64,000 nucleotides of DNA from Halorubrum sp. CBA1229. GTDB lineage: Archaea; Halobacteriota; Halobacteria; Halobacteriales; Haloferacaceae. The position numbers were made by a program, and so were the translations under genes. The notes beneath the pieces are model-generated. The model made no database searches. It was not told where the DNA came from and saw nothing but the letters and a program-made list of their open reading frames with translations. The stretch covers positions 3,100,001 through 3,164,000 of the forward strand of contig NZ_CP054585.1 of assembly GCF_003721435.2 (NCBI RefSeq). The letters run 5' to 3'. How positions within the stretch are numbered: position 1 is the first letter of the stretch; the number at the start of each line of letters is the position of its first letter. This document shows, piece by piece, positions 1-64,000 of the stretch.

Positions 1-753
1 CGCTGGAGCGTCGGCTCCTCGACGCCGGAGTGGGCCTACCGGACGTTCACCGGCGACCACGACATCGCCTACTTCTCGGGGAATCCCTTCATCAACGACC
101 TCGGCATCCCGCTGAACGAGCTGAAGTGGGGGGCGAGCTGCGACTACGAGTGGACCGCCTCCGACCACATCAGCGACATCCACGACGTCTGGAAGACCGG
201 CTGGGACGACGACCTCGGCACGGTCCCTCCGGAGGGGATCGCGGAGGCGTTCCGGAACAACCGGGAGGCCGTCGAGCGCGCCGACCGCACGGTGCTCCAC
301 TACATGCAGCCCCACGCCCCGTACCTCTCGCGCGGGAAGGGCCAGAAGCTCAAACAGATCCAGAAGGGGATCAAACAGCAGGAGGAGGAGGAAGCCGGGG
401 AGGAGACGACGGACGACGACGGCGGCCTCCTCTCGTCGCTCAGCGACACGGTCCGTCCGAAGATAGAGAGCCGGCTCGACGACAGCGAGTTCGCGCAGAA
501 GGCGGGGCTCTGGCTCGAGCTCGACCCGGCGGACCTCGTGACAGACGGCACGCGCGTCACCGCGCTCCGGCTCTACGAGGAGAACCTCCGGATCGCCCTC
601 GAATCGGTCGCGGAGCTCGTCGAGGAGCTCGACGGGACCGTCGTCGTCACCGCCGACCACGGCGAGGCGTTCGGCGAGGAGGGCGTGTGGGAGCACCACA
701 TCGAGACGCACATCCCGCCGCTGATGGAGGTCCCGTGGCTGGAAGTCGAGTGA
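1..753 (+). CDS. Sulfatase/alkaline-phosphatase superfamily protein, C-terminal part
   Basis: The frame is open from the first base, so the start lies outside the window; 250 residues are visible. Near the end (visible residues about 213-222) the sequence VVTADHGEAFGE matches the second metal-binding motif (DHGE) of sulfatases and related phosphotransferases of the alkaline-phosphatase fold. A Glu/Gln/Asp-rich insertion at about residues 120-145 is probably a halophilic loop. In haloarchaea such proteins are often encoded among surface glycosylation genes, and a glycosyltransferase follows 58 bp downstream. Family membership is clear. The substrate (sulfate ester, phosphoglycerol or phosphoethanolamine) cannot be told without the N-terminal half holding the nucleophile. 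Confidence 0.8.
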   Translation, partial: RWSVGSSTPEWAYRTFTGDHDIAYFSGNPFINDLGIPLNELKWGASCDYEWTASDHISDIHDVWKTGWDDDLGTVPPEGIAEAFRNNREAVERADRTVLHYMQPHAPYLSRGKGQKLKQIQKGIKQQEEEEAGEETTDDDGGLLSSLSDTVRPKIESRLDDSEFAQKAGLWLELDPADLVTDGTRVTALRLYEENLRIALESVAELVEELDGTVVVTADHGEAFGEEGVWEHHIETHIPPLMEVPWLEVE

Positions 754-811
754 TCGATCGGTCGGCGACGGCGGTCGTCTCCGGCCTCCCGACCCCCGCC
801 GACGCGACGCG

Positions 812-1807
812 ATGAAGGTCAGCCACTACTTCGAGTTCGAGGACCGCGTGACGGGCGGTATCAAGGAGTCCGTCGTCCACCAGCGGAAGATGCTCGACCG
901 CGAGGGGATCGCGTACACGACGGAGCCGACCCTCGACGCCGACGTGCTCCACTGCAACCTGATGGGGCCCCGCTCGGTGTGGTACGCGAAGCGCGCGAGC
1001 GACCGGGGCGTGCCGGTGGTCGCGCACACCCACGTCACCGCCGAGGACTTCGGCGACAGCTTCCGCTTTACCAACGCGCTCGCGAAACCGCTCAGGCCCT
1101 ATCTCAGCCGGGCGTACGGGCTCGCCGACGCCTTAGTCTGCCCCTCCGAGTACAACCGCGGCGTGATCGAGGAGTACACCGACGCCCCGACGACCGTCAT
1201 CTCGAACGGCGTCGACCGCGAGAAGCTGTCGGGCTTCGAGTCGCTGGAGGGGGAGTACCGCGAGCGGTACGACCTCTCCCCGCCGACCGTCTTCCTCGTC
1301 GGCCACGTGATCAAGCGGAAGGGGTTGGAGACGTTCGTCGACCTCGCCCGCGCGCTCCCCGACGTCGACTTCGCGTGGTTCGGGCCGCTCGACCTCTCTT
1401 TAAAAGGCCGCGAGACGACCCGGCTCATCGAGGAGTCGCCCGACAACTGCACGTTCACCGGCTTCGTCGACGATATTCGCGGGGCGTTCGCCGCCGGCGA
1501 CGTGTTCCTGTTCCCGACCCACGAGGAGAACGAGGGGATCGCGCTGCTGGAGGCGATGACGGCCGGGAAGGCCGTCGTGGTCCGCGACATCGAGACGTTC
1601 TCGTGGCTCGACGACGGCGAGGACTGCCTCAAGGTCGATCCCGCCGACGGGGACTCTGAGACCGAGGCGTTCGCCGACGCGATCCGGCGACTGGAAGACC
1701 CTCAGCTCCGCGAGCGGCTCGGGTCGAACGCGGCCGCCCGCAGCGAGGTGTTCTCGCTCGACGCCATCGCCGAGCGGTACCGGTCGCTGTACGATCGGCT
1801 GGTGTGA
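812..1807 (+). CDS. GT4-type glycosyltransferase
   Basis: The 331-residue protein has the two Rossmann-like halves of GT-B glycosyltransferases. The C-terminal half shows the GT4 donor-binding EX7E signature in HEENEGIALLEAM (about residue 238), preceded by a glycine/lysine region (VGHVIKRKG, about residue 166) that binds the nucleotide-sugar phosphates. No signal peptide or membrane helix is seen, so it probably acts at the cytoplasmic face, building lipid-linked glycans or glycolipids. It follows a sulfatase-like gene by 58 bp in the same direction, suggesting one surface-polysaccharide unit. Donor and acceptor are unknown. The start was chosen as the first ATG giving a beta-strand directly followed by the conserved GGIKES loop. 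Confidence 0.85.
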   Translation: MKVSHYFEFEDRVTGGIKESVVHQRKMLDREGIAYTTEPTLDADVLHCNLMGPRSVWYAKRASDRGVPVVAHTHVTAEDFGDSFRFTNALAKPLRPYLSRAYGLADALVCPSEYNRGVIEEYTDAPTTVISNGVDREKLSGFESLEGEYRERYDLSPPTVFLVGHVIKRKGLETFVDLARALPDVDFAWFGPLDLSLKGRETTRLIEESPDNCTFTGFVDDIRGAFAAGDVFLFPTHEENEGIALLEAMTAGKAVVVRDIETFSWLDDGEDCLKVDPADGDSETEAFADAIRRLEDPQLRERLGSNAAARSEVFSLDAIAERYRSLYDRLV

Positions 1808-1823
1808 CTCCTTCCCCCCGAGT

Positions 1824-1857
1824 TTCGACCGCTTCGACCGCTTCGACCGCTTCGACT
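1824..1857 (+). repeat. 9-bp tandem repeat after the GT4 stop codon
   Basis: The unit TTCGACCGC is repeated about 3.7 times, starting 17 bp after the glycosyltransferase stop codon and ending about 65 bp before proC. It lies in noncoding DNA. It is one of several short tandem duplications just downstream of stop codons in this window. Confidence 0.85.
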
Positions 1858-1921
1858 CACCCGCAGCGTCCGTGTCCAAACCGCAGTTGGTATGTCGGTG
1901 AGTCCACTCCCTGCAGGTAAC

Positions 1922-2698
1922 ATGACACGCGTGAGCGTCATCGGCTGCGGGAACATGGGGGGTGCCCTGTTGCGCGGCCTCGCGAGAACCGACTCGTATC
2001 ACCTGACGGCGATCGACCTCGATCCCGACGCGCTCGCCGCCGTCGCGGACGTCGTCGACGAGACGACTGAGGACGTCGACGCGGCGACGGAGGCCGACAT
2101 CGTCGTCCTCGCCGTGAAGCCGGACGTCGCCGAGCACGTGCTCGCGGACCTCGATCTGTCCGCCGACCAGCAGCTCGTGACGCTGGCCGCGGGGCTCCCC
2201 CGCGACTTCGTCGCCGAGCGGACGCCCGCCACCGTCGTCCGGATCATGCCCAACCTCGCGGCCGAGACCGGGGACATGGCCGCGGCGGCGACGAACGAGG
2301 GCCTCACCGACGAGGTGCGCGCCATGCTCGACGACGCTGGGGAGTTCGTCGAGGTCGACGAGTCGCTGATGGACGTCTCGACCGCGGTCAACGGCAGCGG
2401 GCCCGCCTTCGCTTTCTACCTCATCGACGCGATGAAACGGGCCGGCATCGACGGCGGGCTCGACCCCGAGCAGGCCGAGACGCTCGCCGCCCAGACGTTT
2501 AAAGGGGCGGCCGAGACCGTACTCCGAGACGACCGGAGCGTCGACGAGCTCATCGACGCGGTCTGCTCGCCGAACGGGACGACGATAGAGGGCATGGAGG
2601 TCCTCTGGGACAGCGACGCCGACGAGGCGGTGGTCGACGCCGTCGCGGCGGCCGAGCGGCGCTCGCGGGAGCTGGCCGAGGCGTTCGATGACGAGTGA
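1922..2698 (+). CDS. proC: Pyrroline-5-carboxylate reductase
   Basis: ProC reduces 1-pyrroline-5-carboxylate to L-proline with NAD(P)H, the last step of proline synthesis. The protein (258 aa from this ATG, the usual length) opens with the Rossmann motif [14 protein letters not shown]. The C-terminal dimerisation region carries [16 protein letters not shown] (about residue 150) and the conserved end segment [10 protein letters not shown]. An ATG 30 bp upstream is in frame, but the family's beta-strand begins right at the chosen ATG. The stop overlaps the start of proB by 11 bp and proB overlaps proA, so the three genes form one translationally coupled proline operon. Confidence 0.95.
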
Positions 2699-3572
2699 CG
2701 GCGTCGCGGTCGGAGAAGTGGACTCGGACGCCGTCGACCGCGCGCGGACCGCGGCCGCGGAGGCCGACCGCGTGGTGGTGAAGGCCGGAACCAACTCCCT
2801 GACGGACGAGGAGTCGCGGCTCGACCGGGTGAAGCTCGACAAGCTCGTCGCCGACGTGATGGACCTGCGCCGGCGCGGCAAGGAGGTCGTTCTCGTCTCC
2901 TCGGGCGCCGTCGGCGCCGGCGTCGGTCGGTTGGGCAACGGCGAGGGGGTCGTCGACGTCGACATCGACCGCGGGAGCGACATCATCGACGAGCGTCAGG
3001 CGCTCTCGACGGTCGGCCAGAGCCTCCTGATGCGCCACTACACGCAGAGCTTCGATCGCTACGACCAGCCGGTCGCGCAGATCCTCGTGACCGGCGCCGA
3101 CCTCGACGCGCCCGAGCGGTTCGACAACTTCACGAACACCGTCGAGACCCTGCTGGACTGGGGCGTCGTCCCCGTCGTCAACGAGAACGACGCGGTGGCG
3201 ACCGACGAGCTCCGGATCGGCGACAACGACATGCTGTCGGCGTCGGCGGCGATCGCGCTCGACGTCGACCTGCTGGTCACGCTCACCGACGTCGACGCCG
3301 TGTACACCGGGCACCCGAAGCGCGACCCGGAGGCGACCGCCATCGAGGCCGTCGGAACGAACTACGACGCGGTCCGAGAGCTGATCGGTGACAGCACGGC
3401 CACCGATTTCGGGGGGATCCGAACGAAGGTGGAGGGGGCCCGAGACGTGGCCGAGAGCGGCACGCCGGCGGTGATCGCCGGCTCCGCGACCCCGGACGTG
3501 TTAGACCGGATCGCAGCCGGTAAACCGACGGGCACGCTATTCGTACCGACAGCGGGTGAGACGAATGAGTGA
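2688..3572 (+). CDS. proB: Glutamate 5-kinase
   Basis: ProB phosphorylates L-glutamate to gamma-glutamyl phosphate, the committed step of proline synthesis. The protein (294 aa) has the amino-acid-kinase fold: [10 protein letters not shown] near residue 27 for ATP phosphate binding, [14 protein letters not shown] around residue 67, and the substrate segment [18 protein letters not shown] near residue 165. It ends after the kinase domain and lacks the PUA domain found in many bacterial ProB proteins. The acidic N-terminal extension of about 15 residues is typical for halophiles. It sits between proC and proA with overlaps at both ends. Confidence 0.95.
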
Positions 3573-4902
3573 GACAACGGAGATCGAGCGCGACACGGAC
3601 GAACTGATCGAGGGGTCACAGCGGGCCGCCCTGCGGCTCGCCAACGCCGACGAGGCGACGCGGGACGCCGCGCTCCGGTCGATCGCCGACGCGCTCCGCG
3701 CGAACGAGGAGGCGATCCTCGAGGCGAACGCGCGGGACGTCGAGGCGGCCGAGGAGATGTTGGAGCGCGGCGAGTACACGCAGGCGCTCGTCGACCGCTT
3801 GAAGCTCGACGCCGCGAAGCTCGACGACATCGCCGGGATGGTCGAGTCGGTCGCCGAGCAGGACGACCCCCTCGGCCGGACGCTCGCCGCCCGCGAGCTC
3901 GACGAGGGGTTAGAGCTGTACCGCGTCTCTGTCCCCATCGGCGTGGTCGCCACCGTGTTCGAGTCGCGGCCGGACGCGCTCGTCCAGATCGCGGCGCTCG
4001 CGTTGAAGTCCGGCAACGCCGTCATCCTCAAGGGCGGCAGCGAGGCGAGCGAGTCGAACCGCGTCCTCCATCGGGTGATCCGCGAGGCGACCGCCGACCT
4101 CCCCGACGGCTGGGCGGGGCTCGTCGAGGCCCACGAGGAGGTCGATCGGCTCCTCGAACGCGACGACGCCGTCGACCTGGTGATGCCGCGGGGCTCCTCG
4201 GAGTTCGTCTCCTACATCCAGGACAACACCCAGATCCCCGTGCTCGGTCACACGGAGGGTATCTGTCACGTCTACGTCGACGACGACGCCGACCTCGAGA
4301 TGGCCGCCGACGTCGCCTTCGACGCGAAGGTGCAGTACCCTGCGGTGTGTAACGCGGTCGAGACGCTGCTCGTGAACGAGTCCGTCGCGTCCGACCTGCT
4401 CCCGGACCTCGTCGAGCGCTACGAGGCGGCGGGCGTCGAACTGCGCGGGGACGAGGCGACCCGTGAGATCGTCGACGTCGGCGCCGCGACCGACGACGAC
4501 TGGGACACGGAGTACGGTGACCTCGAACTGTCGATCAAGCTCGTGGACGACGTGTACGACGCGGTCGAGCACGTCAACGCGCACGGCTCGAAACACACCG
4601 AGTCCATCGTTACCGAAGATCAGGCGGCCGCCGAGGCGTTCATGACCGGAATCGACGCCGCGAGCGTCTTCCACAACGCCTCGACCCGCTTCGCCGACGG
4701 CTACCGCTACGGGCTCGGGGCCGAGGTCGGCATCTCGACCGGCAAGGTCCACGCGCGCGGTCCGGTCGGGCTGGAAGGGCTCACCACCTACAAGTACTAC
4801 CTGGAGGGCGACGGCCACCTCGTCGCGAGCTACAGCGGCGAGGACGCGCTCCCCTTCACGCACCGCGAACTCGACGCCGAGTGGGCGTTCGGCGGCGAGT
4901 AG
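3565..4902 (+). CDS. proA: Gamma-glutamyl phosphate reductase
   Basis: ProA reduces gamma-glutamyl phosphate to glutamate semialdehyde with NADPH. The 445-residue protein has the aldehyde-dehydrogenase-like fold with [20 protein letters not shown] (about residue 114), [15 protein letters not shown] (about 148), the catalytic-cysteine region [14 protein letters not shown] (about 258) and the C-terminal [20 protein letters not shown]. The ATG at 3565 overlaps proB by 8 bp; a GTG nine bases earlier is also in frame, but the ATG gives the expected N-terminus. It is the last gene of the proC-proB-proA operon; the next 190 bp are noncoding. Confidence 0.95.
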
Positions 4903-4979
4903 GCGTCTCCGTTCGCTTTTCCGGTTTGTCGCTCCGCGTTTTTCGGTCCCGCCTGAGTTCGCTTTCGGCCGAGATTTTG

Positions 4980-4991
4980 TATAGCGATATA
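4980..4991. promoter_or_regulatory. TATAGCGATATA element, copy 1
   Basis: A nearly palindromic 12-mer of the form TATAGCGNTATA lies 78 bp after the proA stop and 103 bp before the UlaG-like gene. Two further copies occur at 8749-8760 and 10734-10745, all in intergenic DNA. It could be a protein binding site or an unusual TATA element; the role is unknown. Confidence 0.5.
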
Positions 4992-5013
4992 TGATACAAG
5001 AGATCGGCTTCGG

Positions 5014-5050
5014 ACAGAACTCTGTCGTTTCAGTCAGGACAGTATTCTGT
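5014..5050. promoter_or_regulatory. Tandem palindromic operator-like sites (GACAGANNTCTGTC)
   Basis: Two inverted repeats lie 25 bp apart centre to centre: GACAGAACTCTGTC (6-bp arms, core 5014-5025) and GACAGTATTCTGTC (5-bp arms, core 5039-5050). They share the consensus GGACAGNANTCTGTC and lie 45-80 bp before the UlaG-like gene. Two similar dyads at this spacing are what a dimeric regulator binding cooperatively would use. The regulator is not identifiable. Confidence 0.55.
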
Positions 5051-5094
5051 CTCACTCCGGAATCATTACCCCGCGCGCCCGCCCAGCGTGGGGC

Positions 5095-5928
5095 ATGGCC
5101 GATTCCGACTGGGGCGACTGGCTGCCGCGCGCGGTCGCGGACGCCGACCCCGACACGGTGGCACTGTGGTACCTGGGCTGTAACGGCTTCGCGATCAAGG
5201 GCAGCGAGGGCACCGTCCTCTGGATCGACCCGTACGTGGGCACCGGCGACCCGCCGCGCACGGTCCGGATGATCCCGGTTCCCTTCGACCCCGCCGACGT
5301 CGACGTCGCGAACGCGGTGCTGGCGACCCACGAGCACACCGACCACGTCCACGGCCCCTCGCAGGCGCCGATCCTCGCGAACACGGACGCCGACTTCGTC
5401 GCGCCCGACGACTCGCTGGCGGTCGCGCGCGAGGAAGAGCGGTGGACCGAGAATTGGGACGTCGAGAGCGAGGCCTTCCTGGAAGTGACCGAGGGTGACG
5501 AGCTGCGGATCGGCGAGTTCACGGTTCACGTCGTGGAAACGCAGGACTCTGACGCCACGCACCCGGTCGGCTACGTGATCGAGCACGACGCCGGCACCGT
5601 CTTCCACGCCGGGGACAGCAAGCCGTCCGACTCCTTCCCGGGGCTCGCCGCGGAGTTCGACATCGACCTCGGAATCCTAGCGTTCGGGTCGGTGGGGGCG
5701 GTCCCAGACAAGGAAACCGGCGAACCCGTCCGCACGAAGTGGTACAGCGACGAGAACGAGATCGCGAAGGCGGCGAACGACCTCGCGCTCGACCGGCTCG
5801 TCCCGACCCACTGGGACATGTGGAAGGGGTTGACCGCGGACCCGACCGCACTCCACGAACACGTGCGGAGCTTCGAGCACCCGAACCGACTGGAGATCGT
5901 CGAGATCGGCGATCGGATCGACCTGTAG
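5095..5928 (+). CDS. UlaG-like metallo-beta-lactamase-fold hydrolase
   Basis: The 277-residue protein has the metallo-beta-lactamase fold. The HxHxDH zinc motif is in ATHEHTDHVHG (about residue 80), a further ligand region is HAGDSKPSDSF (about 168), and the end holds NDLALDRLVPTHWDMWKG (about 226). This late segment and the overall length match the UlaG group (L-ascorbate-6-phosphate lactonase and relatives) rather than RNase J or glyoxalase II. It is probably cytoplasmic. The true substrate in haloarchaea is unknown, so a specific lactonase name is not justified. It stands alone between the proline operon and a coiled-coil gene, and two palindromic operator-like sites precede it. Confidence 0.8.
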   Translation: MADSDWGDWLPRAVADADPDTVALWYLGCNGFAIKGSEGTVLWIDPYVGTGDPPRTVRMIPVPFDPADVDVANAVLATHEHTDHVHGPSQAPILANTDADFVAPDDSLAVAREEERWTENWDVESEAFLEVTEGDELRIGEFTVHVVETQDSDATHPVGYVIEHDAGTVFHAGDSKPSDSFPGLAAEFDIDLGILAFGSVGAVPDKETGEPVRTKWYSDENEIAKAANDLALDRLVPTHWDMWKGLTADPTALHEHVRSFEHPNRLEIVEIGDRIDL

Positions 5929-6042
5929 TCGCCCGGTGACCCGAACCGGCAAGTGGGCGCGATCGAGTCGGTCAGGCTTTTTTCGGGGGCACGGGGTTAT
6001 CAACGCCGAAACGCGGCCCGTGGAATTTAAGCCCCTGCTCCG

Positions 6043-6049
6043 GGAGGTG
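6043..6049 (+). promoter_or_regulatory. Strong Shine-Dalgarno site
   Basis: GGAGGTG complements the archaeal 16S rRNA 3' end and ends five bases before the ATG at 6055, fixing that start. This contrasts with many genes here, which appear leaderless. An AT-rich GAATTTAAG about 20 bp upstream may be the TATA element. Confidence 0.7.
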
Positions 6050-6054
6050 CCGGT

Positions 6055-7692
6055 ATGAGCGAACGGACGGCAGAAGCGACGACGACCGTCGACGAGGACG
6101 GTATTCGCGTCGAGAAATCCTTCACCGACGACGCGTTCCCCGTGCCCGCGGTGAGATTCGAGCTCTCCTCGACCCGCGAGGACCCCGTGCGCGTGCGCAT
6201 CGTGGACCGGATCCCCGAGTCGTTCCCGATGGACCGCATCGGGTTCCACCCGGAGTACGAGAGCGAGAACTGGACGGCGTACAAGGACCACCGCGTCGAG
6301 TTCGAGCGCGTCCTCGACCCGGGCGACACGGTCGAGACCGTGTTCGGGATCCGCGACGACGACCCGGACCTCGACGGGTTCCTCGGCACGCCGAGCATCG
6401 AGCACGTCCCGGTCGGCGAGGAGATCGAGGACGTCCTCGGCACCGGCGACACCGACGCCGTCAGGGAGGTCCTCTCCGGCGACCGCGCCACCCTCCCCGG
6501 CATGGAGGACTCGCTCGCCGAGGCTGAGGACGAAGAACCGGTCGAGACGGACGCAGAGGAAGGTGTCGAGGGCGAAGCGGCAGCCGAGGCCGGTGTCGAC
6601 GAGGCGGACGACTCGGACGCCCCCGAACCGCGGGCCGTCTCCGCGGAGGGGACAGCCGCGGTCACGGTCCGAGACGACGAGCGCGAGGCGAAGGCCGAAT
6701 CGGAACCGTCGCCCGACGCAGACGAAGCGCCCGATTCCGACGACGAGAGCGAAGCGCCCGTTTCCGACGACGAGGGAGGGGACACCGACCTTGACGAGCC
6801 GGCCGACTCGGGGGCCGTCGAGGCCGCGGAACCGGACGAAGACGCTGGCGAACCCGCCGGCGCCGTAGCTGCCACGGACGTCTCGTCCGAAGGCGGTATC
6901 GCGTCCGCGCTCGCCGCCGAGATCCGCGCCGGCGAGGTCGCGGACGAGGACCTCGAGACGCTCAGCGAGGAGCTCGACGTCGGCGTCCCGCGGAGCGTCG
7001 ACGTGCGCATCGCTCGGCTCCAGTCGAGCGTGGCCGACATCGAGGCGTACGCCGACGCGCTCGCGGAGTTCATCGACGGCGAGGGGACGGCGCGGGAGAT
7101 CCTCGACGAACTCGACCGAAAGGTGGAGACCGTCGAATCCGAAATGGACGCGCTCGACGACCGGGTCGACGCGGCCGACGCTGACCGGGAGGACCTGCGC
7201 GAGACGGTCGGTCGGGTAGACGACTCCGTCGAGGCGGTCTCGTCGGAGGTCGACGCCGTGACCGAGCGCGTCGCGGGCGTCAGCGACCGGGTCGACGGGG
7301 TCGAAGGCGACGTCGACGACGTGGCGGCGACCGTCGATAACGTCGCGGACGACGTCTCGCGGCTCGACGAGGAGACCGCAGCGCTCGAGGAATCGCTCGA
7401 CGACGCGGGCGACGACATCGAGACGCTGTACGAGGAGGTCGACGACGCCGCCGCCGCGGCCGAGTCGACGGCGGACCGCGTCGACGACGTGGAGTCCCGT
7501 ATGGGGCGCTTCGACGAGGAGTTCGACGACCTGTGGGACGACTTAGCGGAGGTCGACACCCGGCTGACGGAGATCGAAGACAGGCTCGGCGAGGACCTCG
7601 ACGATGTCGAAGCGGAGATCGACGATATCAACGACCACCTGGAGGAGTTAGAGGCCTTCCGGGAGCGGCTCAACGAGGCGTTCGGACCGTAA
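6055..7692 (+). CDS. Acidic coiled-coil protein, haloarchaeal, function unknown
   Basis: The product is not recognised as a named enzyme. Three parts are visible in 545 residues. The first 140 or so form a globular, beta-rich domain (EKSFTDDAFPVPAVRFELSS onward). Residues about 150-285 are a very acidic, Ala/Glu/Asp-rich linker of low complexity. Residues about 300-545 are a long coiled coil with regular heptads rich in VDDVE, VEAVSSEVDAV and similar, ending FRERLNEAFGP. No signal peptide or membrane segment is seen. The shape, a folded head on a long coiled-coil rod, suggests a scaffolding or structural role in the cytoplasm. It is a single gene with its own SD site. Confidence 0.75.
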   Translation: MSERTAEATTTVDEDGIRVEKSFTDDAFPVPAVRFELSSTREDPVRVRIVDRIPESFPMDRIGFHPEYESENWTAYKDHRVEFERVLDPGDTVETVFGIRDDDPDLDGFLGTPSIEHVPVGEEIEDVLGTGDTDAVREVLSGDRATLPGMEDSLAEAEDEEPVETDAEEGVEGEAAAEAGVDEADDSDAPEPRAVSAEGTAAVTVRDDEREAKAESEPSPDADEAPDSDDESEAPVSDDEGGDTDLDEPADSGAVEAAEPDEDAGEPAGAVAATDVSSEGGIASALAAEIRAGEVADEDLETLSEELDVGVPRSVDVRIARLQSSVADIEAYADALAEFIDGEGTAREILDELDRKVETVESEMDALDDRVDAADADREDLRETVGRVDDSVEAVSSEVDAVTERVAGVSDRVDGVEGDVDDVAATVDNVADDVSRLDEETAALEESLDDAGDDIETLYEEVDDAAAAAESTADRVDDVESRMGRFDEEFDDLWDDLAEVDTRLTEIEDRLGEDLDDVEAEIDDINDHLEELEAFRERLNEAFGP

Positions 7693-7800
7693 CGACGAGC
7701 GGCAACTTTTAAATAGACGCTCGCTTCGACGGTTCCGCTCGACGGACGCCTCTCCGCCGTTCTCCCGTGGCCGCACGGCGACCGACCGAAAGCGCAACCC

Positions 7801-7807
7801 GTTTTAG
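7801..7807 (+). promoter_or_regulatory. TATA element for the HisG-like gene
   Basis: GTTTTAG is centred about 26 bp before the ATG at 7830. This fits leaderless transcription and supports that start over the in-frame GTG at 7767, which lies upstream of the element. Confidence 0.5.
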
Positions 7808-7829
7808 CCGCGGCGACCCACTCCGGGTA

Positions 7830-8735
7830 ATGAGCGAACCGGTACCGGTCGCCGTTCCGCGGAAGGGTCGGCCCCTCGAAGCGGTCCTCGAACGGATCGC
7901 GTCCGTCGGCCGGGACGACCGGCTGGACCGCCTTGCAGACAGCGTGAGCAACACGCTCCGCTACGAGAAGGCGATCACGAAAGGCGGCGTCGAGGCCGAC
8001 GACGGCCCCTACGAGCGGCTGGCCGAGTACTCCGACCCGCACGCCCCGGCCGAGCCGGAGTTCACGCTGCTGCGCGACGACCGCGACGGGAAGCCCCGTC
8101 GGATCGTCTTCGACGCCGCGACCGTCGATATCGGCGACGTCAGGCTGAAGCTCGTCGGCCGCGAGGAGCCGTTCCGCGCCCTCCGGACCCACGAGTTCGC
8201 GCTCGGGTTCGACTCGGCGGACCTCGTCTTAGAGGAGGTCGTCGGAATCCGGCCGGACGGGCTCGGCGAGATCGCCGACGTCAACGAGCGGATCGATCCG
8301 GTCGACACCGACGTCCGCGTCGTCAACGGGCTCGGTGACACTGTCTACCACACGCTGATGGGTCGGCCGGAGCGGCTCGACCCGGGGACCGACCTCGGCC
8401 GCGCGTTCCTCGCCGACTACGAGGGGCCGCTGTGTATCTCACCCCGATACGAGCGGCTGGTCACCGCAGTGCTGGGCACGGACGCCCTCGGCGGGGTCGA
8501 CTTCGTCTACCCGAACCCGGACGAAGAGGAGGAGGCGGGGATCGCACGAGCGGGCCTCGGCGTCTACCTCACCGTCACCGGGTCGACCGCCCGCGAGCAC
8601 GGCCTCGTCGTCGGCGAACACCTCTTCCCCAGCGAGACCGTGTTGATGCGGAACGCGGCCGAGAGCGACCCGCGAGTCGAACGCGCGATAACCGCCCTCG
8701 ACGTCGACGACGCGACCTCCGAGATCCGAGTCTGA
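7830..8735 (+). CDS. HisG-like (ATP phosphoribosyltransferase-related) orphan protein
   Basis: The 301-residue protein opens with VPVAVPRKGRPLEAVLERI, close to the VPNKGRL start of HisG. Near the end, TVTGSTAREHGLVVGEHLF followed by SETVLMRN resembles the HisG PRPP-binding loop (D-[LIV]-x-x-[ST]-G-x-T plus the NGL strand). The Asp normally opening that loop is replaced by Tyr (GVYLTVTGST). The middle segment FALGFDSADLVLEEVVGI also resembles a HisG strand. It is a lone gene with no histidine genes nearby. I infer a HisG-fold protein, perhaps a ligand-binding or regulatory paralogue rather than the histidine enzyme. Confidence 0.6.
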   Translation: MSEPVPVAVPRKGRPLEAVLERIASVGRDDRLDRLADSVSNTLRYEKAITKGGVEADDGPYERLAEYSDPHAPAEPEFTLLRDDRDGKPRRIVFDAATVDIGDVRLKLVGREEPFRALRTHEFALGFDSADLVLEEVVGIRPDGLGEIADVNERIDPVDTDVRVVNGLGDTVYHTLMGRPERLDPGTDLGRAFLADYEGPLCISPRYERLVTAVLGTDALGGVDFVYPNPDEEEEAGIARAGLGVYLTVTGSTAREHGLVVGEHLFPSETVLMRNAAESDPRVERAITALDVDDATSEIRV

Positions 8736-9261
8736 TCCCGGCAGTTTCTATAGCGATATAAGATATGCTCGTTGTGGACGGAACGTGCGCTCACGACGGA
8801 TCCGGGACGTTTTCGGAGGCTATCCGGTCTCGTACCGGACGAGCCGCCGATAGAGCCGGTCGGATCGCGAACGACACCTTCCTCCCCCTATTTTCGACGA
8901 GTTCGACTGAGCGCGTCGCCAGACTGTATTGGAGGTGCGAGGCGATCGAAATACTGACCGTCCCAATAACGCTCGCCGCCGAACGATTCAGTCCGTTTCA
9001 TCGATTTCGGTAGATCCGGGCGGGACGGGATCGCGAGGGAAATCGATCCGCCGATTTGTGACCTTCGACAGCCGACAGAACTGTTGTAGCGCCGAGATAG
9101 TATATCCGATATTTTGATACCTTAGATTCGATTTCCAGCTCTACAATTCAAGATATTATGTTTGAACGCTGGATTTGAGAGCACTACAGAACTGTATAAG
9201 TGACCTTATCCGGAATTGTGGGATAGATTGAAGTCGGCGGCCGGACAACTCGGATCCAACG
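8736..9261. other. 526-bp intergenic region with no convincing gene
   Basis: This stretch is less GC-rich than its surroundings, especially 9080-9230. It holds one TATAGCG element at 8749-8760 and a possible TATA box (TGTATAAG near 9193-9200) for the DUF5805 gene. Short open frames on the plus strand (such as 8765-9013) are Arg/Ser/Thr-rich with no recognisable domain and no SD or well-placed promoter, so no gene is called. Confidence 0.6.
8749..8760. promoter_or_regulatory. TATAGCGATATA element, copy 2
   Basis: The 12 bases are identical to the copy at 4980-4991 and lie 14 bp after the HisG-like stop codon. The similar flanks (TGATA in copy 1, AGATA here) extend the match. Confidence 0.5.
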
Positions 9262-9642
9262 ATGAGCGACGATCGACGCTCGGTGAAGACGTACGTCCCC
9301 GCCGAGCAAAAGGATCGGTGGCAGGAGCACGCGGACGAACTCGGGATGTCACAGAGCGAGTTCGTCCGGACGATGGTACAGGCCGGTCGCCGCGGGTTTT
9401 CGCTGTCCGATTCCGGAAAGGCCGCCGAACCCGGTCCTTCGGGGTCTGACCCCGAGGGTGACACCCTCGAAACGAGGGTCGAAGCGGCGCTCGCCGACGG
9501 GCCGCTCTCGTGGGAGGAGCTGACGGAAGCCGTGGTCGGCGACTTCGAGGATAGGTTGGAGGACGCGCTCGACGCGTTACAGGATCGCAACCGCGTCCGG
9601 TACAACGGACGGAAGGGCGGGTACACCCTCACCGATGAGTAG
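9262..9642 (+). CDS. DUF5805-type small DNA-binding protein
   Basis: The 126-residue protein has two parts. Residues 1-50 (KTYVPAEQKDRWQEHADELG, then MSQSEFVRTMVQAGRRGF) look like a ribbon-helix-helix unit. Residues about 70-126 look like a small winged helix ending in the wing VRYNGRKGGYTLTDE. This arrangement matches haloarchaeal DUF5805 proteins. Its stop overlaps the start of the tyrosine recombinase by 8 bp, so the two are co-translated and the small protein probably binds DNA near the recombinase's target or regulates it. A TATA-like TGTATAAG lies near 9195. Function beyond DNA binding is inference. Confidence 0.8.
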   Translation: MSDDRRSVKTYVPAEQKDRWQEHADELGMSQSEFVRTMVQAGRRGFSLSDSGKAAEPGPSGSDPEGDTLETRVEAALADGPLSWEELTEAVVGDFEDRLEDALDALQDRNRVRYNGRKGGYTLTDE

Positions 9643-10669
9643 CGCCCGAGCGCCGGACGAGGTTTCGGACCCGGTGGGATACTTCATCGAGGACCTCACC
9701 TACCACGGGAAGACGGAGCGCACCCGCGAGTCCTACGAGCGCGTCCTCCGACGGTTCGAGGCGTTTCTCGGGCCCGAGACGACGCCCGATTCGGCGACGC
9801 ACCGCGACTGCATGTCGTTCGTCCACTCGCTGCGCGGCGACGTGGCGGACAGCACGGTGGCGACGTACGCCGCCTACCTCCATCGATTCTACGGGTACAT
9901 GACCGAGGTCGGCGTCTTCGAGGGTAACCCGATGACGCTCGTAATGGAGGAGATGGACGAGACGGTCGATAAGGACCCCGCCCGACGCGACATCCCGATC
10001 CCGGCGATGCGCGAGTTCGTTGCCGGGATCCGGCACCCCCTTCACCGGGCTCTCGTGGTGACGCTGCTCAAAACCGGTATGCGGGTCGGAGAGTGCTGTA
10101 ACTTGGATCTCCGCGATCTCGCCGTCGACGACCCGGAGCTTCGGGACGCATACGACCTCGGAGCCCGTCCCGTGCTCGCGGACCGGCCGAATTCGCTGTA
10201 CGTGACCCCCGAGGCGACCGTCGGCGAGGAGCTGAACGGCGAGGTCAGGACCGCCTCGAACAAGCGCAAGCGCGGGACAGTGATCCCCGTCGACGACGAG
10301 CTGGCGCGGACGCTGAAGCGCTGGCTGGCGATCCGGCCCGACAGCCCCTCGTCGGCCGAGCCGCTGTTCGTCGGGACAGCCGAGGGATGGGGCGAGCGGC
10401 TCGATCCGCAGGCGGTGCGGCACGTCGTCGAGCGGTACGCCCGGGAAGCGGGGTGGTACCGAACGGGGGGCGGGGCCGCCGAGAACGTCACGCCGCACTA
10501 CTTCCGACACTTCTTCACGACGCACCTGCGCGACAGGACCGGCGACCGCGGTGTGGTCAAATATCTGCGCGGCGACGTCGCCGACGACGTGATCGACACC
10601 TACACCCACAACTGGGGAGACCAGGTCCGAGAGACGTATGAAGCGAACGTCTACCGGCTGTTGGAGTAG
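9635..10669 (+). CDS. Tyrosine recombinase, XerC/D-like
   Basis: Site-specific recombinase of 344 residues. The N-terminal core-binding domain (about 10-110) starts with FIEDLTYHGKTERTRESYER. The catalytic domain has the first Arg in LLKTGMRVGECCNLDLRDL (about 149), a Lys in the KRKRGT hairpin (about 210), HxxR in VTPHYFRHFFTTHLRD (about 290) and the nucleophile Tyr in DVIDTYTHNWG (about 325). All catalytic residues appear intact. Overlap with the DUF5805 gene is a conserved-looking haloarchaeal pairing, and no tRNA, virus genes or repeats flank it. I therefore favour a resident chromosomal recombinase over a recent phage integrase. Confidence 0.88.
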   Translation: MSSARAPDEVSDPVGYFIEDLTYHGKTERTRESYERVLRRFEAFLGPETTPDSATHRDCMSFVHSLRGDVADSTVATYAAYLHRFYGYMTEVGVFEGNPMTLVMEEMDETVDKDPARRDIPIPAMREFVAGIRHPLHRALVVTLLKTGMRVGECCNLDLRDLAVDDPELRDAYDLGARPVLADRPNSLYVTPEATVGEELNGEVRTASNKRKRGTVIPVDDELARTLKRWLAIRPDSPSSAEPLFVGTAEGWGERLDPQAVRHVVERYAREAGWYRTGGGAAENVTPHYFRHFFTTHLRDRTGDRGVVKYLRGDVADDVIDTYTHNWGDQVRETYEANVYRLLE

Positions 10670-10976
10670 TTTAGGGACGTTTTGTTGTCTCAGAAACGAC
10701 GTGGACCGCGTCGCAAACCGTACGCGTAAATCATATAGCGCTATACAAAATTGTCTTTCGCGCCTGGGTTCACTCCATTCCCTGAAACCCCCGGAAAGTG
10801 CCGAAAGAGCCGTGCTGCCCGGAGAAAACCGAATTCGTCTCGTCGACAAGTCGTTCTCTTGGATAGTCGACGAGAAGTGGACCGGGGTCTGAGCGGCAAA
10901 TGAAGAAGCGGGACATTCCCTGAACACGTTCGGGGTATTCCCCAAGGGGGCATAGGTCGTAGCGCGTGGCAGGCAC
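10670..10976. other. 307-bp intergenic region
   Basis: No gene is seen between the recombinase and the radical SAM gene. The region holds the third TATAGCG element at 10734-10745 with AT-rich flanks, and a short imperfect palindrome (GGGGTATTCCCCAAGGGGG at about 10932) close to the radical SAM start. A plus-strand open frame at 10638-10892 has no domain. Confidence 0.55.
10734..10745. promoter_or_regulatory. TATAGCGCTATA element, copy 3
   Basis: This copy is a perfect 12-bp palindrome, unlike the two near-palindromic copies at 4980 and 8749. It lies 65 bp after the recombinase stop and 231 bp before the radical SAM gene. Confidence 0.5.
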
Positions 10977-12071
10977 ATGTTCGACGACCTCGACGTGGAC
11001 CGGCGGCCCCTCGTCCTGATCTGGGAGGTGACGCAGGCGTGCGGGCTCGCCTGCCGTCACTGTCGGGCCGACGCGAAGCCCAAGCGGCACCCGGAGGAGC
11101 TGACGACCGCCGAGGGGAAGCGACTCCTCGACGACGCCGCGGAGTTCGGTGACGGCCAGCTGGTCGTCCTCTCCGGCGGCGACCCGCTCGCCCGCGACGA
11201 TCTCACGGAGCTGATCTCGTACGGCGACGACCTGGGCCACCGGATGACGATCACGCCGAGCGGAACGGCGTCGCTGACCCCCGACCGCGTCGAGGCGCTC
11301 GCGGACGCGGGGATCCGGCGAATGGCGCTCAGCATCGACGGGGCGACGCGCGAGAGCCACGATCGGTTCCGCGGCGAGGAGAGCTTCGAGGACACGCTTC
11401 GCGCGGCGCGGGCCGCACGCGAGGCCGGACTCCCGCTCCAGGTCAACACCACCGTCTGCGCCGAGACCGTCGCCGAGCTCCCGGCGATCCGGGACCGGGT
11501 GCGCGACCTCGGCGCGGTGCTCTGGAGCGTTTTTTTCCTCGTGCCGGTCGGTCGCGGCCGGATCCTCGACCCGATCCCCCCGGAGCGCGCCGAGCGGGTG
11601 ATGGAGTGGCTCCAAGACGTCGCCGAGGCGGAAGGCTTCGGCGTCAAGACCACCGAGGCGCCGTTCTACCGTCGGGTCGGACTTCAGCAAGACAGAGCCG
11701 ACGGCGCGGCTCGCCGGAGAGGCGGGATCACGGCCGGGCGCGGCTTCGCCTTCGTCAGCCACACCGGGGAGACGTACCCGTCCGGGTTCCTCCCGAAGTC
11801 CGCGGGCAACGTCCGGGACCGGTCCGTGGTCGACATCTATCGGAACGCGGAGCTGTTCGAGTCGCTCCGGGATCCGGACCGATTCGAGGGGAAGTGCGGC
11901 GCCTGCGAGTTCAGACAGGTCTGCGGGGGGAGTCGATCTCGGGCGTTCGCCGCGACCGGGGACCCGCTGGGGAGCGACCCGCTCTGTCCGTACGTTCCGG
12001 ACGGATACGACGGCGAACTACCGGAGACGCTGACGGGCGAGAACGCGGGCGTCTCCGACGCGGCGGACTGA
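10977..12071 (+). CDS. Radical SAM/SPASM protein, TIGR04053-like
   Basis: The 364-residue enzyme has the CxxxCxxC cluster motif in TQACGLACRHCRADA (about residue 22) that holds the [4Fe-4S]-AdoMet cluster, then VVLSGGDPL (about 63) and the TIM-barrel strands. The C-terminal SPASM-like region has CGACEFRQVCGG (about 310) and a later PLC for auxiliary clusters. Length and sequence resemble the TIGR04053 group, related to the heme-synthesis enzymes AhbC/AhbD and NirJ. No heme genes are next to it, so a role in heme or peptide modification is only a possibility. It converges with a MarR-type regulator. Confidence 0.8.
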   Translation: MFDDLDVDRRPLVLIWEVTQACGLACRHCRADAKPKRHPEELTTAEGKRLLDDAAEFGDGQLVVLSGGDPLARDDLTELISYGDDLGHRMTITPSGTASLTPDRVEALADAGIRRMALSIDGATRESHDRFRGEESFEDTLRAARAAREAGLPLQVNTTVCAETVAELPAIRDRVRDLGAVLWSVFFLVPVGRGRILDPIPPERAERVMEWLQDVAEAEGFGVKTTEAPFYRRVGLQQDRADGAARRRGGITAGRGFAFVSHTGETYPSGFLPKSAGNVRDRSVVDIYRNAELFESLRDPDRFEGKCGACEFRQVCGGSRSRAFAATGDPLGSDPLCPYVPDGYDGELPETLTGENAGVSDAAD

Positions 12072-12089
12072 GGGCCGGCGTCGCTGAGG

Positions 12090-12893
12090 CTACAGGTCGT
12101 CCGAGTCGAGGACTCGGTGCGGGACGTTCTTATCGCGCAGCTTGGAGGTGTGTCGCGGGATCTCGTCGGTCACCGCGACGAGCAGGACGTCGAGGCCGAG
12201 CATCCCCGCCTCGGCGACGCCGTCCGCGGTTCCGAAGCGGATGTCCGGGTCCGCGTCGCTTCTGGAGACGAGCGCGTACGCCTCCGTGCCAGCGACCGCG
12301 AGCAATCCGTCCTCGGGGACGTGCGTGGGGACCACACTCGGATCGGGCGGGGCCTCGTCGGTGACGGTCGGGACCGGAAGCACCGAGACGGTGCCCGTGT
12401 CGTAATCGACGACGCCCTCGAAGTCGGCGACGCCGACCGCCGCGCCCCGCTCGGCGCTCGTGACGGTGACCGCGGTCGCCGTGCCGCCCGCGGGGTTTGC
12501 GTGGAGGACGCCGTCGCGCATCACGAGGCCGACCTCCCTCCCCTCCGCCACGTCGTCGAGCGCGATTGCGGCGTCGACCTCGACGCTCCCGAGGACGTCG
12601 GAGTTCACCCGTTCGAGGTACGCCTCCAGGTCGTCGGTCCGAGAGATGAGCCAGTCGACCCCCTCCTTCGTCACCTCGTATCGGCCGCGACCCCCCTTCT
12701 CGACGTATCCCGCCTCGACGAGGTCTCGGACGTAATCGCTGACCGCCTGCGAGGTCACTCCGATCGTGTCTGCGATCTCGCCCTGGCTCACGGCCGGCTG
12801 TCGGGCCGCGATCTCGACGAGCACCTGGTAGCGCGTCGCGCTCCGCTTGTTCTCGAGGACGTCCGGCGAGTCCCCGCCATCGGCGTCGGCCAT
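12090..12893 (-). CDS. MarR-type winged-helix regulator with ligand-like C-terminal domain
   Basis: The 267-residue protein has an N-terminal winged helix (about 12-80). The helix-turn-helix is VSQGEIADTIGVTSQAVSDY and the wing ends GGRGRYEVTKEGVDWL. The remaining 180 residues form an alpha/beta domain with repeated Val-rich strands and no catalytic motif I recognise. This architecture is common in haloarchaea (MarR family with DUF7839-like C-terminus) and suggests a regulator sensing a small molecule. A TATA element lies 21-31 bp before the start. It converges with the radical SAM gene 18 bp away. Target genes are unknown. Confidence 0.75.
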   Translation of the reverse strand: MADADGGDSPDVLENKRSATRYQVLVEIAARQPAVSQGEIADTIGVTSQAVSDYVRDLVEAGYVEKGGRGRYEVTKEGVDWLISRTDDLEAYLERVNSDVLGSVEVDAAIALDDVAEGREVGLVMRDGVLHANPAGGTATAVTVTSAERGAAVGVADFEGVVDYDTGTVSVLPVPTVTDEAPPDPSVVPTHVPEDGLLAVAGTEAYALVSRSDADPDIRFGTADGVAEAGMLGLDVLLVAVTDEIPRHTSKLRDKNVPHRVLDSDDL

Positions 12894-12913
12894 TATCGGG
12901 AATTCGGCGGCCG

Positions 12914-12924
12914 CAAATAAAGTA
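12914..12924 (-). promoter_or_regulatory. TATA element for the MarR-type regulator
   Basis: On the minus strand ACTTTATTTGC precedes the ATG at 12893 by about 26 bp, the spacing of a leaderless haloarchaeal promoter. Confidence 0.6.
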
Positions 12925-13122
12925 GTGTTGTCTATCTGATCGCGTCGTCGCCCCAGAGGCCGTCTCTCGGCGGCAGGTACAAAATAGGCCTTTTCTAAGA
13001 CAATCCTAATTGAGTCGAGCTGCGATCGACTTGTACGCCAGAACGCGAACTCGGGCGAAACGCGGCCGTCACCCTCGTCGATCCCGACCCGTCAGGGCTG
13101 GGCGCCGGGTGCCGTCGACGTC

Positions 13123-14310
13123 TTACAGCGGCAGAACGCCGTCGTCATCGTCGCCGTCGTCCGACCCGTCGTCAGTCGTGTTGTCGTCAGTCGTGTCGTC
13201 ATCGGTCGTGTCGTCGCCGGTGGAATCACCGTCCGTGGTGTTTCCGTCGGTGGCTTCTCCGTCGTCGGTTTGGTTCCCCCCGTCGTCCGTGGTGTTTCCG
13301 TCGGTACCGCTCTCGTCGGCGCTCGAGTCGCGCACGTCGTCGCCCTCGTCGAAGATGTCGGTCTCGATCGTCTCCTCGTAGGTCAGTTCGTCGAGCGGGA
13401 CGGTGACCTCCTCGCCGGTCGGGAGCTCGATGACGGCGTAGAACTCGATCCGGAGGTCGCTCACCTGGTGGCCGCGCACGTCCGCGTCAAGGTGCGTGAC
13501 CCACCACTCGTCGAGGCGGCGGTTCTGGAGGGCCGTCGTGAACTCGATCGTCTCGGCGCTCCGCGAGGGGATCACGTACCCCTCCTCGGTCTGTCCGGAG
13601 GCCATCTCGACGCCGTTCATCGTGACATCGTAGCCGATCTCCGAGACGGCGTACGGTTCGAGGTTCGGGTTGTAGACGGTGAACGCCATATCGATGGGCG
13701 TCTCGGCCTCGCTGACGCTCCCCCACTCGCCCCGCGTCTCGTTGACGTAGAGGATCGGGTCGTCGGTCAACGCGCTGTCGGCGTTCACCGGACGCGTCTC
13801 GTCCGAATTAAAGGCGCCGAGCAGGTCGGTCGTGATCTCGCGGCTACGGCTGAACTCGACGCTCCGCCCGAGCAGACCCGAGGTGACGCTGGCGTCGATA
13901 CCGACGGTCGTCCGCTCGCCGCTGCGGACGTGGCTGACCCACCACGGCGGGATCGCGTCGTTCCGGAGGTCGGTTTCGAGGGGGATCGTGGAGTTTCCGG
14001 TTCCGACGCGCACGCCCTCTCGGCCGCCCTGGGCCATCTCGATGTCGTTCATCGAGACCGTGTAGTTCACCGAGACGCCGTCGAGCCTGACGCCGACCGG
14101 GTTCGGGTTCGAGACGACCAGGTCCGTTCGGACCTCGGTGGTCTCGCTTGTCACGTCGCCGAAGGTGTTGTCGACGGCCGCGACGCTCGGGACGCCGAGT
14201 ATCCCGACAGCGAACGCGCCGCCGACGGCGGCCGCGACGACGAGCAGTCCGACGAGGACGATCCGCAGTTTCGAACCCGTGAGCGTGCCGAGCGCGGATC
14301 CGAGAAGCAT
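13123..14310 (-). CDS. Membrane-anchored protein with two LEA14/WHy domains
   Basis: The 395-residue protein begins with a membrane anchor (KLRIVLVGLLVVAAAVGGAFA, about 15-35). Two related beta-sandwich domains follow, at about 40-165 and 190-320. Each has the LEA14-type pattern of a VVSNPNPVGV or TVYNPNLEPY strand, a small-residue turn, and a WWVSHV or WWVTHL segment near the end. The last 65 residues are an Asp/Thr/Gly tail of low complexity. LEA14 (water stress and hypersensitive response) domains are linked to desiccation tolerance in plants and are common in haloarchaea. The protein probably sits outside the membrane. A minus-strand TATA element (GATTTTACG) lies about 28 bp before the ATG. 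Confidence 0.8.
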   Translation of the reverse strand: MLLGSALGTLTGSKLRIVLVGLLVVAAAVGGAFAVGILGVPSVAAVDNTFGDVTSETTEVRTDLVVSNPNPVGVRLDGVSVNYTVSMNDIEMAQGGREGVRVGTGNSTIPLETDLRNDAIPPWWVSHVRSGERTTVGIDASVTSGLLGRSVEFSRSREITTDLLGAFNSDETRPVNADSALTDDPILYVNETRGEWGSVSEAETPIDMAFTVYNPNLEPYAVSEIGYDVTMNGVEMASGQTEEGYVIPSRSAETIEFTTALQNRRLDEWWVTHLDADVRGHQVSDLRIEFYAVIELPTGEEVTVPLDELTYEETIETDIFDEGDDVRDSSADESGTDGNTTDDGGNQTDDGEATDGNTTDGDSTGDDTTDDDTTDDNTTDDGSDDGDDDDGVLPL

Positions 14311-14362
14311 ACACCAGCCAATCCGACCGGGTCGTAAAATCGTACCGCTTCCGGGAGCGCAG

Positions 14363-14560
14363 CTATAACACGTCGCCGATCCGCACCGGCTCGCCGTCCA
14401 GGTCGGGCTCCTCGGCGACGATCTGGAGGACCTCGTGGTCGGTGACGTCGCGGAACCCCTTGCCGGTCGCCTCCTCGATCAGGTCCTTCTCCAGTTCGAA
14501 CTCGGTTCCCTCGTAGACGACGTCGACGCCGTCGTCGGTGAACGTCAGGTCGGTGCTCAT
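14363..14560 (-). CDS. Small DUF5800-type haloarchaeal protein
   Basis: A 65-residue acidic protein (MSTDLTFTDDGVDVVYEGTE onward) with a beta-hairpin start and a helical middle, matching the haloarchaeal DUF5800 family in length and opening. The function is unknown. Its own minus-strand TATA element (CTTTTATCC near 14582-14590) supports the ATG at 14560 and leaderless transcription. Confidence 0.75.
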   Translation of the reverse strand: MSTDLTFTDDGVDVVYEGTEFELEKDLIEEATGKGFRDVTDHEVLQIVAEEPDLDGEPVRIGDVL

Positions 14561-14656
14561 GGTCCGTCGTAGGCGGCGATCGGATAAAAGGGGCGTGACA
14601 CGACCGCGATCCGGAGTCCGCGGGCCGTCGCTCGTCGGTCTCGGTCGGCGAGGCGG

Positions 14657-14839
14657 TTACTCGTCGTCGCCGTCGTCTTTCATCTCCGAGAGGCGCCCGA
14701 CCAGGTCGTCGGTGGACGCGCCGCCCTCGATGGAGACCTCGCCGTCGTGGTCGTTCTCGTGGACGTTCACGGCGTCGTCGTCGTCGGTGTCCACGTCCTG
14801 GTCCTTCTGCTCGCTCTCGTCGTACGATCCGAATCCCAT
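14657..14839 (-). CDS. Small acidic DUF5786-type protein
   Basis: A 60-residue, extremely acidic protein starting MGFGSYDESEQKDQDVDTDD and ending in a helix (DDLVGRLSEMKDDGDDE). The start and length match the haloarchaeal DUF5786 family. A minus-strand TATA-like CCTTTTGAG lies about 26 bp before this ATG and rules out the longer in-frame extension to 15058, whose residues look random. The function is unknown. Confidence 0.75.
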   Translation of the reverse strand: MGFGSYDESEQKDQDVDTDDDDAVNVHENDHDGEVSIEGGASTDDLVGRLSEMKDDGDDE

Positions 14840-15060
14840 ACCTGAGTCTCCCGCGCCGGACTCAAAAGGGTAGTGACCTGCCGACGATATGGGGACGGAC
14901 CGCACGCGCGGCGCTCCGGAGGGGAGACCGTCGGACTGAGGCCCGACGCCCGCTCGCATGCGACCGCACCGCTCGCAACGCGGCGTCGCGTCCCTCTGAA
15001 TCCGCTGTCGCGTCACTCCGGGAGGTCCGCAGTCCGACGCGCGTCGGACGCCCCACACGG

Positions 15061-15066
15061 TTTATA
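15061..15066 (+). promoter_or_regulatory. TATA element for the bactofilin-like gene
   Basis: TTTATA is centred 26 bp before the GTG at 15090, indicating a leaderless transcript and deciding for the GTG start. Confidence 0.6.
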
Positions 15067-15089
15067 GGCGCGGAGAGAGATTTCCCGGT

Positions 15090-16475
15090 GTGTCGCTGCG
15101 AGGAGACGGTCCGATAGAGGAGCTCGCGGTCCCGTCCGGGACGACCGTCGAGGAGCACGACCTCGTCGTCGACGGCGACGTGCTCGTCGGCGGCCAGTCG
15201 ACGGTGGAGTTCGGGCTCCGCGGGCGCAACGTCGCGATAGGCGAGCGCGTGCGCGTCGGGAACGACATCGAGGCCGAGGGCGACTGCCGGCTCGACACGT
15301 GGTGTAGCGTCGACGGCAACGTCCTCGTCGGCGAGGACGCGTACCTCGGCGAGCGCGTGACCGTCACGGGGCGGCTGATGGTCTCGGGCGACCTCGACAT
15401 CGGCGACGACGTGTCGATCGAGGAGGGGTTCGAGGCGAACGGCTGGATCGTCATCCGGAACCCCGTCCCCACCATCGTCTTCTACTTCATCGTCCTCTCG
15501 CAGCTCCTGCGGGTCGGCGAGACCGACGCGGCCGACGAGCTCGCGGAGGCGCTCGCCGACGGCGACGACGTGCGCGACCCTCTCTTGATCCCGCGCGGCG
15601 CCGAGATCTCCGACGACGCGTGGCGCGTCTCGACGCCCGCGACGGTCGGCGACGACTGCCGGATCCACGGCAACCTCCGCGCCGAGTCGGTCCGCGTCGG
15701 CGAGCGCAACGAGGTGTTCGGCTCCCTCCGCGCGCGAGAGGGGATCACGGTCGGCGCCGAGACGGTCATCCACGGCGACGTCACCACCCGCGGCGGGACG
15801 GTCACCATCGAGGCCGGCGCGCGGGTCCTCGGCGACGTCTCCGCCGGCGACCTCGTCGTCCACGACGGCGCCGAGATCGACGGCTCCCTCCGGGCCCGCG
15901 GCGAGATGAAGTTAGTCCAAGAGACGGGAAGCGAGGCCGGCGAGGACGGCCAAGACGAGGGGGAGACGGAGTCGACCGATGAGACAGAGTCGACCGATGA
16001 GACGGAGACGACCGATGAGGCGGAGACGGTCGACGACGAAGCGGTGGGTGAAGGCGAGGACGCGGAGACGGAGTCACCCGATGGCGCGGCGGCGGCCCAG
16101 GGGAACGACGACGAGGAAGCCGAAGGAGACGCGGAAACAGACGGCGATTCCGGGGACGAGGACGCCGCCGAAAACGGGCCCGCAGTCGACAGCGAACACG
16201 GGGCGGAACCGGAAGTCGACGGCGAACCGGAAGCCGCCGACGAGCCCGAAGACGGAAACCCCGAGACGGGGGACGACGGCTCGGAAGCCGACGAGGAGTC
16301 GGCAGAAGCGCCGCCGGTGAGAGACGCCGAGACGGTCGCCGCGGAGGGATCGACGGACGACGGCGAGAGCGACTCGGACGACGGCGAGAGCGACTCGGCC
16401 CCCGACGAAAGCGGAAGCGACGCGGGGTCCGGGACGGCGGAGGCGGCCGTCGACCCCGACGCGGAAGCGACGTAG
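15090..16475 (+). CDS. Bactofilin-like polymer-forming protein with membrane segment and acidic tail
   Basis: The 461-residue protein has two stretches of short beta-helix rungs, at about 1-125 and 175-275 (repeats such as VDGDVLVGGQST, VTGRLMVSGDLDIGDD, IHGDVTTRGGTVTIEAGARV), typical of the polymer-forming cytoskeletal (bactofilin, DUF583) family. Between them, about residues 128-145 (VPTIVFYFIVLSQLL) form one hydrophobic segment, so the protein may be membrane-bound. The last 180 residues are Glu/Asp/Thr-rich and disordered, with TDETES repeats. Haloarchaeal bactofilins (halofilins in Haloferax) control cell shape. Whether this is an orthologue or a separate paralogue is not decided here. 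Confidence 0.75.
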   Translation: MSLRGDGPIEELAVPSGTTVEEHDLVVDGDVLVGGQSTVEFGLRGRNVAIGERVRVGNDIEAEGDCRLDTWCSVDGNVLVGEDAYLGERVTVTGRLMVSGDLDIGDDVSIEEGFEANGWIVIRNPVPTIVFYFIVLSQLLRVGETDAADELAEALADGDDVRDPLLIPRGAEISDDAWRVSTPATVGDDCRIHGNLRAESVRVGERNEVFGSLRAREGITVGAETVIHGDVTTRGGTVTIEAGARVLGDVSAGDLVVHDGAEIDGSLRARGEMKLVQETGSEAGEDGQDEGETESTDETESTDETETTDEAETVDDEAVGEGEDAETESPDGAAAAQGNDDEEAEGDAETDGDSGDEDAAENGPAVDSEHGAEPEVDGEPEAADEPEDGNPETGDDGSEADEESAEAPPVRDAETVAAEGSTDDGESDSDDGESDSAPDESGSDAGSGTAEAAVDPDAEAT

Positions 16476-16505
16476 CCGACGCCGCTTGGCCGATTTCTGA
16501 CCGCG

Positions 16506-17270
16506 CTACCGCTCGGGAGCGGCGGCGACGAACACGTCATCGTGGAGCCGCTCGCAGACGACGTCGGCCAGCGTCCGGAGGTTCTCGGTGTCCTCGCGGT
16601 TGTACGAGACCAGCGTATCGAGGGCGTCCTCGTCGCCGCGCTCGTACTCCCGCCAGAGCCGAACAGCGTCTCGTCCCGAGATGTCCGGGCGGTCGCGGTC
16701 GATCCCGATCTCCTTCTCGATGGGTTTCAGCCCCCCGGAGAGCCCGATCCGCTTGCAGGGGTACATCAGGTCGAGGTGCGGCGTGTCGACGTCGATCCCG
16801 AAGGAGGTCTCGAGGAAGGGCACGTCGAACCGCGCGCCGTTGAAGGTCGCGAGCAGGCTGGCGTCGGCGAACTGCTCGCGGAGGCGGTCGGCGGTGAGGT
16901 CGTCGCCGGCGACGAGCGTGGTCGTCTCCCCGTCGCGGTGGAAGCTCACGGTCGTCACGCGGTCGCGGTGCTCGTCGAGCCCGGTGGTCTCGATGTCGAA
17001 GAAGCAGGTCTCCTCGCGGAAGTTCTCGTAGAGCCGCCAGCGCTCCCCGCTCGGGAACGCGCGGTCGAAGTAGGTCGCGTCGCCGTCGTCGAGCCGCGTC
17101 AGGGCCTCGACGATGAACGACTCGATCCGGTCGGCGGTGGTCGAGCCGACGCCCGCGACGTCGACGGCGGGATCGAACGCCTCCCACGTGGTGACGCCCT
17201 CGCGCCACAGCCGGCGCTCCGTCGTCTCGCCGACCCCCTCGACCGGGATGAAGCTGTTCTCGATGCGCAT
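16506..17270 (-). CDS. YprB-type DEDD exonuclease with helix-hairpin-helix N-terminus
   Basis: The 254-residue protein has an N-terminal helix-hairpin-helix region (EGVGETTERRLWREGVTTWE and VAGVGSTTADRIESF, about 10-50). An RNase H-like DEDD exonuclease domain follows: CFFDIETTGLD (Exo I, about 90), ATFNGARFDVPFLE (Exo II, about 140) and VSYNREDTENL (Exo III, about 232). This matches the YprB ribonuclease-H-like group. It probably acts on DNA or structured nucleic acid in repair. The ATG at 17270 is chosen because the upstream extension is Arg-rich and overlaps the promoter side. It is divergent from the HMCES/YedK gene, a possible repair pairing. Confidence 0.8.
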   Translation of the reverse strand: MRIENSFIPVEGVGETTERRLWREGVTTWEAFDPAVDVAGVGSTTADRIESFIVEALTRLDDGDATYFDRAFPSGERWRLYENFREETCFFDIETTGLDEHRDRVTTVSFHRDGETTTLVAGDDLTADRLREQFADASLLATFNGARFDVPFLETSFGIDVDTPHLDLMYPCKRIGLSGGLKPIEKEIGIDRDRPDISGRDAVRLWREYERGDEDALDTLVSYNREDTENLRTLADVVCERLHDDVFVAAAPER

Positions 17271-17356
17271 ACCCGACCGCGGCGGCGCGCGGGCAAAAAC
17301 CCGACGGGAGGCGGCGACGCGATTTATGCCGCCGCGGACCGAACGCGGGGACACGC

Positions 17357-18130
17357 ATGTGCGGCCGCTACACCCTCTTTACCCCCGCCGCCGATCTCGA
17401 GACCCGGTTCGGCGCCGACTTCGGCGATGTCGAGCCCAGCTACAACTGCGCGCCCGGACAGGAGCTCCCGGTGATCGCCGACGAGGCGCCCGACCGCGCG
17501 ACCCGGATGGAGTGGGGGCTCACCCCTTCGTGGGCCGACGAGTCGTTCGACCTCATCAACGCCCGCGCCGAGACGGTCCGCGAGAAGCGGAGCTTCGCCG
17601 ACGCGTTCGAGCGCCGGCGGTGCCTCGTCCCCGCCGACGGCTTCTACGAGTGGGTCGAGGGCGGCGGGCCGGACGGGGCCGGTGGACAAGGCGGTCACGG
17701 CAACCGCGGGGACCGCGGCGGCTCCGGAAAGACTCCCTACCGCGTCGCCTTCGAGGACGACCGCCCGTTCGCGATGGCGGGGCTCTACGAGCGGTGGGAG
17801 CCGCCGGAGCCCGAGACGACGCAGACGGGGCTCGGCGCGTTCGGCGGCGGGCCGGCGGAGGGCGACGAGGACGAGGCCGACGGGCCCGTGGAGACGTTCA
17901 CGGTCGTGACGACCGAGCCGAACGCGCTCGTCGCCGACCTCCACCACCGGATGGCGGTGATCTTGGACCCGGACGAGGAAGAGACGTGGCTCCGCGGCGA
18001 CCCCGACGAGGCCGCCGCGCTGCTGGACCCGTATCCGGCCGACGAACTCGCCGCGCACCCGGTTTCGACGCGGGTGAACTCCCCCGCAGTCGACGCCCCG
18101 GAGCTGATCGAACCGGTCGGCGGAAAGTAA
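17357..18130 (+). CDS. HMCES/YedK-type SOS response-associated protein (SRAP)
   Basis: SRAP proteins crosslink through Cys2 to abasic sites in single-stranded DNA and protect them. This 257-residue protein begins MCGRYTLF, so Cys2 is exposed after Met removal. Other conserved parts are YNCAPGQELPV (about 34), ARAETVREKRSFADAF (about 74), RRCLVPADGFYEW (about 93) and LHHRMAVIL (about 195) with the catalytic His. Two Gly/Asp-rich insertions (about 108-128 and 155-177) lengthen loops compared with compact family members. A TATA-like element (GATTTATG near 17320) precedes the start. It diverges from a DEDD exonuclease. Confidence 0.9.
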   Translation: MCGRYTLFTPAADLETRFGADFGDVEPSYNCAPGQELPVIADEAPDRATRMEWGLTPSWADESFDLINARAETVREKRSFADAFERRRCLVPADGFYEWVEGGGPDGAGGQGGHGNRGDRGGSGKTPYRVAFEDDRPFAMAGLYERWEPPEPETTQTGLGAFGGGPAEGDEDEADGPVETFTVVTTEPNALVADLHHRMAVILDPDEEETWLRGDPDEAAALLDPYPADELAAHPVSTRVNSPAVDAPELIEPVGGK

Positions 18131-18165
18131 TCTTTTTCTACCTGTTTGCTGAATGAAAGAATGAA

Positions 18166-18420
18166 ATGCCCTCCCTCCCGCAGATCGGCGTCGCCGGCGG
18201 TCCGGAACTACTCGTCGCGCTCCTCCTTCTCGGGATACTGGTCGTCCCGGCGCTGCTCGTGTCACTGATCGTCTACCTAGACGCGACGGACCGAGACAGC
18301 CGCCACGCGATCGCGTGGGCGCTCGGCGCGCTCCTCGGCGGCGTCGTCGTCTGGGTCCTCTACTTCGCCGTCCGCGACGAGGTCGGTCCGAGCGGGTCGG
18401 CCGTGAACGGTCGACCGTGA
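18166..18420 (+). CDS. Small two-helix membrane protein
   Basis: The 84-residue protein has two hydrophobic helices, at about 12-36 (LLVALLLLGILVVPALLVSLI) and 46-66, joined by a short charged loop (DATDRDSRHA). The shape resembles small haloarchaeal membrane proteins related to PLDc_N-type helical hairpins. No function can be given. It starts 35 bp after the SRAP gene in the same direction and could be co-transcribed. Confidence 0.65.
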   Translation: MPSLPQIGVAGGPELLVALLLLGILVVPALLVSLIVYLDATDRDSRHAIAWALGALLGGVVVWVLYFAVRDEVGPSGSAVNGRP

Positions 18421-18490
18421 TCGCGGGGTCGATGATAGCTGGAGCGGTGATCGCGGGAGCGGCGGAAGCCCCGTCAGCGGAGCGTCGGAG

Positions 18491-19951
18491 TCAGGGCGCG
18501 ACCAAGTCGACGACTGTCTCGTCGTCGACGACCACGTTGTACGCCCCCTCGTCGTCGTTCCAGAGCACGAGGCCGTTCTCGACGAAGACGACCGCGCCGT
18601 AGTCGGCCCGCCGGAGGTCCTCGTTGAGCACGGTCTCGCGCGTGCAGACGAGGTAGTGGTCCACCGTCTGTGAGCCGTCGCCGACGCGGTAGAGCGCGTT
18701 GTCGCCGTCGCTGAGGTCGTGGCTGAGTTTCACCGCGAGCAGGTTCACGCGGTCGGTAACGTGCTCCTCCGAGTCCGCCATCCGCGCGCAGCGGTCGTCG
18801 CTCGCCCGGACGTCGACGCGGCGCTTCCCGTCGTGTCGGAGGATCGCGTACGCGAACTGGACGTCGACGTTGACGAACTCGCCCGGCTCGTCGGTCGATC
18901 CGCGCTCGGCCGCCTCGTCGAGCCGCCGCTGGAAGGGGGGCACGTCGAGGTCGTCGGCGACGTCGAACGACCAGCCGCCGTCGGAGGGGGTCTCGTCCGG
19001 CCAGAGCCGGAGCGTGGGCGAGTACGTCTCGACGCCGCTCGTCGGCGTGACGACCTCGCGTTCGATCTCGCGGAGCCCCATCGCGGTGTTGCGGTCGGCG
19101 GGCGCGAAGGCGACGACGCTCCCATCGTCGGCGAGGCGGTCGATCGCGGCATCGACGACCGAGACCGGGTCCGCGAGCTCCGAGAGGACGTTCCCGAAGA
19201 CGACCAAGTCGAAGGGGCCGTCCGGGGCGTCCGACCCCTCGGCGTCAGCCCGCGCCGTCTCGCCGTCGGTCCCGAGGAACGACTCCGCCGTCGTCTCGTG
19301 GATCGTCGGCCGAAAGTTGCGGCCGGTCTCCTCGAGCATGCGGTCGAGCACGTCGGCCGCGGCGCTCGGCTCGACGGCGTGGTAGTCGACGACGGCGTCG
19401 TCGGGGAGGTAGTCGTGGAGGCCGAGCGCGGGGCCGCCGACGCCCGCGCCCACGTCTAGGACGCGGAGGGTCCGGTCTACGAGCCCGTTCTCGACGAGGT
19501 CGTCGAGGACGTACCCGATCGTCGCGTAGTAGGCGGGGAGGTGGTAGATCGCGTACCCGAGCGCGGCGACGGGGTCGTACTCGACGTCGTTCTCGTAGAG
19601 GTAGTCCGACTTCAGCCGCCGGACCGCCTCGCGGAGTTCCTCGCCGGACTCGTCGCGGTGCCAGTTCGCGCCGAACTCCTCGACGAGGAGGTCCTCTAAG
19701 GCGAACGAGTAGGCGTCGGGGAACGCGGTCGGCGCCCACTCGGGGTCGGGGATCGGTCCCTCGGGGACGGGCTCGAAGCTCCCGTCGTCGCGCTCGCGCA
19801 GGCGGAGGTCGAACGCCTCCTCGCGGAGCGTCTCGCGGACGACCGTCGGGTGCGGCGTCCCCTCGACGTACTCCGCGATCTCCTCGGGGTCGATCGGCCT
19901 GACGTTGCGCAGGTAGTTGGCGTTGTTTCGGACCGCGTCTCTGTCTATCAT
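18491..19951 (-). CDS. Rsm22-type SAM-dependent methyltransferase
   Basis: The 486-residue protein has a helical N-terminal third, then a Rossmann methyltransferase domain opening with LRVLDVGAGVGGPALGL (about 165). The post-motif GPFDLVVFGNVLSELADP (about 255) and a beta-rich C-terminal extension follow. This resembles the small ribosomal subunit Rsm22 family. Only two cysteines are visible (DRCARM and VCTRET), so the iron-sulfur cluster of mitochondrial Rsm22 is not evident. A ribosome-linked role is inferred from the family. The ATG at 19951 starts the conserved segment (MIDRDAVRNNANYLRN); upstream residues are Arg/Pro/Thr-rich shadow sequence. TyrA lies 28 bp upstream on the same strand. 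Confidence 0.75.
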   Translation of the reverse strand: MIDRDAVRNNANYLRNVRPIDPEEIAEYVEGTPHPTVVRETLREEAFDLRLRERDDGSFEPVPEGPIPDPEWAPTAFPDAYSFALEDLLVEEFGANWHRDESGEELREAVRRLKSDYLYENDVEYDPVAALGYAIYHLPAYYATIGYVLDDLVENGLVDRTLRVLDVGAGVGGPALGLHDYLPDDAVVDYHAVEPSAAADVLDRMLEETGRNFRPTIHETTAESFLGTDGETARADAEGSDAPDGPFDLVVFGNVLSELADPVSVVDAAIDRLADDGSVVAFAPADRNTAMGLREIEREVVTPTSGVETYSPTLRLWPDETPSDGGWSFDVADDLDVPPFQRRLDEAAERGSTDEPGEFVNVDVQFAYAILRHDGKRRVDVRASDDRCARMADSEEHVTDRVNLLAVKLSHDLSDGDNALYRVGDGSQTVDHYLVCTRETVLNEDLRRADYGAVVFVENGLVLWNDDEGAYNVVVDDETVVDLVAP

Positions 19952-19979
19952 GAAATTGCTGTTACCGTGGTCGATCGGC

Positions 19980-20753
19980 TCACTCGTGTCGCTCTCGTCC
20001 CTCGCGGTCGCCGCGGGCCGCCTCGTACAGGTCGGCGAACGCCTCCGGGTCGGCGTCGGCGATCTCGCGGGCCGCGGCGGCCACGTCGTCGGCGCCGTCG
20101 AAGGCGCGCTGGATCTCGGCGTACACCCCGGGCGCGCCCTCGGTGACGGTGTCGGCGACATCGTCGAGCGCGGCCGAGACCGGGGTGTGGAACTCCTCGC
20201 GCACGTCGTCGCCCGCCAGCCGCCACGCGAGGACCGCCGCGTGCGCGCCGGCCTGCACCGTCTCCATCGCCCGGTCGTGCTCGGCGGGCGTCGTCTCGAA
20301 CACGTCGTTGCCGCCGGCCTCGATCGCGGCCGCGATCCCCTCGACGACGGAGCCGCCCTCGTCGACCACGCAGGCGACGTTGCCCGGGACGCGCGGCGGC
20401 GCGAACAGCGGGTGGAAGCTCGCGCGTTCGAGGTCCGGCGCGTGCTCGCGCATCGCCGCGACCGCCTCGGTCATCTCGCCGGAGACGTCGAGGACCGCCC
20501 GCACCGCCCGGGGCGCGTACGCCTCGACCGCCGCGGGGACCGCCGACATCGGCACCGCGAGACACACCGCGTCGTGGGTCGTGTCGCCGTCGGCCGGGAC
20601 CGCCGTCGCGTCGCGCGAGGCGGCGGCGTCGCGGGCGACCTCGGGGTCGCGGTCGGCGAAGGCGACCGCCGCGTCCACCGGCGACTCGTCGGCCGACACC
20701 GTGTCGGCGATCCACCGGCCGATCTCGCCCGCGCCCACGACGAGTAGGTCCAT
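19980..20753 (-). CDS. tyrA: Prephenate dehydrogenase-like protein (TyrA family)
   Basis: The 257-residue protein opens with the NAD(P)-binding motif LLVVGAGEIGRWIADTV. It carries the TyrA segment ERASFHPLFAPPR (about residue 105) in place of the usual HPMFGP loop, followed by the helical dimerisation domain. In tyrosine synthesis the enzyme oxidatively decarboxylates prephenate to 4-hydroxyphenylpyruvate. The length and segment order fit the archaeal TyrA-like group. A TATA element at 20781-20790 is placed for a leaderless start at the chosen ATG. The Rsm22-type gene follows 28 bp downstream, probably in the same transcript. Confidence 0.8.
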   Translation of the reverse strand: MDLLVVGAGEIGRWIADTVSADESPVDAAVAFADRDPEVARDAAASRDATAVPADGDTTHDAVCLAVPMSAVPAAVEAYAPRAVRAVLDVSGEMTEAVAAMREHAPDLERASFHPLFAPPRVPGNVACVVDEGGSVVEGIAAAIEAGGNDVFETTPAEHDRAMETVQAGAHAAVLAWRLAGDDVREEFHTPVSAALDDVADTVTEGAPGVYAEIQRAFDGADDVAAAAREIADADPEAFADLYEAARGDREGRERHE

Positions 20754-20780
20754 CGGTTGCCCGGACGGAGGGCGCGCGAG

Positions 20781-20790
20781 GCTTAAAAAG
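20781..20790 (-). promoter_or_regulatory. TATA element for tyrA
   Basis: CTTTTTAAGC on the minus strand is centred about 32 bp before the ATG at 20753 and fixes that start. Confidence 0.6.
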
Positions 20791-20841
20791 GCTCGACTCG
20801 GTCGCCGGTCCGGGGCCGCCCGCACCGTTCTGGGGCGAGCG

Positions 20842-22089
20842 CTACTCCGAGGCCGACCGCTCGGCGTCTCCGCGGAGCCCGAGGAGGCCATCGCCCGGGG
20901 CGAGGGCCCGGACGGCCGGGAACAGCGCCAGCGCGATCGCGAGCTCCAGCCCGCCGACCGCGAGGAACGCCGGCGTGTACCCGAACGCCTCGGTGGCGCC
21001 GCCGCCGACGAGGAAGCCGGCGAGGAAGCCGAGCGAGCCGAACACGTTGAACAGCCCCATCGCCGCGCCGCGGGCCTCGGGCTCGACGAGGTCGGTGACG
21101 AGCGCCATCGTCGCCGGCGCCATCAGCGCGCCGCAGACCCCGACGAGGGCCATCAGGCCGGCGGCGACGGGGTAGACCGGCGCGAGGCCGACGCCGACCG
21201 TGACGACCCCGTACGCGATCGACCCGACCACGACGGGGAGGAAGCGGCCCACCCGGTCGGAGAGCGACCCGAACGGCGACTGGAGCAGCGCGAACGGGAC
21301 GAAGAAGAGCGCGAGCGTCGCGCCCGCGCCGGCGGCCGAGAGGCCGAAGGTCTCCGGGTCCTGAAAGTAGTAGACGCCGACTAAGGCGAAGAAGCCGGCC
21401 GTGAGTCGGTCGACGAACCCGAACGCCAGCGGGACGAGGAGCCCGCGGGTCGTCCGCGCTTGCGCGAGCACGTCGCGGAACCGGGCGTCGTCGCCGTCGC
21501 CCTCCGCGCTCGCCCTTCCGACTGCCCGGTCGTCGACGGCCGCCGCGAGCAGCCCCGCGCCCGCCAGCACCGCGGCCCCGGCGTACACCGGGTAGAACGT
21601 GTCGACGTCGGCGAGCGCCCCGCCGACCACGGACCCGAGGGCCGCGCCCAGCCCGATCGCCGTCCCGGCGGCGCCCATGTTACGCCCGTTGCCGCCGCGT
21701 AAGTCCATCAGCGACGTGATCGCGAGCGAGAACGCGCCGATCGTGAGCGCCCCGCCGACGACGCGGACCACGAGCGCCGCCCGGAAGCCGAGGCCGAGGC
21801 CCGGCACCGCCGCCAGCGCGACGTACGAGGCCGCGCCGCCGAGGGCGCCGGCGACGATCAGCGGGACCCGCCGCCCGAGGGCGTCGCTGGCGGCCCCCCA
21901 GACGACCGCGAAGGAGACGAACGCGCCGAACTCCGCGACGAGGAACCACATCCCGGCGTCGATGCCGGCCGGCGCGCCGAGCGCGACCACCAGGTCCGGC
22001 ACGCCGGGGTAGAGGAGCACCTGCGAGACGAGCACCGCGAGCACGACGGCGCCGAGCAGCCGCCGTTCTCCGCGGTCGTCGTCGCTCAT
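20842..22089 (-). CDS. MFS transporter
   Basis: The 415-residue protein has about 12 hydrophobic helices in two halves, each with the MFS loop signature: GAASDALGRRVPLI (about 64) and GSLSDRVGRFLPVV (about 265). It is a cytoplasmic-membrane secondary transporter, perhaps of a drug or sugar type, but the substrate cannot be read from sequence. An AT-rich TTTATAAG lies only a few bases before the chosen ATG, which is too close for a normal TATA box. The true start or promoter may therefore differ, although the next Met is already beyond the first helix. Confidence 0.85.
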   Translation of the reverse strand: MSDDDRGERRLLGAVVLAVLVSQVLLYPGVPDLVVALGAPAGIDAGMWFLVAEFGAFVSFAVVWGAASDALGRRVPLIVAGALGGAASYVALAAVPGLGLGFRAALVVRVVGGALTIGAFSLAITSLMDLRGGNGRNMGAAGTAIGLGAALGSVVGGALADVDTFYPVYAGAAVLAGAGLLAAAVDDRAVGRASAEGDGDDARFRDVLAQARTTRGLLVPLAFGFVDRLTAGFFALVGVYYFQDPETFGLSAAGAGATLALFFVPFALLQSPFGSLSDRVGRFLPVVVGSIAYGVVTVGVGLAPVYPVAAGLMALVGVCGALMAPATMALVTDLVEPEARGAAMGLFNVFGSLGFLAGFLVGGGATEAFGYTPAFLAVGGLELAIALALFPAVRALAPGDGLLGLRGDAERSASE

Positions 22090-22402
22090 TTGCTTATAAA
22101 ACGGGCCGAACGGGCAAAAGAACGACGCTCCGTGGGGAGGGCCGTGCCCGCGGCGAACCGCCCGTCTGGTCCCGTCGAAACGGTCGGCGGGGGCGCCGAC
22201 GCCCTCCCGCCGCGCCTCGGGACTTTTTAAGCACCACGTTGAAGTAATCACCAGACCAACCGGTTTCCACCGACGACTGACGGCCGCGGGCGGCGGGACC
22301 CGCCCGCACAGTGAACTCGGCCGAAACTGATGACTGAAGGGACCAACGAATGAGATCGGAACGGAGCGCAAGCGACGCAACAGTCGGAGTTGAGCGCGGT
22401 CG
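22090..22402. other. 313-bp region holding a long leader for the GT2 gene
   Basis: A TATA-like ACTTTTTAA at about 22222-22230 points toward the GT2 gene, giving an expected transcript start near 22255 and an untranslated leader of about 150 nt. Most genes here are leaderless, so this is unusual. Two tiny overlapping open frames fill the last 75 bases (see 22330-22406). No longer gene is seen. Confidence 0.55.
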
Positions 22403-22406
22403 ATGA
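22330..22406 (+). other. Two chained mini-ORFs upstream of the GT2 gene
   Basis: The first frame (22330-22353) reads MTEGTNE and stops. Its TGA overlaps the ATG of a second frame (22350-22406; 18 residues, MRSERSASDATVGVERGR). The second TGA overlaps the GT2 ATG at 22403. Both overlaps are ATGA. This could couple translation of the glycosyltransferase to the leader. Chance cannot be excluded for such short frames. Confidence 0.35.
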
Positions 22407-23674
22407 TCGAACCGCTCGCCGCGACAGCCGTCGCGCTCGTGTTCTGGGTGACGCTCCTGTTGTACGGCTTCTCCTCGTTCTGGTGGCTGCTCGAAGTGAC
22501 GGTCCTCGCGTACGGCTGGCGGGCCGACGACGAGAGCGAGATCGGCCTGGATAACATCCAAGTGCGTATTCTGACGTACAACTCGCCGTCGACCGTGCAA
22601 GTGACCGTGAACTCAGTCCCCGAGGGAGTGGCCGAGACGAAGGTGATAGCCGAGGCGGAGATGGACATCGACGGCGCCGACGTCCACGTCGTCCCCGACG
22701 AGTTCGAGAGCCAGGCGCAGAAGAAAGGCCGAGCCATCGAGTGGGCCCGTCGGCACGTCGCCTGCGAGCAGGAGTACATCCTGTACCTCGACGAGGACAG
22801 CATCATGGTCAACTTCGAGGGACTGCCGGCCGCCGACCTCGTCCAGATCACGGAACACCCGCTCCGGACCGGGTCCTGGCTGGTCTACCTCTGTGAGGTG
22901 TTTCGGGTCGGCTACCAGCGCGAACAGCGCGCCTTCCACCGCATGGCGTATCCCCTCTACGCGTGGGGCGGCGCCGTCGCCGTCCGGACCGAACTCGAGG
23001 ACGAGGTCACGTGGGACGTCCCGACGATCACCGAGGACACAACGTACATCTGGCGGGCCGCCAAACACGTTAACCGCAAGGGCGGACGGTTCGACTACCG
23101 CCTGCTGAACAGACGGTTTCGGAACCAGGCCCCGCCCTCGATCCGGGAGATGTTCAACCAGCGACGGCGGTGGATGTCTGGGACGCTCCGGGACATGTAC
23201 CGGCTCCCGCGGCGGTACCTCCCGCTCCAAGCCGCGCGAATTATCACCTGGACGCTGTCGCCCGTGATCCCGCTGTTGTCCGTGCTGGCGTTCCTCTATC
23301 CCGAACTGGTCCCGCAACACGGCCTCTATCAGATCGCCTCCGTCGGCCTGTTCAGTATGCTGTTCGTGTATATGACGGCGGGGCTGATCGAGTACCGCAA
23401 GTACCCCGAGCAGTGGCCCGTCTACCTCGCGTTGACACCGCTCGTCGTGACGCTCCACGCCGTCGGAGCGTTCTGGGGCATGCTCCGGCCGGCGAAGGAC
23501 TTCAAGATAACCGAGAAGACGCCGGGGCGTGTCGGCGTGGAGACGCTCACGGAACTGAATCCCGACCTAGATGAGGAAATCATGGCGCCTAACGAAGAGA
23601 CCGCGGAGCCCGGAAAAGAGACCGCGGCGTCCGACGGGGAGTCAGACGCCGCGGCGGCGTCGGCCAACGACTGA
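22403..23674 (+). CDS. Membrane GT2 glycosyltransferase, cellulose-synthase-like
   Basis: The 423-residue protein has an N-terminal helix (about 8-35) and a GT-A domain. The donor-binding DxD-like motif is in YILYLDEDSIMV (about 132), the catalytic acid is in PTITEDTTYIWR (about 210), and QRRRWMSG (about 252) is the Q(Q/R)xRW motif of processive GT2 enzymes. Three or four helices follow (about 275-365), then an acidic tail. Such enzymes polymerise or transfer sugars at the cytoplasmic membrane and may extrude a polysaccharide. Residues for all GT2 motifs are present. The product is unknown. Confidence 0.85.
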   Translation: MIEPLAATAVALVFWVTLLLYGFSSFWWLLEVTVLAYGWRADDESEIGLDNIQVRILTYNSPSTVQVTVNSVPEGVAETKVIAEAEMDIDGADVHVVPDEFESQAQKKGRAIEWARRHVACEQEYILYLDEDSIMVNFEGLPAADLVQITEHPLRTGSWLVYLCEVFRVGYQREQRAFHRMAYPLYAWGGAVAVRTELEDEVTWDVPTITEDTTYIWRAAKHVNRKGGRFDYRLLNRRFRNQAPPSIREMFNQRRRWMSGTLRDMYRLPRRYLPLQAARIITWTLSPVIPLLSVLAFLYPELVPQHGLYQIASVGLFSMLFVYMTAGLIEYRKYPEQWPVYLALTPLVVTLHAVGAFWGMLRPAKDFKITEKTPGRVGVETLTELNPDLDEEIMAPNEETAEPGKETAASDGESDAAAASAND

Positions 23675-23682
23675 ACGATCGG

Positions 23683-23946
23683 CTACCCCCATGTGCTCCC
23701 GCCGGCGTACTCGTCCTCGCATCGACAGGTGTCGATACCGAGCGCGGCGTAGACCCCGCAGGTGCCCGTGACGGCACCGGCTCCGAGAATCAAGACGAGG
23801 ACCGCCAGCCCGCCCGTAACGGCCAGCGTGAGCGGCTCTCGGGGCATCGAGTAGTAGAGCCAGAGGGCGACTGCCGCCGCGATCGGCGCCAGCACCCCCC
23901 GTGCGATCCGGTCGCGACGGCCGACGTTCTGCTTTCTCCCAGCCAT
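23683..23946 (-). CDS. YgaP/DUF2892-type small membrane protein
   Basis: The 87-residue protein has a basic N-terminus (MAGRKQNVGRRDRIARG) and two hydrophobic helices at about 18-33 and 40-72. A cysteine-containing end (TGTCGVYAALGIDTCRCED) follows. This is the DUF2892 (YgaP membrane-anchor) pattern, with the helix-Cys feature typical of these proteins. A minus-strand TATTTATTTATC about 27 bp before the ATG is a strong TATA element. The function is unknown; in bacteria the domain is often fused to rhodanese. Confidence 0.75.
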   Translation of the reverse strand: MAGRKQNVGRRDRIARGVLAPIAAAVALWLYYSMPREPLTLAVTGGLAVLVLILGAGAVTGTCGVYAALGIDTCRCEDEYAGGSTWG

Positions 23947-24059
23947 GTCACTAACGATACGTGTCCGATAAATAAATAGGTTACAATCGCGCGTTACACC
24001 GGTACCCGGACGCTCGCGCAGCGCCGCTCGCCTTCGACGCCGCTTACGACGCCGCCAGC

Positions 24060-24743
24060 CTACAGCGCCGAGTCGATCGCCGCCGAGATCGCCGCCGCGT
24101 CGTACCCCTCGACCGCCTCGCCGTCCACGAAGATCGTCGGCGTCCCCTGAACGCCTATCGACTGCCCCTCGCTCCGGTCGCTCATCGACGCCTCCTCGTA
24201 GGCCGCGAACTGCGCGTCGGCGATGGCGGCGCACGGGTCCGCGCCGGCGGCCTCCGCGGCCGCACCGATCGCCTCTCCGCTGTAGCTCCCCTGCGACTCG
24301 TAGGCCGCCGTGGCGAACTCGAAGAACGCCTCGGAGCCGTTCCGGGCGCCGACGCCGCGGGCCGCGCTGGCGACGGGGACCGCCCAGGTCTCGTTGACCG
24401 GGATCGGGAAGTCCCAGTGCTCGTAGCGCACCTCGCCGGGGTCGATGTACTCAGCGCGGACCGTCGGGAAGTGGTCCAGCTTGTAGGAGGCGCAGTGGCC
24501 GCAGGTGAAGTCCTCGAACGCCTTGACGACGACGTCCGCGTCCGGGTCGCCGATGACGGGCCGGTAGTCGAGGGCCGGGTCGGCGGGCTCCGAGAGGTCG
24601 CAGTCGTACGCGCCCGTGTCGAGCGTGTCGCTGCCCTCACTCCCCCCGCCGTTGCCGCCGCCTCCGCCGCCGAGACACCCCGCCGCGCCGACGACGCCGA
24701 CCGACGCCGCGCCCGCGATCAGAGACCGCCGCGTGCGTTCCAT
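24060..24743 (-). CDS. DsbA-like thioredoxin-fold lipoprotein
   Basis: The 227-residue protein has a twin-arginine signal (ERTRRSLIAGAASVGVVGAAGC) ending in a lipobox Cys at about residue 23, then a Gly-rich spacer. It should be exported folded and lipid-anchored outside the membrane. The thioredoxin-fold active site is FEDFTCGHCASYKLDHF (about 74), a CxxC motif. The insert and C-terminal VQGTPTIFVDGEAV supply the cis-Pro region (TPT). This is DsbA family, probably forming or isomerising disulfides in exported proteins. A TATA-like GGTTAAGTG lies about 28 bp before the ATG. Confidence 0.88.
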   Translation of the reverse strand: MERTRRSLIAGAASVGVVGAAGCLGGGGGGNGGGSEGSDTLDTGAYDCDLSEPADPALDYRPVIGDPDADVVVKAFEDFTCGHCASYKLDHFPTVRAEYIDPGEVRYEHWDFPIPVNETWAVPVASAARGVGARNGSEAFFEFATAAYESQGSYSGEAIGAAAEAAGADPCAAIADAQFAAYEEASMSDRSEGQSIGVQGTPTIFVDGEAVEGYDAAAISAAIDSAL

Positions 24744-24817
24744 ACTCGCCGTTCGGACCGGATCGCACTTAACCGCTCCGCGACGGCCGCGGGGGCCCGC
24801 GCCGGAGAGGGGTGGCT

Positions 24818-24850
24818 CGCGTCCGAACGTTTGTTCGCGTCCGAACGTTT
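24818..24850 (+). repeat. 15-bp direct repeat before the DUF5779 gene
   Basis: CGCGTCCGAACGTTT occurs at 24818-24832 and again at 24836-24850, 18 bp apart. The second copy runs into the T-rich TATA-like element of the next gene, so the pair may be an operator or a small duplication of promoter DNA. Confidence 0.6.
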
Positions 24851-24876
24851 TTGCCGGCGCCTCGCGACCCTGTGGT

Positions 24877-25173
24877 ATGAGCGACTGGGACCTCGACCTG
24901 CGCGACGCCGAAGAGCAGATGGACGAGGCGTTCGCGGCCGGCGGCGACGTCGTCCTCGGCGTCCTCGACGGGACGACCGACCCGGAGGAGTGGGTCCGCA
25001 GCGTCGACTACGGCAACACGCTGGTGCTGTCCATCGAGGGCGACCTCAACGAGCTCGCCGCCGGCTTCGCCCGCGAGGTGAAGGACATGGGCGGCGAGCT
25101 GATGCATTTCCGCGGGTTCCTCGTGGTCAGTCCGCCGGGCGCGAGCATCGACACCGATCGGCTGAGCGGGTGA
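24877..25173 (+). CDS. DUF5779-type haloarchaeal protein
   Basis: The 98-residue acidic protein starts MSDWDLDLRDAEEQMDEAF. It has alternating strands (VVLGVLDG, TLVLSIEGD, FRGFLVVSPPG) in a compact alpha/beta fold and matches the haloarchaeal DUF5779 family. The function is unknown. The ATG is 26 bp after a T-rich TATA-like element (GTTTTTG), so it is likely leaderless. A 15-bp direct repeat overlaps this promoter, and a 20-bp tandem repeat follows the stop codon. Confidence 0.75.
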   Translation: MSDWDLDLRDAEEQMDEAFAAGGDVVLGVLDGTTDPEEWVRSVDYGNTLVLSIEGDLNELAAGFAREVKDMGGELMHFRGFLVVSPPGASIDTDRLSG

Positions 25174-25180
25174 CCGCCGC

Positions 25181-25225
25181 GTCGACCGCCAACGCTCCGC
25201 GTCGACCGCTAACGCTCCGCGTCGA
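25181..25225 (+). repeat. 20-bp tandem repeat after the DUF5779 stop codon
   Basis: The unit GTCGACCGCCAACGCTCCGC (25181-25200) is repeated at 25201-25220 with one C-to-T change, plus five bases of a third copy. It starts 8 bp after the stop codon at 25171-25173. Confidence 0.85.
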
Positions 25226-25294
25226 TTTCGGGCCGCGTTTTTGACCGTTGACACGAGCAAAAGAGGTTTGTCACCGGAGTGAGACGGGGGGTGT

Positions 25295-26269
25295 ATGAAA
25301 GCCGTAGTACTCGCAGGGGGTTACGCGACCAGACTCTGGCCGATCACCGAGCACCGTCCGAAGATGTTCCTGCCGGTCGGCGAGAACACCGTCATCGACG
25401 AGATCTTCGAGGACTTCGAGGCCGACGACCGCGTCGACGAGGTGTTCGTCTCGACCAACGAGCGCTTCGCCGACACGTTCGACGAGTACCTCACCGACAG
25501 CCCGTTCGAGAAGCCCACCCTCTCGGTCGAGGAGACCGTCGAGGAGGACGAGAAGTTCGGCGTCGTGGGGGCGCTCGAACAGCTCGTCGACCGCGAGGAG
25601 GTCGACGACGACCTCATCGTCGTCGCCGGCGACAACATGATCAGCTTCGACCTGGCCGACTTCACCGACTTCTTCGAGTCGAAGGGGACGCCGACGTTGG
25701 CCGCCTACGACGTGGGCGACCGCGAGCGCGCGAAGTCGTACGGGCTCGTCCAGCTGGACGGCGACGAGGTGATCGACTTCCAGGAGAAGCCCGAGAACCC
25801 CCAGTCGACGCTCGTCTCCATCGCCTGCTACGCGTTCCCCGCCGAGACGCTCCCGAAGCTCACGACGTACCTGGAGGACGACAACAACCCGGACGAGCCG
25901 GGGTGGTTCCTCCAGTGGCTCCAGGAGCGCGGCGCGGTCCACGCGTTCACCTTCGACGGCGCGTGGTTCGACATCGGCACCGCCGACAGCTACCTCGACG
26001 CGGTCGAATACGCGCTCGAAGGCGGCACGCTTGTCGCCGACGACGCGACCGTCGAGGGCTCCGACCTCGGCGACGTGGTCCACGTCATGTCGGGCGCGAC
26101 CGTCACCGACTCGACGCTCGACCGCTCCGTCGTCTTCCCGGACGGGACGATCACCGACTCCGAGATCCGAAACTCCGTGATCGACACAGGCGCCACCCTG
26201 GAAGGGGTCGACCTCTCCGGCGCGCTGATCGGCTCGTACACCTCGATCACCGAGGGCGACGACTTCTGA
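25295..26269 (+). CDS. Sugar-phosphate nucleotidyltransferase with beta-helix C-terminus
   Basis: The 324-residue protein opens with VVLAGGYATRLWPITEHRPK, the nucleotide-binding signature of the glucose-1-phosphate thymidylyl/uridylyltransferase family. FQEKPENPQSTL (about 162) is the sugar-binding segment, and DIGTADSYLDAV (about 227) follows. The last 75 residues are beta-helix rungs (VEGSDLGDVVHVMSGATV). It activates a sugar 1-phosphate with NTP, feeding surface glycan synthesis; AglF-type enzymes of haloarchaeal N-glycosylation are relatives. A GGGGGTG SD-like site lies 4-10 bases before the ATG. The exact nucleotide and sugar are unknown. Confidence 0.88.
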   Translation: MKAVVLAGGYATRLWPITEHRPKMFLPVGENTVIDEIFEDFEADDRVDEVFVSTNERFADTFDEYLTDSPFEKPTLSVEETVEEDEKFGVVGALEQLVDREEVDDDLIVVAGDNMISFDLADFTDFFESKGTPTLAAYDVGDRERAKSYGLVQLDGDEVIDFQEKPENPQSTLVSIACYAFPAETLPKLTTYLEDDNNPDEPGWFLQWLQERGAVHAFTFDGAWFDIGTADSYLDAVEYALEGGTLVADDATVEGSDLGDVVHVMSGATVTDSTLDRSVVFPDGTITDSEIRNSVIDTGATLEGVDLSGALIGSYTSITEGDDF

Positions 26270-26304
26270 CGGGCGACGACTTCTGACGGGCGAGGGCTCC
26301 TGAC
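26254..26304 (+). repeat. 17-bp repeat duplicating a stop codon
   Basis: GGGCGACGACTTCTGAC occurs at 26254-26270 (containing the real stop codon of the nucleotidyltransferase), exactly again at 26271-26287, and as a diverged third copy at 26288-26304. Each copy carries TGA. Confidence 0.85.
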
Positions 26305-26415
26305 GGCCGACGGTTTTTAAGAAGGGCGGCCGGGTTAAGCGGAGGCGGCCGTGAACGGTCTCGCGTCGCTCGCGGCCCGACTCCGCGACGTTTCGCGCTA
26401 CTCACCGGCCGTTGG

Positions 26416-26628
26416 CTACTCGCCCGCCGAGCTCCCGGCCTGTCCGTGCGTGTGGTGATAACAGTCGAGCGCCGGGTCGTCACCGTCGTTCGCGGGGTCG
26501 AAACACACCCGCTGATACCGCTGGTTGTCGAGCAGGTTGACGACGAACCCGTCCGCGTGACGGGACACCGACTCGTAGGGGTCGCCGCAGGCGGGACAGG
26601 TCGCGGGCGGGTCCTCCGGGACGTGCAT
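26416..26628 (-). CDS. Small zinc-finger-like haloarchaeal protein
   Basis: The 70-residue protein has a CxxC motif in ATCPACGDPYESVSRHADG, a later Cys in RVCFDP, and DCYHHTHGQ near the end, giving Cys/His ligands for one zinc. The middle FVVNLLDNQRYQRV forms a helix and strand. It resembles conserved small haloarchaeal zinc-finger proteins. A possible TATA element (GTTTTAC, about 40 bp upstream) is farther than usual. The function is unknown; RNA, DNA or protein binding are all possible. Confidence 0.65.
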   Translation of the reverse strand: MHVPEDPPATCPACGDPYESVSRHADGFVVNLLDNQRYQRVCFDPANDGDDPALDCYHHTHGQAGSSAGE

Positions 26629-26731
26629 GGTGATCGCGCCGTGCGCGTGTCGCTGGTCAGGGCCGAACGAGTAAAACGGATCCGGGGGTCGGGGGCGGCC
26701 GCCTCGTCGCCGTCCGCCGTACCTCGTGGCG

Positions 26732-28195
26732 CTACGACCCGTTCCCGCCGTCGCCGCCGCCCTCGACGCCGAGCGCGTCGAACAGCTTCCGGCGGACGGC
26801 CTCCTCGGTGAGATGCAAGAGGGTGTCGCGGTTCTCGCCGCTCGCCTCGATGCCGGTGAAGATGCCGAGCGGGATCGACAGCGAGCCCTGCGTGGAGTGG
26901 CCGGCGGCGTCGCCCATCTCGGAGAACGCCTCGTCGAGGACGTTGCCGATGTTCAGCCGGATATCCTTCGAGCGCGCGGCGAGGTAGATGGTGTCGTCGG
27001 CGATGCCCAGGACGGCGGTCGTCGTGATCCCCTCCAAGTTGAGCAGGTGTTGGGCCGCCTGCGCGAGCGCTTCGCGGTCCCGGATGAAGCCGGCCGTCGA
27101 GAAGAGGTGGCTCCCCTGCACCTCGCGGTTCTGGATCGCCTCCGCGAGGACGTCCAGCGTCTCGGGGCTCATCGACGGCGACTCCACCTGTTCGAGCGTG
27201 TCGTGGTTCGCGAACGGGTGGAGGTACGCGGCCGCCGTCAGGTCCGCGGGCGTCGTGTCCCGCTTGAAGTCGAGCGTCTCGGCGCGGATCCCGTATAAGA
27301 GAGCGGTCGCGACCGCCTCGGTCGGCGACTGATCGAACTCCTGAAGGTACTTCGTGAGGATCGTCGACGTCGAGGAGACGTTGGTCCGCACGTCGACGAA
27401 CCGGGCGTCGAACGGGACCTCCGCCTCGAGGTGGTCGAGGTAGATGTCAATATCGGCGTCGAAGTCGAAGCCGTCGTCGGCCGATTTCGCGAGGTCGACC
27501 GCGGCGACCGTCTGATACTCGGGGAGGTCGGGCGCGTCCGACCGCGCCACGAGGTCGATCCCGAGGAGGTTGACGAACGCCCGGTTCTCCTGGTGGCCCA
27601 CGTCGCCGGAGTAGAGGATGTCGGCCTCGACGCCGAACGCGTCCGCGATCGCTTGTAGGGCGGTCGCCGACGCGATCGAGTCGGGCTCCGGGTTGTCGTG
27701 GGTCAAGATCGCCATCCGGCCGCCGCCCTCCTCGATGATCTCCGCGAGCTGGCGGGCCATGTACTCCAGCTCGCCGGTCTCGAGCGACTGGAGAGCGCTG
27801 TCGGCGATCACCGTGGAGGGGTTGATCACCACGTCGGCGCCGCGCTCGCGGAGCTCGTCCTCGCTGACGGGGTCGGAGGCGCGGACGACGACGTAGTGGT
27901 CGCCGCCGACGTCGCGGATCGCCGAAACGGCCGCCTTGTTCGCCTCCACGTCGCTGGAGAGGATCAACACGATGTCCCGGTCGTCCAGGGCCTCGACGAC
28001 GTCGGGCTCGGCGATGTCCTGTACCCGGGCGTTGAGGTCTTGGTCGCGGAGCGCCTCGACGCGACTCTCGTCGCGGTCGAGGATGAGCACGTCCTTGCCG
28101 CGATCCGTCAGCTCCTCTGCGACGGCGTGTCCGACGCTGCCACAGCCCAGGATCGCGTACCGCGTCCGTGCCGATCCGGATGCCCCACTACTCAT
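26732..28195 (-). CDS. RCK (TrkA-N) plus DHH/DHHA1 phosphoesterase
   Basis: The 487-residue protein has an N-terminal Rossmann RCK domain (YAILGCGSVGHAVAEELTDR, about 1-130). A DHH phosphoesterase domain follows: THDNPEPDSIASATAL (about 165), then IYLDHLEAEVPFDARFVD (about 252). The DHHA1 domain ends with GDAAGHSTQGS (about 430), equivalent to the GGGH motif. The signature triad DHH reads DHL here, so one His is replaced by Leu. Family members cleave nanoRNA, pApA or cyclic dinucleotides; an RCK domain suggests NAD(H) or nucleotide sensing. A TATA-like CGTTAAGTG lies 23-31 bp before the ATG. A cyclic-dinucleotide role is only a possibility. Confidence 0.85.
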   Translation of the reverse strand: MSSGASGSARTRYAILGCGSVGHAVAEELTDRGKDVLILDRDESRVEALRDQDLNARVQDIAEPDVVEALDDRDIVLILSSDVEANKAAVSAIRDVGGDHYVVVRASDPVSEDELRERGADVVINPSTVIADSALQSLETGELEYMARQLAEIIEEGGGRMAILTHDNPEPDSIASATALQAIADAFGVEADILYSGDVGHQENRAFVNLLGIDLVARSDAPDLPEYQTVAAVDLAKSADDGFDFDADIDIYLDHLEAEVPFDARFVDVRTNVSSTSTILTKYLQEFDQSPTEAVATALLYGIRAETLDFKRDTTPADLTAAAYLHPFANHDTLEQVESPSMSPETLDVLAEAIQNREVQGSHLFSTAGFIRDREALAQAAQHLLNLEGITTTAVLGIADDTIYLAARSKDIRLNIGNVLDEAFSEMGDAAGHSTQGSLSIPLGIFTGIEASGENRDTLLHLTEEAVRRKLFDALGVEGGGDGGNGS

Positions 28196-28311
28196 TACCC
28201 GTGAATTCCGCGGGACGCCACTTAACGAGTGCGCTCTCCGTGTGGGAGGGGCGAACAGGGCACACTTCCGCGGGGCGAGAGGGCGGCTTCGTGCGCCGTC
28301 GAATGAAAAGG

Positions 28312-28319
28312 CCTTTTAC
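28312..28319 (+). promoter_or_regulatory. TATA element of tRNA-Lys
   Basis: CTTTTACG is centred about 28 bp before the first tRNA base at 28344, the right place for its promoter. Confidence 0.55.
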
Positions 28320-28343
28320 GTCGACAGCGGTAGAATTCGGTGA

Positions 28344-28417
28344 GGGCCGGTAGCTCAGTTAGGGAGAGCGACGGACTCTTAATCCGTCGGTCGCGTGTTC
28401 AAATCGCGCCCGGCCCG
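28344..28417 (+). tRNA. tRNA-Lys (CTT)
   Basis: The 74-nt sequence folds into a full cloverleaf. The acceptor GGGCCGG pairs with CCGGCCC, the D arm is GCTC/GAGC, the anticodon stem is ACGGA/TCCGT with loop CTCTTAA (anticodon CTT), the variable loop has 5 bases, and the T arm is GCGTG/CGCGC with TTCAAAT. The discriminator is G, no CCA is encoded and there is no intron. Confidence 0.95.
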
Positions 28418-28536
28418 TTTCTTCGAGCAGTGTTTCGCGACGAGCGAACCGCTCTCTTGTGGACCCGATACCGAGTTAGCTCGGTAGCCGCTGATTTATG
28501 TATACGTGACCGGGCGGCACTTATAAACGACCCCGC

Positions 28537-28953
28537 TCACTCCAAGAACCGCGACTCGACATCTCCGGACGGCATCATACACTGGTCCTTCTTGCCAAAC
28601 CACCGGTATCGGTTGTCGGCGACGAAGTCGTAGATCCGGTCACGGACCGATCGGGGAAGGTAGCGGAACGGGGAGAGGAGCCGATAGGCACCGCCGAGCC
28701 CCGTCGCGATCTGGATGATCGCCGACGACTTCACGTAGCTCTCGCCGTCTTCGATCAGGACGACCGACTCCAGTTCGTCGCTCGGCAGGTCGTGCTCGGC
28801 CAGCAGCGCCTGTCCGGCGTCGGACTGGAGGGAGGCGAAGCGGTACTTGCCCTCCTCGTCGCGGGGGAGGACGAACTGCACGAACCCGCTACAGAGGTTA
28901 CAGACGCCGTCGAAGAGGATGACCGACTCGTCGTCGGGGGGATCCGTGGGCAT
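28537..28953 (-). CDS. DCC-family thiol-disulfide oxidoreductase-like protein (DUF393)
   Basis: The 138-residue protein starts with VILFDGVCNLCSGFVQFVL, the DxxCxxC-type motif (here FDGVCNLC) of the DCC family, which has a thioredoxin-like redox role. FASLQSDAGQALL and IIQIATGLGGAYRLL (about 80) are also family features. It is cytoplasmic or membrane-associated. It is encoded divergently from an HTTM-domain membrane protein 163 bp away. DCC and HTTM genes are often neighbours, so the two may serve one redox or carboxylation process at the membrane. Confidence 0.88.
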   Translation of the reverse strand: MPTDPPDDESVILFDGVCNLCSGFVQFVLPRDEEGKYRFASLQSDAGQALLAEHDLPSDELESVVLIEDGESYVKSSAIIQIATGLGGAYRLLSPFRYLPRSVRDRIYDFVADNRYRWFGKKDQCMMPSGDVESRFLE

Positions 28954-29115
28954 CGCGTGGCTGAAGTACGGACCCGCCGCAGTTCATGCTTCCGGTCGGG
29001 GGACCCGAGTCCCGCTTCGATCGGCAGACGGAGGACCGTCGAACGCGGAAGCCGGTCTACACCAAGCTTATGCCATTCGGGGGGTGATGCTGTCGAACGA
29101 CGGGGTCACGAAAGT

Positions 29116-30765
29116 ATGGATCAAAAGCCCTCCGACGGCAGTACCCGATCGCGACTCTCGAGCGCCATCGACCGCTTTTCGGCGGCGTTGGCCGCGCGAG
29201 TCGCGATCGATCTGCGCGCGCTCGCGGCCTTCCGGATCGGGCTCGGCGCGCTGTTGATAGCCGACCTCGCGCTGCGCTCGCGCTCGCTGACCGCCTTCTA
29301 CACAGACGACGGCGTGCTCCCACGCAGTGCGTTCCTCTCGGACTACTCGGCGAGCCACTCGCTGCACGCGTTCGTCGGCGAGCCGTGGGCCGTGGCGCTG
29401 CTGTTCGTCGTCGCGGGCGCGTTCGCGCTCGCGCTGCTCGTCGGGTACCGGACGCGACTCGTCACGGCCGTCTCGTGGGTGCTGCTGCTCTCGTTGCACG
29501 CTCGGAACCCGATGCTGTTGAACTCGGGAGACAGCCTGCTGCGCATGCTGCTCTTCTGGAGCTTCTTCCTCCCGCTCGGCGCACGGTGGTCGGTCGACGC
29601 CGTCAGGCGAGCGGACGCGCCGGAAGACGATACCGACCCCGGAATTGCGGGTTCGATCGGGCCCGCCGTGGCGACCGTCGCCGGGTTGGCGCTCCTGTTG
29701 CAGATGCTCGTGATGTACCTGACCAACGCCGTCCACAAGTACGAGGGCGACCTCTGGATGAGCGGCGAGGCGGTCGTCTACGTCATGCAGGCCGACCACT
29801 TCACCTACCTCCTCGGCAACCACATCGCCGAGTTCCCCGGCCTGCTGCGCGCGCTCACCGTCCTGTGGCTCGTGCTCCTGTTCGCGTCGCCGCTGTTGCT
29901 CCTGCTCACCGGGATCCCGCGCGCCGCGGTCGCCTCGCTGTTCGTCGGCATGCACCTCGGGATGCTGGTCACGATGCCGATCGGTCTCTTTCCGGTCGTC
30001 GTCGTCGTCGGTTTCATTCCGTTCTTCCAGACGCCCGTCTGGGACGCCGCCGAGCGCGCCGTCGCTCGTCTGGGCCCGTCGACGCGGATCGCGCGCTGGC
30101 GTGCCGGGCTCGAATCCCGGACGAGGGCGCTCCTCTCGCTCGGCGCGTCGCTCCCCTCGCTCGGTGCGTCACTCCCTCGACCGACCGCGTCGGAGCGCCT
30201 CGCCGGCCTGCGGGACGCGGACCTCTCGGCGGGCCTCGCGCGCGGACGCGTCCTCTTCTCGACAGTGCTGCCGTACGTCTTCCTCGTCCTAGTCGTCCTC
30301 TCGAGCGCGCAGGCGGTCGACTACACCGAGGTTCCCGAGCCCGGCGAGGACGTCTTAGACGCCGTCGAGATGGACCAGTCCTGGCGGATGTTCGCGCCCG
30401 ATCCCACCCACACGACGCGATGGTTCGTCGTCTCCGGAACCCTCGAAAACGGGACCGAACGGGACGTGTTCCGAGACGCGGCGGTACGTTTCGAACGACC
30501 GCCGCGTGCGGAGACCACCTATCCGAGCGCGCGCTGGCGGAAGTACCTCACCAACGTCTACTCGACCGACAACGAGAACCACCGCTCGTACCTCGCGAAC
30601 TACCTCTGTGCGGAGTGGAACCGCACCCACGAGACGGGCGTCGAGAACGTGACCGTCTACCAGCTGTACGAGCGAACCGACCCCTACAACGGGACCGTCG
30701 AGGCCGAGGGACAGTTCGAGATGATCGAGTACGACTGCTCGGGCGAGTTCGTCCAGAACGAGTGA
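29116..30765 (+). CDS. HTTM-domain membrane protein (vitamin K carboxylase-like)
   Basis: The 549-residue protein has about nine hydrophobic helices in the first 330 residues. Its start RVAIDLRALAAFRIGLGALLI, together with AFYTDDGVLPRSAFLS, is the HTTM signature (helices related to vitamin K-dependent gamma-carboxylase). After a linker of Leu/Ser repeats (SLGASLPSL) and one more helix, the last 170 residues are a hydrophilic exported domain with several N-x-T/S sites (FAPDPTHTTRWFVV, YPSARWRKYLTN). The ATG at 29116 starts just before the basic N-terminus. It is divergent from the DCC gene. The substrate is unknown; true gamma-carboxylation is not claimed. Confidence 0.8.
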   Translation: MDQKPSDGSTRSRLSSAIDRFSAALAARVAIDLRALAAFRIGLGALLIADLALRSRSLTAFYTDDGVLPRSAFLSDYSASHSLHAFVGEPWAVALLFVVAGAFALALLVGYRTRLVTAVSWVLLLSLHARNPMLLNSGDSLLRMLLFWSFFLPLGARWSVDAVRRADAPEDDTDPGIAGSIGPAVATVAGLALLLQMLVMYLTNAVHKYEGDLWMSGEAVVYVMQADHFTYLLGNHIAEFPGLLRALTVLWLVLLFASPLLLLLTGIPRAAVASLFVGMHLGMLVTMPIGLFPVVVVVGFIPFFQTPVWDAAERAVARLGPSTRIARWRAGLESRTRALLSLGASLPSLGASLPRPTASERLAGLRDADLSAGLARGRVLFSTVLPYVFLVLVVLSSAQAVDYTEVPEPGEDVLDAVEMDQSWRMFAPDPTHTTRWFVVSGTLENGTERDVFRDAAVRFERPPRAETTYPSARWRKYLTNVYSTDNENHRSYLANYLCAEWNRTHETGVENVTVYQLYERTDPYNGTVEAEGQFEMIEYDCSGEFVQNE

Positions 30766-30894
30766 GGTCGGACCGTCTCGACGGGCGCGGAGGCGATCGC
30801 TCGCGTCCGTCCGCCATCGGCAATCCCCCACGTCACCGCGATTGGCGGCCAGAGAGGGCGCTGCGATGCCGGTTCTGATAATTTGGGTTATAGA

Positions 30895-30902
30895 CTTTTA
30901 TT
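30895..30902 (+). promoter_or_regulatory. TATA element for the multi-PAS gene
   Basis: CTTTTATT is centred 25-26 bp before the ATG at 30924, indicating a leaderless transcript that probably also covers the receiver-HalX gene. Confidence 0.6.
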
Positions 30903-30923
30903 CTCCACCGCAGTCGCTCGGGT

Positions 30924-33035
30924 ATGGAGCCTCGAACGGAATCAGTTCGGACGGTCGTTCACGTCGGCCCCGCCGGGGACCGGGTCCGGGAAGCGGCCGC
31001 GAAATCGACGGTCGTCGACGGACCGGACCGCGTCGTCACCGTCGATCCCGAGGCTATCGGAGACGCCTCGCCGGATCCGGCCGACGTACGGCTGATCGTC
31101 TGCGAGCTGACGCCGGCGTCGGGGGTCGATTCCCTCGTCGCGATCCGCGAGGCGGTGCCCGGCGTCCCGTCGCTCGCGGTCGTGGCCGACGACGCCGCTG
31201 TTGACGACGCGCTCGCGGCCGGAGCGACCGACGTGCTGGTCCGCCGGGACGGCGTCGACGAGCCGACGCTGCTCGCTCGACGGATAGACACGGTCGCGAC
31301 CACGCCGACGCGGCCGCCGCTCGCCGCCGAGCCGACCGAACGCCTCCTCGATGCGATCGACGACGCGTTCTACACCCTCGACACGGACGGCGCGCTCAGG
31401 CGGTGGAACGACAGCCTCGGAGAGATCACGGGGTACGGCGACGACGAGCTGGAGGGGAAGCACGCGCTGGAGCTCTTCGCCGGCGCCGACAGAGACCGGA
31501 TCGCAGACGCCATCGAGACCGTGCTGGAGACCGGCACGGCAACCGTCGAGGCGGAGCTGATCGCGAAGGACGGCGGGGCGACTCCGATCGAGTTCACGGG
31601 CGCCCTCGTGACCGACGCCGACGGGACGCCGCGGGGCATCGTCGGCATCGGTCGGAACGTGACCGATCGCCGGGAACGCGAGGACCAGCTGTTGCGACTC
31701 CGACAGGCCGTCGAGACGGTCGTCGAAAGCGCGCCCCTGACGCTGTTCGAGGTCGAGCCCGACGGGACGGTCTCGACGGTCCGCGGCGAGACCCTGTCGC
31801 GTCGGCTCCGCCGTCGGGTCACCCCAGGAGACGACGTCGCGGAGGTCTTCGGCGACCAACCGCGGGTTCGCAGCGCCGTCGACGCCGCGTTCGCGGGCGA
31901 GTCCGCACACGAGCTCGTCGACCTGGCCGACGCGACGCTCGAAACGTGGCTCCAGCCGTCACTGGACGAGACCGGCGCCGTCAGTCGCGTGATCGGCCTG
32001 ACCCTCGACGTGACGGAGCGGGAGGAGCGAGCCGGCATGCTCGATCAGATCCAAGCGAACGCCGGCGAGGTCATCTGGATGTCCACTCCGAGCAAGGAAT
32101 CGATGGACTTCGTTACCGATTCGTACGAGACCGTCTGGGGGCGCTCACCCGAGACGCTCGACGAGAACGCGACCTCGTTCGTCGAGGCGGTCCATCCCGA
32201 CGACCGCGAGCGGGTCGAGGCGGCGGTGGCCGAGCAGCGCGAGGACCCGGACGCGTACGAGGAGACGTATCGGGTGATCCGACCGGACGGCGAGGTCCGG
32301 TGGGTCCACGACCAGTCGTCCGGCGTCTACGAGGGCGGTGAGCTGACGCGTATCGTCGGCATCGCGACGGACGTCACGGTCCGGAAACGCCGCGAGCGGG
32401 AGCTCCGGTTGAAGAACCGCGCCATCGAGACCGCGCCGGTCGGGATCGCGATCCACGAGGCGACCGGACCGAGGAGTCCGATAACGTACGTGAACGAGGC
32501 GTTCGAAGCGACCACGGGATACGAGCCCGACTCGATCGCCGGCGAGGGCCTCTCGGAGCTCGTCGGCGACGCCACGGACGGGGATCGCATACGGGAGCTC
32601 GAGACGGCGCTCGAGGCGGGCGAGCACCGGTCGCGCACCGCCGTGCTCCACCGCGCTGACGGGACGCCCTTCTGGGGCCGGATCGCCGTCGCTCCCGTCG
32701 TCGAGACGGACGGCGACGTGACGCACGCGGTCACGTTCGTCCAGGACGTGACCGAGTCGAAGGAGCACGAGCAGTCGATCGAACGGCACCTGGCCGAGTT
32801 CGGCGAAGTGCTCGCGGAGGACCTCGGGGTCCCGCTGCGGGAGGCGAGGGGACACCTGGACGCGGCGATCGACGACGGAGCGGACGAGGAGCTCCGACGG
32901 GCGACGCGATCGATCGAGACCGCGATCTCGCTCGTCGACGACCTCGCGACCGTCCACTCGTTCTCGGTCGAACCGCGACATCTCTCGGAGTCGATGCGGG
33001 AGTCGCTGCCGGGGTCCACCGCGGGGGACGAGTGA
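30924..33035 (+). CDS. Multi-PAS pseudo-histidine kinase with N-terminal pseudo-receiver
   Basis: The 703-residue protein has no membrane helix. Residues about 8-122 resemble a receiver domain, with Glu61 (LIVCELTPASG) where phospho-Asp is expected. PAS-type domains follow at about 138-252, 262-370, 375-485 and 492-610. Residues 618-690 match the H-box helices of haloarchaeal kinases (consensus F-x-x-V-V-S-H-D-L-R-N-P-L), but FGEVLAEDLGVPL has Glu632 in place of His. The protein then ends with no HATPase domain. It therefore cannot autophosphorylate in the usual way. Pairing with the next gene, whose receiver is also altered, suggests a phosphorylation-free signalling unit. The last PAS lacks the Cys of LOV domains. 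Confidence 0.85.
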   Translation: MEPRTESVRTVVHVGPAGDRVREAAAKSTVVDGPDRVVTVDPEAIGDASPDPADVRLIVCELTPASGVDSLVAIREAVPGVPSLAVVADDAAVDDALAAGATDVLVRRDGVDEPTLLARRIDTVATTPTRPPLAAEPTERLLDAIDDAFYTLDTDGALRRWNDSLGEITGYGDDELEGKHALELFAGADRDRIADAIETVLETGTATVEAELIAKDGGATPIEFTGALVTDADGTPRGIVGIGRNVTDRREREDQLLRLRQAVETVVESAPLTLFEVEPDGTVSTVRGETLSRRLRRRVTPGDDVAEVFGDQPRVRSAVDAAFAGESAHELVDLADATLETWLQPSLDETGAVSRVIGLTLDVTEREERAGMLDQIQANAGEVIWMSTPSKESMDFVTDSYETVWGRSPETLDENATSFVEAVHPDDRERVEAAVAEQREDPDAYEETYRVIRPDGEVRWVHDQSSGVYEGGELTRIVGIATDVTVRKRRERELRLKNRAIETAPVGIAIHEATGPRSPITYVNEAFEATTGYEPDSIAGEGLSELVGDATDGDRIRELETALEAGEHRSRTAVLHRADGTPFWGRIAVAPVVETDGDVTHAVTFVQDVTESKEHEQSIERHLAEFGEVLAEDLGVPLREARGHLDAAIDDGADEELRRATRSIETAISLVDDLATVHSFSVEPRHLSESMRESLPGSTAGDE

Positions 33036-33083
33036 GATGACCGACCGCCGAGTTCGCTCGGCCGGTCGATCGCCGGTCGGTGG

Positions 33084-33857
33084 GTGATCCGCGTGGAGCT
33101 CCCGGCGTCGGCGATCGTCGTCTGCGAGTCGAACCGGACGAGGGCGGACCTCTACGGGCTCTGGCTCGACGACCGCGAGGTCCGGCAGGCGCTGACGCGG
33201 TCGCAGTTCGTCGAGGCGTTCGACGCCGGTATCGCGGTCGTCGTGTTGGAGCACTCGTTCGGCGACGAGGGGGCGGAGTCGATACTCGATCGAGTCGGAT
33301 CGCGGGCGCCTCACTGCCGCGTGGTCGGGGTCCGAGACCGGTCGACCGCGACGCCGGAACCGAGATACGACCGCGAGATCGAACGGCCGGTGTTCGAGGC
33401 GGAACTCGCCGAGTCCGTCGAGGCGCTGTTCAACCGCGCGAACTATCACCTGCTGCTCGACCTGTACTACCGGACCACGGTCGTGATCTCGACGTACGAG
33501 TGGCGGGCCGACGGCGACCCGTCGGACGACGAGCGGTACGGGCGGCTCCGCGACCGGGCCGATCGCATTCAGGGCTATTTAAACGGGCTCCGGCCGCGGA
33601 TGAGCGACGAGGACGTCCGCGCCGTCGCACGGGGGATCACGATCGCCGACGCCGCCGCCGTCGACGCCGACGCGACCATCGAGAGCAAGTACCGGCCCGA
33701 CGGCTGCTCGCGGTGCGGACAGGACTGGAGCGAACCGATAGACGGCGGCGATTCGGCCGCGCGGCTGGCGGCGTACGTGTGGCGCTGCGTCAACTGCGGG
33801 CACGTCGACATGCGCGCGGACCCGAACCACCGACACGTCAGCTCGTTCAGGCGCTGA
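33084..33857 (+). CDS. Pseudo-receiver with HalX domain and zinc ribbon
   Basis: The 257-residue protein aligns along its length with haloarchaeal receiver-HalX regulators (consensus V-V-D-D-E, then L-L-D-R-x-M-P-G, then K-P-V). Here the acidic pocket reads VVCES, the phospho-Asp is Glu56 (VVVLEHSFGDEG) and the Lys of KP is Arg101 (IERPVF). HalX-like helices run from about 116 to 172 (FNRANYHLLLDLYYRTTVV onward). A C-terminal zinc ribbon has CSRCGQ (208-211) and CVNCGH (235-238). Glu often mimics phospho-Asp, so it may be constitutively 'on' or act as a partner platform. It starts with GTG 48 bp after the pseudo-kinase gene, probably in one transcript. Confidence 0.8.
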   Translation: MIRVELPASAIVVCESNRTRADLYGLWLDDREVRQALTRSQFVEAFDAGIAVVVLEHSFGDEGAESILDRVGSRAPHCRVVGVRDRSTATPEPRYDREIERPVFEAELAESVEALFNRANYHLLLDLYYRTTVVISTYEWRADGDPSDDERYGRLRDRADRIQGYLNGLRPRMSDEDVRAVARGITIADAAAVDADATIESKYRPDGCSRCGQDWSEPIDGGDSAARLAAYVWRCVNCGHVDMRADPNHRHVSSFRR

Positions 33858-33925
33858 GCCGGTGGAGGCCGCCGATCCGGCGGTCGGCGGGCCGGCGACC
33901 CACCCCCGAGTTCACCGCGACGCGA

Positions 33926-33933
33926 CCTTTTAT
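33926..33933 (+). promoter_or_regulatory. TATA element for the SDR gene
   Basis: CCTTTTAT is centred about 29 bp before the ATG at 33959, giving an essentially leaderless transcript. Confidence 0.55.
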
Positions 33934-33958
33934 CAGCGATGTCGCCGACGGCGTACCC

Positions 33959-34699
33959 ATGGTGACACTCGACGACGCGACGGTGCTGGTGACCGGCGCG
34001 AGCTCCGGGATCGGCGAGGCGACGGCGCACGCGCTGGCGGCGCGCGGCGCGAGCGTCGCGCTGCTGGCCCGCCGCCGGGACGCGCTGGAGTCGCTGGCGG
34101 CGGAGCTGGAGGCCGACCACGACGCGAGCGCGCTGGTCGTCGACGGCGACGTGCGCGACCGGGCGACGAGCGAGGCGGCGGTCGAGGCGGTGATCGACCG
34201 GTTCGGCGGGCTCGACGCCGTCGTCTCGAACGCGGGGATCGGCCGCGGCAGCGACGTGGCGACGATGACGGACGAGGAGTACTTCGCGATGCAGGAGACG
34301 AACGTCGACGGGACCTTCTTCCTCACGCGCGAGGCGCTCCCGCACTTAAAAAAGAGCGAGGGGACGCTCGTCGTGGTCGGGAGCTTCGCGGGCCAGTACC
34401 CGCGCTCGTTCAACCCGGTGTACGCCGCGACGAAGTGGTGGGTGCGCGGCTTCGCGCACAGCGTCGCGGCGCAGGTCGGCGACGAGGGCGTCGCCGTCTC
34501 GGTCGTGAACCCCTCCGAGGTCCGCACCGAGTTCGGCAGCGAGGACGGCGAGCCGTTCGAGGAGCGGTTCGAGCCCGGGACGGTGACCGAGCCAGAGGAG
34601 GTCGCCGAGGCGATCGCGTTCGCGGTCACGCGCGAGGGGTCGTCCGCGCAGGAGATCGACCTCTTCCGCCGGGACAAGTTCACCGATACGCTGTCGTAG
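33959..34699 (+). CDS. Short-chain dehydrogenase/reductase
   Basis: The 246-residue protein is a classical SDR. It has the NAD(P) motif VLVTGASSGIGEATAHAL (about 8), SNAGIGRG (about 86), the catalytic Ser in VVVGSFAGQYP (about 140) and the catalytic YAATK (Tyr about 155, Lys 159). An Arg pair after the first motif (LLARRRDAL) favours NADP. Such enzymes reduce or oxidise alcohols and ketones; the substrate cannot be told. The start is supported by a TATA element 29 bp upstream. Confidence 0.88.
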   Translation: MVTLDDATVLVTGASSGIGEATAHALAARGASVALLARRRDALESLAAELEADHDASALVVDGDVRDRATSEAAVEAVIDRFGGLDAVVSNAGIGRGSDVATMTDEEYFAMQETNVDGTFFLTREALPHLKKSEGTLVVVGSFAGQYPRSFNPVYAATKWWVRGFAHSVAAQVGDEGVAVSVVNPSEVRTEFGSEDGEPFEERFEPGTVTEPEEVAEAIAFAVTREGSSAQEIDLFRRDKFTDTLS

Positions 34700-34710
34700 G
34701 ACCCCGAACG

Positions 34711-34824
34711 TCACTCGGTGGGAGACTCGATCGGCGCGCCGCAGTCGGGACAGACGTCGTCCCCCCGCGTGACCGCGAGGTCGCACTCGGGACAGAACCG
34801 ACGGTCGCAGGCGGGGTCGCCCAT
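34711..34824 (-). CDS. 37-residue zinc-ribbon protein
   Basis: A very short gene, MGDPACDRRFCPECDLAVTR followed by GDDVCPDCGAPIE and a short tail. It has a CPEC and a CPDC knuckle, the four ligands of one zinc ribbon. Codon use fits the host, and a minus-strand TATA-like AGTTATGTG lies about 30 bp before the ATG. It is wedged between the SDR and MFS genes, 11 bp from the SDR stop. The function is unknown; similar single zinc ribbons are common in haloarchaea. Confidence 0.65.
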   Translation of the reverse strand: MGDPACDRRFCPECDLAVTRGDDVCPDCGAPIESPTE

Positions 34825-34890
34825 GGCCGAGAGACGGAGCGCGCCTCACATAACTCCGGCGGCGGTCGCGCCGCGCCTTTCGAACCGAAA

Positions 34891-34903
34891 TTCCTTTTAA
34901 AAC
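34891..34903 (+). promoter_or_regulatory. TATA element for the second MFS gene
   Basis: CCTTTTAAAAC lies about 25 bp before the GTG at 34922 and supports that leaderless start. Confidence 0.55.
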
Positions 34904-34921
34904 GCTGCGCGCCGATCCGGT

Positions 34922-36220
34922 GTGAGCAACGCGGACGCGGCGAACGGGGCGATCCGATCGCAGTTCTGGGCGCTCTACCTCACGCGGTTCGCCGAGGGGT
35001 TCGGCTTCATCACGCTGTTGACGCTGCTGCCGACGTACATCAACACGCTGGACCCGCAGGCGACGACGGTGCTCGGCGTCACGATATCGGCCGGCTTCGT
35101 CATCGGGATGTACACCACCGGGTTCACCCTCGCGCAGACGGTCGCCGTGGTCCCGCTCGCGTGGGCCGGCGACCGGTTCGACAAGCGGCTCGTGCTGCTC
35201 GGCGTCCTCGGCGTCGGCGCGGGCGTGTACGCGCTGTTCCCGCTCGTCGACTCCTCCGTCACGTTCATCCTCGTCCGCGCGCTGCAGGGGCTCGTCGTCA
35301 CCGGCGCCGGGCTGATGACGCTCTCGCTGGTCGGCCAGATCGCCGACGTCGGTACGCGGGCCGGCAAGATCGGGAAGGCGAACGCCGCGTCCTTCGCGGC
35401 CTCGATCCTCGGGTCGCTCGGGGCGGGTGCGGTGTACGACGCGGTCGGGTTCGGGCCGGTGTTCGCCGTCATCGCGGCGCTAATGGTGATCGCGTGGGCG
35501 GTCACGTGGGGGTTCCTCGACTCGGACCCGACGCGGGTCGAGGGGTTCCCGTTCACCGATCTCGCGGTCAACCGCAAGATCGTCACGATCTCGACGTTCC
35601 GCGCGCAGTACGCGTTCGCCGTGACGATGGTGCGGACGTGGGTCCCGATCTACGCCGGCACGGAGCTGGCCGCGGGCGGGCTCGCGGTCGGCGCGACCGC
35701 GGTCGCGGTCACCGTCACCGCCGAGAAGGCGACGAACATGGTCGGCCAGCTGTTCACCGGCCGGCTCTCGGACGCCTACGGCCGCTCGCTGTTCGTCTTC
35801 GCCGGCGGGGGCGCCTACGGCCTCGTCGCGGTCTGTATCCCGTTCGCACCGGCCGCGGGCGCGCTCGTCGGCGCCGACGTGACCGCCCCCCTGCTCGGCG
35901 CGCTGCCGCCCGCGTACCTGCCGCTCGTGGCCCTCTCCGGGCTGCTCGGCGTCGCCGACTCCTTCCGCGAGCCGGCGAGCATGGCGCTGTTCGCCGACGA
36001 GGGGACCGACGACGGGGGCGTCGCCTCCAGCTTCGGGATCCGCGAGCTCGTCTGGCGCCCCGGCTCGGTGGCCGGCCCGCTGATCGCCGGGTGGCTGATG
36101 GTCGAGGTGAGCATGGCGTCCGTCTTCTACGTCGGCGGCGCGTTCGCGGTCACCGGCGTGCTCGCCTTCCTCGCCGTCCTCGCGTATGACCACGGCAGGA
36201 CGGCGCTGACGACGTGGTGA
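34922..36220 (+). CDS. MFS transporter
   Basis: The 432-residue protein has about 12 membrane helices in two halves. The MFS loop motif appears as AWAGDRFDKRLVLL (about 81) and TGRLSDAYGRSLFVF (about 280). A leaderless GTG start is supported by a TATA element. It is not closely related to the first MFS gene in the window. The substrate is unknown. It converges with a methyltransferase gene only 7 bp away. Confidence 0.85.
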   Translation: MSNADAANGAIRSQFWALYLTRFAEGFGFITLLTLLPTYINTLDPQATTVLGVTISAGFVIGMYTTGFTLAQTVAVVPLAWAGDRFDKRLVLLGVLGVGAGVYALFPLVDSSVTFILVRALQGLVVTGAGLMTLSLVGQIADVGTRAGKIGKANAASFAASILGSLGAGAVYDAVGFGPVFAVIAALMVIAWAVTWGFLDSDPTRVEGFPFTDLAVNRKIVTISTFRAQYAFAVTMVRTWVPIYAGTELAAGGLAVGATAVAVTVTAEKATNMVGQLFTGRLSDAYGRSLFVFAGGGAYGLVAVCIPFAPAAGALVGADVTAPLLGALPPAYLPLVALSGLLGVADSFREPASMALFADEGTDDGGVASSFGIRELVWRPGSVAGPLIAGWLMVEVSMASVFYVGGAFAVTGVLAFLAVLAYDHGRTALTTW

Positions 36221-36227
36221 GGTCGAC

Positions 36228-36959
36228 TCACTCCGCGCCGCGCTTCCGCAGCGCGGCGCGGTAGTGGTACCCGTTCCCCTCGTCGCCGCGGGCGACGTCC
36301 GCGACCGTCCAGTCGGTCCCGACGGCGGCCTCGCGGAGTCGGGCGGGGCTGAACAGCCGGAGCTGGAGGATCGGGTTCGTCTCGCCCTCGTACTCGAAGA
36401 ACATCACGCGGTGCGCGAGCCCCGGCGTCGGGTCGTCGCGGTAGCCGACGAGGTCGGCTGTCGCGGGGTGCGTGGGGTCGTAACAGTCGACGACCGCGGT
36501 CGCGTCGGGCGTCGTCACGTGCGCGAGGTCGCCGAGGAACGCGGAGAGCCCTCGCATCGACCCGGCGAGGCCGAGCTGGGTGCCGTTCGCGAGCGCCGAC
36601 CCGAACCGGTCGCGGGAGAACTGCTCGCGCAGCGCGAACATGTCGCCCTCGCGGGCGTCGTCGACGCCGCGGTCGCGCATCGTCTCGACCAGCGCGGGGC
36701 TCGGTTCGAGCGCGACCGTCTCGAACCGCTTCTGGAAGTACAGCGCGTGCCGGCCCGTGCCCGCGCCGAGGTCTACGAGCGGTCCCTGCAGCCACGACGC
36801 CAACCACTCGTGCGCCGGGTCCTCGCTCGGATCGAACTCGGTGAAGTAGAACGCCTCGATCGGGTGTTCGACCGTCTCCCCGCCGTCCCGGTGCAAGAGG
36901 GGCTCGTCGCGCTCGCCGCGGAAGTGGTCGCGGATCGCGCGGCCGAAGGCGTCCGTCAT
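36228..36959 (-). CDS. Class I SAM-dependent methyltransferase
   Basis: The 243-residue protein has motif I in GPLVDLGAGTGRHALYFQ (about 62) and the acidic end of strand 2 in FETVALEPSPALV (about 82). VVDCYDPTHPATADLVGYRD (about 150) and a C-terminal strand pair follow. It is a soluble small-molecule-type methyltransferase with no recognisable substrate domain. The ATG at 36959 is preferred because a T-rich ACTTTTCAC lies 24-31 bp before it. It converges with the MFS gene. Confidence 0.78.
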   Translation of the reverse strand: MTDAFGRAIRDHFRGERDEPLLHRDGGETVEHPIEAFYFTEFDPSEDPAHEWLASWLQGPLVDLGAGTGRHALYFQKRFETVALEPSPALVETMRDRGVDDAREGDMFALREQFSRDRFGSALANGTQLGLAGSMRGLSAFLGDLAHVTTPDATAVVDCYDPTHPATADLVGYRDDPTPGLAHRVMFFEYEGETNPILQLRLFSPARLREAAVGTDWTVADVARGDEGNGYHYRAALRKRGAE

Positions 36960-37075
36960 GCGTCGAGAATGCGGGGTCACCGTGAAAAGTCGCTCGCGAG
37001 TGAGTCACGCAGACGCATGGACCCCCGCGCACCTCTCGATCGGCGGATCGGAGTCGTGCGGGCGCGTCCGGCGAT

Positions 37076-38185
37076 TCAGTCGTCGCTCTCGGCGGCCGAC
37101 CCGCCGGCCGCGTCGCCGACCCGTCTCGTCTCGCTGTCCACGCTGATCCCCTCCCAGTCGTCGTCGGTGTGGAACCCCTCGCGCTCCTTCGCACCGGGCG
37201 CGACGCGGATGAACGCCGCCTTCTCCCGGGCGCGCTCGATCGTGTGCCCGCCGCAGTACGAGAGCCCCGAGCGGATCCCCTGACAGAACTCCTCGGCGAC
37301 GGTCGCGACCGGCCCCTTGTACGGCGTCAGGGCCTCGACCCCCTCGTCGGCGACCACGTCGGCGCCCTTGTCGTCGCGGTCCTCGGCGGCGGCGGTCGTC
37401 GCCATCCCCCGCGACCGCTTGTACCGCGTCCCGTCGACCTCGACGACCGCGCCCGGCGCCTCCTCCGTCCCGGCGAAGAGGCTCCCGAGCATCACGGTGT
37501 CGGCGCCGGCCATGAGCGCCTTGACCGCGTCGCCGGAGGTGCGGATCCCGCCGTCGGCGCAGACCGTCGCGTCGAGGCCCTCGGCCGCCGTCGCGCAGTC
37601 GTCGACCGCGGTGAGCTGCGGGACGCCGGCGCCCGCGACCTTCCGCGTGGTGCAGTGCGATCCGGGCCCGATGCCGACCTTCACGCAGTCGGCGCCGGCG
37701 GCCGCGAGGTCCTCGACGCCCGCGGGCGTCGCGACGTTGCCGGCGATCAGGTCCGTCTCCGGGAACTCGTCGGCGATGTCCTCGACCGCCGCGACCGTCC
37801 GGTCGAGGTGGCCGTGCGCGACGTCGACGACCACGGCGTCCACGCCGGCCTCGACCAGCGCGGCGCTCCGGGCAACGTGGTCCTCGTTGATGCCCACCGC
37901 GGCGGCGATCCGCTCGCCCGCGCCGGCCACGCGTTCGACCTGCGCCGCCTGTTCCTCGACGGTGAGGAACCGGTGGAGCACGCCGAGGCCGCCGGCGCGC
38001 GAGAGCTCGACCGCCAGCTCCGACTCGGTGACGGTGTCCATCGCCGCCGAGACGAGCGGCGTCTCCAGTTCGATGCCCGGCGTGAGCCGTGTCGAGAGGT
38101 CTACGTCGCTCCGGCTGTCGACGGGGGACCGCTGCGGAACGAGCAGCACGTCTCCGTAGCTCAGTCCGGTTCGTAGATCGTTCAT
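37076..38185 (-). CDS. IMP dehydrogenase/GMP reductase family protein without CBS domains
   Basis: The 369-residue TIM-barrel protein starts with [13 protein letters not shown] and has the catalytic-Cys loop [19 protein letters not shown] (Cys178), DGGIRTSGD (about 216) and [10 protein letters not shown]. No CBS pair is inserted, unlike typical IMPDH. The Arg-Tyr flap of IMPDH (DRYFQ) is not seen; the stretch reads [12 protein letters not shown]. This favours GMP reductase (GMP to IMP with NADPH) or a haloarchaeal third group. The ending [20 protein letters not shown] is shared by both. A TATA element (TTTATAAAC) is placed for a leaderless start. Confidence 0.8.
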
Positions 38186-38210
38186 ACCCTTAGCGAAGGG
38201 AGAGACACGC

Positions 38211-38219
38211 GTTTATAAA
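38211..38219 (-). promoter_or_regulatory. TATA element for the IMPDH/GMP reductase gene
   Basis: GTTTATAAAC lies about 28 bp before the ATG at 38185, one of the clearest TATA boxes in the window. Confidence 0.7.
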
Positions 38220-38295
38220 CCCCTCGCTGAGGTGCGACGGGCATTTAAAAAGACGAGTCGGAACCGCGGGTCGGACGAAGAGCGGCGGCGGCCGC

Positions 38296-39462
38296 TTAGA
38301 ACCCCTGCTCGCCCAGCGCGTCCTCCAGCGCCGCCAGCACGTACTCGACGTTCTTCGGCCGGGCCGAGTGACCCATGCAGCCGATCCGCCAGATGTCGCC
38401 CTCGAGGTCGCCGAGGCCGGAGGCGATCTCGATGTCGTACTCCTCGAGGAGGTGCTCGATGACGGCGCCGTCGTCGACGCCGTCCGGGACGCGCACGGCG
38501 TTCAGGCTCGGCAGCCAGTACTCCTCGGCGGCGTTCATCTCGACCCCGAGGTCCAGCAGGCCCGCCTTCAGCTCGCCGGCGACGTCGCGGTGGCGGGCCC
38601 ACCGCTCCTCGATCCCCTCTTCGGCGACCAGTCGGAGCGCCTCGCGGAGCGCGTACACGTTCGTGATCGGGGCGGTGTGGTGGTACGCGCGGTCCTCGCC
38701 CCAGTACCCCTCCAGCAGCGAGAGGTCGAGGTACCACGAGCGCGGCTCCTCCTCGCGGTCGAGCACCTTGTCCATCGCGCGGTCGTTCAGCGTGAGCGGG
38801 CTCGCGCCGGGCGGACAGGAGAGGCACTTCTGCGGGCCGGAGTAGGCGACGTCGACGTCCCACTCGTCGACGCGCATCTCGACGCCCCCGAGCGAGGTGA
38901 CGCAGTCGGCGATCACGTACGCGTCGTGGGCGTGCGCGACCTCGGTCAGGGCGGGCACGTCGGGCTGGCGGACGCCGGTCGACGTCTCGGCGTGGACGAA
39001 GCCGAACACGTCGGGCTGGTGCTCGTCGAAGGCGCGTTCCACGTCGACCGGATCGAGCGGCTCGCCCCACGGCGCCGACACCTCGACGACCTCGCCGCCG
39101 GCGCGCTCGGCCATCGACTTCATCCGCCCGCCGAAGTAACCGTTCGTCGGCACCAGCATCGTGTCGCCCGGTTCGACGAGGTTGCCGATGGCGGCCTCCA
39201 TCGAGGCGGAGCCGGTGCCGGACACCGGAATGGTCCACTGGTTGTCCGTCCGGAACGTGTAGCGGAGCAGCTCCTGGACCTCATCCATGATCTCGACGAA
39301 CGACGGGTCGAGATGGCCGACTAGGGGCGTGCTCATCGCCCTGAGAACTCGCGGATGGACGTCGCTCGGGCCGGGGCCCATCAGTGTGCGGTCTGGCGGC
39401 GTCAGCTCCCCCACGTCGGGGGCGTCTTCGACGTCGCCGCGTGCCAGTTGCGTGTCGCTCAT
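38296..39462 (-). CDS. PLP aminotransferase, alanine-glyoxylate/serine-pyruvate type
   Basis: The 388-residue protein is a class V aminotransferase. It has LMGPGPSDVHPRVLRAMSTP (about 28) and SGTGSASMEAAIGNLV (about 81). FVHAETSTGV (about 155) and IADCVTSLGGVEM (about 184) come next. The PLP-binding Lys212 is in YSGPQKCLSCPPG. This matches alanine-glyoxylate/serine-pyruvate aminotransferases, which move the amino group from alanine or serine to glyoxylate or pyruvate. The start is the ATG 8 bp after a second ATG-like triplet. A T-rich ACTTTTGAC lies 22-30 bp before it. Confidence 0.9.
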   Translation of the reverse strand: MSDTQLARGDVEDAPDVGELTPPDRTLMGPGPSDVHPRVLRAMSTPLVGHLDPSFVEIMDEVQELLRYTFRTDNQWTIPVSGTGSASMEAAIGNLVEPGDTMLVPTNGYFGGRMKSMAERAGGEVVEVSAPWGEPLDPVDVERAFDEHQPDVFGFVHAETSTGVRQPDVPALTEVAHAHDAYVIADCVTSLGGVEMRVDEWDVDVAYSGPQKCLSCPPGASPLTLNDRAMDKVLDREEEPRSWYLDLSLLEGYWGEDRAYHHTAPITNVYALREALRLVAEEGIEERWARHRDVAGELKAGLLDLGVEMNAAEEYWLPSLNAVRVPDGVDDGAVIEHLLEEYDIEIASGLGDLEGDIWRIGCMGHSARPKNVEYVLAALEDALGEQGF

Positions 39463-39518
39463 ACATGAACCCCCAACGGTGACGGTCAAAAGTACGGCGG
39501 AACGCGTCCGGGGTTCGC

Positions 39519-39561
39519 GGGGGCGAGGCCGGTCGCCTATCGAGGGGGCGAGGCCGGTCGC
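39519..39561 (-). repeat. 18-bp direct repeat downstream of thrS
   Basis: GGGGGCGAGGCCGGTCGC occurs exactly at 39519-39536 and 39544-39561 (period 25), with a decayed third copy toward 39590. It lies 48-90 bases beyond the thrS stop codon. Confidence 0.75.
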
Positions 39562-39608
39562 TTCTCGCGGCGGCGACGGGGGTCGCTTCCCGCGTCGTTT
39601 CCCCGGCG

Positions 39609-41558
39609 TTACTCGGCGTCGACGAAGTCCGGCTCGGTCCGCTTCTCGTCGCGTTCGTCGACGAGGTGGTCCACGAAGGCGTCGAGCTCCACGTCGCCGC
39701 GCTGGTTCTCGAAGCGGTCGCGCACGGAGACGGTCCCGGCCGCCTCCTCGTCGTCGCCGACGATGACCATGTACGGGAGCCGGTCGTCGTGGCCGGCGCG
39801 GATCTTGCGGCCGACGGTCCAGTCGCGGTCCTCGACCTCGACGCGGAAGCCGGCGTCCTCGAGCTCGTTTTTCACGCGGTGCGCGTAGCCGAGCGTCTCG
39901 TCGGAGACGGGGAGGATCCGGACCTGCTCGGGGGCGAGCCACAGCGGGAAGTCGCCGTCGAAGTGCTCGATGAGCACCATGAAGAAGCGCTCGTAGCTCC
40001 CGTACAGCGCGCGGTGGATCATCACCGGCTGGTGGTCCTCGTTGTCCTCGCCCGTGTAGGTCAACTCGAACCGGTCGGGCATGTTGAAGTCGAGCTGGAC
40101 GGTGGGCCCGTCCCAGACGCGGCCGAGGGCGTCCTCGAAGCCGAAGTCGATCTTCGGGCCGTAGAAGGCGCCGTCGCCGGGCTCGACGTCGTAGTCGTAG
40201 CCGCCGGACTCGAGCACGTCGCGGAGCTGCTCCTCGGCGGACTCCCAGATCTCGTCGCCGCCGACGGACTTGTCGGGGCGGGTCGCTAAGGCGACCTCGA
40301 CTTCCAGATCGAGCGTCTCGACGACCTCGAAGATCATCTCGATCACCGACTCGATCTCCTGGCGGATCTGGTCCGGCCGGACGAACAGGTGGCCGTCGTC
40401 GATGGTGAACGACCAGACGCGCGAGAGCCCGGAGAGCTCGCCGCGCTGCTCCTTCCGGTACACCTTCCCGTTCTCGAAGTAGCGCTGCGGGAGGTCGCGG
40501 TACGACCACGACTGCTGGTCGAAGATCGTCGCGTGGCCCGGGCAGTTCATCGGCTTGAGCCCGTACTCCTCGTCGTTGACGTCGAGGAGGAACATGTCGT
40601 CCTTGTAGTTCTCGTAGTGCCCGGACTGCTTCCACAGCTCCGTCCGGAACACGTGCGGCGTCTCGACCTCCTCGTACCCGTTCTCGCGGTTGAGCTCGTT
40701 CGCGAAGTCAGACAGCTCGCGGAGCACGGTCTTCCCCGGCGGGTGGTACAGCGGGAGCCCCGGCCCGGTCACCGTCGGGATCGAGAAGAGGTTCATCTCC
40801 TGGCCGATCTTCCGGTGGTCGCGCTCCATCGCCTCCTCGCGTAGCTCGAGGTGCTCCTCCAAATCGGACTCTGAGGCGAACGCCGTCCCGTACACGCGCG
40901 TCAGCGTGTCGTTCTCCTCGTCGCCGCGCCAGTAGGCGGCCGACACCTCCAGTAAGGCCGCCGCCCCGATCTCGCCGGTCGACTCGACGTGGGGGCCCTG
41001 ACAGAGGTCCCGCCAGCCGTCCTGGGCGTAGAAGGTGACCTCCTCGTCGTCGGCCTCCTCCTCTAAGATCTGCAGCTTGTACTCGTTGTCGGCGTAGATC
41101 TCTTTCGCCTCCTCGCGGGACCGGACCTCGCGCTCGATGTCGTAGTCGGCCTCGATGATCGCCTCCATCTCGTCCTCGATGGCGTCGAGGTCGTCCTCGT
41201 CGAGGTCGACGTCGGTCACGTCGTAGTAGAACCCGTCGTCGGTCGGGGGCCCGATCGTGAGGGTCGCCTCGGGGTGAAGCCGCTGGAGGGCCTGCGCGAA
41301 GACGTGGGCGGCGGAGTGGCGCAGCACGGTGAGGTACTCGTCGGATTGGTCGGTGACGATCTCGATCCGCGCGCCGTCGTGGACCTCGGCGTGCTTCTCG
41401 ACGAGTTCGCCGTCGATCTTCCCCGCCACGGTGTCGCGACCGAGCCCGGGGCCGATCTCGAAGGCGACGTCCTCGACTGTCGCCCCCGCCGGAACGTCCA
41501 GCTCTGATCCGTCCGGAAGGACGACCGTCACGTCGGCCTGCGCATCGGTCTCGCTCAT
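39609..41558 (-). CDS. thrS: Threonyl-tRNA synthetase, bacterial-type with editing domain
   Basis: The 649-residue enzyme charges tRNA-Thr. A TGS domain occupies about 8-68. The editing domain follows with HxxxH in [12 protein letters not shown] (81-85) and the SAD segment [11 protein letters not shown]. The class II core has [15 protein letters not shown] (about 270), [13 protein letters not shown] (about 335), [10 protein letters not shown] (motif 2 region) and [20 protein letters not shown] (motif 3, about 508). The anticodon-binding domain fills the last 110 residues. The zinc ligands (Cys337 region and two His) appear present. The N-terminal TGS/editing pair marks the bacterial type, rather than the archaeal type with a DTD-like editor. 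Confidence 0.95.
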
Positions 41559-41760
41559 ACCTCTTCGGAACCGGACGAGCGGCATAAGTTTGTTCGATCC
41601 CCGGTACGACGCCGCGCCCGCGACGCGCTCGATGCCCGCCCGGGCGATTCCGACCCGAGCGCCGGCGACGTCGGCCGGCAACACCGGCCGACACCGCCGA
41701 CAGGGGGACGCCGACGCGGGCATGGAAACACGCAAAAGGGGCGGCAACGATTGCGCGAAC

Positions 41761-42741
41761 ATGACGACCCATCGGGAGCCCCTGTCGTCGGTGCTGGAGA
41801 CGATCGGGGAGACGCCGCTCGTCCGGGTGCACGACTCGCCGGACGCGGTGCCGGTGTACGCGAAGCTGGAGTCGTTCAACCCCGGCGCGAGCATCAAAGA
41901 CCGGATCGGGAAGTACATGCTCGAACGGATGCTCGAGCGCGGCGACGTCGGCGAGGGCGGTACCGTCGTCGAGCCGACCGCCGGCAACACCGGGATCGGG
42001 CTGGCGGTCGCCGCCAAGCAGCTGGGACTGAACGCCGTGTTCGTCGTGCCCGAGCGGTTCTCCGTGGAGAAACAGCAGCTCATGCGCGCGCTCGGCGCGG
42101 AGGTGGTCAACACCCCGAGCGAGGACGGGATGGGGTTCGCCATCGACCGCGCCGGCGAGATCGCCGACGAGCTCGACGACGCCGTCGTCCCCCAGCAGTT
42201 CTCGAACCCGCTCAACGCCGAAGCCCACTACGAGACGACCGCCCCCGAGGTCGACGAGGCGCTGGACGGCGAGGTGGGCGCCGTCGTCGCCGGCTGCGGC
42301 ACCGCCGGGACGCTGATGGGGATGGCCCGCTACTTCCGCGAGCGAGACGCCGACACCCGCGTCGTGGCGGTCGAGCCCGCCGGCTCCGCGTACCGCGAGT
42401 TCCTCGGCGAGGACGTCGACCACGAGGAGTACAAGACGGAGGGGATCGGCACGCACGACATCGACACCAACGAGCTGTTCGACCCCGCCCTCGTCGACGA
42501 CATCCGACCGATCCCGGACCGCGAGGTCCACGAGGAGATGGGCCGGCTCGCCGCGGAGGAGGGCCACCTCGTCGCCTCCTCCGCGGCCGCGAACGCGATC
42601 GCGGCCAAGCGGGTCGCCCGCGAGATCCGCGACGGCGACGTCGACGCCCCCCACGACGCCGTCGTCACCGTCTTCCCCGACTCCTCGGAGCGCTACCTCT
42701 CGAAGGGCGTCTATCGATCGTTCGAGGAGTGGGAAGGGTAG
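41761..42741 (+). CDS. Cysteine synthase family PLP enzyme
   Basis: The 326-residue protein is a fold-type II PLP enzyme. The Schiff-base Lys46 is in [25 protein letters not shown] (about 75) is the substrate loop, and [15 protein letters not shown] (about 178) binds the PLP phosphate. It matches O-acetylserine sulfhydrylase/cystathionine beta-synthase core proteins and makes cysteine from O-acetylserine or O-phosphoserine and sulfide; the acceptor cannot be told. The ATG at 41761 is chosen because upstream residues do not match the family. Confidence 0.9.
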
Positions 42742-42774
42742 CCGCCTCGGATTCCGGACCGTCTCGGGGGTCGC

Positions 42775-43197
42775 CTACCCGCGCAGGCGACCGTGCTCGA
42801 CTTTCATACACCGGTCCTGTACGACATCGATCCCGTCGGCCTCCGCGGCCGCGGCCGCCTCGTCGTGGCTGATCCCGAGCTGGAGCCACGCCGCGCCCGC
42901 GTCGCCGCGCGCCGCGTGTCGCTCGCGCACCGCGTCGAGGATCTCCGGCACCTCCTCGCTCGGGCGGAAGACGTTCACGAGATCGATCTCGCTCTCGACG
43001 TCCGCGAGGGCGTCGAACGCGGGCTCGCCGAGGACTCGATCCGCGAACGGATTCACCGGGACGATCCGATAGCCGTGGCGCTGGAGGTACGCCGGCACGT
43101 CGTGCGCCGGCTTGCCGGCCGTCGTCGAGCAGCCGATCACGGCGATCGTGTCGGCGTCGAGCAGCCGGTCGAGTCCCTCGTCGTCTCTGATGGGCAT
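42775..43197 (-). CDS. CoA-binding domain protein (YccU type)
   Basis: The 140-residue protein is a single Rossmann CoA-binding domain: DTIAVIGCSTTAGKPAHDV (about 15), HGYRIVPVNPFADRVLGEPA (about 42) and LVNVFRPSEEVPEI (about 75). AAWLQLGISHDEAAAAAE follows, with a final RCMKVEHGR. This matches the YccU/CoA_binding_2 family, whose members bind CoA-like ligands; their precise role is not established. A TATA-like GATTTAATC lies 23-33 bp before the ATG. Confidence 0.88.
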   Translation of the reverse strand: MPIRDDEGLDRLLDADTIAVIGCSTTAGKPAHDVPAYLQRHGYRIVPVNPFADRVLGEPAFDALADVESEIDLVNVFRPSEEVPEILDAVRERHAARGDAGAAWLQLGISHDEAAAAAEADGIDVVQDRCMKVEHGRLRG

Positions 43198-43298
43198 GCG
43201 TCGTTCTTCGCGGGCGGAGGGATTAAATCTACCACCCGAGACGCGATCGCTGGCCGACGGACCGAGGGCGGTCCGGGGGCGTCGCCCGGCCCACGGCC

Positions 43299-43901
43299 TC
43301 ACGCCAGCCGGATCTCGGGCTCCCCGTCTTCGGGAACCTTGATGACGCCGTCGAAGAGCTGTTTGAGGGTGTTCATCGCCTGATCGTCGTGCGACGTCGA
43401 GTCGATGCTGAACAGGCCGAGCCCGTTGACGCTCTGGATGCGCCCGGTGAACACGTGGAGGAACCGGAACACCGTCTGGAGGTCCGAGTACATCAGCAGC
43501 GTCGACAGCGAGTGGACCATCACGCGGTTCTCCTCGATGCCGCGGTCGCCGAACGCCTGCAGGAACTCCGAGAGCTTGATCCCGATGCCGGTCATGTCCA
43601 CCGGCGAGGAGGCGTACTTGATCCGGGACGATTCGCGGGCGTCGTTGACGCCCTGCTGGCGCGTGACGCAGTCGACGACGGCGACCGGCTTCCCCTCGTA
43701 CGGCGTCCGCTTCTCGTAGTCTTTCAGGACGCGGTCGGCGCCGTCCTTCGTGGTCACGACGATCGCGCCGTCGCCGCGGTCGGTCCCGGCGGCCAACACG
43801 TCCATCATCATGGACCGCTTGCCGGTCAGCGGCGGACCGGTGAGCAGGAGGTTCGTTCCGGGTTCGACCTCCGCTTCGAAGTGTGGCCTCAGGTCATACA
43901 T
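43299..43901 (-). CDS. RAD55/KaiC-like RecA-superfamily ATPase
   Basis: The 200-residue protein has Walker A in LLLTGPPLTGKRSMMMDV (about 18-30). A Walker B-like strand ends VMVHSLSTLLMYSD (about 127), with the pattern of archaeal RAD55-type RecA ATPases implicated in signal transduction. It has no DNA-binding helix-hairpin-helix and only one ATPase domain. Its leader is about 100 nt, longer than most here. It lies just upstream of tRNA-Arg on the opposite strand. The function is unknown; partners in haloarchaea are often histidine kinases, and none is adjacent. Confidence 0.78.
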   Translation of the reverse strand: MYDLRPHFEAEVEPGTNLLLTGPPLTGKRSMMMDVLAAGTDRGDGAIVVTTKDGADRVLKDYEKRTPYEGKPVAVVDCVTRQQGVNDARESSRIKYASSPVDMTGIGIKLSEFLQAFGDRGIEENRVMVHSLSTLLMYSDLQTVFRFLHVFTGRIQSVNGLGLFSIDSTSHDDQAMNTLKQLFDGVIKVPEDGEPEIRLA

Positions 43902-44077
43902 GGGGGTACCTCGACGACGGCAAGACCGGCCCGGACCGCTCGTTCGGCTGCGAGGCCGTACGACGAAGACACATCTACTACGGAAACCATACCCGGTCCC
44001 GATAATATTCTTTTTGATCGCTCACGGGCGGACCCAAAAGGTGGGCTCCGACGGTCACCGGACGATTTCGAACCGCG

Positions 44078-44086
44078 GGACTTAAC
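44078..44086 (+). promoter_or_regulatory. TATA element of tRNA-Arg
   Basis: ACTTAACAC is centred about 31 bp before the first tRNA base at 44113. Confidence 0.5.
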
Positions 44087-44112
44087 ACGTCCAGCGGAAA
44101 AGCAATCGGTAC

Positions 44113-44187
44113 GGGCGCTTAGCTCAGTCTGGATAGAGTGCTTGGCTTCGGACCAAGTTGTCGCGGGTTCAAATCCTGCAGCGCCCA
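44113..44187 (+). tRNA. tRNA-Arg (TCG)
   Basis: The 75-nt cloverleaf has acceptor GGGCGCT paired with AGCGCCC, D arm GCTC/GAGT, and anticodon stem CTTGG/CCAAG with loop CTTCGGA (anticodon TCG). The variable region has 5 bases and the T arm is GCGGG/CCTGC with TTCAAAT. The discriminator is A, with no encoded CCA and no intron. AT-rich foreign-looking DNA begins immediately after it, as expected for an integration target. Confidence 0.95.
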
Positions 44188-44550
44188 TTCGTTTTCATGA
44201 TGCTTCGGATTATGCAGACTGCGAAGAATTGTTTATAAACAATTCTTTTATTTGTGCTGAATCTCATCAGGTCCAGTGATACGGGTCAACGAGGTCATTC
44301 GGTTCGTAGGTTTCTAACCGTGATGAGCCGGTTAGAACTCTCAAAAAAAGAGATATCGCGTCTAACGGTCACGACGACGACCCGCTGGTGAGTCTTGTGG
44401 ATCGATACCGCTCTTGCGTACTTGCTGGAGAGTAAGGGAGTATTAAGAATGCGCGACATCTGTATAACTCTGAGACGATCACGAATTCGCGGAACACTAC
44501 CGCTATTGGATTTAAATATCGAAAAATATTGGGCTGGCGGAGGTAGTCAG
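44188..44550. other. AT-rich 363-bp region between tRNA-Arg and the pilin gene
   Basis: Base composition drops sharply here compared with both sides. The only clear structure is a 24-bp palindrome at 44224-44247 followed by T-rich sequence. A plus-strand open frame at 44395-44613 (72 residues) has no domain and no promoter; part of it opposes the pilin gene. No gene is called. Confidence 0.55.
44224..44247. terminator. Perfect 24-bp palindrome 36 bp after tRNA-Arg
   Basis: The half-site AAGAATTGTTTA is followed directly by its exact reverse complement. The palindrome is followed by TTTATTTG. It could end tRNA-Arg transcription or be a binding or recombination site. Terminator is the simplest reading and is not proven. 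Confidence 0.45.
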
Positions 44551-45039
44551 TTAGAACGTGATGTCGCCGCCACTGATAGTGCTGATGTCATCTACCTCAA
44601 TCGTTCGGTCTAGCAAGACCGAATCACTCGGCGTGTGAATGATACGAATGCGGAGATCCTCGGTTGCGGTACTATCGTCGGTAACACCGAATGTCCCGGT
44701 TTGGATGTCACCAACTGTTAGTGCGTCACCGAATTCTCCACTTGAATTAGCTTCATCGCCGTCACTGTCAGTTATGATTATGTTAAGACTCTGGGAGTCG
44801 ATCCGATCACCACCGCTGTGCTCAATTTCAAGATTGTATTGACCTGCAGTTGTGGTATCATTCTCCACGTTCACATCTAGTTGCGCCGTCGGCTGACTAT
44901 CCCCGAGCGAGTCCCCGAGTCCGAGCACGAACGTCCCGATGACGGCGGCCAGAATTACAGTGATTGCGACCATGAGGATAACCCCAATAACGGGACTCAC
45001 CGCACGGTTGTCCGAGTTGAACAGGTTGCTTGGTTTCAT
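44551..45039 (-). CDS. Type IV pilin (PilA-like)
   Basis: The 162-residue protein has the haloarchaeal pilin start. A short hydrophilic leader [13 protein letters not shown] is followed by the hydrophobic helix [20 protein letters not shown] (about 14-34), with the prepilin-peptidase site just before it. The rest is a beta-rich exported domain with acidic residues. Pilins of this DUF1628 type assemble into adhesion pili. An in-frame extension to 45123 would put 28 residues before the signal and is rejected. Codon use and composition are lower in GC than flanking chromosome, suggesting transfer. No other pilus genes are near. Confidence 0.85.
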
Positions 45040-45192
45040 AGTTTGAACCCAGCGGCCCACCGACGGAACGGCCGATCCGTTCCGAACGGTTAGCTGGTTA
45101 CTAACAGATTTAACGGCCGACATTATGTAGTTATTGTCCGGAATATCACGGGCGAAAATTGGAGGGGCAAGGTGAAACCAGTTGGCGCGTAA

Positions 45193-45934
45193 TCAGTTCG
45201 CACGGATCCCACGGCCCAGGCTCTCGCGCGGACGTACAGCGACCGAGAGTACCCGGACCCGTGGGAGAAGGTGCTCGACTTCCGTCGCGTGCTCGACTAC
45301 GCCGCCGACCACCCGAACGCCGGACGAACGCGGGTCGGGAACGTCCTCGACCTCCCCCCGTCTCGCGTTCGCGGCTGGCTCGACGACGAGGTCCCGGACC
45401 CCGCGAGCGGGGTCCACACCGCGTCACAGCGAGGCTGGCTCGATCCGACTCCCGACAGCGACGCGGCCGCCGGGCTCGTCGAGCTGCTCGCGCACGTCCT
45501 CGCGGGCGGGAGCATCGCCCGAAAAGAGCTACGCGCCGGCCGTGACCCCCGGCCGACGCGTGGACGTCGACGAGATCCGAGCGGCGTTCGACCGCGTCGG
45601 CGTCGAGACGACCACTCGCCGCGAGCACGCGAGCAGCCGCGCGACCGAAGTCGTTCTCGGAACCGACGCGTCCGTGCTCGGGCGGTGTCTCGTGGCGATG
45701 GGCGCGCCGCTCGGGTGTAAGACCGACCTCGACCGGCTTCCGGCGGTCGTGTGGGAGGTGCCGACGGCGGTCCGCGAGTCGTTCGTCCGCGTCTACGTTC
45801 GGCACCGCGCGACGCACAATCGGTCGAAGGCGACGCTTACCATTAGGGAGGAGCGCCCGGGAACTGACCTCTTTTGCGGCGATATTCCCGCAATTATATC
45901 CGTTACCCTAAGTGAAACGATTGCGCTGCGGTAG
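45193..45934 (+). pseudogene. Frameshifted haloarchaeal gene remnant
   Basis: Two plus-strand frames carry one protein. From 45193 one frame reads REYPDPWEKVLDFRRVLDYA and continues through HPNAGRTRVGNVLDLPPSRV (a helix-turn-helix-like segment) to HVLAGGSIARK near 45530. The continuation is in the next frame (VDVDEIRAAFDRVGVETTTR, then RATEVVLGTDASVLGRCLVA and AVRESFVRVYVRHRA). The shift falls at the A-rich CGAAAAGAG at about 45528-45536, a simple one-base slip. A stop at 45190 and no good start codon indicate a missing 5' end, and the last 25 residues look unrelated. The intact family, perhaps DNA-binding or homing-related, is not identified. Confidence 0.65.
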
Positions 45935-45947
45935 TCGTTGAACTGTC

Positions 45948-47546
45948 ATGTCGGATAGCGAACTGCGACGGCGGACAGTGCTCTCGTATCTCGGCGCCAC
46001 CGGTGTCAGCGTCGCGCTCGCCGGCTGTAACCAAGGCGATGACGGGGGCAACACCACAGATTCCCCGGATGAGACGGAGAACGAAACGGCTGACGAGACG
46101 CCGACGGAACCGGCCACGGAGTCGCTGACGCTGCTTCACGACACCCACGTCGGCGGGCGGCTCGGGACCGCCGACGCCAACGATAACGAGAACATCGAGA
46201 GCTACTTCGGGCTGATGGACGACCTCGCCGAACCGGACCGCACGCTGCGGTTGGGTGCCGGCGACGACCTGGGCTCGTCGGCCCTGTCGTCGGAGTTCGA
46301 GGGGCAACACGTCATCGACCCGTTCGAGGCCGGCGACCTCACCCACGACACGTTCGGCAACCACGACTTCGACTTCGGCCCGGACGTGCTCCGGACCCGG
46401 GTCTCCGAGACCGAGGACTTCCTGTGGGTCAGCGCCAACGTCGACGAGCCATCCGGTGAGATGTTCGCCGGCGCGGAGGGGGCCGAGCGCTACGACATCG
46501 TCGAGCTGGCCGGCGTGTCGATCGGGGTCACGGGCGTCCTGACGCCGCGGGCGAGAGAGGTGACGAGCCTTGGCGACGCGACGGTCGAAGACCCGACTGA
46601 TGCGCTCAACGAGGTGGTTCCGGAGATGCGCGACGACGGCGCCGAGGTGGTCGTCGTGATGTCTCACGTCTCCAACGACCTGGCGCGCAACGAGATCGCT
46701 CCCAACGTCGACGGGATCGACGTCATCGTCGGCGACGACGCCGCCGAGCAGTTCGACGAGGCGGTCGAGATCAACGACACCGTCCTCTCGTTCGTCGGCG
46801 ACGAGTACGACTACCTGGGCGAGGTCACGCTCGAGGTCGGCGACGACGGGATCCGGTCGCACGACCGGTCGGTGTACGACGTGAGCGAGGAGGAGATCGA
46901 GCCGAACGAGGCGGTCGAGGCGGTCGCGGACTTCTACCGGCGCCAGGTCGACAGCGAGGTGATCGGCGAGACCACGGTCCCGCTGAACTGCGTGAGCGAG
47001 GACCTCCGCACGGGGGAGACCAACTCGGGCAACTTGGTGGCCGACGCGGTCAGGGACGCCGTCGGCTCCGACGTCGTCATTCAGAACGGCGGCGGGATCC
47101 GGACGAACACGCTGTACCCGCCGGGTGACATCACCGATCTGCTCGTCCGCCAGATCCTGCCGTTCGGCAACACGACCACCGAACTGGAGGTGAGCGGCCA
47201 GACGCTCCACGACGCCCTGGAGAACGGCGTCAGCGAAGTCGAGAGCCTCGAGGGGCGGTTCCCGCAGGTCAGCGGCATGGAGTTCGCGTGGGACCCGGAG
47301 GCCGAGCCGGGCGACCGGGTCGATCCGGCAGACGTCACCGTCGGCGGCGACCCGCTGGAGTTGGAGGCGACCTACACCGTCGGGACGAATAACTTCATGG
47401 CCGATGGCGGCGACGGGTACGACATGCTGTCGGGCGCCACGCGGACCGACGCCGGCGGAACAGGCCTCGCTCAGCTGGTGATCGACCGGATTCGGGAACG
47501 GACGCCTATCTCTCCGGAAACGGAAGGACGGATCACCCGACTCTGA
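45948..47546 (+). CDS. 5'-nucleotidase/UshA-like metallophosphatase lipoprotein
   Basis: The 532-residue protein has a Tat signal (RRRTVLSYLGATGVSVALAGC) with lipobox Cys at about residue 27, then a Thr/Glu-rich spacer. The metallophosphatase domain has LTLLHDTHVGGRLG (DxH, about 67), GAGDDLGSS (Asp, about 102), FGNHDFDFG (about 130) and VVMSHVSND (His, about 240). The expected GHTH or GHxQ site near residue 260 reads VIVGDDAAEQF, so two metal ligands appear missing. The C-terminal UshA substrate domain has NLVADAVRD, IQNGGGIRTN and FGNTTTELEV. It is an exported, membrane-tethered enzyme, or an inactive binding protein. The 3' end converges on the 71-residue gene. Confidence 0.82.
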   Translation: MSDSELRRRTVLSYLGATGVSVALAGCNQGDDGGNTTDSPDETENETADETPTEPATESLTLLHDTHVGGRLGTADANDNENIESYFGLMDDLAEPDRTLRLGAGDDLGSSALSSEFEGQHVIDPFEAGDLTHDTFGNHDFDFGPDVLRTRVSETEDFLWVSANVDEPSGEMFAGAEGAERYDIVELAGVSIGVTGVLTPRAREVTSLGDATVEDPTDALNEVVPEMRDDGAEVVVVMSHVSNDLARNEIAPNVDGIDVIVGDDAAEQFDEAVEINDTVLSFVGDEYDYLGEVTLEVGDDGIRSHDRSVYDVSEEEIEPNEAVEAVADFYRRQVDSEVIGETTVPLNCVSEDLRTGETNSGNLVADAVRDAVGSDVVIQNGGGIRTNTLYPPGDITDLLVRQILPFGNTTTELEVSGQTLHDALENGVSEVESLEGRFPQVSGMEFAWDPEAEPGDRVDPADVTVGGDPLELEATYTVGTNNFMADGGDGYDMLSGATRTDAGGTGLAQLVIDRIRERTPISPETEGRITRL

Positions 47547-47704
47547 GTCGACCGTCGGTCTGATACCGAGCCCCCTCCCGGCGCTCGGGCGGCCTCTCGA
47601 CCGCAGGACCGAGAATGAAGCGCATGTCTGAGCAACCGCGTCCGGCGACGACGCTCCCGACTGTACTGGTTATCGGTGATCTCACTGAAAAGGATGCGTC
47701 GCAT

Positions 47705-47826
47705 CTGTCGGTCGCCTAGCGCGCGACCGGTTGTGTTACCCGTCCCTGAGAACGACCGGTTGTGCTGTCGGTCGCCTAGCGCGCGACCGGTTGTGTTACC
47801 CGTCCCTGAGAACGACCGGTTGTGCT
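47705..47826. repeat. 60-bp tandem duplication with hairpins
   Basis: Positions 47705-47766 recur exactly at 47765-47826 (period 60). Each copy has an inverted repeat (GGTCGC-CTAGC-GCGCGACC) and two CGACCGGTTG boxes, giving boxes at 47724, 47753, 47784 and 47813, spaced 29, 31 and 29 bp. A fifth box starts at 47995 inside the neighbouring gene. It lies between convergent genes. Confidence 0.85.
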
Positions 47827-48040
47827 ATCGGTCCCTGAATTCCACCGTGTAGCCGTTGTCGCGGAGCGCCTCGACGAGGTCGTCACCGGCCTCGATCGTG
47901 AACTCGTGGAACGAGTTGGTCGGGGTGTCCGCCGTGTACAACTCCGAGTCGATATTATCGGGGATTTCGTTCTGGTGAGTGTCCTCTTGCACGACGACCG
48001 GTTGACTGGGTACGCGTTTGGAGCCGCTGTCTTCGGTCAT
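47825..48040 (-). CDS. Small acidic haloarchaeal protein, function unknown
   Basis: The 71-residue protein starts MTEDSGSKRVPSQPVVVQED and ends in a helix-strand unit (GDDLVEALRDNGYTVEFRDR). Codon use fits the region. It converges with the nucleotidase gene, and its stop codon abuts the 60-bp tandem duplication, whose CGACCGGTTG box also occurs near its own start (47995-48004). No domain is recognised, so this may be a real small gene or a remnant. Confidence 0.5.
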   Translation of the reverse strand: MTEDSGSKRVPSQPVVVQEDTHQNEIPDNIDSELYTADTPTNSFHEFTIEAGDDLVEALRDNGYTVEFRDR

Positions 48041-48244
48041 TTGGATATGTGTCGTTGTCGCTGTTCGGCTATTTGTATTCCGGTTCTCTGTCGGTCGAGA
48101 CGACCGTCTACCGATACCACGTGATCCGACGCGAGTCGAACGCGGCGCCGCCGTGTCTGTGGTTCTCGATCTCTATGCGGAGAGACACGGAACGACGGCG
48201 GTCAGCCGGGATTCTCTCGCCCGCCCGGGAAGCTACGTCGACGC

Positions 48245-51088
48245 TCAGTCCGCTTCCGTTATCAACTCGCGAATGGCGTCGAGCGAGAGCGGCTCGATAG
48301 TATGCCGGGTCCCGGTCTCCGTGTACAGGATGCTCGTTCCGACCTCGCGCTCCGGATAGGCCTCGCGGACGACGTGGTGGTAGACGCTCAGCTGCTTGCG
48401 GTACTCCGGTTCGCCGTGGCGACCGCGGTCGGTCTTGTAGTCGACGATCTCGACGCGGTCCGGCGTCACGTGGACGAGGTCGACGACGCCGGAGACGGTC
48501 ACGCGCTCGCCGTCGACCGCGAGCGGCAGGTAGGCGTCCTCCTCGACCAGCAGCTCGCCGTCGAGGCCGTCGAGGAACCGCGCGACGTGCGCCTCGTCGT
48601 CGTTCCGCGGGTCGACGTCCTCGCCGAGCGCGTACGCTTCGGCGAACTCGTGGACTCGGGTTCCGAACTCTGTCCCGCGACCGCCCTCTACCGCCTCGAA
48701 GACCTCGTTCCGCATGAGCGTGTGCGGAGTGTGGCCGCGCGGCCCCGCCGAGACCGGCGTCTCGACCTCCAGTCCGGTCCCCTCGGCCGTTCCGGTCGGG
48801 CGCGCCGTCACGTCGGGGACGATCGATTCGATCTCGACCGGGAGTTCCTCGATGAAGGTGTTGGGGTCCTCGCCGGCGGAGAGGACCACGTGGCTCTCCG
48901 CCCGGGTGATCGCGACGTAGAGGAGGCGGCGCTCCTCGTCGTAGTCGCGGGGCGTGCACGCCCGGAGCACGTCGGTCCGCCAGTTATCGTAGACGTGGGG
49001 CGTCCCGTGTGCGTCCGCCGAGTAGACCTTCCGCTGCCGGAGCCCCACGGGGTCGTCGTAGGTGACGACACCGCCGTTACCTCCGGCCGGCGGGAACCGC
49101 CCGCTGTTCATGTTGGCCAGGATGACGATGGGGTGTTCGAGCCCCTTCGTGGCGTGGATCGTCTGGACCGTCACCGAGTCGGTCCCCGCGCCGTCGTGGA
49201 CGTCGTGGGTGCTCCCGGCGTCGATGCCGCGTTCGATGAAGCGGATGAGGTCGCCGCGCGTCTGCGTCGTCGCGTCGTGGACCGACTGGACCGTGTGGAG
49301 GACGACGTCGGCGGTCGCCCCGTCGTAGCCGTAGCGGGCGAACACGCGCCGCGCGACGCCGCCGACCGTCGCCGTCGACCGGAGCTCCTCGCGGAACGCC
49401 GCCGCGTTCTCGGGGTACGTCTCGGCGTCGAGCATCGAATCGACCTCGTCGAGCGCGTAGCCCGCCCGCTCGAGCACGACCGCCCAGCCGCGGTCGCCGT
49501 CGTCCTCGAGGATCCGCAGCCAAGCGAGCAGCAGCTTCGCCTGGTCCGTCCGGAAGAGCTCGATCCCGCCCTCGTACGCCATCGGCAGCCCGTACTCCTC
49601 GGCGGTTCCGAGCAGCTCGCGCCCGAAGTCGCGGGTGCGCGTCAGCACGGCGACATCTCCGAACTCCGGCGCGCGGAGGTCGCCGTCGTCTCCCTCGACC
49701 CGGTACGACTCGCTGCCGACGATGTCCTGTATTTTCGTCAGCACGGCCGCCGCTTCCTCGTCGCTTCGGATGGCCTCGATGACGGTGTTGTCGCGGTCCG
49801 AGTTGGACTCCAGCGAGACGATCCGGTCGTCGACGGCCGCCGCGTCGACGTCGTCGCGGCTCGCCGCGGGGACGCGCAGGGCGTGTTCTGAGAAGTCGAG
49901 GATCGCCTGCGTGGAGCGGTAGTTCTCGACGAGCTCGACGGTGGTGACGGGACGGGTCGGGAACGAGACGCGCTCGCGGTCGGCGTTCAGCTGGTCGACG
50001 AACCGGTCGAGGCGGTCCTCGAACGCGACGATGTTGTCGACGTCGGCGTACTGGAAGCCGTAGATGCTCTGTTTCCAGTCGCCGACGACACAGAGGTTGT
50101 CCGTGTCCGCGAGCAGGAGCGCGAGCTTGAACTGGATCTCGCTGGAGTCCTGGAACTCGTCGATCGTCACGTACTCGAACGCCACGTCGTCGCGGAGGGC
50201 GTGGTCCTCGCAGAGCAGGACGAACGCGAACAGCTGGAGCATCCCGAAGTTCAGGTAGTTCCGCCGCAGCGCGAACCGGAGGTACCCGTGGTAGACGTCG
50301 TGGACGAACCGCTTCAGCTCCTCCCGGTCGTCGTCGAAGACGCGCTCCGCGAGCCCCTCGGGAACCGCCTTGCCGCCGCCGCGGATCGCCTCCTTCTCGG
50401 GGGCGTCCGGGAGGTAACACTTGTTCCGGCCGTAGCGGCCGAGCGCCGACCGGAGCGTCGACTGCCTGCTCCCGCCGTTCCGCGGCTCGTTCAGCTCGTC
50501 GAACTGCCTTTTAAATGCCGCGAAGTCGCCGTCGAGGTGGCGTTCCCCGTCGCGGTACCAGCCGTCGGCCGTCGGAAAGACGCCCTTCGCCGCGAGCTGA
50601 TTAATGAGACCGAGCAGCTCGCCCGGGTCCGAGAGCGCGCGGAAGACGTCGTCGTACTCGGGGTGGTCGTCGCCGAAGCGGTCGAGGAACCCGTCGAACA
50701 ACGCTCCCTCGACGAGCTCGTTCTCGACGATCCGCGTCGACCCGGTGATGCGGTCGTCGATGCCGAGGTGCGTCGGGGCGGCGTGCCCGTGCTCCTCGAG
50801 CAAATCGTGACACAGCGAGTGGAACGTCTGGATCGGCGCGTCCGCGAGCTCGCGGGTGCCGTAGCGGGAGTGGCCCACGATGCGCTCCTTCATCTCGGCG
50901 GCGGCGTTGTTCGTGAACGTCACGAGGAGGACGTCGTCGGGGTCGACGCCCTCCTGCGAGACGATGTTCGCGTAGCGGCGCGTCACGGTGAACGTCTTCC
51001 CCGTGCCGGCGCCGGCGTCGACGAGGTAGAGCCCCTCCGTGCCCTCGATGAGCGTTCGCTGCCGGTCGTTCGGCTCGAGGTCGGTCAT
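48245..51088 (-). CDS. AddA/UvrD-like helicase-nuclease
   Basis: The 947-residue protein is an SF1A helicase fused to a C-terminal nuclease. The helicase motifs are: I, LVDAGAGTGKTFTVTRRYA (about 21); II, YVTIDEFQDSSEIQ (about 310); III, VVGDWKQSIYGFQYAD; IV, VELVENYRST; V, VQTIHATKGLEHPIVILAN (about 650); and VI, LLYVAITRAESHVVL. The C-terminal 150 residues have the PD-(D/E)XK pattern VSGVVDLVHV and EIVDYKTDRG, then YRKQLSVYHH, like AddA/RecB. It should unwind and degrade double-strand ends. Its start overlaps the AddB-like gene stop by 4 bp (51085-51088), so the two form one translated unit. Confidence 0.9.
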   Translation of the reverse strand: MTDLEPNDRQRTLIEGTEGLYLVDAGAGTGKTFTVTRRYANIVSQEGVDPDDVLLVTFTNNAAAEMKERIVGHSRYGTRELADAPIQTFHSLCHDLLEEHGHAAPTHLGIDDRITGSTRIVENELVEGALFDGFLDRFGDDHPEYDDVFRALSDPGELLGLINQLAAKGVFPTADGWYRDGERHLDGDFAAFKRQFDELNEPRNGGSRQSTLRSALGRYGRNKCYLPDAPEKEAIRGGGKAVPEGLAERVFDDDREELKRFVHDVYHGYLRFALRRNYLNFGMLQLFAFVLLCEDHALRDDVAFEYVTIDEFQDSSEIQFKLALLLADTDNLCVVGDWKQSIYGFQYADVDNIVAFEDRLDRFVDQLNADRERVSFPTRPVTTVELVENYRSTQAILDFSEHALRVPAASRDDVDAAAVDDRIVSLESNSDRDNTVIEAIRSDEEAAAVLTKIQDIVGSESYRVEGDDGDLRAPEFGDVAVLTRTRDFGRELLGTAEEYGLPMAYEGGIELFRTDQAKLLLAWLRILEDDGDRGWAVVLERAGYALDEVDSMLDAETYPENAAAFREELRSTATVGGVARRVFARYGYDGATADVVLHTVQSVHDATTQTRGDLIRFIERGIDAGSTHDVHDGAGTDSVTVQTIHATKGLEHPIVILANMNSGRFPPAGGNGGVVTYDDPVGLRQRKVYSADAHGTPHVYDNWRTDVLRACTPRDYDEERRLLYVAITRAESHVVLSAGEDPNTFIEELPVEIESIVPDVTARPTGTAEGTGLEVETPVSAGPRGHTPHTLMRNEVFEAVEGGRGTEFGTRVHEFAEAYALGEDVDPRNDDEAHVARFLDGLDGELLVEEDAYLPLAVDGERVTVSGVVDLVHVTPDRVEIVDYKTDRGRHGEPEYRKQLSVYHHVVREAYPEREVGTSILYTETGTRHTIEPLSLDAIRELITEAD

Positions 51089-53760
51089 CGGTCGCCCTCC
51101 AGGAGGAGGTCGCGGTTGTCCACGTACCGGAAGTTCGGCTCGCCGCCGAGCCCGTCGACCGGGAACCGCTCGTCGCCGGCGCGCCGCCGATTCAGCTCCG
51201 CGAGCCGCTCGTCGACGAACGCCTCGAACGCGTCGAGGTCGCCCTCGAAGAAGGCCCGTCCGCGAGCGCGTGCCAGCTGGCGCAACGCCTGCCGACAGCC
51301 GGACGCGACGTATTTGTAGTCGCCGACGCGCTCTTTCATCCGCGCGGTCAGCGCCTCGCCGAACGCCGAGTCGACGAGGTCGTCGCTATCGGTCGTCTCG
51401 GGGAGGGATGCCTCGTCGAACACCGAGGCGTAGTCCGCGTACTCGACCTGCGAGAGCGTCTTCTGACAGTCGTTCGCGCCGTCCGTGACGAGCCCGTCGA
51501 AGAATCCCTCCGAGCGCGCGTACTCCTCGAACGGCGTCGGGTGGTAGGTAACCGTCGTCAGCGCGTCGTCGAGGTCGGCCTCACCGGTGACGACGTCGTC
51601 GAGCGTCTCCAGGAAGTGGAAGAACGTGAACTCCAGCCGCCGGTCGGGGCGCTGCGAGCGCCAGTGGGTGAGGTACAGCAGCGCCTGGAAGTTCGGCGAG
51701 TCGCTCGGCGGATCGAGCGCCGAGTTCCCGACGACTCGGGAGGCGCTCTTGCGCCGACCGCTCTTGTGGTCGACCAAGCGGGTGGGAGAGTGAACCAGGT
51801 CGATCTTCCCTTTGAGTCCCAGGTCGTCGTTCTCGAACCACCGTTCGGTGACCGGCGAGTCGACGGGCCGGTCGAACCGGTCGGCGAAGGCGTTGCTCCC
51901 CCGACCGCTCGCGGCCGTGAGGAACTCGCCGTCGACCGGCGGGTTCGCCTCGAAGTACTCGGCGATGGTCTCCAGCCCGGCGCGGTACTTCGTCCGCCGC
52001 GTCGCCTCGTCGACCGACCGGAGGAACGGCCGCGTCTCGGCGAGCATGTGGTCGACGACCTCGTCGATGACGGCCCCGTCGACGAAGTCGGGGTGGGCGA
52101 CGTAGAACTCGGCGAAGTCGTGGAAGAGGTTTCCTTCCGTGAAGTAGTCCGTATCCGGGCTGTCGACGAGCCTCCCGAAGAAGTGGTCGCGGGGGGAGTT
52201 GACGTAGGTCCCGAGCGTCGATTGGCTGACGGTCGACACCTCGGTGGGGACGACGCCGGTCGGCTCCCGCTCGAACCCCTCGCGGGAGCGGTCGTCCTCG
52301 TCCGAGTGATCGTCCTCACTGGAGCGGTCGCCGTCACCGGAGCGGTCGCCGTCACCGGAGCGGTCGCCGTCACCGGAGCGGTCAATTTTCCGCGTGTGCG
52401 CCTCCGACTCCAGGTCGCTGAAGCGCTCGAACTCCCCGTCGAGCAGTTCCTCGAAGTAGAGGCACGGCGTCACCGGCGACCCGCCCTCCGCGTCCCGCAC
52501 GAGGTAGTACTGCGTCGCTCCGCTCTGGAGGAGGAGCTGGAACCCGCGGATGTTGCGGGTGTACTGGGCGTCCCGGTCGACCCACGGTCGTCGCGGCGCC
52601 GAGTGGGTCCAGTCCTCGTCCAGTCCGAGGTAGAAGACGACCGGGCGGTCGACGTAGGCGGCCGACTTCGCGTCGGCGAGCAGCACCCCCTCGTTCTCGC
52701 GGTCGACCGGGACCTCGTAGCTCTGAAGGTAGAAGGCGAGCCGGTCCACGACGCGCTCGGTCGCCCGCGAGTCGGCGACGCCGAGCGTCTCCAGCTCCTC
52801 GCGGAACGCGTCGAGCCGGCGGCCGGTCCGGTCCTCGAACCGACCGAGCGCCTCGGCGACGGTCCGGGTCTCGACGCGCTCACAGAAGTCGACGACCCAG
52901 TCGAGCGTCGACTCGTCGGTCTCGTAGAGCCGCTTCTCGTCGTGTTCGACGTCGACCGAGGCGCCGAGCCGCGCGAGGAGCGGGCGTATCTCGCCGACGC
53001 GCGTGTCGGTGCCGGCGTGCGCGGCGCGGAGGAGCTGCACGAACGCGCGGTGGTCGGGGTCGTCGGCGAACCCGGGCCCGCCGTAGAACGGGACGTCGAC
53101 GGCTTCGAGCGCCGACTCGACGAGCACGGAGAACTCGCTCTCCTGATCGAGCACGACGGCGACGTCGTCCGCGTTGGCCTCGCTGACGGCGTCAGCGACG
53201 GCGTCGACGATCGCCGTCGCCGAGTCGAAGACGTGGAACGGCGGCCGGTCGAACTCCCGCTCGCTGAACAGGTCGACCCCGTCGTACTCGTCGGGGAGGA
53301 TCGTTCGCTCCAGTCGCGTCAGTTGGGCTTCGCCGACGACGGCGACGTCGTTCGCGTCGTCGATGCGGTAGTCGGTGAGTCGACGAGACGTCGTGTCGAG
53401 GTCGGCGACGTGCTCGACCGCCTGCCGCGTGGCGTCGTCGACGTACGCGTCGTAATCGAGGATCGCGTCGAGACGACCGCGGTGTTCCCAGCACTGGAGG
53501 ATGTTCCCGACGGCGTAGGCGGCGCGCTTCCAGTCGAGGTCGGTCTGGTCGACGAGTTCGAGGAAGGCGATCCGGTCCTCGGCCTCCTCGCGGCGCCCCG
53601 CCGCGAGTCGGCGGGGCGTGATCGCGAACGAGCCGAGCCGCGGCCGGTCGATGCGGCGGTTCAGCGCGCTCGCCAGCGGCGCGTCCGGAACCACGACGAG
53701 GTCGTGTCCGGCGACCGCCTCGTAGAGGTCGTCGATCGGCCGGGCGCGGGGAAATGACAC
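51085..53760 (-). CDS. AddB-like nuclease subunit
   Basis: The 891-residue protein has an inactivated helicase-like N-terminal half; no Walker A is seen at VVVPDAPLASALNRR. The C-terminal nuclease domain (about 505-890) has SQSTLGTYVNSPRDHFFGR, LKGKIDLVHS with LVDHKSGRR (the PD-(D/E)XK core at about 665-685) and PNFQALLYLTHW. The four cysteines of the bacterial AddB iron-sulfur cluster are not found. Residues about 461-480 are a low-complexity repeat (DRSGDG) encoded by an 18-bp tandem repeat. It lies upstream of and overlaps the AddA-like gene. The GTG start is 25-30 bp after a TATA element (CCTTTATTAATC). Confidence 0.8.
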   Translation of the reverse strand: MSFPRARPIDDLYEAVAGHDLVVVPDAPLASALNRRIDRPRLGSFAITPRRLAAGRREEAEDRIAFLELVDQTDLDWKRAAYAVGNILQCWEHRGRLDAILDYDAYVDDATRQAVEHVADLDTTSRRLTDYRIDDANDVAVVGEAQLTRLERTILPDEYDGVDLFSEREFDRPPFHVFDSATAIVDAVADAVSEANADDVAVVLDQESEFSVLVESALEAVDVPFYGGPGFADDPDHRAFVQLLRAAHAGTDTRVGEIRPLLARLGASVDVEHDEKRLYETDESTLDWVVDFCERVETRTVAEALGRFEDRTGRRLDAFREELETLGVADSRATERVVDRLAFYLQSYEVPVDRENEGVLLADAKSAAYVDRPVVFYLGLDEDWTHSAPRRPWVDRDAQYTRNIRGFQLLLQSGATQYYLVRDAEGGSPVTPCLYFEELLDGEFERFSDLESEAHTRKIDRSGDGDRSGDGDRSGDGDRSSEDDHSDEDDRSREGFEREPTGVVPTEVSTVSQSTLGTYVNSPRDHFFGRLVDSPDTDYFTEGNLFHDFAEFYVAHPDFVDGAVIDEVVDHMLAETRPFLRSVDEATRRTKYRAGLETIAEYFEANPPVDGEFLTAASGRGSNAFADRFDRPVDSPVTERWFENDDLGLKGKIDLVHSPTRLVDHKSGRRKSASRVVGNSALDPPSDSPNFQALLYLTHWRSQRPDRRLEFTFFHFLETLDDVVTGEADLDDALTTVTYHPTPFEEYARSEGFFDGLVTDGANDCQKTLSQVEYADYASVFDEASLPETTDSDDLVDSAFGEALTARMKERVGDYKYVASGCRQALRQLARARGRAFFEGDLDAFEAFVDERLAELNRRRAGDERFPVDGLGGEPNFRYVDNRDLLLEGDR
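52321..52374 (-). repeat. 18-bp tandem repeat inside the AddB-like gene
   Basis: GGAGCGGTCGCCGTCACC is repeated three times in a row, plus 9 bases of a fourth, and encodes (DRSGDG)n in frame. Copy number could vary without shifting the frame. Confidence 0.85.
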
Positions 53761-53779
53761 GACTGGACCATCGGCCCTC

Positions 53780-53791
53780 GATTAATAAAGG
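53780..53791 (-). promoter_or_regulatory. TATA element of the AddB/AddA operon
   Basis: CCTTTATTAATC on the minus strand is centred about 26 bp before the GTG at 53760 and fixes this non-ATG start. Confidence 0.65.
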
Positions 53792-53941
53792 TTCACAGAC
53801 CGACGCGGTGTCGACGCCCTCACACCGACCTCCTCCGCGGAGTCGGTCATCGGGGCTCGTCTGTCCCGTGTCGGGCGACCGGGGAGCCGACCGCGCTCTG
53901 ACGACCGCTGTTACTATGTGCGAGCGGGTTCGACCCGTCGT

Positions 53942-54373
53942 ATGGCGCCATCGCACGTCCTCGTCCCGCTCGACGGGTCGCCGCTGGCCGACGAGGCGCT
54001 CACACAGGCGATCGAGCTCTTCGATTGTCGGGTGACCGTTCTGAACGTGGTGACGCCGATCGACGCGACGATGAGCGAGGGCGGCGTTCTCGAACCCGAC
54101 GAAAACCGCCGTGAGACGGCTCGAGACCGCACCGAGAGCGTCGTCGAACGGGCGAAGACGCGAGCGAGCGAGGCCGACCGATCCATCGAAACGGCGGTGG
54201 AGACCGGCGACCCCGCCGAGGTCATACTCGAGTACGTCGCCGCTCACGACGTCGACCGCGTCGTCATGGGCGGGCACGGCGGTGAGCGGGGAAGTATCGC
54301 TCGCCGACTGCTCGGAACCGTGGCGACGACCGTCGTCAGCGAGGCCCCCGTGACCGTGACGGTCGTCCGCTGA
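53942..54373 (+). CDS. Universal stress protein UspA family
   Basis: The 143-residue protein opens with HVLVPLDGSPLADEALTQAI. The end carries the UspA phosphate-binding signature GGHGGERGSIARRLLGTVA (G-x2-G-x(9)-G pattern, about residue 112). The family binds ATP and supports stress survival. In haloarchaea UspA genes often sit beside transporters, as here with a PiT carrier on the opposite strand. The ATG is chosen because the upstream extension (MRAGSTRR) precedes the first strand. A 14-bp tandem repeat begins within its final codons. Confidence 0.9.
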   Translation: MAPSHVLVPLDGSPLADEALTQAIELFDCRVTVLNVVTPIDATMSEGGVLEPDENRRETARDRTESVVERAKTRASEADRSIETAVETGDPAEVILEYVAAHDVDRVVMGGHGGERGSIARRLLGTVATTVVSEAPVTVTVVR

Positions 54374-54434
54374 CCGCCGTCCGCTGACGGTCGTCCGCTG
54401 ACCGCCGTCCGCTGACGGTCGTCCGCTGACGGTC
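54365..54434 (+). repeat. 14-bp tandem repeat starting at the uspA stop codon
   Basis: Five units of the form GTCCGCTGACCGCC or GTCCGCTGACGGTC follow each other. The first unit contains the final codons (Val-Arg) and stop of the UspA gene, so every unit repeats the CGC-TGA end. It runs up to 18 bp before the PiT gene stop. Confidence 0.9.
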
Positions 54435-54452
54435 GCCCGCTTACCCGGTTCG

Positions 54453-55664
54453 TCACCCGCCGAGCACCGCGGCGAAGACCTTGTAGAGCCCGAACCCGAT
54501 GGCGATAGAGGCGACGAGCGTGATCAGCCAGAACCCGAGGGTGACACCGATCTTCCGCCGAGAGACGCCCGCCGATCCGCCGGCGAGCCCCCCGCCGATG
54601 ACGCCGGAGATGATGATGTTGTTGAACGAGATCGGGATCCCCAGCGCGATGGCCAGCTGCGCGATGATGAACCCGGGGACGAGCGCGGCGATGGAGCGTC
54701 TGACCCCCAACTGCGCGTACTCGCGGGAGGTCGCTTGGAGCAGCTTCGGCGCTCCCATCCACGCGCCCGCGAGGATGCCCGTCGCGCCGAGCGAGAGCAG
54801 GACGATGCCGGGGAGTCCGAGCTCGACCCCGTAGAGGTTCTCGAGCGGCCCGGTCGCCAGCCCGACCTGACTGCCGCCGCTGGAGAAGGCGACGACGCTC
54901 CCGAGGACGATGAGGAAGGTCCGAATGCCGCCCTCGACCGACGCCTGCGTCCGCCGGCGGATGGCCAGGAACCACGCCGCGGCGGCCGCCAGCGTGACGA
55001 GCGCGACCACCGGATCGATATCGGCGACCGTCGGCGTCTCGACCTGCCGCGCGATGAACCCCGCGACGGAACTCTGGGTCGCGTCGGGCGGCGAGGGGAT
55101 GACGCCCAACTGGACGTTGGCGACGATGCCGCCGACCACCGCCGCGAGCAGCGGGACGCCGACCGTCTCCGGGATGTCGTCGCGTCGGAGAACGGTGGCG
55201 GTGAGATAGGCGAGCCCGCCCGAAACGGGGGGAACGAGCGCCCAGAAGAGCGCGATGCGGCGGTAGGTGTCGATCGCCGGGTCGCCGCCGAGCGAGAGCC
55301 CCACGCCCACCATCGCCCCCGTCGTCGCGAACGCCGCCGGGACCGGATAGCCGGTGTAGACGCCGAAGGCCATGAACCCGGTCGCGGTCAGCAGCCCCGC
55401 CGTCGCTGCCAGCGACGTTATCTGGACGCCGTTTATGAGCCCCGCTCCGACCGTCTCGGAGATCGCCCCGCCCTGCGTGAGCGCGCCGAGCGCGGCGAGG
55501 ATCCCGATGAGGAAGGCGGCCCGCATCGTCGAGATGGCGTTGGCGCCGATCGCCGGGGCGAACGGGGGCGAGTTGCTGTTGGCGCCGAGCGCCCACGCCG
55601 TGGCGAGGCTGGTGAGCGTCGCCAGCGCGACGAGCGCCCAGAAGACGGCTCCCGCCACGCTCAA
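54453..55664 (-). CDS. PiT-family inorganic phosphate transporter
   Basis: The 403-residue protein has about 11 hydrophobic helices and two inverted halves. The PiT signature ANDxxN appears as LGANSNSPPFAPAIGANAI (about 26-44) with Asp replaced by Ser. The second half has PISFNNIIISGVIGGGLAGG (about 348). It should import phosphate or metal-phosphate using an ion gradient. It begins with TTG (a GTG two codons later is an alternative), next to a 10-codon upstream frame. The UspA gene lies convergently, with only a repeat between them. Confidence 0.85.
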   Translation of the reverse strand: MSVAGAVFWALVALATLTSLATAWALGANSNSPPFAPAIGANAISTMRAAFLIGILAALGALTQGGAISETVGAGLINGVQITSLAATAGLLTATGFMAFGVYTGYPVPAAFATTGAMVGVGLSLGGDPAIDTYRRIALFWALVPPVSGGLAYLTATVLRRDDIPETVGVPLLAAVVGGIVANVQLGVIPSPPDATQSSVAGFIARQVETPTVADIDPVVALVTLAAAAAWFLAIRRRTQASVEGGIRTFLIVLGSVVAFSSGGSQVGLATGPLENLYGVELGLPGIVLLSLGATGILAGAWMGAPKLLQATSREYAQLGVRRSIAALVPGFIIAQLAIALGIPISFNNIIISGVIGGGLAGGSAGVSRRKIGVTLGFWLITLVASIAIGFGLYKVFAAVLGG

Positions 55665-55693
55665 CGGCCTCCGCTGACGGCGGTTCGAACCAT
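55661..55693 (-). other. 10-codon upstream ORF overlapping the PiT start
   Basis: ATG at 55693 opens a frame reading MVRTAVSGGR whose TGA overlaps the TTG start of the PiT gene (TTGA). A TATA-like GTTTAATC lies 26-34 bp before this ATG, so it would be the first codon of a near-leaderless transcript. It may couple translation or regulate the PiT gene. Confidence 0.4.
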
Positions 55694-55948
55694 GTCACCC
55701 ACTTCGACGGAGGCGGTGATTAAACGTTCCCCCGACGCGTCCGCGATGCACGTCGGAAGGCTACGGTCGCAGACTCGATTCGCTCGAAAAACGAGTCGGT
55801 AGCACGTGTGGTGAAATCACCGTCGACACGGTACCGACGCTCGCGACGTGTCTCGCGGCAGCAGAGAATGGGGCCGGAGGGCGAAGCGAAACTCGCAGAT
55901 CCCGCTTCTCCGACTCTCTTCCCGACCGATCCGACTGATCGCGTTTGC

Positions 55949-56980
55949 TTACGCTGGCTCATTATTGATGTCTAAGTCCGTGTGCTGCTGCTGTCGTTCT
56001 TCGAACTCTTCGACTACCGTGGCCTGATCGTAGTACCGCCGGATCGTCGCCGGCTTCGCGTTGACCCGGCGAGCGACATACTCGATGTCGCCGTCCGTCT
56101 CGTTCAGGAGCCACGTGATCGCGCCGGTCCGAATTGCATGCGGCGACCTCGACGACGGACACTTCCCGGACTCTGCCCGACTCGTCCACTCGCAGCTGTG
56201 ACGCTCTCGTGAGTGCGGGCAGCCGGTGTAGAGACACGGTTGGGTCGACTGGTAGCACCAGGACCGAATCGTCGTCCGACTCGGTCGCCCCTGTCGCGTC
56301 GAGAAGAGCGGATCGCGGCCGTACTTGTCCCGCTTGTCCGGCCGCTCTCGAGCGACGTACATGTCGAGCGCTGCGACGACATCGTCGTTGACGCTCACTA
56401 TCCGTTCGCCCTCGGCGTCGTTCTTCAGCGGCGTCTCCGTCTCCGGCCGATGGTAGAACCGCAGTGTCCCCTCCTCGGCGTCGTAGTCGCCGAGATCGAG
56501 GCCACGGAGACCGCCGAGACGGCACGCCGTGTGCCAAAGCACCTCCATCGAGGCGTGCCAGGCCGTTCCGAACCACTGGTCAGAGTCGCGGAAGTAGTTC
56601 AAGTGCTTCCGCGCTCTGTCCGCCGGCAACTGCTCGTCGCTCGTCTCCTCGTCTTTCGTCAGTTTCGGGATCTCGACCTTCTTACTGAGCTCCTCGTCGA
56701 CAACCTCGATCCGTTCGCAGAATTCGAACAGCTGCTTGATCGAGACCATCGCGCTCTTCACCGTCGACGGAGAGACATCGTCCGACTCACGGTGGTGGCG
56801 GTAGTCGTCGATCTCCCAACCGTCAATATCACGCATCGTCTCGATATCGTTCTCCTCACACCACTCGACGAAGTGACTCAGCCGATGCGCGTAGCTCCGA
56901 ACCGTCTCGTCGGCCTGCCGCTGCTGGCGCCGACTCAGGAAGCGATCGGCCGCTTCCCTCGGTGAAAGCTCCCGGCTCAT
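55949..56980 (-). CDS. Tyrosine integrase, haloarchaeal virus/plasmid type
   Basis: The 343-residue recombinase has an N-terminal SAM-like domain (ETVRSYAHRLSHFVEWCEEN, about 25). The catalytic domain has Arg in HTACRLGGLRGLDLGD (about 155), a Lys in PLKNDAEGERIVSV, HxxR in SPHAIRTGAITWLLN (about 283) and Tyr in PATIRRYYDQATVVEEF (about 316). Between these lies a cysteine-rich insertion (CLYTGCPHSRERHSCEW then KCPSS), a zinc-finger-like feature of integrases in pleolipovirus-like elements such as SNJ2. All catalytic residues are present, so it is probably active. Its ATG overlaps the stop of the 42-residue zinc-ribbon gene. Confidence 0.9.
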   Translation of the reverse strand: MSRELSPREAADRFLSRRQQRQADETVRSYAHRLSHFVEWCEENDIETMRDIDGWEIDDYRHHRESDDVSPSTVKSAMVSIKQLFEFCERIEVVDEELSKKVEIPKLTKDEETSDEQLPADRARKHLNYFRDSDQWFGTAWHASMEVLWHTACRLGGLRGLDLGDYDAEEGTLRFYHRPETETPLKNDAEGERIVSVNDDVVAALDMYVARERPDKRDKYGRDPLFSTRQGRPSRTTIRSWCYQSTQPCLYTGCPHSRERHSCEWTSRAESGKCPSSRSPHAIRTGAITWLLNETDGDIEYVARRVNAKPATIRRYYDQATVVEEFEERQQQHTDLDINNEPA

Positions 56981-57105
56981 GGTCCCCGGTCAAGACAGTC
57001 GAGCGACCGGCCGGCGTACCGGCCGCAGTTCGGGCAGGTGTTCCCGTTCACGAACCGGTTGACGAGCCGGTCGCACTGCGGGCACTCCCACAGCTTCCCG
57101 GTCAC
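56977..57105 (-). CDS. 42-residue zinc-ribbon protein of the integrase operon
   Basis: The product MTGKLWECPQCDRLVNRFVN then GNTCPNCGRYAGRSLDCLDR and two more residues has CPQC and CPNC knuckles for one zinc. It starts with GTG (57105), which overlaps the stop of the upstream gene. Its own stop overlaps the integrase ATG by four bases, so it is the gene directly before the integrase in a translationally coupled chain. Its role may be to help the integrase bind or process DNA; this is inference. Confidence 0.7.
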   Translation of the reverse strand: MTGKLWECPQCDRLVNRFVNGNTCPNCGRYAGRSLDCLDRGP

Positions 57106-57266
57106 GGAGCCACCACCTCGCCCGTGTCGAACTCGCTCGCGGGGATCCCGGCCTGCCGGCGCGCCATGTCGACCGCAGCCGAGTCCGTCGCGAGCACGCC
57201 GACGGCGACCGTCTCGACGTGCCAGCCGTGCGACGAGCGCAGTTCGACGTCGACCTCCCGGCTCAC
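57102..57266 (-). CDS. 54-residue protein of the integrase operon
   Basis: The product (MSREVDVELRSSHGWHVETV onward) has no recognised domain and looks like a small beta-strand/helix protein. Starting with GTG, it overlaps the upstream 88-residue gene and the downstream zinc-ribbon gene by four bases each. The tight coupling argues that it is real despite its size. Conserved partners of haloarchaeal provirus integrases are often this short. Confidence 0.6.
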   Translation of the reverse strand: MSREVDVELRSSHGWHVETVAVGVLATDSAAVDMARRQAGIPASEFDTGEVVAP

Positions 57267-57529
57267 GGGTCGGCCTCCGGCGCGTCGAGCTCGTCGTAGT
57301 CGAGATCGCGGAGCTCCGCGGTCACCCAGCTCGCGTCACCCGGCAGATTCCGGGCGAGCCGGTGGACATCGTAGTCCGCGACCACGGCCCCGGGCGTCAT
57401 CACCGCGTAGAGCAGCTGCGGGGAGTGGTAGCCCGCGGGCTCCAGTTCCGGATCGTCGTCGGGGTCGAGGCGTTCGACGCCGACCGTGTACGCGGTCGCC
57501 TCGCCGTCGGCGATGCGGGTGAACCTCAT
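57263..57529 (-). CDS. 88-residue acidic protein of the integrase operon
   Basis: The product (MRFTRIADGEATAYTVGVER onward) is acidic, with a strand-rich start and a helical end (LRDLDYDELDAPEADP). No family is recognised. Its ATG overlaps the HTH gene stop and its stop overlaps the GTG of the 54-residue gene, both by four bases. It belongs to the coupled chain ending in the integrase. Confidence 0.65.
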   Translation of the reverse strand: MRFTRIADGEATAYTVGVERLDPDDDPELEPAGYHSPQLLYAVMTPGAVVADYDVHRLARNLPGDASWVTAELRDLDYDELDAPEADP

Positions 57530-57831
57530 TCGTCACCTCCCGCCTGCCACGCTTGGCGGGCTTTGAGGGCGCGGCGGGCCGACTCGGTGAGTCGGTACTC
57601 GTTGGTGCGCTTGTCGCGCGCCTGCTTGGCGACAAGGTCGCGCTCGACGAGCTTGTCGAGGTTCTGGTAGAGGCGGCTGTGGTTGAGTTCCTCGCCGTAG
57701 TAGTCGGCGAGTTCCGCCTTCAGCGAGAGCCCCTTGCGGGCGTCGTCGTGGGACAGCGCCCACAGGAGATCGCGCTGGAAGGCGGTGAGGTCCGCGAGCG
57801 CGTCGTGGTCCGCGGCGCACTCCGCGCTCAT
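57526..57831 (-). CDS. PadR-like winged-helix regulator
   Basis: The 101-residue protein has a winged helix. The stretch LTAFQRDLLWALSHDDARKG (about 15) leads to a recognition segment LNHSRLYQNLDKLVERDLV (about 50) and a wing DKRTNEYRLTESARRALKAR (about 73). The PadR-like arrangement suits a small DNA-binding repressor or recombination directionality factor. The ATG at 57831 is chosen because the previous gene's stop overlaps it by four bases. It is the second gene in the integrase operon. Confidence 0.8.
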   Translation of the reverse strand: MSAECAADHDALADLTAFQRDLLWALSHDDARKGLSLKAELADYYGEELNHSRLYQNLDKLVERDLVAKQARDKRTNEYRLTESARRALKARQAWQAGGDE

Positions 57832-57986
57832 GCGTCGTCCTCCGCACATGAGAAACAGACGGGCACGCCGCGCTCTGCGTCGAGGCCGTCAGCCGGCGCT
57901 GGGCAGAACGCGCAGCCGCCGTCGGTTTCGCTCGATTCTCCGGTCGTCGCGCAGGGCTTAAGCCCCGCAGTTGCCATCGTCAGCAT
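57828..57986 (-). CDS. Small cysteine-rich protein at the head of the integrase operon
   Basis: About 52 residues from ATG 57986 (or 49 from ATG 57977): a basic start MLTMATAGLKPCATTGESSE, then GGCAFCPAPADGLDAERGVP and VCFSCAEDDA. The CxxC pair (CAFC and CFSC) gives four zinc ligands. The frame is open farther upstream to 58079, so a longer form is possible. Its stop overlaps the PadR-like ATG. It is likely the first gene after the divergent promoter region with the phage-type repressors. Confidence 0.65.
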   Translation of the reverse strand: MLTMATAGLKPCATTGESSETDGGCAFCPAPADGLDAERGVPVCFSCAEDDA

Positions 57987-58094
57987 GGTTCTGTGGGCCA
58001 ACACAGAACCCGACCCGGTCGGGTGTTGTAGCACCGCGACCGGGATCCTACATTTCATCGCGAGCCGAGGGTTCGTCACTCGGGCTCCGTGTCA

Positions 58095-58128
58095 ACACAA
58101 CATAGGTGATACAACTTATAGGTTGTGT
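58095..58128. promoter_or_regulatory. Inverted-repeat operator between divergent operons
   Basis: ACACAAC (58095-58101) and GTTGTGT (58122-58128) form an inverted repeat around a TATA-like CCTATAAG on the minus strand. It lies between the integrase operon and the first PhiH1-type repressor gene, the natural place for repressor binding. Confidence 0.5.
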
Positions 58129-58174
58129 CTGAAATTGATAGTTCAATAGACTTTCTGAGGTTCCGATCGTGTGT

Positions 58175-58195
58175 ACTAGGTTTTAGTGAACTAGT
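58175..58195. promoter_or_regulatory. ACTAG dyad overlapping the repressor's TATA element
   Basis: ACTAG (58175-58179) and CTAGT (58191-58195) bracket GTTTTAGTG, the likely TATA box 17-25 bp before the ATG at 58205. A dyad on the TATA box fits self-repression. Confidence 0.5.
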
Positions 58196-58204
58196 AGTCT
58201 CCTT

Positions 58205-58537
58205 ATGAGATATTCTGGGGACTGGATGGCACTCGTTGACGACAGAGTGCTTGAATATCTACGCGAGAACGGTTCTGGATCTCCTACAGAAATGAAGGAA
58301 GAGGGGCCGATCCGGTATTCGAGTCAGTATATCGGCCGTCGATGTAAGAAATTGAAAGAAAATGGGCTCGTTCAGCACCTCGGGAACGGGGTTTACGTCA
58401 TCACTGACGATGGAGAGGCGTACCTCGATGGGCGACTTGACACGCAGGAATGGCGCTACATCGATGACGATGCGAGCGAAGTCACCGCCAGTAGCTCCGA
58501 AGAGGTCCCCGGTGAGTCGAACGGAGGCGCAACCTGA
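58205..58537 (+). CDS. PhiH1-repressor-like winged-helix protein 1
   Basis: The 110-residue protein begins MRYSGDWMALVDDRVLEYLR and has the haloarchaeal PhiH1-repressor pattern. The helix-turn-helix is SPTEMKEEGPIRYSSQYIGR, followed by RRCKKLKENGLVQHLGNGVY and the wing YVITDDGEAYLDG. The tail is acidic and disordered. It probably represses the divergent integrase operon. The ATG at 58205 follows the family's usual start; ATG 58226 is a weaker option. Its stop directly precedes the ATG of the second repressor-like gene. Confidence 0.85.
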   Translation: MRYSGDWMALVDDRVLEYLRENGSGSPTEMKEEGPIRYSSQYIGRRCKKLKENGLVQHLGNGVYVITDDGEAYLDGRLDTQEWRYIDDDASEVTASSSEEVPGESNGGAT

Positions 58538-58873
58538 ATGCGGTCTTTCGTTCCGTGGATGACCCAGCTCGACGAGCGGATCCTCGAACAGGTTGCCTCC
58601 GATGGTGCTTCTACCTCTTGGGAAGTCGGGTTCGAACTCACCGGCACCGTGAGCCCCGGTCGCGTGACCGAGCGCTGTAACACGTTGGTCGACGCCGAGC
58701 TTGTCGAGCGCGAAGATCGTGATATCGGATTCGGTCGCGTGGAGACCTACTGGTCGATCACAACGTGGGGGCGGTTGTACCTGAGTGACGAAGTCGATCC
58801 CGGACTCGACATTCCCGAGCCCGGTCCGCGACCGCCTCATGCTACGCGGCCGGGTGAGTGGGCAGGCTTTTAA
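58538..58873 (+). CDS. PhiH1-repressor-like winged-helix protein 2
   Basis: The 111-residue protein has the same family shape: MRSFVPWMTQLDERILEQVA, then SWEVGFELTGTVSPGRVTER (HTH), RCNTLVDAELVERED and the wing YWSITTWGRLYLSDEVD. It starts on the base after the first repressor's stop, so the two are co-expressed. Two diverged repressors in tandem resemble a duplicated immunity module or a switch. The end is Pro-rich. Confidence 0.78.
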   Translation: MRSFVPWMTQLDERILEQVASDGASTSWEVGFELTGTVSPGRVTERCNTLVDAELVEREDRDIGFGRVETYWSITTWGRLYLSDEVDPGLDIPEPGPRPPHATRPGEWAGF

Positions 58874-58878
58874 TTTGT

Positions 58879-59823
58879 CTACTGAGTGTAATTGGAAACC
58901 CGTGACAAGTCGTTTTGAAACTCTTCAATCGGTGGGAGTACTAAGTCGCTTAGTAGGCTAGCCACCAATTCTATTCCTTGTGTAACAGCCATCTTGAATT
59001 CTTCAAGTTCATCCAACTTGACCGTATCTCCCCGTCTCGTTACATAGTGGCTGATCTCATTCCGAGTGTCTACGATCCACCGTTTAATTTCTCCAAGATT
59101 ATATGTATCACTTTGAGCGTAGTGTGCCTCAATATCTCCAATAATACAGCCCACACTAGTCTCGTCTATCTTGTGGTGAACCCCGTCGACGTAAGCGTTT
59201 AACCACCTCGCGCCGACCTCCTCTATCATGGTTGAGCAGGCGATGATTACCACGATCAACGGCGGATGTGAGATATATGGGAAAGAGTTACTGGTCAACT
59301 CTTCAAAATCGTTGTCTCTTTTCATCAATCCGTGGAACCGAGCGGCGTGATTGAAAGATTCGACAACCCAAAGAAACCACAGTTGTGCGTGTACGTATAA
59401 TCGTATCCGAGGAATTATTGTATCCTGGAAATTTAGGGTGTCCTTGGCTAGTTCTTCGTATATGTCATTTTGACTAAACTCTGCTTTCGAATTAAGAATC
59501 TCAAAACTCTCCTCAAATTGATCTAATATGGGCTCTACCGTCTCCAAAAGTCTGATCGCGTTGCGGATCCCCCCACTAAGTCGAACCGGGTGTCGTATGT
59601 CGATCGCCCTAGCCCCATTGCTGTGGTCCTTCTGTATCTGCTGATAATAGTTGTCAACAGCCTCAGATATGACTGCTTGAACAAACTTACAGAGTTTTTG
59701 TCCTTCTCGGATTGTAGCTGCCTGCCACGGGTCTTGGGCAGGTTCGAAACGGATCTTCCGTGGAACTTCCGAGTGTTGCTCGAGTAGTATTTTTACCGTC
59801 GCCACATCCCCAAAGTCCCTCAT
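58879..59823 (-). CDS. AT-rich HEPN-motif protein, possible RNase toxin or defence effector
   Basis: The 314-residue protein is mostly helical. Near the end, KRWIVDTRNEISHYVTRRGD contains R254-N-E-I-S-H259, the Rx4-6H motif of HEPN ribonucleases, in the usual setting of a helix start. A hydrophobic helix (LIVVIIACSTMIEEVGARWL, about 195) may belong to the core. Codon use is AT-rich and unlike the chromosome, so it was probably acquired. It converges with the repressor genes. HEPN proteins are common RNase effectors of defence and toxin-antitoxin systems; no antitoxin is obvious nearby. The ATG at 59823 is chosen over one 54 bp upstream as closer to the conserved start. Confidence 0.6.
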   Translation of the reverse strand: MRDFGDVATVKILLEQHSEVPRKIRFEPAQDPWQAATIREGQKLCKFVQAVISEAVDNYYQQIQKDHSNGARAIDIRHPVRLSGGIRNAIRLLETVEPILDQFEESFEILNSKAEFSQNDIYEELAKDTLNFQDTIIPRIRLYVHAQLWFLWVVESFNHAARFHGLMKRDNDFEELTSNSFPYISHPPLIVVIIACSTMIEEVGARWLNAYVDGVHHKIDETSVGCIIGDIEAHYAQSDTYNLGEIKRWIVDTRNEISHYVTRRGDTVKLDELEEFKMAVTQGIELVASLLSDLVLPPIEEFQNDLSRVSNYTQ

Positions 59824-60210
59824 ACGATATCCGTAGAAGGTGTACTGCGTGATAATAGTGCCAGCCGAGATAGTCAATTAGCGAGTTTGTCTGCGTCACA
59901 GTCATCGCGAAGACCTATTCGATTGCTAGTAGAATCGCGATTGTTGGGTCAGAGCTTGGCTTTATGTGGAACATCCACTTCAGAACGGTCACCCTTTCGG
60001 GGCTTGGCTACGGTGGAATCAAGCCGACCACGACGACGACACAACTGCTCGCGAGCGTTCAGTCGCTTATCCGTGGGATTCTAATAGCGCTTTGCCGTGT
60101 TTGGACGTCGGGCTCTTAGATAGTTCTCTGGCTAGACTAGCGCCGGTGTCGATGAGCCAAAACTCCTTGCTCAAACAACGAGAGATTTAATTGATGATTG
60201 GACCTACTAG
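59824..60210. other. 387-bp AT-richer region with no clear gene
   Basis: No protein is recognised on either strand. A plus-strand open frame at 59966-60190 (74 residues, including EHPLQNGHPFGAWLRWNQAD) has no promoter or domain. The mixed base composition around 60020-60070 differs from its AT-rich flanks and could be a remnant of an older insertion. Confidence 0.5.
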
Positions 60211-60327
60211 CTATTCCTCGTCATCTTGATCATCCTTTCCCGACCAGGTGACCGTACCACTACCGTGTACTGCGACTTGGAACAGCTGTTCTTCAACTGC
60301 CTCCTGTAGATCTTTTTCTTTGTTCAT
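60211..60327 (-). CDS. 38-residue acidic peptide, uncertain gene
   Basis: The frame MNKEKDLQEAVEEQLFQVAV followed by HGSGTVTWSGKDDQDDEE has a helix, a short strand and an acidic tail. A GGTGGGG stretch just before the ATG could act as a weak SD. It lies between the HEPN-motif gene and the membrane-protein gene on the same strand, so it could be part of a cargo operon. No family is recognised. Confidence 0.45.
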   Translation of the reverse strand: MNKEKDLQEAVEEQLFQVAVHGSGTVTWSGKDDQDDEE

Positions 60328-60400
60328 AGGCCCCACCTTGTGTGCTGATTATGTGTGTTGGCATTAGTACCTTGTGTGGAAGGTAAAAGTGGAATTGGGG

Positions 60401-61444
60401 CTATGTGATTTGCCACAAGCCCCAGGCTACACCATGGAGGAGTAAAGGAATGATACAGAGTATCTTGTATCTATCTGCCCATTCATTATTCAACGCAAAA
60501 ATGAGCCCTAATGTAGCTGTGATGAAACCTCCGGAGCCGGCTTGAATTAATCCCTGAGTATCCGAGATGGGAGGGATTCCCCATAGAACAATTGAAACAA
60601 CAGCAGTAGCAACAGAGAACAGTAGGTAGATGACCAATGACCTCATTAGACTATCACTATTCGGAATTAAATCGTATTCTAGATTCCATTCGTATTTACG
60701 ATCTTTAGCTGGCGGAATTCGGCAAGATATCACCCGTGTATCATCATCTAGACCATTTTCGTGGAGATCTCTAGCTGGTTCTCCACCTGTCCTATTTGTT
60801 GTTCCTTTTGTACCATATCCAGGTGGACCCTTGATCACTATGAACTCATCGTGATTATTTGTCGGGAACTGTTCAACATTGGCCCTAAATGTGGGTATAC
60901 GAAAGAATTTTTTCTTCCATTCGGATATCCATCCTTTGTATATTTTTGGTTCTGTGATTTCATAAAAAGACACAACTTCTGATTGATCAAATTGAGAAAC
61001 TATAGTCCTATAATCGCCTGGTTTTAGACTTTTATCCCGCGGTAGTTGTACTAGTGTCTTATAATCATATTCTTTGAACTTCTCTTGGAACTCTGCCCAA
61101 CCTGCTGGATCGGATTCTCTTTGACGCTCAATCATACTTTCAACCCTTCTATTTTCGTAAATATTCAGCTGACTGCCATCCTCATCATATATCTGTAAGT
61201 TTCGTTTGAATTCTCGAAGTGGTAGGAACAAAAAATTAAACTCTTTTTTAGTCGGATTATTAACTACATAGTCTATTTCTCGCTCCCGATCGACAGGAGA
61301 AACGTGAATTGTTCTGTCGATAACCCTAACCATTCTAACATCTTTTGGGTGCCCACTCCGATCGTTCCCTGAGGAGTCTTGTGAACGCTCGGTCGCTCCA
61401 TCAGAAAATAGCCTACTGTAGGCCTTTCTTAGAAAGCCCGACAT
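60401..61444 (-). CDS. Membrane protein with large soluble N-terminal region, function unknown
   Basis: The 347-residue protein has a soluble region (about 1-265) with two beta-rich segments: VRMVRVIDRTIHVSPVDRER (about 36) onward and a second near residues 150-250. Three or four hydrophobic helices follow (about 268-345), including SLVIYLLFSVATAVVSIVLW and LCIIPLLLHGVAWGLW. The soluble part faces the cytoplasm or the outside; topology is not decided. The gene is AT-rich, with codon use like the HEPN-motif gene and unlike the chromosome. It lies between that gene and the SF1 helicase, all on the minus strand, so it may belong to the same defence-like cargo. No named family is recognised. Confidence 0.7.
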   Translation of the reverse strand: MSGFLRKAYSRLFSDGATERSQDSSGNDRSGHPKDVRMVRVIDRTIHVSPVDREREIDYVVNNPTKKEFNFLFLPLREFKRNLQIYDEDGSQLNIYENRRVESMIERQRESDPAGWAEFQEKFKEYDYKTLVQLPRDKSLKPGDYRTIVSQFDQSEVVSFYEITEPKIYKGWISEWKKKFFRIPTFRANVEQFPTNNHDEFIVIKGPPGYGTKGTTNRTGGEPARDLHENGLDDDTRVISCRIPPAKDRKYEWNLEYDLIPNSDSLMRSLVIYLLFSVATAVVSIVLWGIPPISDTQGLIQAGSGGFITATLGLIFALNNEWADRYKILCIIPLLLHGVAWGLWQIT

Positions 61445-61526
61445 CACTATATTAGCCAATAGTTATTCAGAATTCATAATATTACCGTCTATCTCATCTA
61501 ATATACGCCTTCAGAATACTTTGTAC

Positions 61527-64000
61527 CTAGTCGAGGACCTCCTGAATCTCTTCAGATTCCGGATCGGGTACTAACATCCGCACTTCGTGGTCATCGATTC
61601 CAACTTCACCCCTCTGTATGCTACAGATACTCCGAAGGGATTTCCAGAGCATAGCCGCATTGTACTCCTCAACCTCGGGTGGAATATGATTTAGAAGAGA
61701 CTGCGAACAGATCACGATTAGACGGCTTTCCGTTCGGGAAAACGCAACGTTGGACCGATTGAGGTCGAGGAGGAATTCCTCATTGAGACCGATTGCGGTC
61801 GGATCGCTCGCTGTCGCTGAAACGATGACGTTCTCAGCCTCCCCGCCTTGTAACCGCTCTACCGTGTCAACGACGTCCACGGGCCCATCTAGCTCCTCCT
61901 CAAGCCGTTCTTGGAGATGAGAGCGCTGCGCCGTGTGCGGGGTCAGCACGGCTACGGATCCATCGTCAAGATCGTCCGCTGCGGGTGAATCAAGAAGTTG
62001 TTCGATAACCTCGGCCTCGAAAGGATTGCTCACTCTCGACTCGTTTTCATCATGCGTGAGGAGGAAGAGACCGGTGTCCTGTTCCCAAATATTCGTGAAG
62101 GGGTCCCCGTTGTCTGCGACGTCTGGCGGCCTTTCAGCTAACTCCCCCTCAAGCTCTGTGTCATCGTACGATCGATACAGCTGGCTCACGAGAGCTCGGA
62201 TCACTGGTGGGAGTCGGAACGTATACTGGAGGCGTGAGAGGCGTATTGAATCTGGCCCCATGTCGTCGTGATCTGCGAGGTCGTGAACCGCCTCGAACGC
62301 GCTCGAATAAGGCTGGTACAGCTCAACAGGAGGTCGATCTTCCTCCTCCCAATCATGAGCAACGATCGGTGAGAGCTGTCGGTGATCCCCTGCGAGCAGA
62401 ATGCGGCCGTCTGGAGCAACTGTCGTTGAGAGGGCTAAGAAGTGAGGGAACACCAGCATACTGGCTTCATCCACGATCAACTCATCTGCGTAGAATTCTC
62501 CATCATCTCCGCCGAATGTTGCTGAATCATCGAGCGTACTCATCTGCTTGAGAATACCGTTAACAGTCCCTCCAATGAGCAATACGCCATCCTCACGGTA
62601 CCCATCAAGCTGCCGAATGTTCCCGTTTGTGCCGGTCTCAACTACCCTTCCACCCGGACCTTCACTGTCGACTTTAACGAGGGTGAGCTCTGGAACATCG
62701 AATCCTAACCGTTCAGCAATATCTCGGAACTCATCCTCAACTTCGGCAATTCGATCTAGAAGATTATCGACGGAGCGGTGTGTGTTTCCACTCATCAGCA
62801 CGGTATCCCCTTGTTCGAGGTGATCCACCAATCTGAGGAGTATCGCGAATGCCGTCGTTGTCGTCTTTCCAGTTCCGGGAGGTCCGTGGACTAAATTGAC
62901 CCGAGTCGAGAGACCTTCAAGAATTGTATCAACCTGCGACTCCTGGAGTGTATGACCATCTCCGACTTCTAAGGCGTTTAGTAATTCCTCATACCTATCG
63001 GCCTGATCTTCCGAGATCGGTGTAATTGATGGTACTGTTGGAGACTCTGGATCAAGCCAGCGCAGCGCATGCTGTCCGTGTCCTGATTCGAGCCGTGAAT
63101 GGACTTTTCCGGCCGTGAAGTCGGTAATGCTGTCTGTAAGAATGAAGCGTGTATCTGGGCTATAGTAGTGTTCTCCAGCATCCCCGTACGGATGACTCTC
63201 AAGTGAATACCGGTCATCAGGTGAGTGTCTCCCTTCAAGGAAGATAGTTTCATTTTCCCAATCAATCCGCTCAATAGCAAATATGTTTCCACCCCTTGAT
63301 AGCTGGCCAAAAGTGGGACCATCATCTGGATCGTCCGGTGCTGGACTCACTCTCGTATAACTTCCTTCATCAAACGAAGTCCGTAGTCGATATTCATCAA
63401 TAGTGATATCATACGGGTCAAAATCGAGATCTGCTCGGAGAACTCCGTCTTCTTGCCAAACCGCATTACGGAGCGGCATAGCCTCTCCTTCAGGCACCCG
63501 ATGCGACATAGGCCGCATATTTTTTGTAAACCATTCTGTAGTTCCAACGTGGCTATCCAGAAGAAGGAAATCGATTGCTGCGCGTGCCGCGTTATCAACA
63601 TCTAGGTCAAACTGTCCTAATTCCGCCACAGTAAGCGGTTCTTTGGTGATATCTTCATTGTGATATCCAATCTGTTCGTCAATCCATCGGAGAGCATGTG
63701 TACGTGCTGTTTGGTAGGATCGAAGCTTTAGTCGATTGGCACGGTGGTATCGATTTAATTGATTCCTGACGCGCGGATTGTCGAAAGCACTCGTATCGGG
63801 AAGGCTTCCCCATACAACGTGCATATACGGTACTGGTAGACTATCGAAGAATCGACTCCGGATTTCGAACCGAGGTGAACGGTCCGTTTCCTCGTCTGAC
63901 TCCGCCCAGTCATTCGAATTTGTAAGATCAAGAGTGGTCTTGAAATCGAAAACATCCTGTTCAAATATTCGGTCTAGCTCTACTGTCTCACCAGCTACGT
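61527..64000 (-). CDS. SF1 helicase, Dna2/Upf1-like, N-terminus outside the window
   Basis: The frame is still open at the window edge, so the start and N-terminal part are missing; 824 codons are visible. An ATG at 63824 is internal. Motifs are: I, VHGPPGTGKTTTTAF; II, LIVDEASMLVF; III, LLAGDHRQLSPIV; IV-like, LSRLQYTFRLPPVIRALVSQ; V, DTVERLQGGEAENVIVSATA; and VI, NRSNVAFSRTESRLIVICS. This is the Upf1/Dna2 branch of SF1 helicases. The region before motif I (several hundred residues) has no named domain. A nuclease could lie in the unseen part. GC content is intermediate. It belongs to the cargo region with the HEPN-motif and membrane proteins. Confidence 0.85.
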   Translation of the reverse strand, partial: VAGETVELDRIFEQDVFDFKTTLDLTNSNDWAESDEETDRSPRFEIRSRFFDSLPVPYMHVVWGSLPDTSAFDNPRVRNQLNRYHRANRLKLRSYQTARTHALRWIDEQIGYHNEDITKEPLTVAELGQFDLDVDNAARAAIDFLLLDSHVGTTEWFTKNMRPMSHRVPEGEAMPLRNAVWQEDGVLRADLDFDPYDITIDEYRLRTSFDEGSYTRVSPAPDDPDDGPTFGQLSRGGNIFAIERIDWENETIFLEGRHSPDDRYSLESHPYGDAGEHYYSPDTRFILTDSITDFTAGKVHSRLESGHGQHALRWLDPESPTVPSITPISEDQADRYEELLNALEVGDGHTLQESQVDTILEGLSTRVNLVHGPPGTGKTTTTAFAILLRLVDHLEQGDTVLMSGNTHRSVDNLLDRIAEVEDEFRDIAERLGFDVPELTLVKVDSEGPGGRVVETGTNGNIRQLDGYREDGVLLIGGTVNGILKQMSTLDDSATFGGDDGEFYADELIVDEASMLVFPHFLALSTTVAPDGRILLAGDHRQLSPIVAHDWEEEDRPPVELYQPYSSAFEAVHDLADHDDMGPDSIRLSRLQYTFRLPPVIRALVSQLYRSYDDTELEGELAERPPDVADNGDPFTNIWEQDTGLFLLTHDENESRVSNPFEAEVIEQLLDSPAADDLDDGSVAVLTPHTAQRSHLQERLEEELDGPVDVVDTVERLQGGEAENVIVSATASDPTAIGLNEEFLLDLNRSNVAFSRTESRLIVICSQSLLNHIPPEVEEYNAAMLWKSLRSICSIQRGEVGIDDHEVRMLVPDPESEEIQEVLD

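Follow-up and report, generated by a model that had tools for sequence, protein, structure and literature searches.

Two adjacent genes of Halorubrum sp. CBA1229, here called K and R, probably encode a pseudo-histidine kinase and a pseudo-receiver that signal through protein contact. The fuller form of this proposal, to which we give roughly even chances, is that the two are dedicated to one another, that neither partner can be phosphorylated, and that a helical hairpin and tail of K switch the pseudo-receiver by allosteric contact alone, making a phosphate-free two-component system that has been stably inherited across haloarchaeal families. R lies on the same strand as K, 48 bases after its end. 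We analysed the genes within a stretch of 64,000 nucleotides (the window), where a sequence-only reading had described a two-component-like pair without phosphotransfer residues; the coordinates and frames were as it gave them, and so were Glu61 and Glu632 in the product of the longer ORF (703 aa) and Glu56 in that of the shorter (257 aa; Table 1).

Table 1. Features of the K-R locus, with positions counted from the first base of the window
Feature	Positions	Strand	Content or basis
K promoter, candidate operator	30876..30902	+	TGATAA and TATA-like TTTTATT
Gene K, putative pseudo-histidine-kinase, 703 aa	30924..33035	+	receiver-like, four PAS, HisKA-like hairpin, conserved tail, without HATPase
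Receiver-like domain of K, residues 8-126	30945..31301	+	predicted beta-alpha pattern, alignment
Four PAS domains of K, residues ~139-255, 262-368, 380-485, 499-611	31338..32756	+	Pfam, predicted fold
HisKA/DHp-like helical hairpin of K, residues 612-676	32757..32951	+	HMM, profile-profile, AlphaFold
K tail, TVHSFSV..R	32949..32999	+	most constrained stretch of K (dN/dS ~0.07)
Gene R, 257-aa ORF: pseudo-receiver, HalX-like helices, HalOD2 zinc ribbon	33084..33857	+	ORF, Pfam, model
Pseudo-receiver of R (Glu56 codon 33249-33251)	33108..33443	+	fold matches to solved receivers, residue alignment
HalX-like long helices of R	33444..33641	+	sub-threshold Pfam HalX, model, alignment
HalOD2 zinc ribbon of R, two CxxC	33693..33839	+	PF18547, E 1.4e-13

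The layout that had been proposed for K, a receiver-like region followed by four PAS domains and an H-box, is borne out by Pfam matches to all four PAS domains, a predicted receiver-like fold and a HisKA HMM match. The AlphaFold model of K, which has a low overall pTM of 0.34 and a mean pLDDT of 78.5, contains an N-terminal receiver-like beta-alpha order, four PAS folds and two long antiparallel helices at the HisKA region, and a fold search with this model was filled by PAS matches and speaks to the PAS part only. The acidic pair is absent from the receiver-like domain, in which Glu61 (codon 31104-31106) occupies the Asp site, where strand 3 of the predicted fold ends. The fourth PAS domain (32418-32756) is LOV-like, and blue-light sensing was considered for it and rejected because the photoactive Cys is missing, a Leu being aligned with that of phototropin LOV1; the usual flavin-contact Asn/Gln is also altered.

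With Pfam HisKA, K scores just 14.5 bits (E 0.13). An HMM built from 23 of this genome's own canonical HisKA domains aligned residues 623-677 (1.1e-7), with Glu632 (codon 32817-32819) over the phospho-His (vvsHdLRNpL against VLAEDLGVPL), and a profile-profile comparison (hhalign), with 18 K sequences on one side and 16 canonical HisKA sequences on the other, gave a probability of 99.5%. These two comparisons rule out a misaligned Glu632, uphold the claim that it replaces the phospho-His, and point to K as a homologue of HisKA/DHp domains. Counted from where its HisKA match starts, K has ~79 residues to the C terminus; the other genuine HisKA proteins listed in the same genome have ~200 or more residues after the match start, and all of them keep the His. 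The lack of a HATPase domain in K was likewise correctly read, there being no Pfam match, nothing resembling such a domain in the sequence and none in the predicted fold. A hidden HATPase was also rejected, as the window had no match, neither the window nor the genome holds a short stand-alone HATPase gene, and none occurs consistently beside the pair, which has no shared neighbour of this kind. If a pseudo-histidine kinase is defined as a HisKA homologue missing at least one kinase function (PMC12632262), then K, judged from its sequence, is one, having neither the phospho-His nor a HATPase domain in the same protein.

The true start of R is probably the GTG at 33093, judged by the conserved starts in relatives, in which case Glu56 would be Glu53. 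R had been described as a receiver-HalX protein, and the receiver part stands: R is predicted to fold into a receiver, long helices and a ribbon, and its model matches solved receivers with Z of 16-17 and an rmsd of ~2 over 110-130 residues. For the HalX part, Pfam HalX (PF08663) gives 15.4 bits against a curated cut-off of 23.2, so that the helices are called HalX-like here; just before these HalX-like helices the alignment contains the conserved stretch RANYHLLLDxYYRTT. At the five catalytic positions of a receiver (two acids, Asp, Thr/Ser and Lys), the R of the window has Glu, Ser, Glu, Arg and Arg, which includes the reported Glu at the Asp site and Arg at the Lys site and falls short of the full set; we use the term pseudo-receiver as defined in PMC12632262. 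The acidic pocket is degraded, as had been said, in that its second acid is Ser, but it is not empty because the first acidic residue (Glu) is kept. The zinc ribbon that had been read as an addition to R is present, but it is a known Pfam domain, HalOD2 (PF18547), which scores 50.9 bits against a cut-off of 27. HalOD2 ribbons have been suggested possibly to bind DNA or RNA (Galperin et al., PMC5847659), and the sequence of R makes its ribbon a probable nucleic-acid-binding output.

A search for K in 392 genomes of the order gave 15 matches with E <1e-45, the next best being 1e-18, and the 15 next-best loci that we inspected all keep the His and have >220 residues after the match start. K is therefore a discrete family, set apart both by this gap and by the longer, His-bearing nature of the next-best loci. 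Three further Halorubrum genomes and five named GTDB loci brought the set to 23 K, all 23 with R immediately downstream, so the gene pair is indeed conserved in other haloarchaea. It occurs in Halorubrum (10 of the 52 genomes searched) and in several genera of Haloarculaceae, the genera outside Halorubrum including Haloarcula, Halorientalis, Salinibaculum and Halomicrobium. No HATPase domain was found in any of the 23 K, and every one ends in the tail TVHSFSV(K/E)xR (AIHSFSV in one), which is missing from the canonical kinases inspected and may be regarded as a candidate contact site.

Whether homologues keep the His and the Asp has a different answer for each protein. The His site of K is Glu in 19, Ala in two, Asp in one and Lys in one, and His in none, whereas the Asp site of R is Asp in 11, Asn in four, Glu in three, Ala in two, Gly in two and Ser in one, with all five catalytic residues together in none of the 23. 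Glu61 is present in 16 of the 18 K checked by alignment. Glu at the R site is limited to the window, L074 and L075, which form a single clade of three in the tree (this tree describes relations among the pairs only, without HalOD2 outgroups); most Halorubrum relatives have Asp, and distant R have Asn, Ala, Ser or Gly. Glu at three phospho-sites is thus a true description of the window, but Glu56 had to be dropped as a family rule. Although Glu632 and Glu61 are widely kept, a general role for Glu as a phosphate mimic is unlikely, because the R-site Glu is found only in the window's clade and Asp stands there in almost half of the set. Across the family the constant feature appears to be the loss of a phosphotransfer or working site, not Glu. 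Among HalOD2 proteins unlinked to K most receivers are also degenerate, and some adjoin intact kinases: at L085, L086 and L089 such regulators lie beside kinases that keep the His, those of L085 and L086 having Ser at the Asp site and so being pseudo-receivers beside real kinases.

In pairwise comparisons among the Halorubrum sequences (Nei-Gojobori type counts), K has a dN/dS of ~0.39 and R one of ~0.42. The values are lowest for the tail of K (0.07), its PAS3 (0.19) and the zinc ribbon of R (0.24), and highest for the receiver-like domain of K (0.72). Purifying selection on both genes, strongest in the tail and the ribbon, indicates a maintained module and, with the conservation of the pair in all 23 loci, agrees with the earlier judgement that this is not decay. 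R is intact in all 23 and K is damaged in three, by an assembly gap in one and by an in-frame stop in two (TGA at window Trp584 in L074, genome G394; TAG at Tyr149 in L079, genome G120). These stops may be either true nonsense codons or sequencing errors; given that R is intact in both genomes, it may act without K in some species. The flanking genes (SDR, MFS and others) are common to the Halorubrum loci only and differ between families, so the two genes alone seem to form the unit. At 28540-30762 of the window, a DCC1-like thiol-disulfide oxidoreductase gene lies beside a divergent gene for an HTTM-domain (vitamin K-dependent carboxylase-like) membrane protein.

Upstream of K, a TGATAA element (30876-30881) begins 48 bases before the start, with the TATA-like TTTTATT ~27 bases before it. 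The element is kept at ~48 bases in Halorubrum, and GATAA is present in the upstream region of K in 20 of the 22 loci with a readable upstream, the remaining two having no such element in the 120 bases searched. The longer form, TGATAAYNYGSG, occurs just twice in the genome, the second time inside another gene region, and TGATAA was accordingly rejected as a marker of a wide regulon. Our guess is that the element is tied to R. Loci L097 and L103 have inverted TTATCA/TGATA copies before R as well as the element before K, and promoter-like TGATAA copies precede unrelated genes in G301 and G330.

Given that K cannot phosphorylate without the His and a HATPase, and that R is unlikely to be phosphorylated without a full catalytic site, signalling by contact is the simplest reading of the parts that remain, namely, in K, PAS domains for sensing, a hairpin for dimerisation, normally a docking surface for receivers, and the constrained tail, and, in R, the receiver fold with the zinc ribbon. 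K would be a soluble, probably dimeric sensor, in which the PAS domains would sense either a ligand in the cytoplasm or the redox state there, and their state would shift the register of the HisKA-like hairpin. The pseudo-receiver of R would dock on this hairpin, on the tail or on both, like a receiver on a normal DHp domain, and the docking itself would be the signal. Binding of K would alter the pairing that the receiver and HalX-like helices of R mediate and in this way control the ribbon, which would probably bind DNA, possibly at the K promoter (autoregulation). In the window's clade, the Glu of R may bias it to the active state. We infer the K-R binding, the DNA binding by R, the autoregulation and the ligand.

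It is also conceivable, though unlikely, that in the Asp-keeping lineages R still receives phosphate, either from a different kinase or from a small phosphodonor, with K regulating this flow as a scaffold, competitor or phosphatase and the window being a recent derivative. The Asp kept in 11 R and the >20 intact histidine kinases of the genome would fit such a history, as would the Lys, which is kept in Haloarculaceae-type lineages except L111 (Arg) and L211 (Thr); in L113 the Thr/Ser is the sole catalytic residue missing, so that phosphorylation of this R by another donor is possible. However, no R has the full set, and none of those from Halorubrum retains either the second acidic residue or the Thr. 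HisKA phosphatases use a Thr or Asn four residues after the His, and its absence from K (Val in the window, varied elsewhere) argues against a phosphatase.

We think it less probable again that R is held permanently in the on state, a Glu standing in for phospho-Asp as it does in the engineered PhoB D10A/D53E, with K as an accessory. The R of the window does carry the same pair of changes as this constitutively active protein (second acid lost, Asp to Glu), the PhoB D10A/D53E structure is among its fold matches, and the Glu could form a pair with the Arg that replaces the Lys. Locked activation is therefore possible for the window's clade, but it cannot explain the family, because only three R have the Glu and both close and distant relatives have other residues. 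Least credible, and in our view very doubtful, is a decaying two-component pair that is being lost: the nonsense codons in K of G394 and G120, the patchy presence in the genus and the fast evolution of the K receiver-like domain would agree with it, yet the rest is under purifying selection, R is intact throughout, and the pair and its promoter are conserved across genera.

Returning to the contact model, each half of the pair is of a recognised kind, as HisKA proteins without HATPase, pseudo-kinases, pseudo-receivers and HalOD2 are already described (PMC5847659, PMC12632262, PMC4395418). What is new is the matched, operon-linked pair; we found no description in the open-access literature of such a pair with both partners inactive. 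The archaeal "HisKA, no HATPase" proteins, mainly of Archaeoglobi and Methanomicrobia (Galperin et al. 2018, PMC5847659), resemble K in combining PAS sensors with a HisKA-like domain without HATPase, but they keep the His, whereas K has lost it, which places K outside that class, and is tied to one regulator. HisKA domains without His are rare (0.9%; PMC12632262). R shares the HalOD2 domain with two CxxC and the HalX-like helices with the REC-HalOD2 response regulators (PF18547, PMC5847659), of which it is a K-linked subgroup with a degenerate receiver, as in most other HalOD2 receivers examined. Like pseudo-receivers and aspartate-less receivers, in which Asp is commonly replaced by Glu and Lys by Arg (PMC12632262, PMC4395418), R and the N-terminal domain of K are without catalytic residues. 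Only two of the 20 bacterial pseudo-receiver examples in a 2025 review are non-orphan (PMC12632262); unlike these mostly orphan proteins, R has a fixed partner, itself inactive.

Pseudo-histidine kinases such as DivL have, like K, a HisKA-like domain without the phospho-His, which in DivL is used for protein contacts. DivL still has its ATPase domain and targets another kinase, whereas K has no ATPase domain and is linked to a regulator. The same logic that we propose for K and R, known here from sequence, is seen in NifL-NifA, where a PAS sensor with a kinase-like H domain controls a transcription factor by binding it directly (PMC8219145), although NifL keeps a GHKL ADP-binding domain that K does not have, NifA is a different kind of activator from R, and we claim homology no further than the PAS and H-like domains. 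The 2025 review calls the switching mechanism of pseudo-receivers a mystery, with almost all studied examples being orphans, and its authors were aware of no published study of archaeal pseudo-receivers (PMC12632262). K-R provides a pseudo-receiver with an obvious inactive partner, conserved in 23 genomes that include species with named strains, and a phosphate-independent switch is thereby directly testable.
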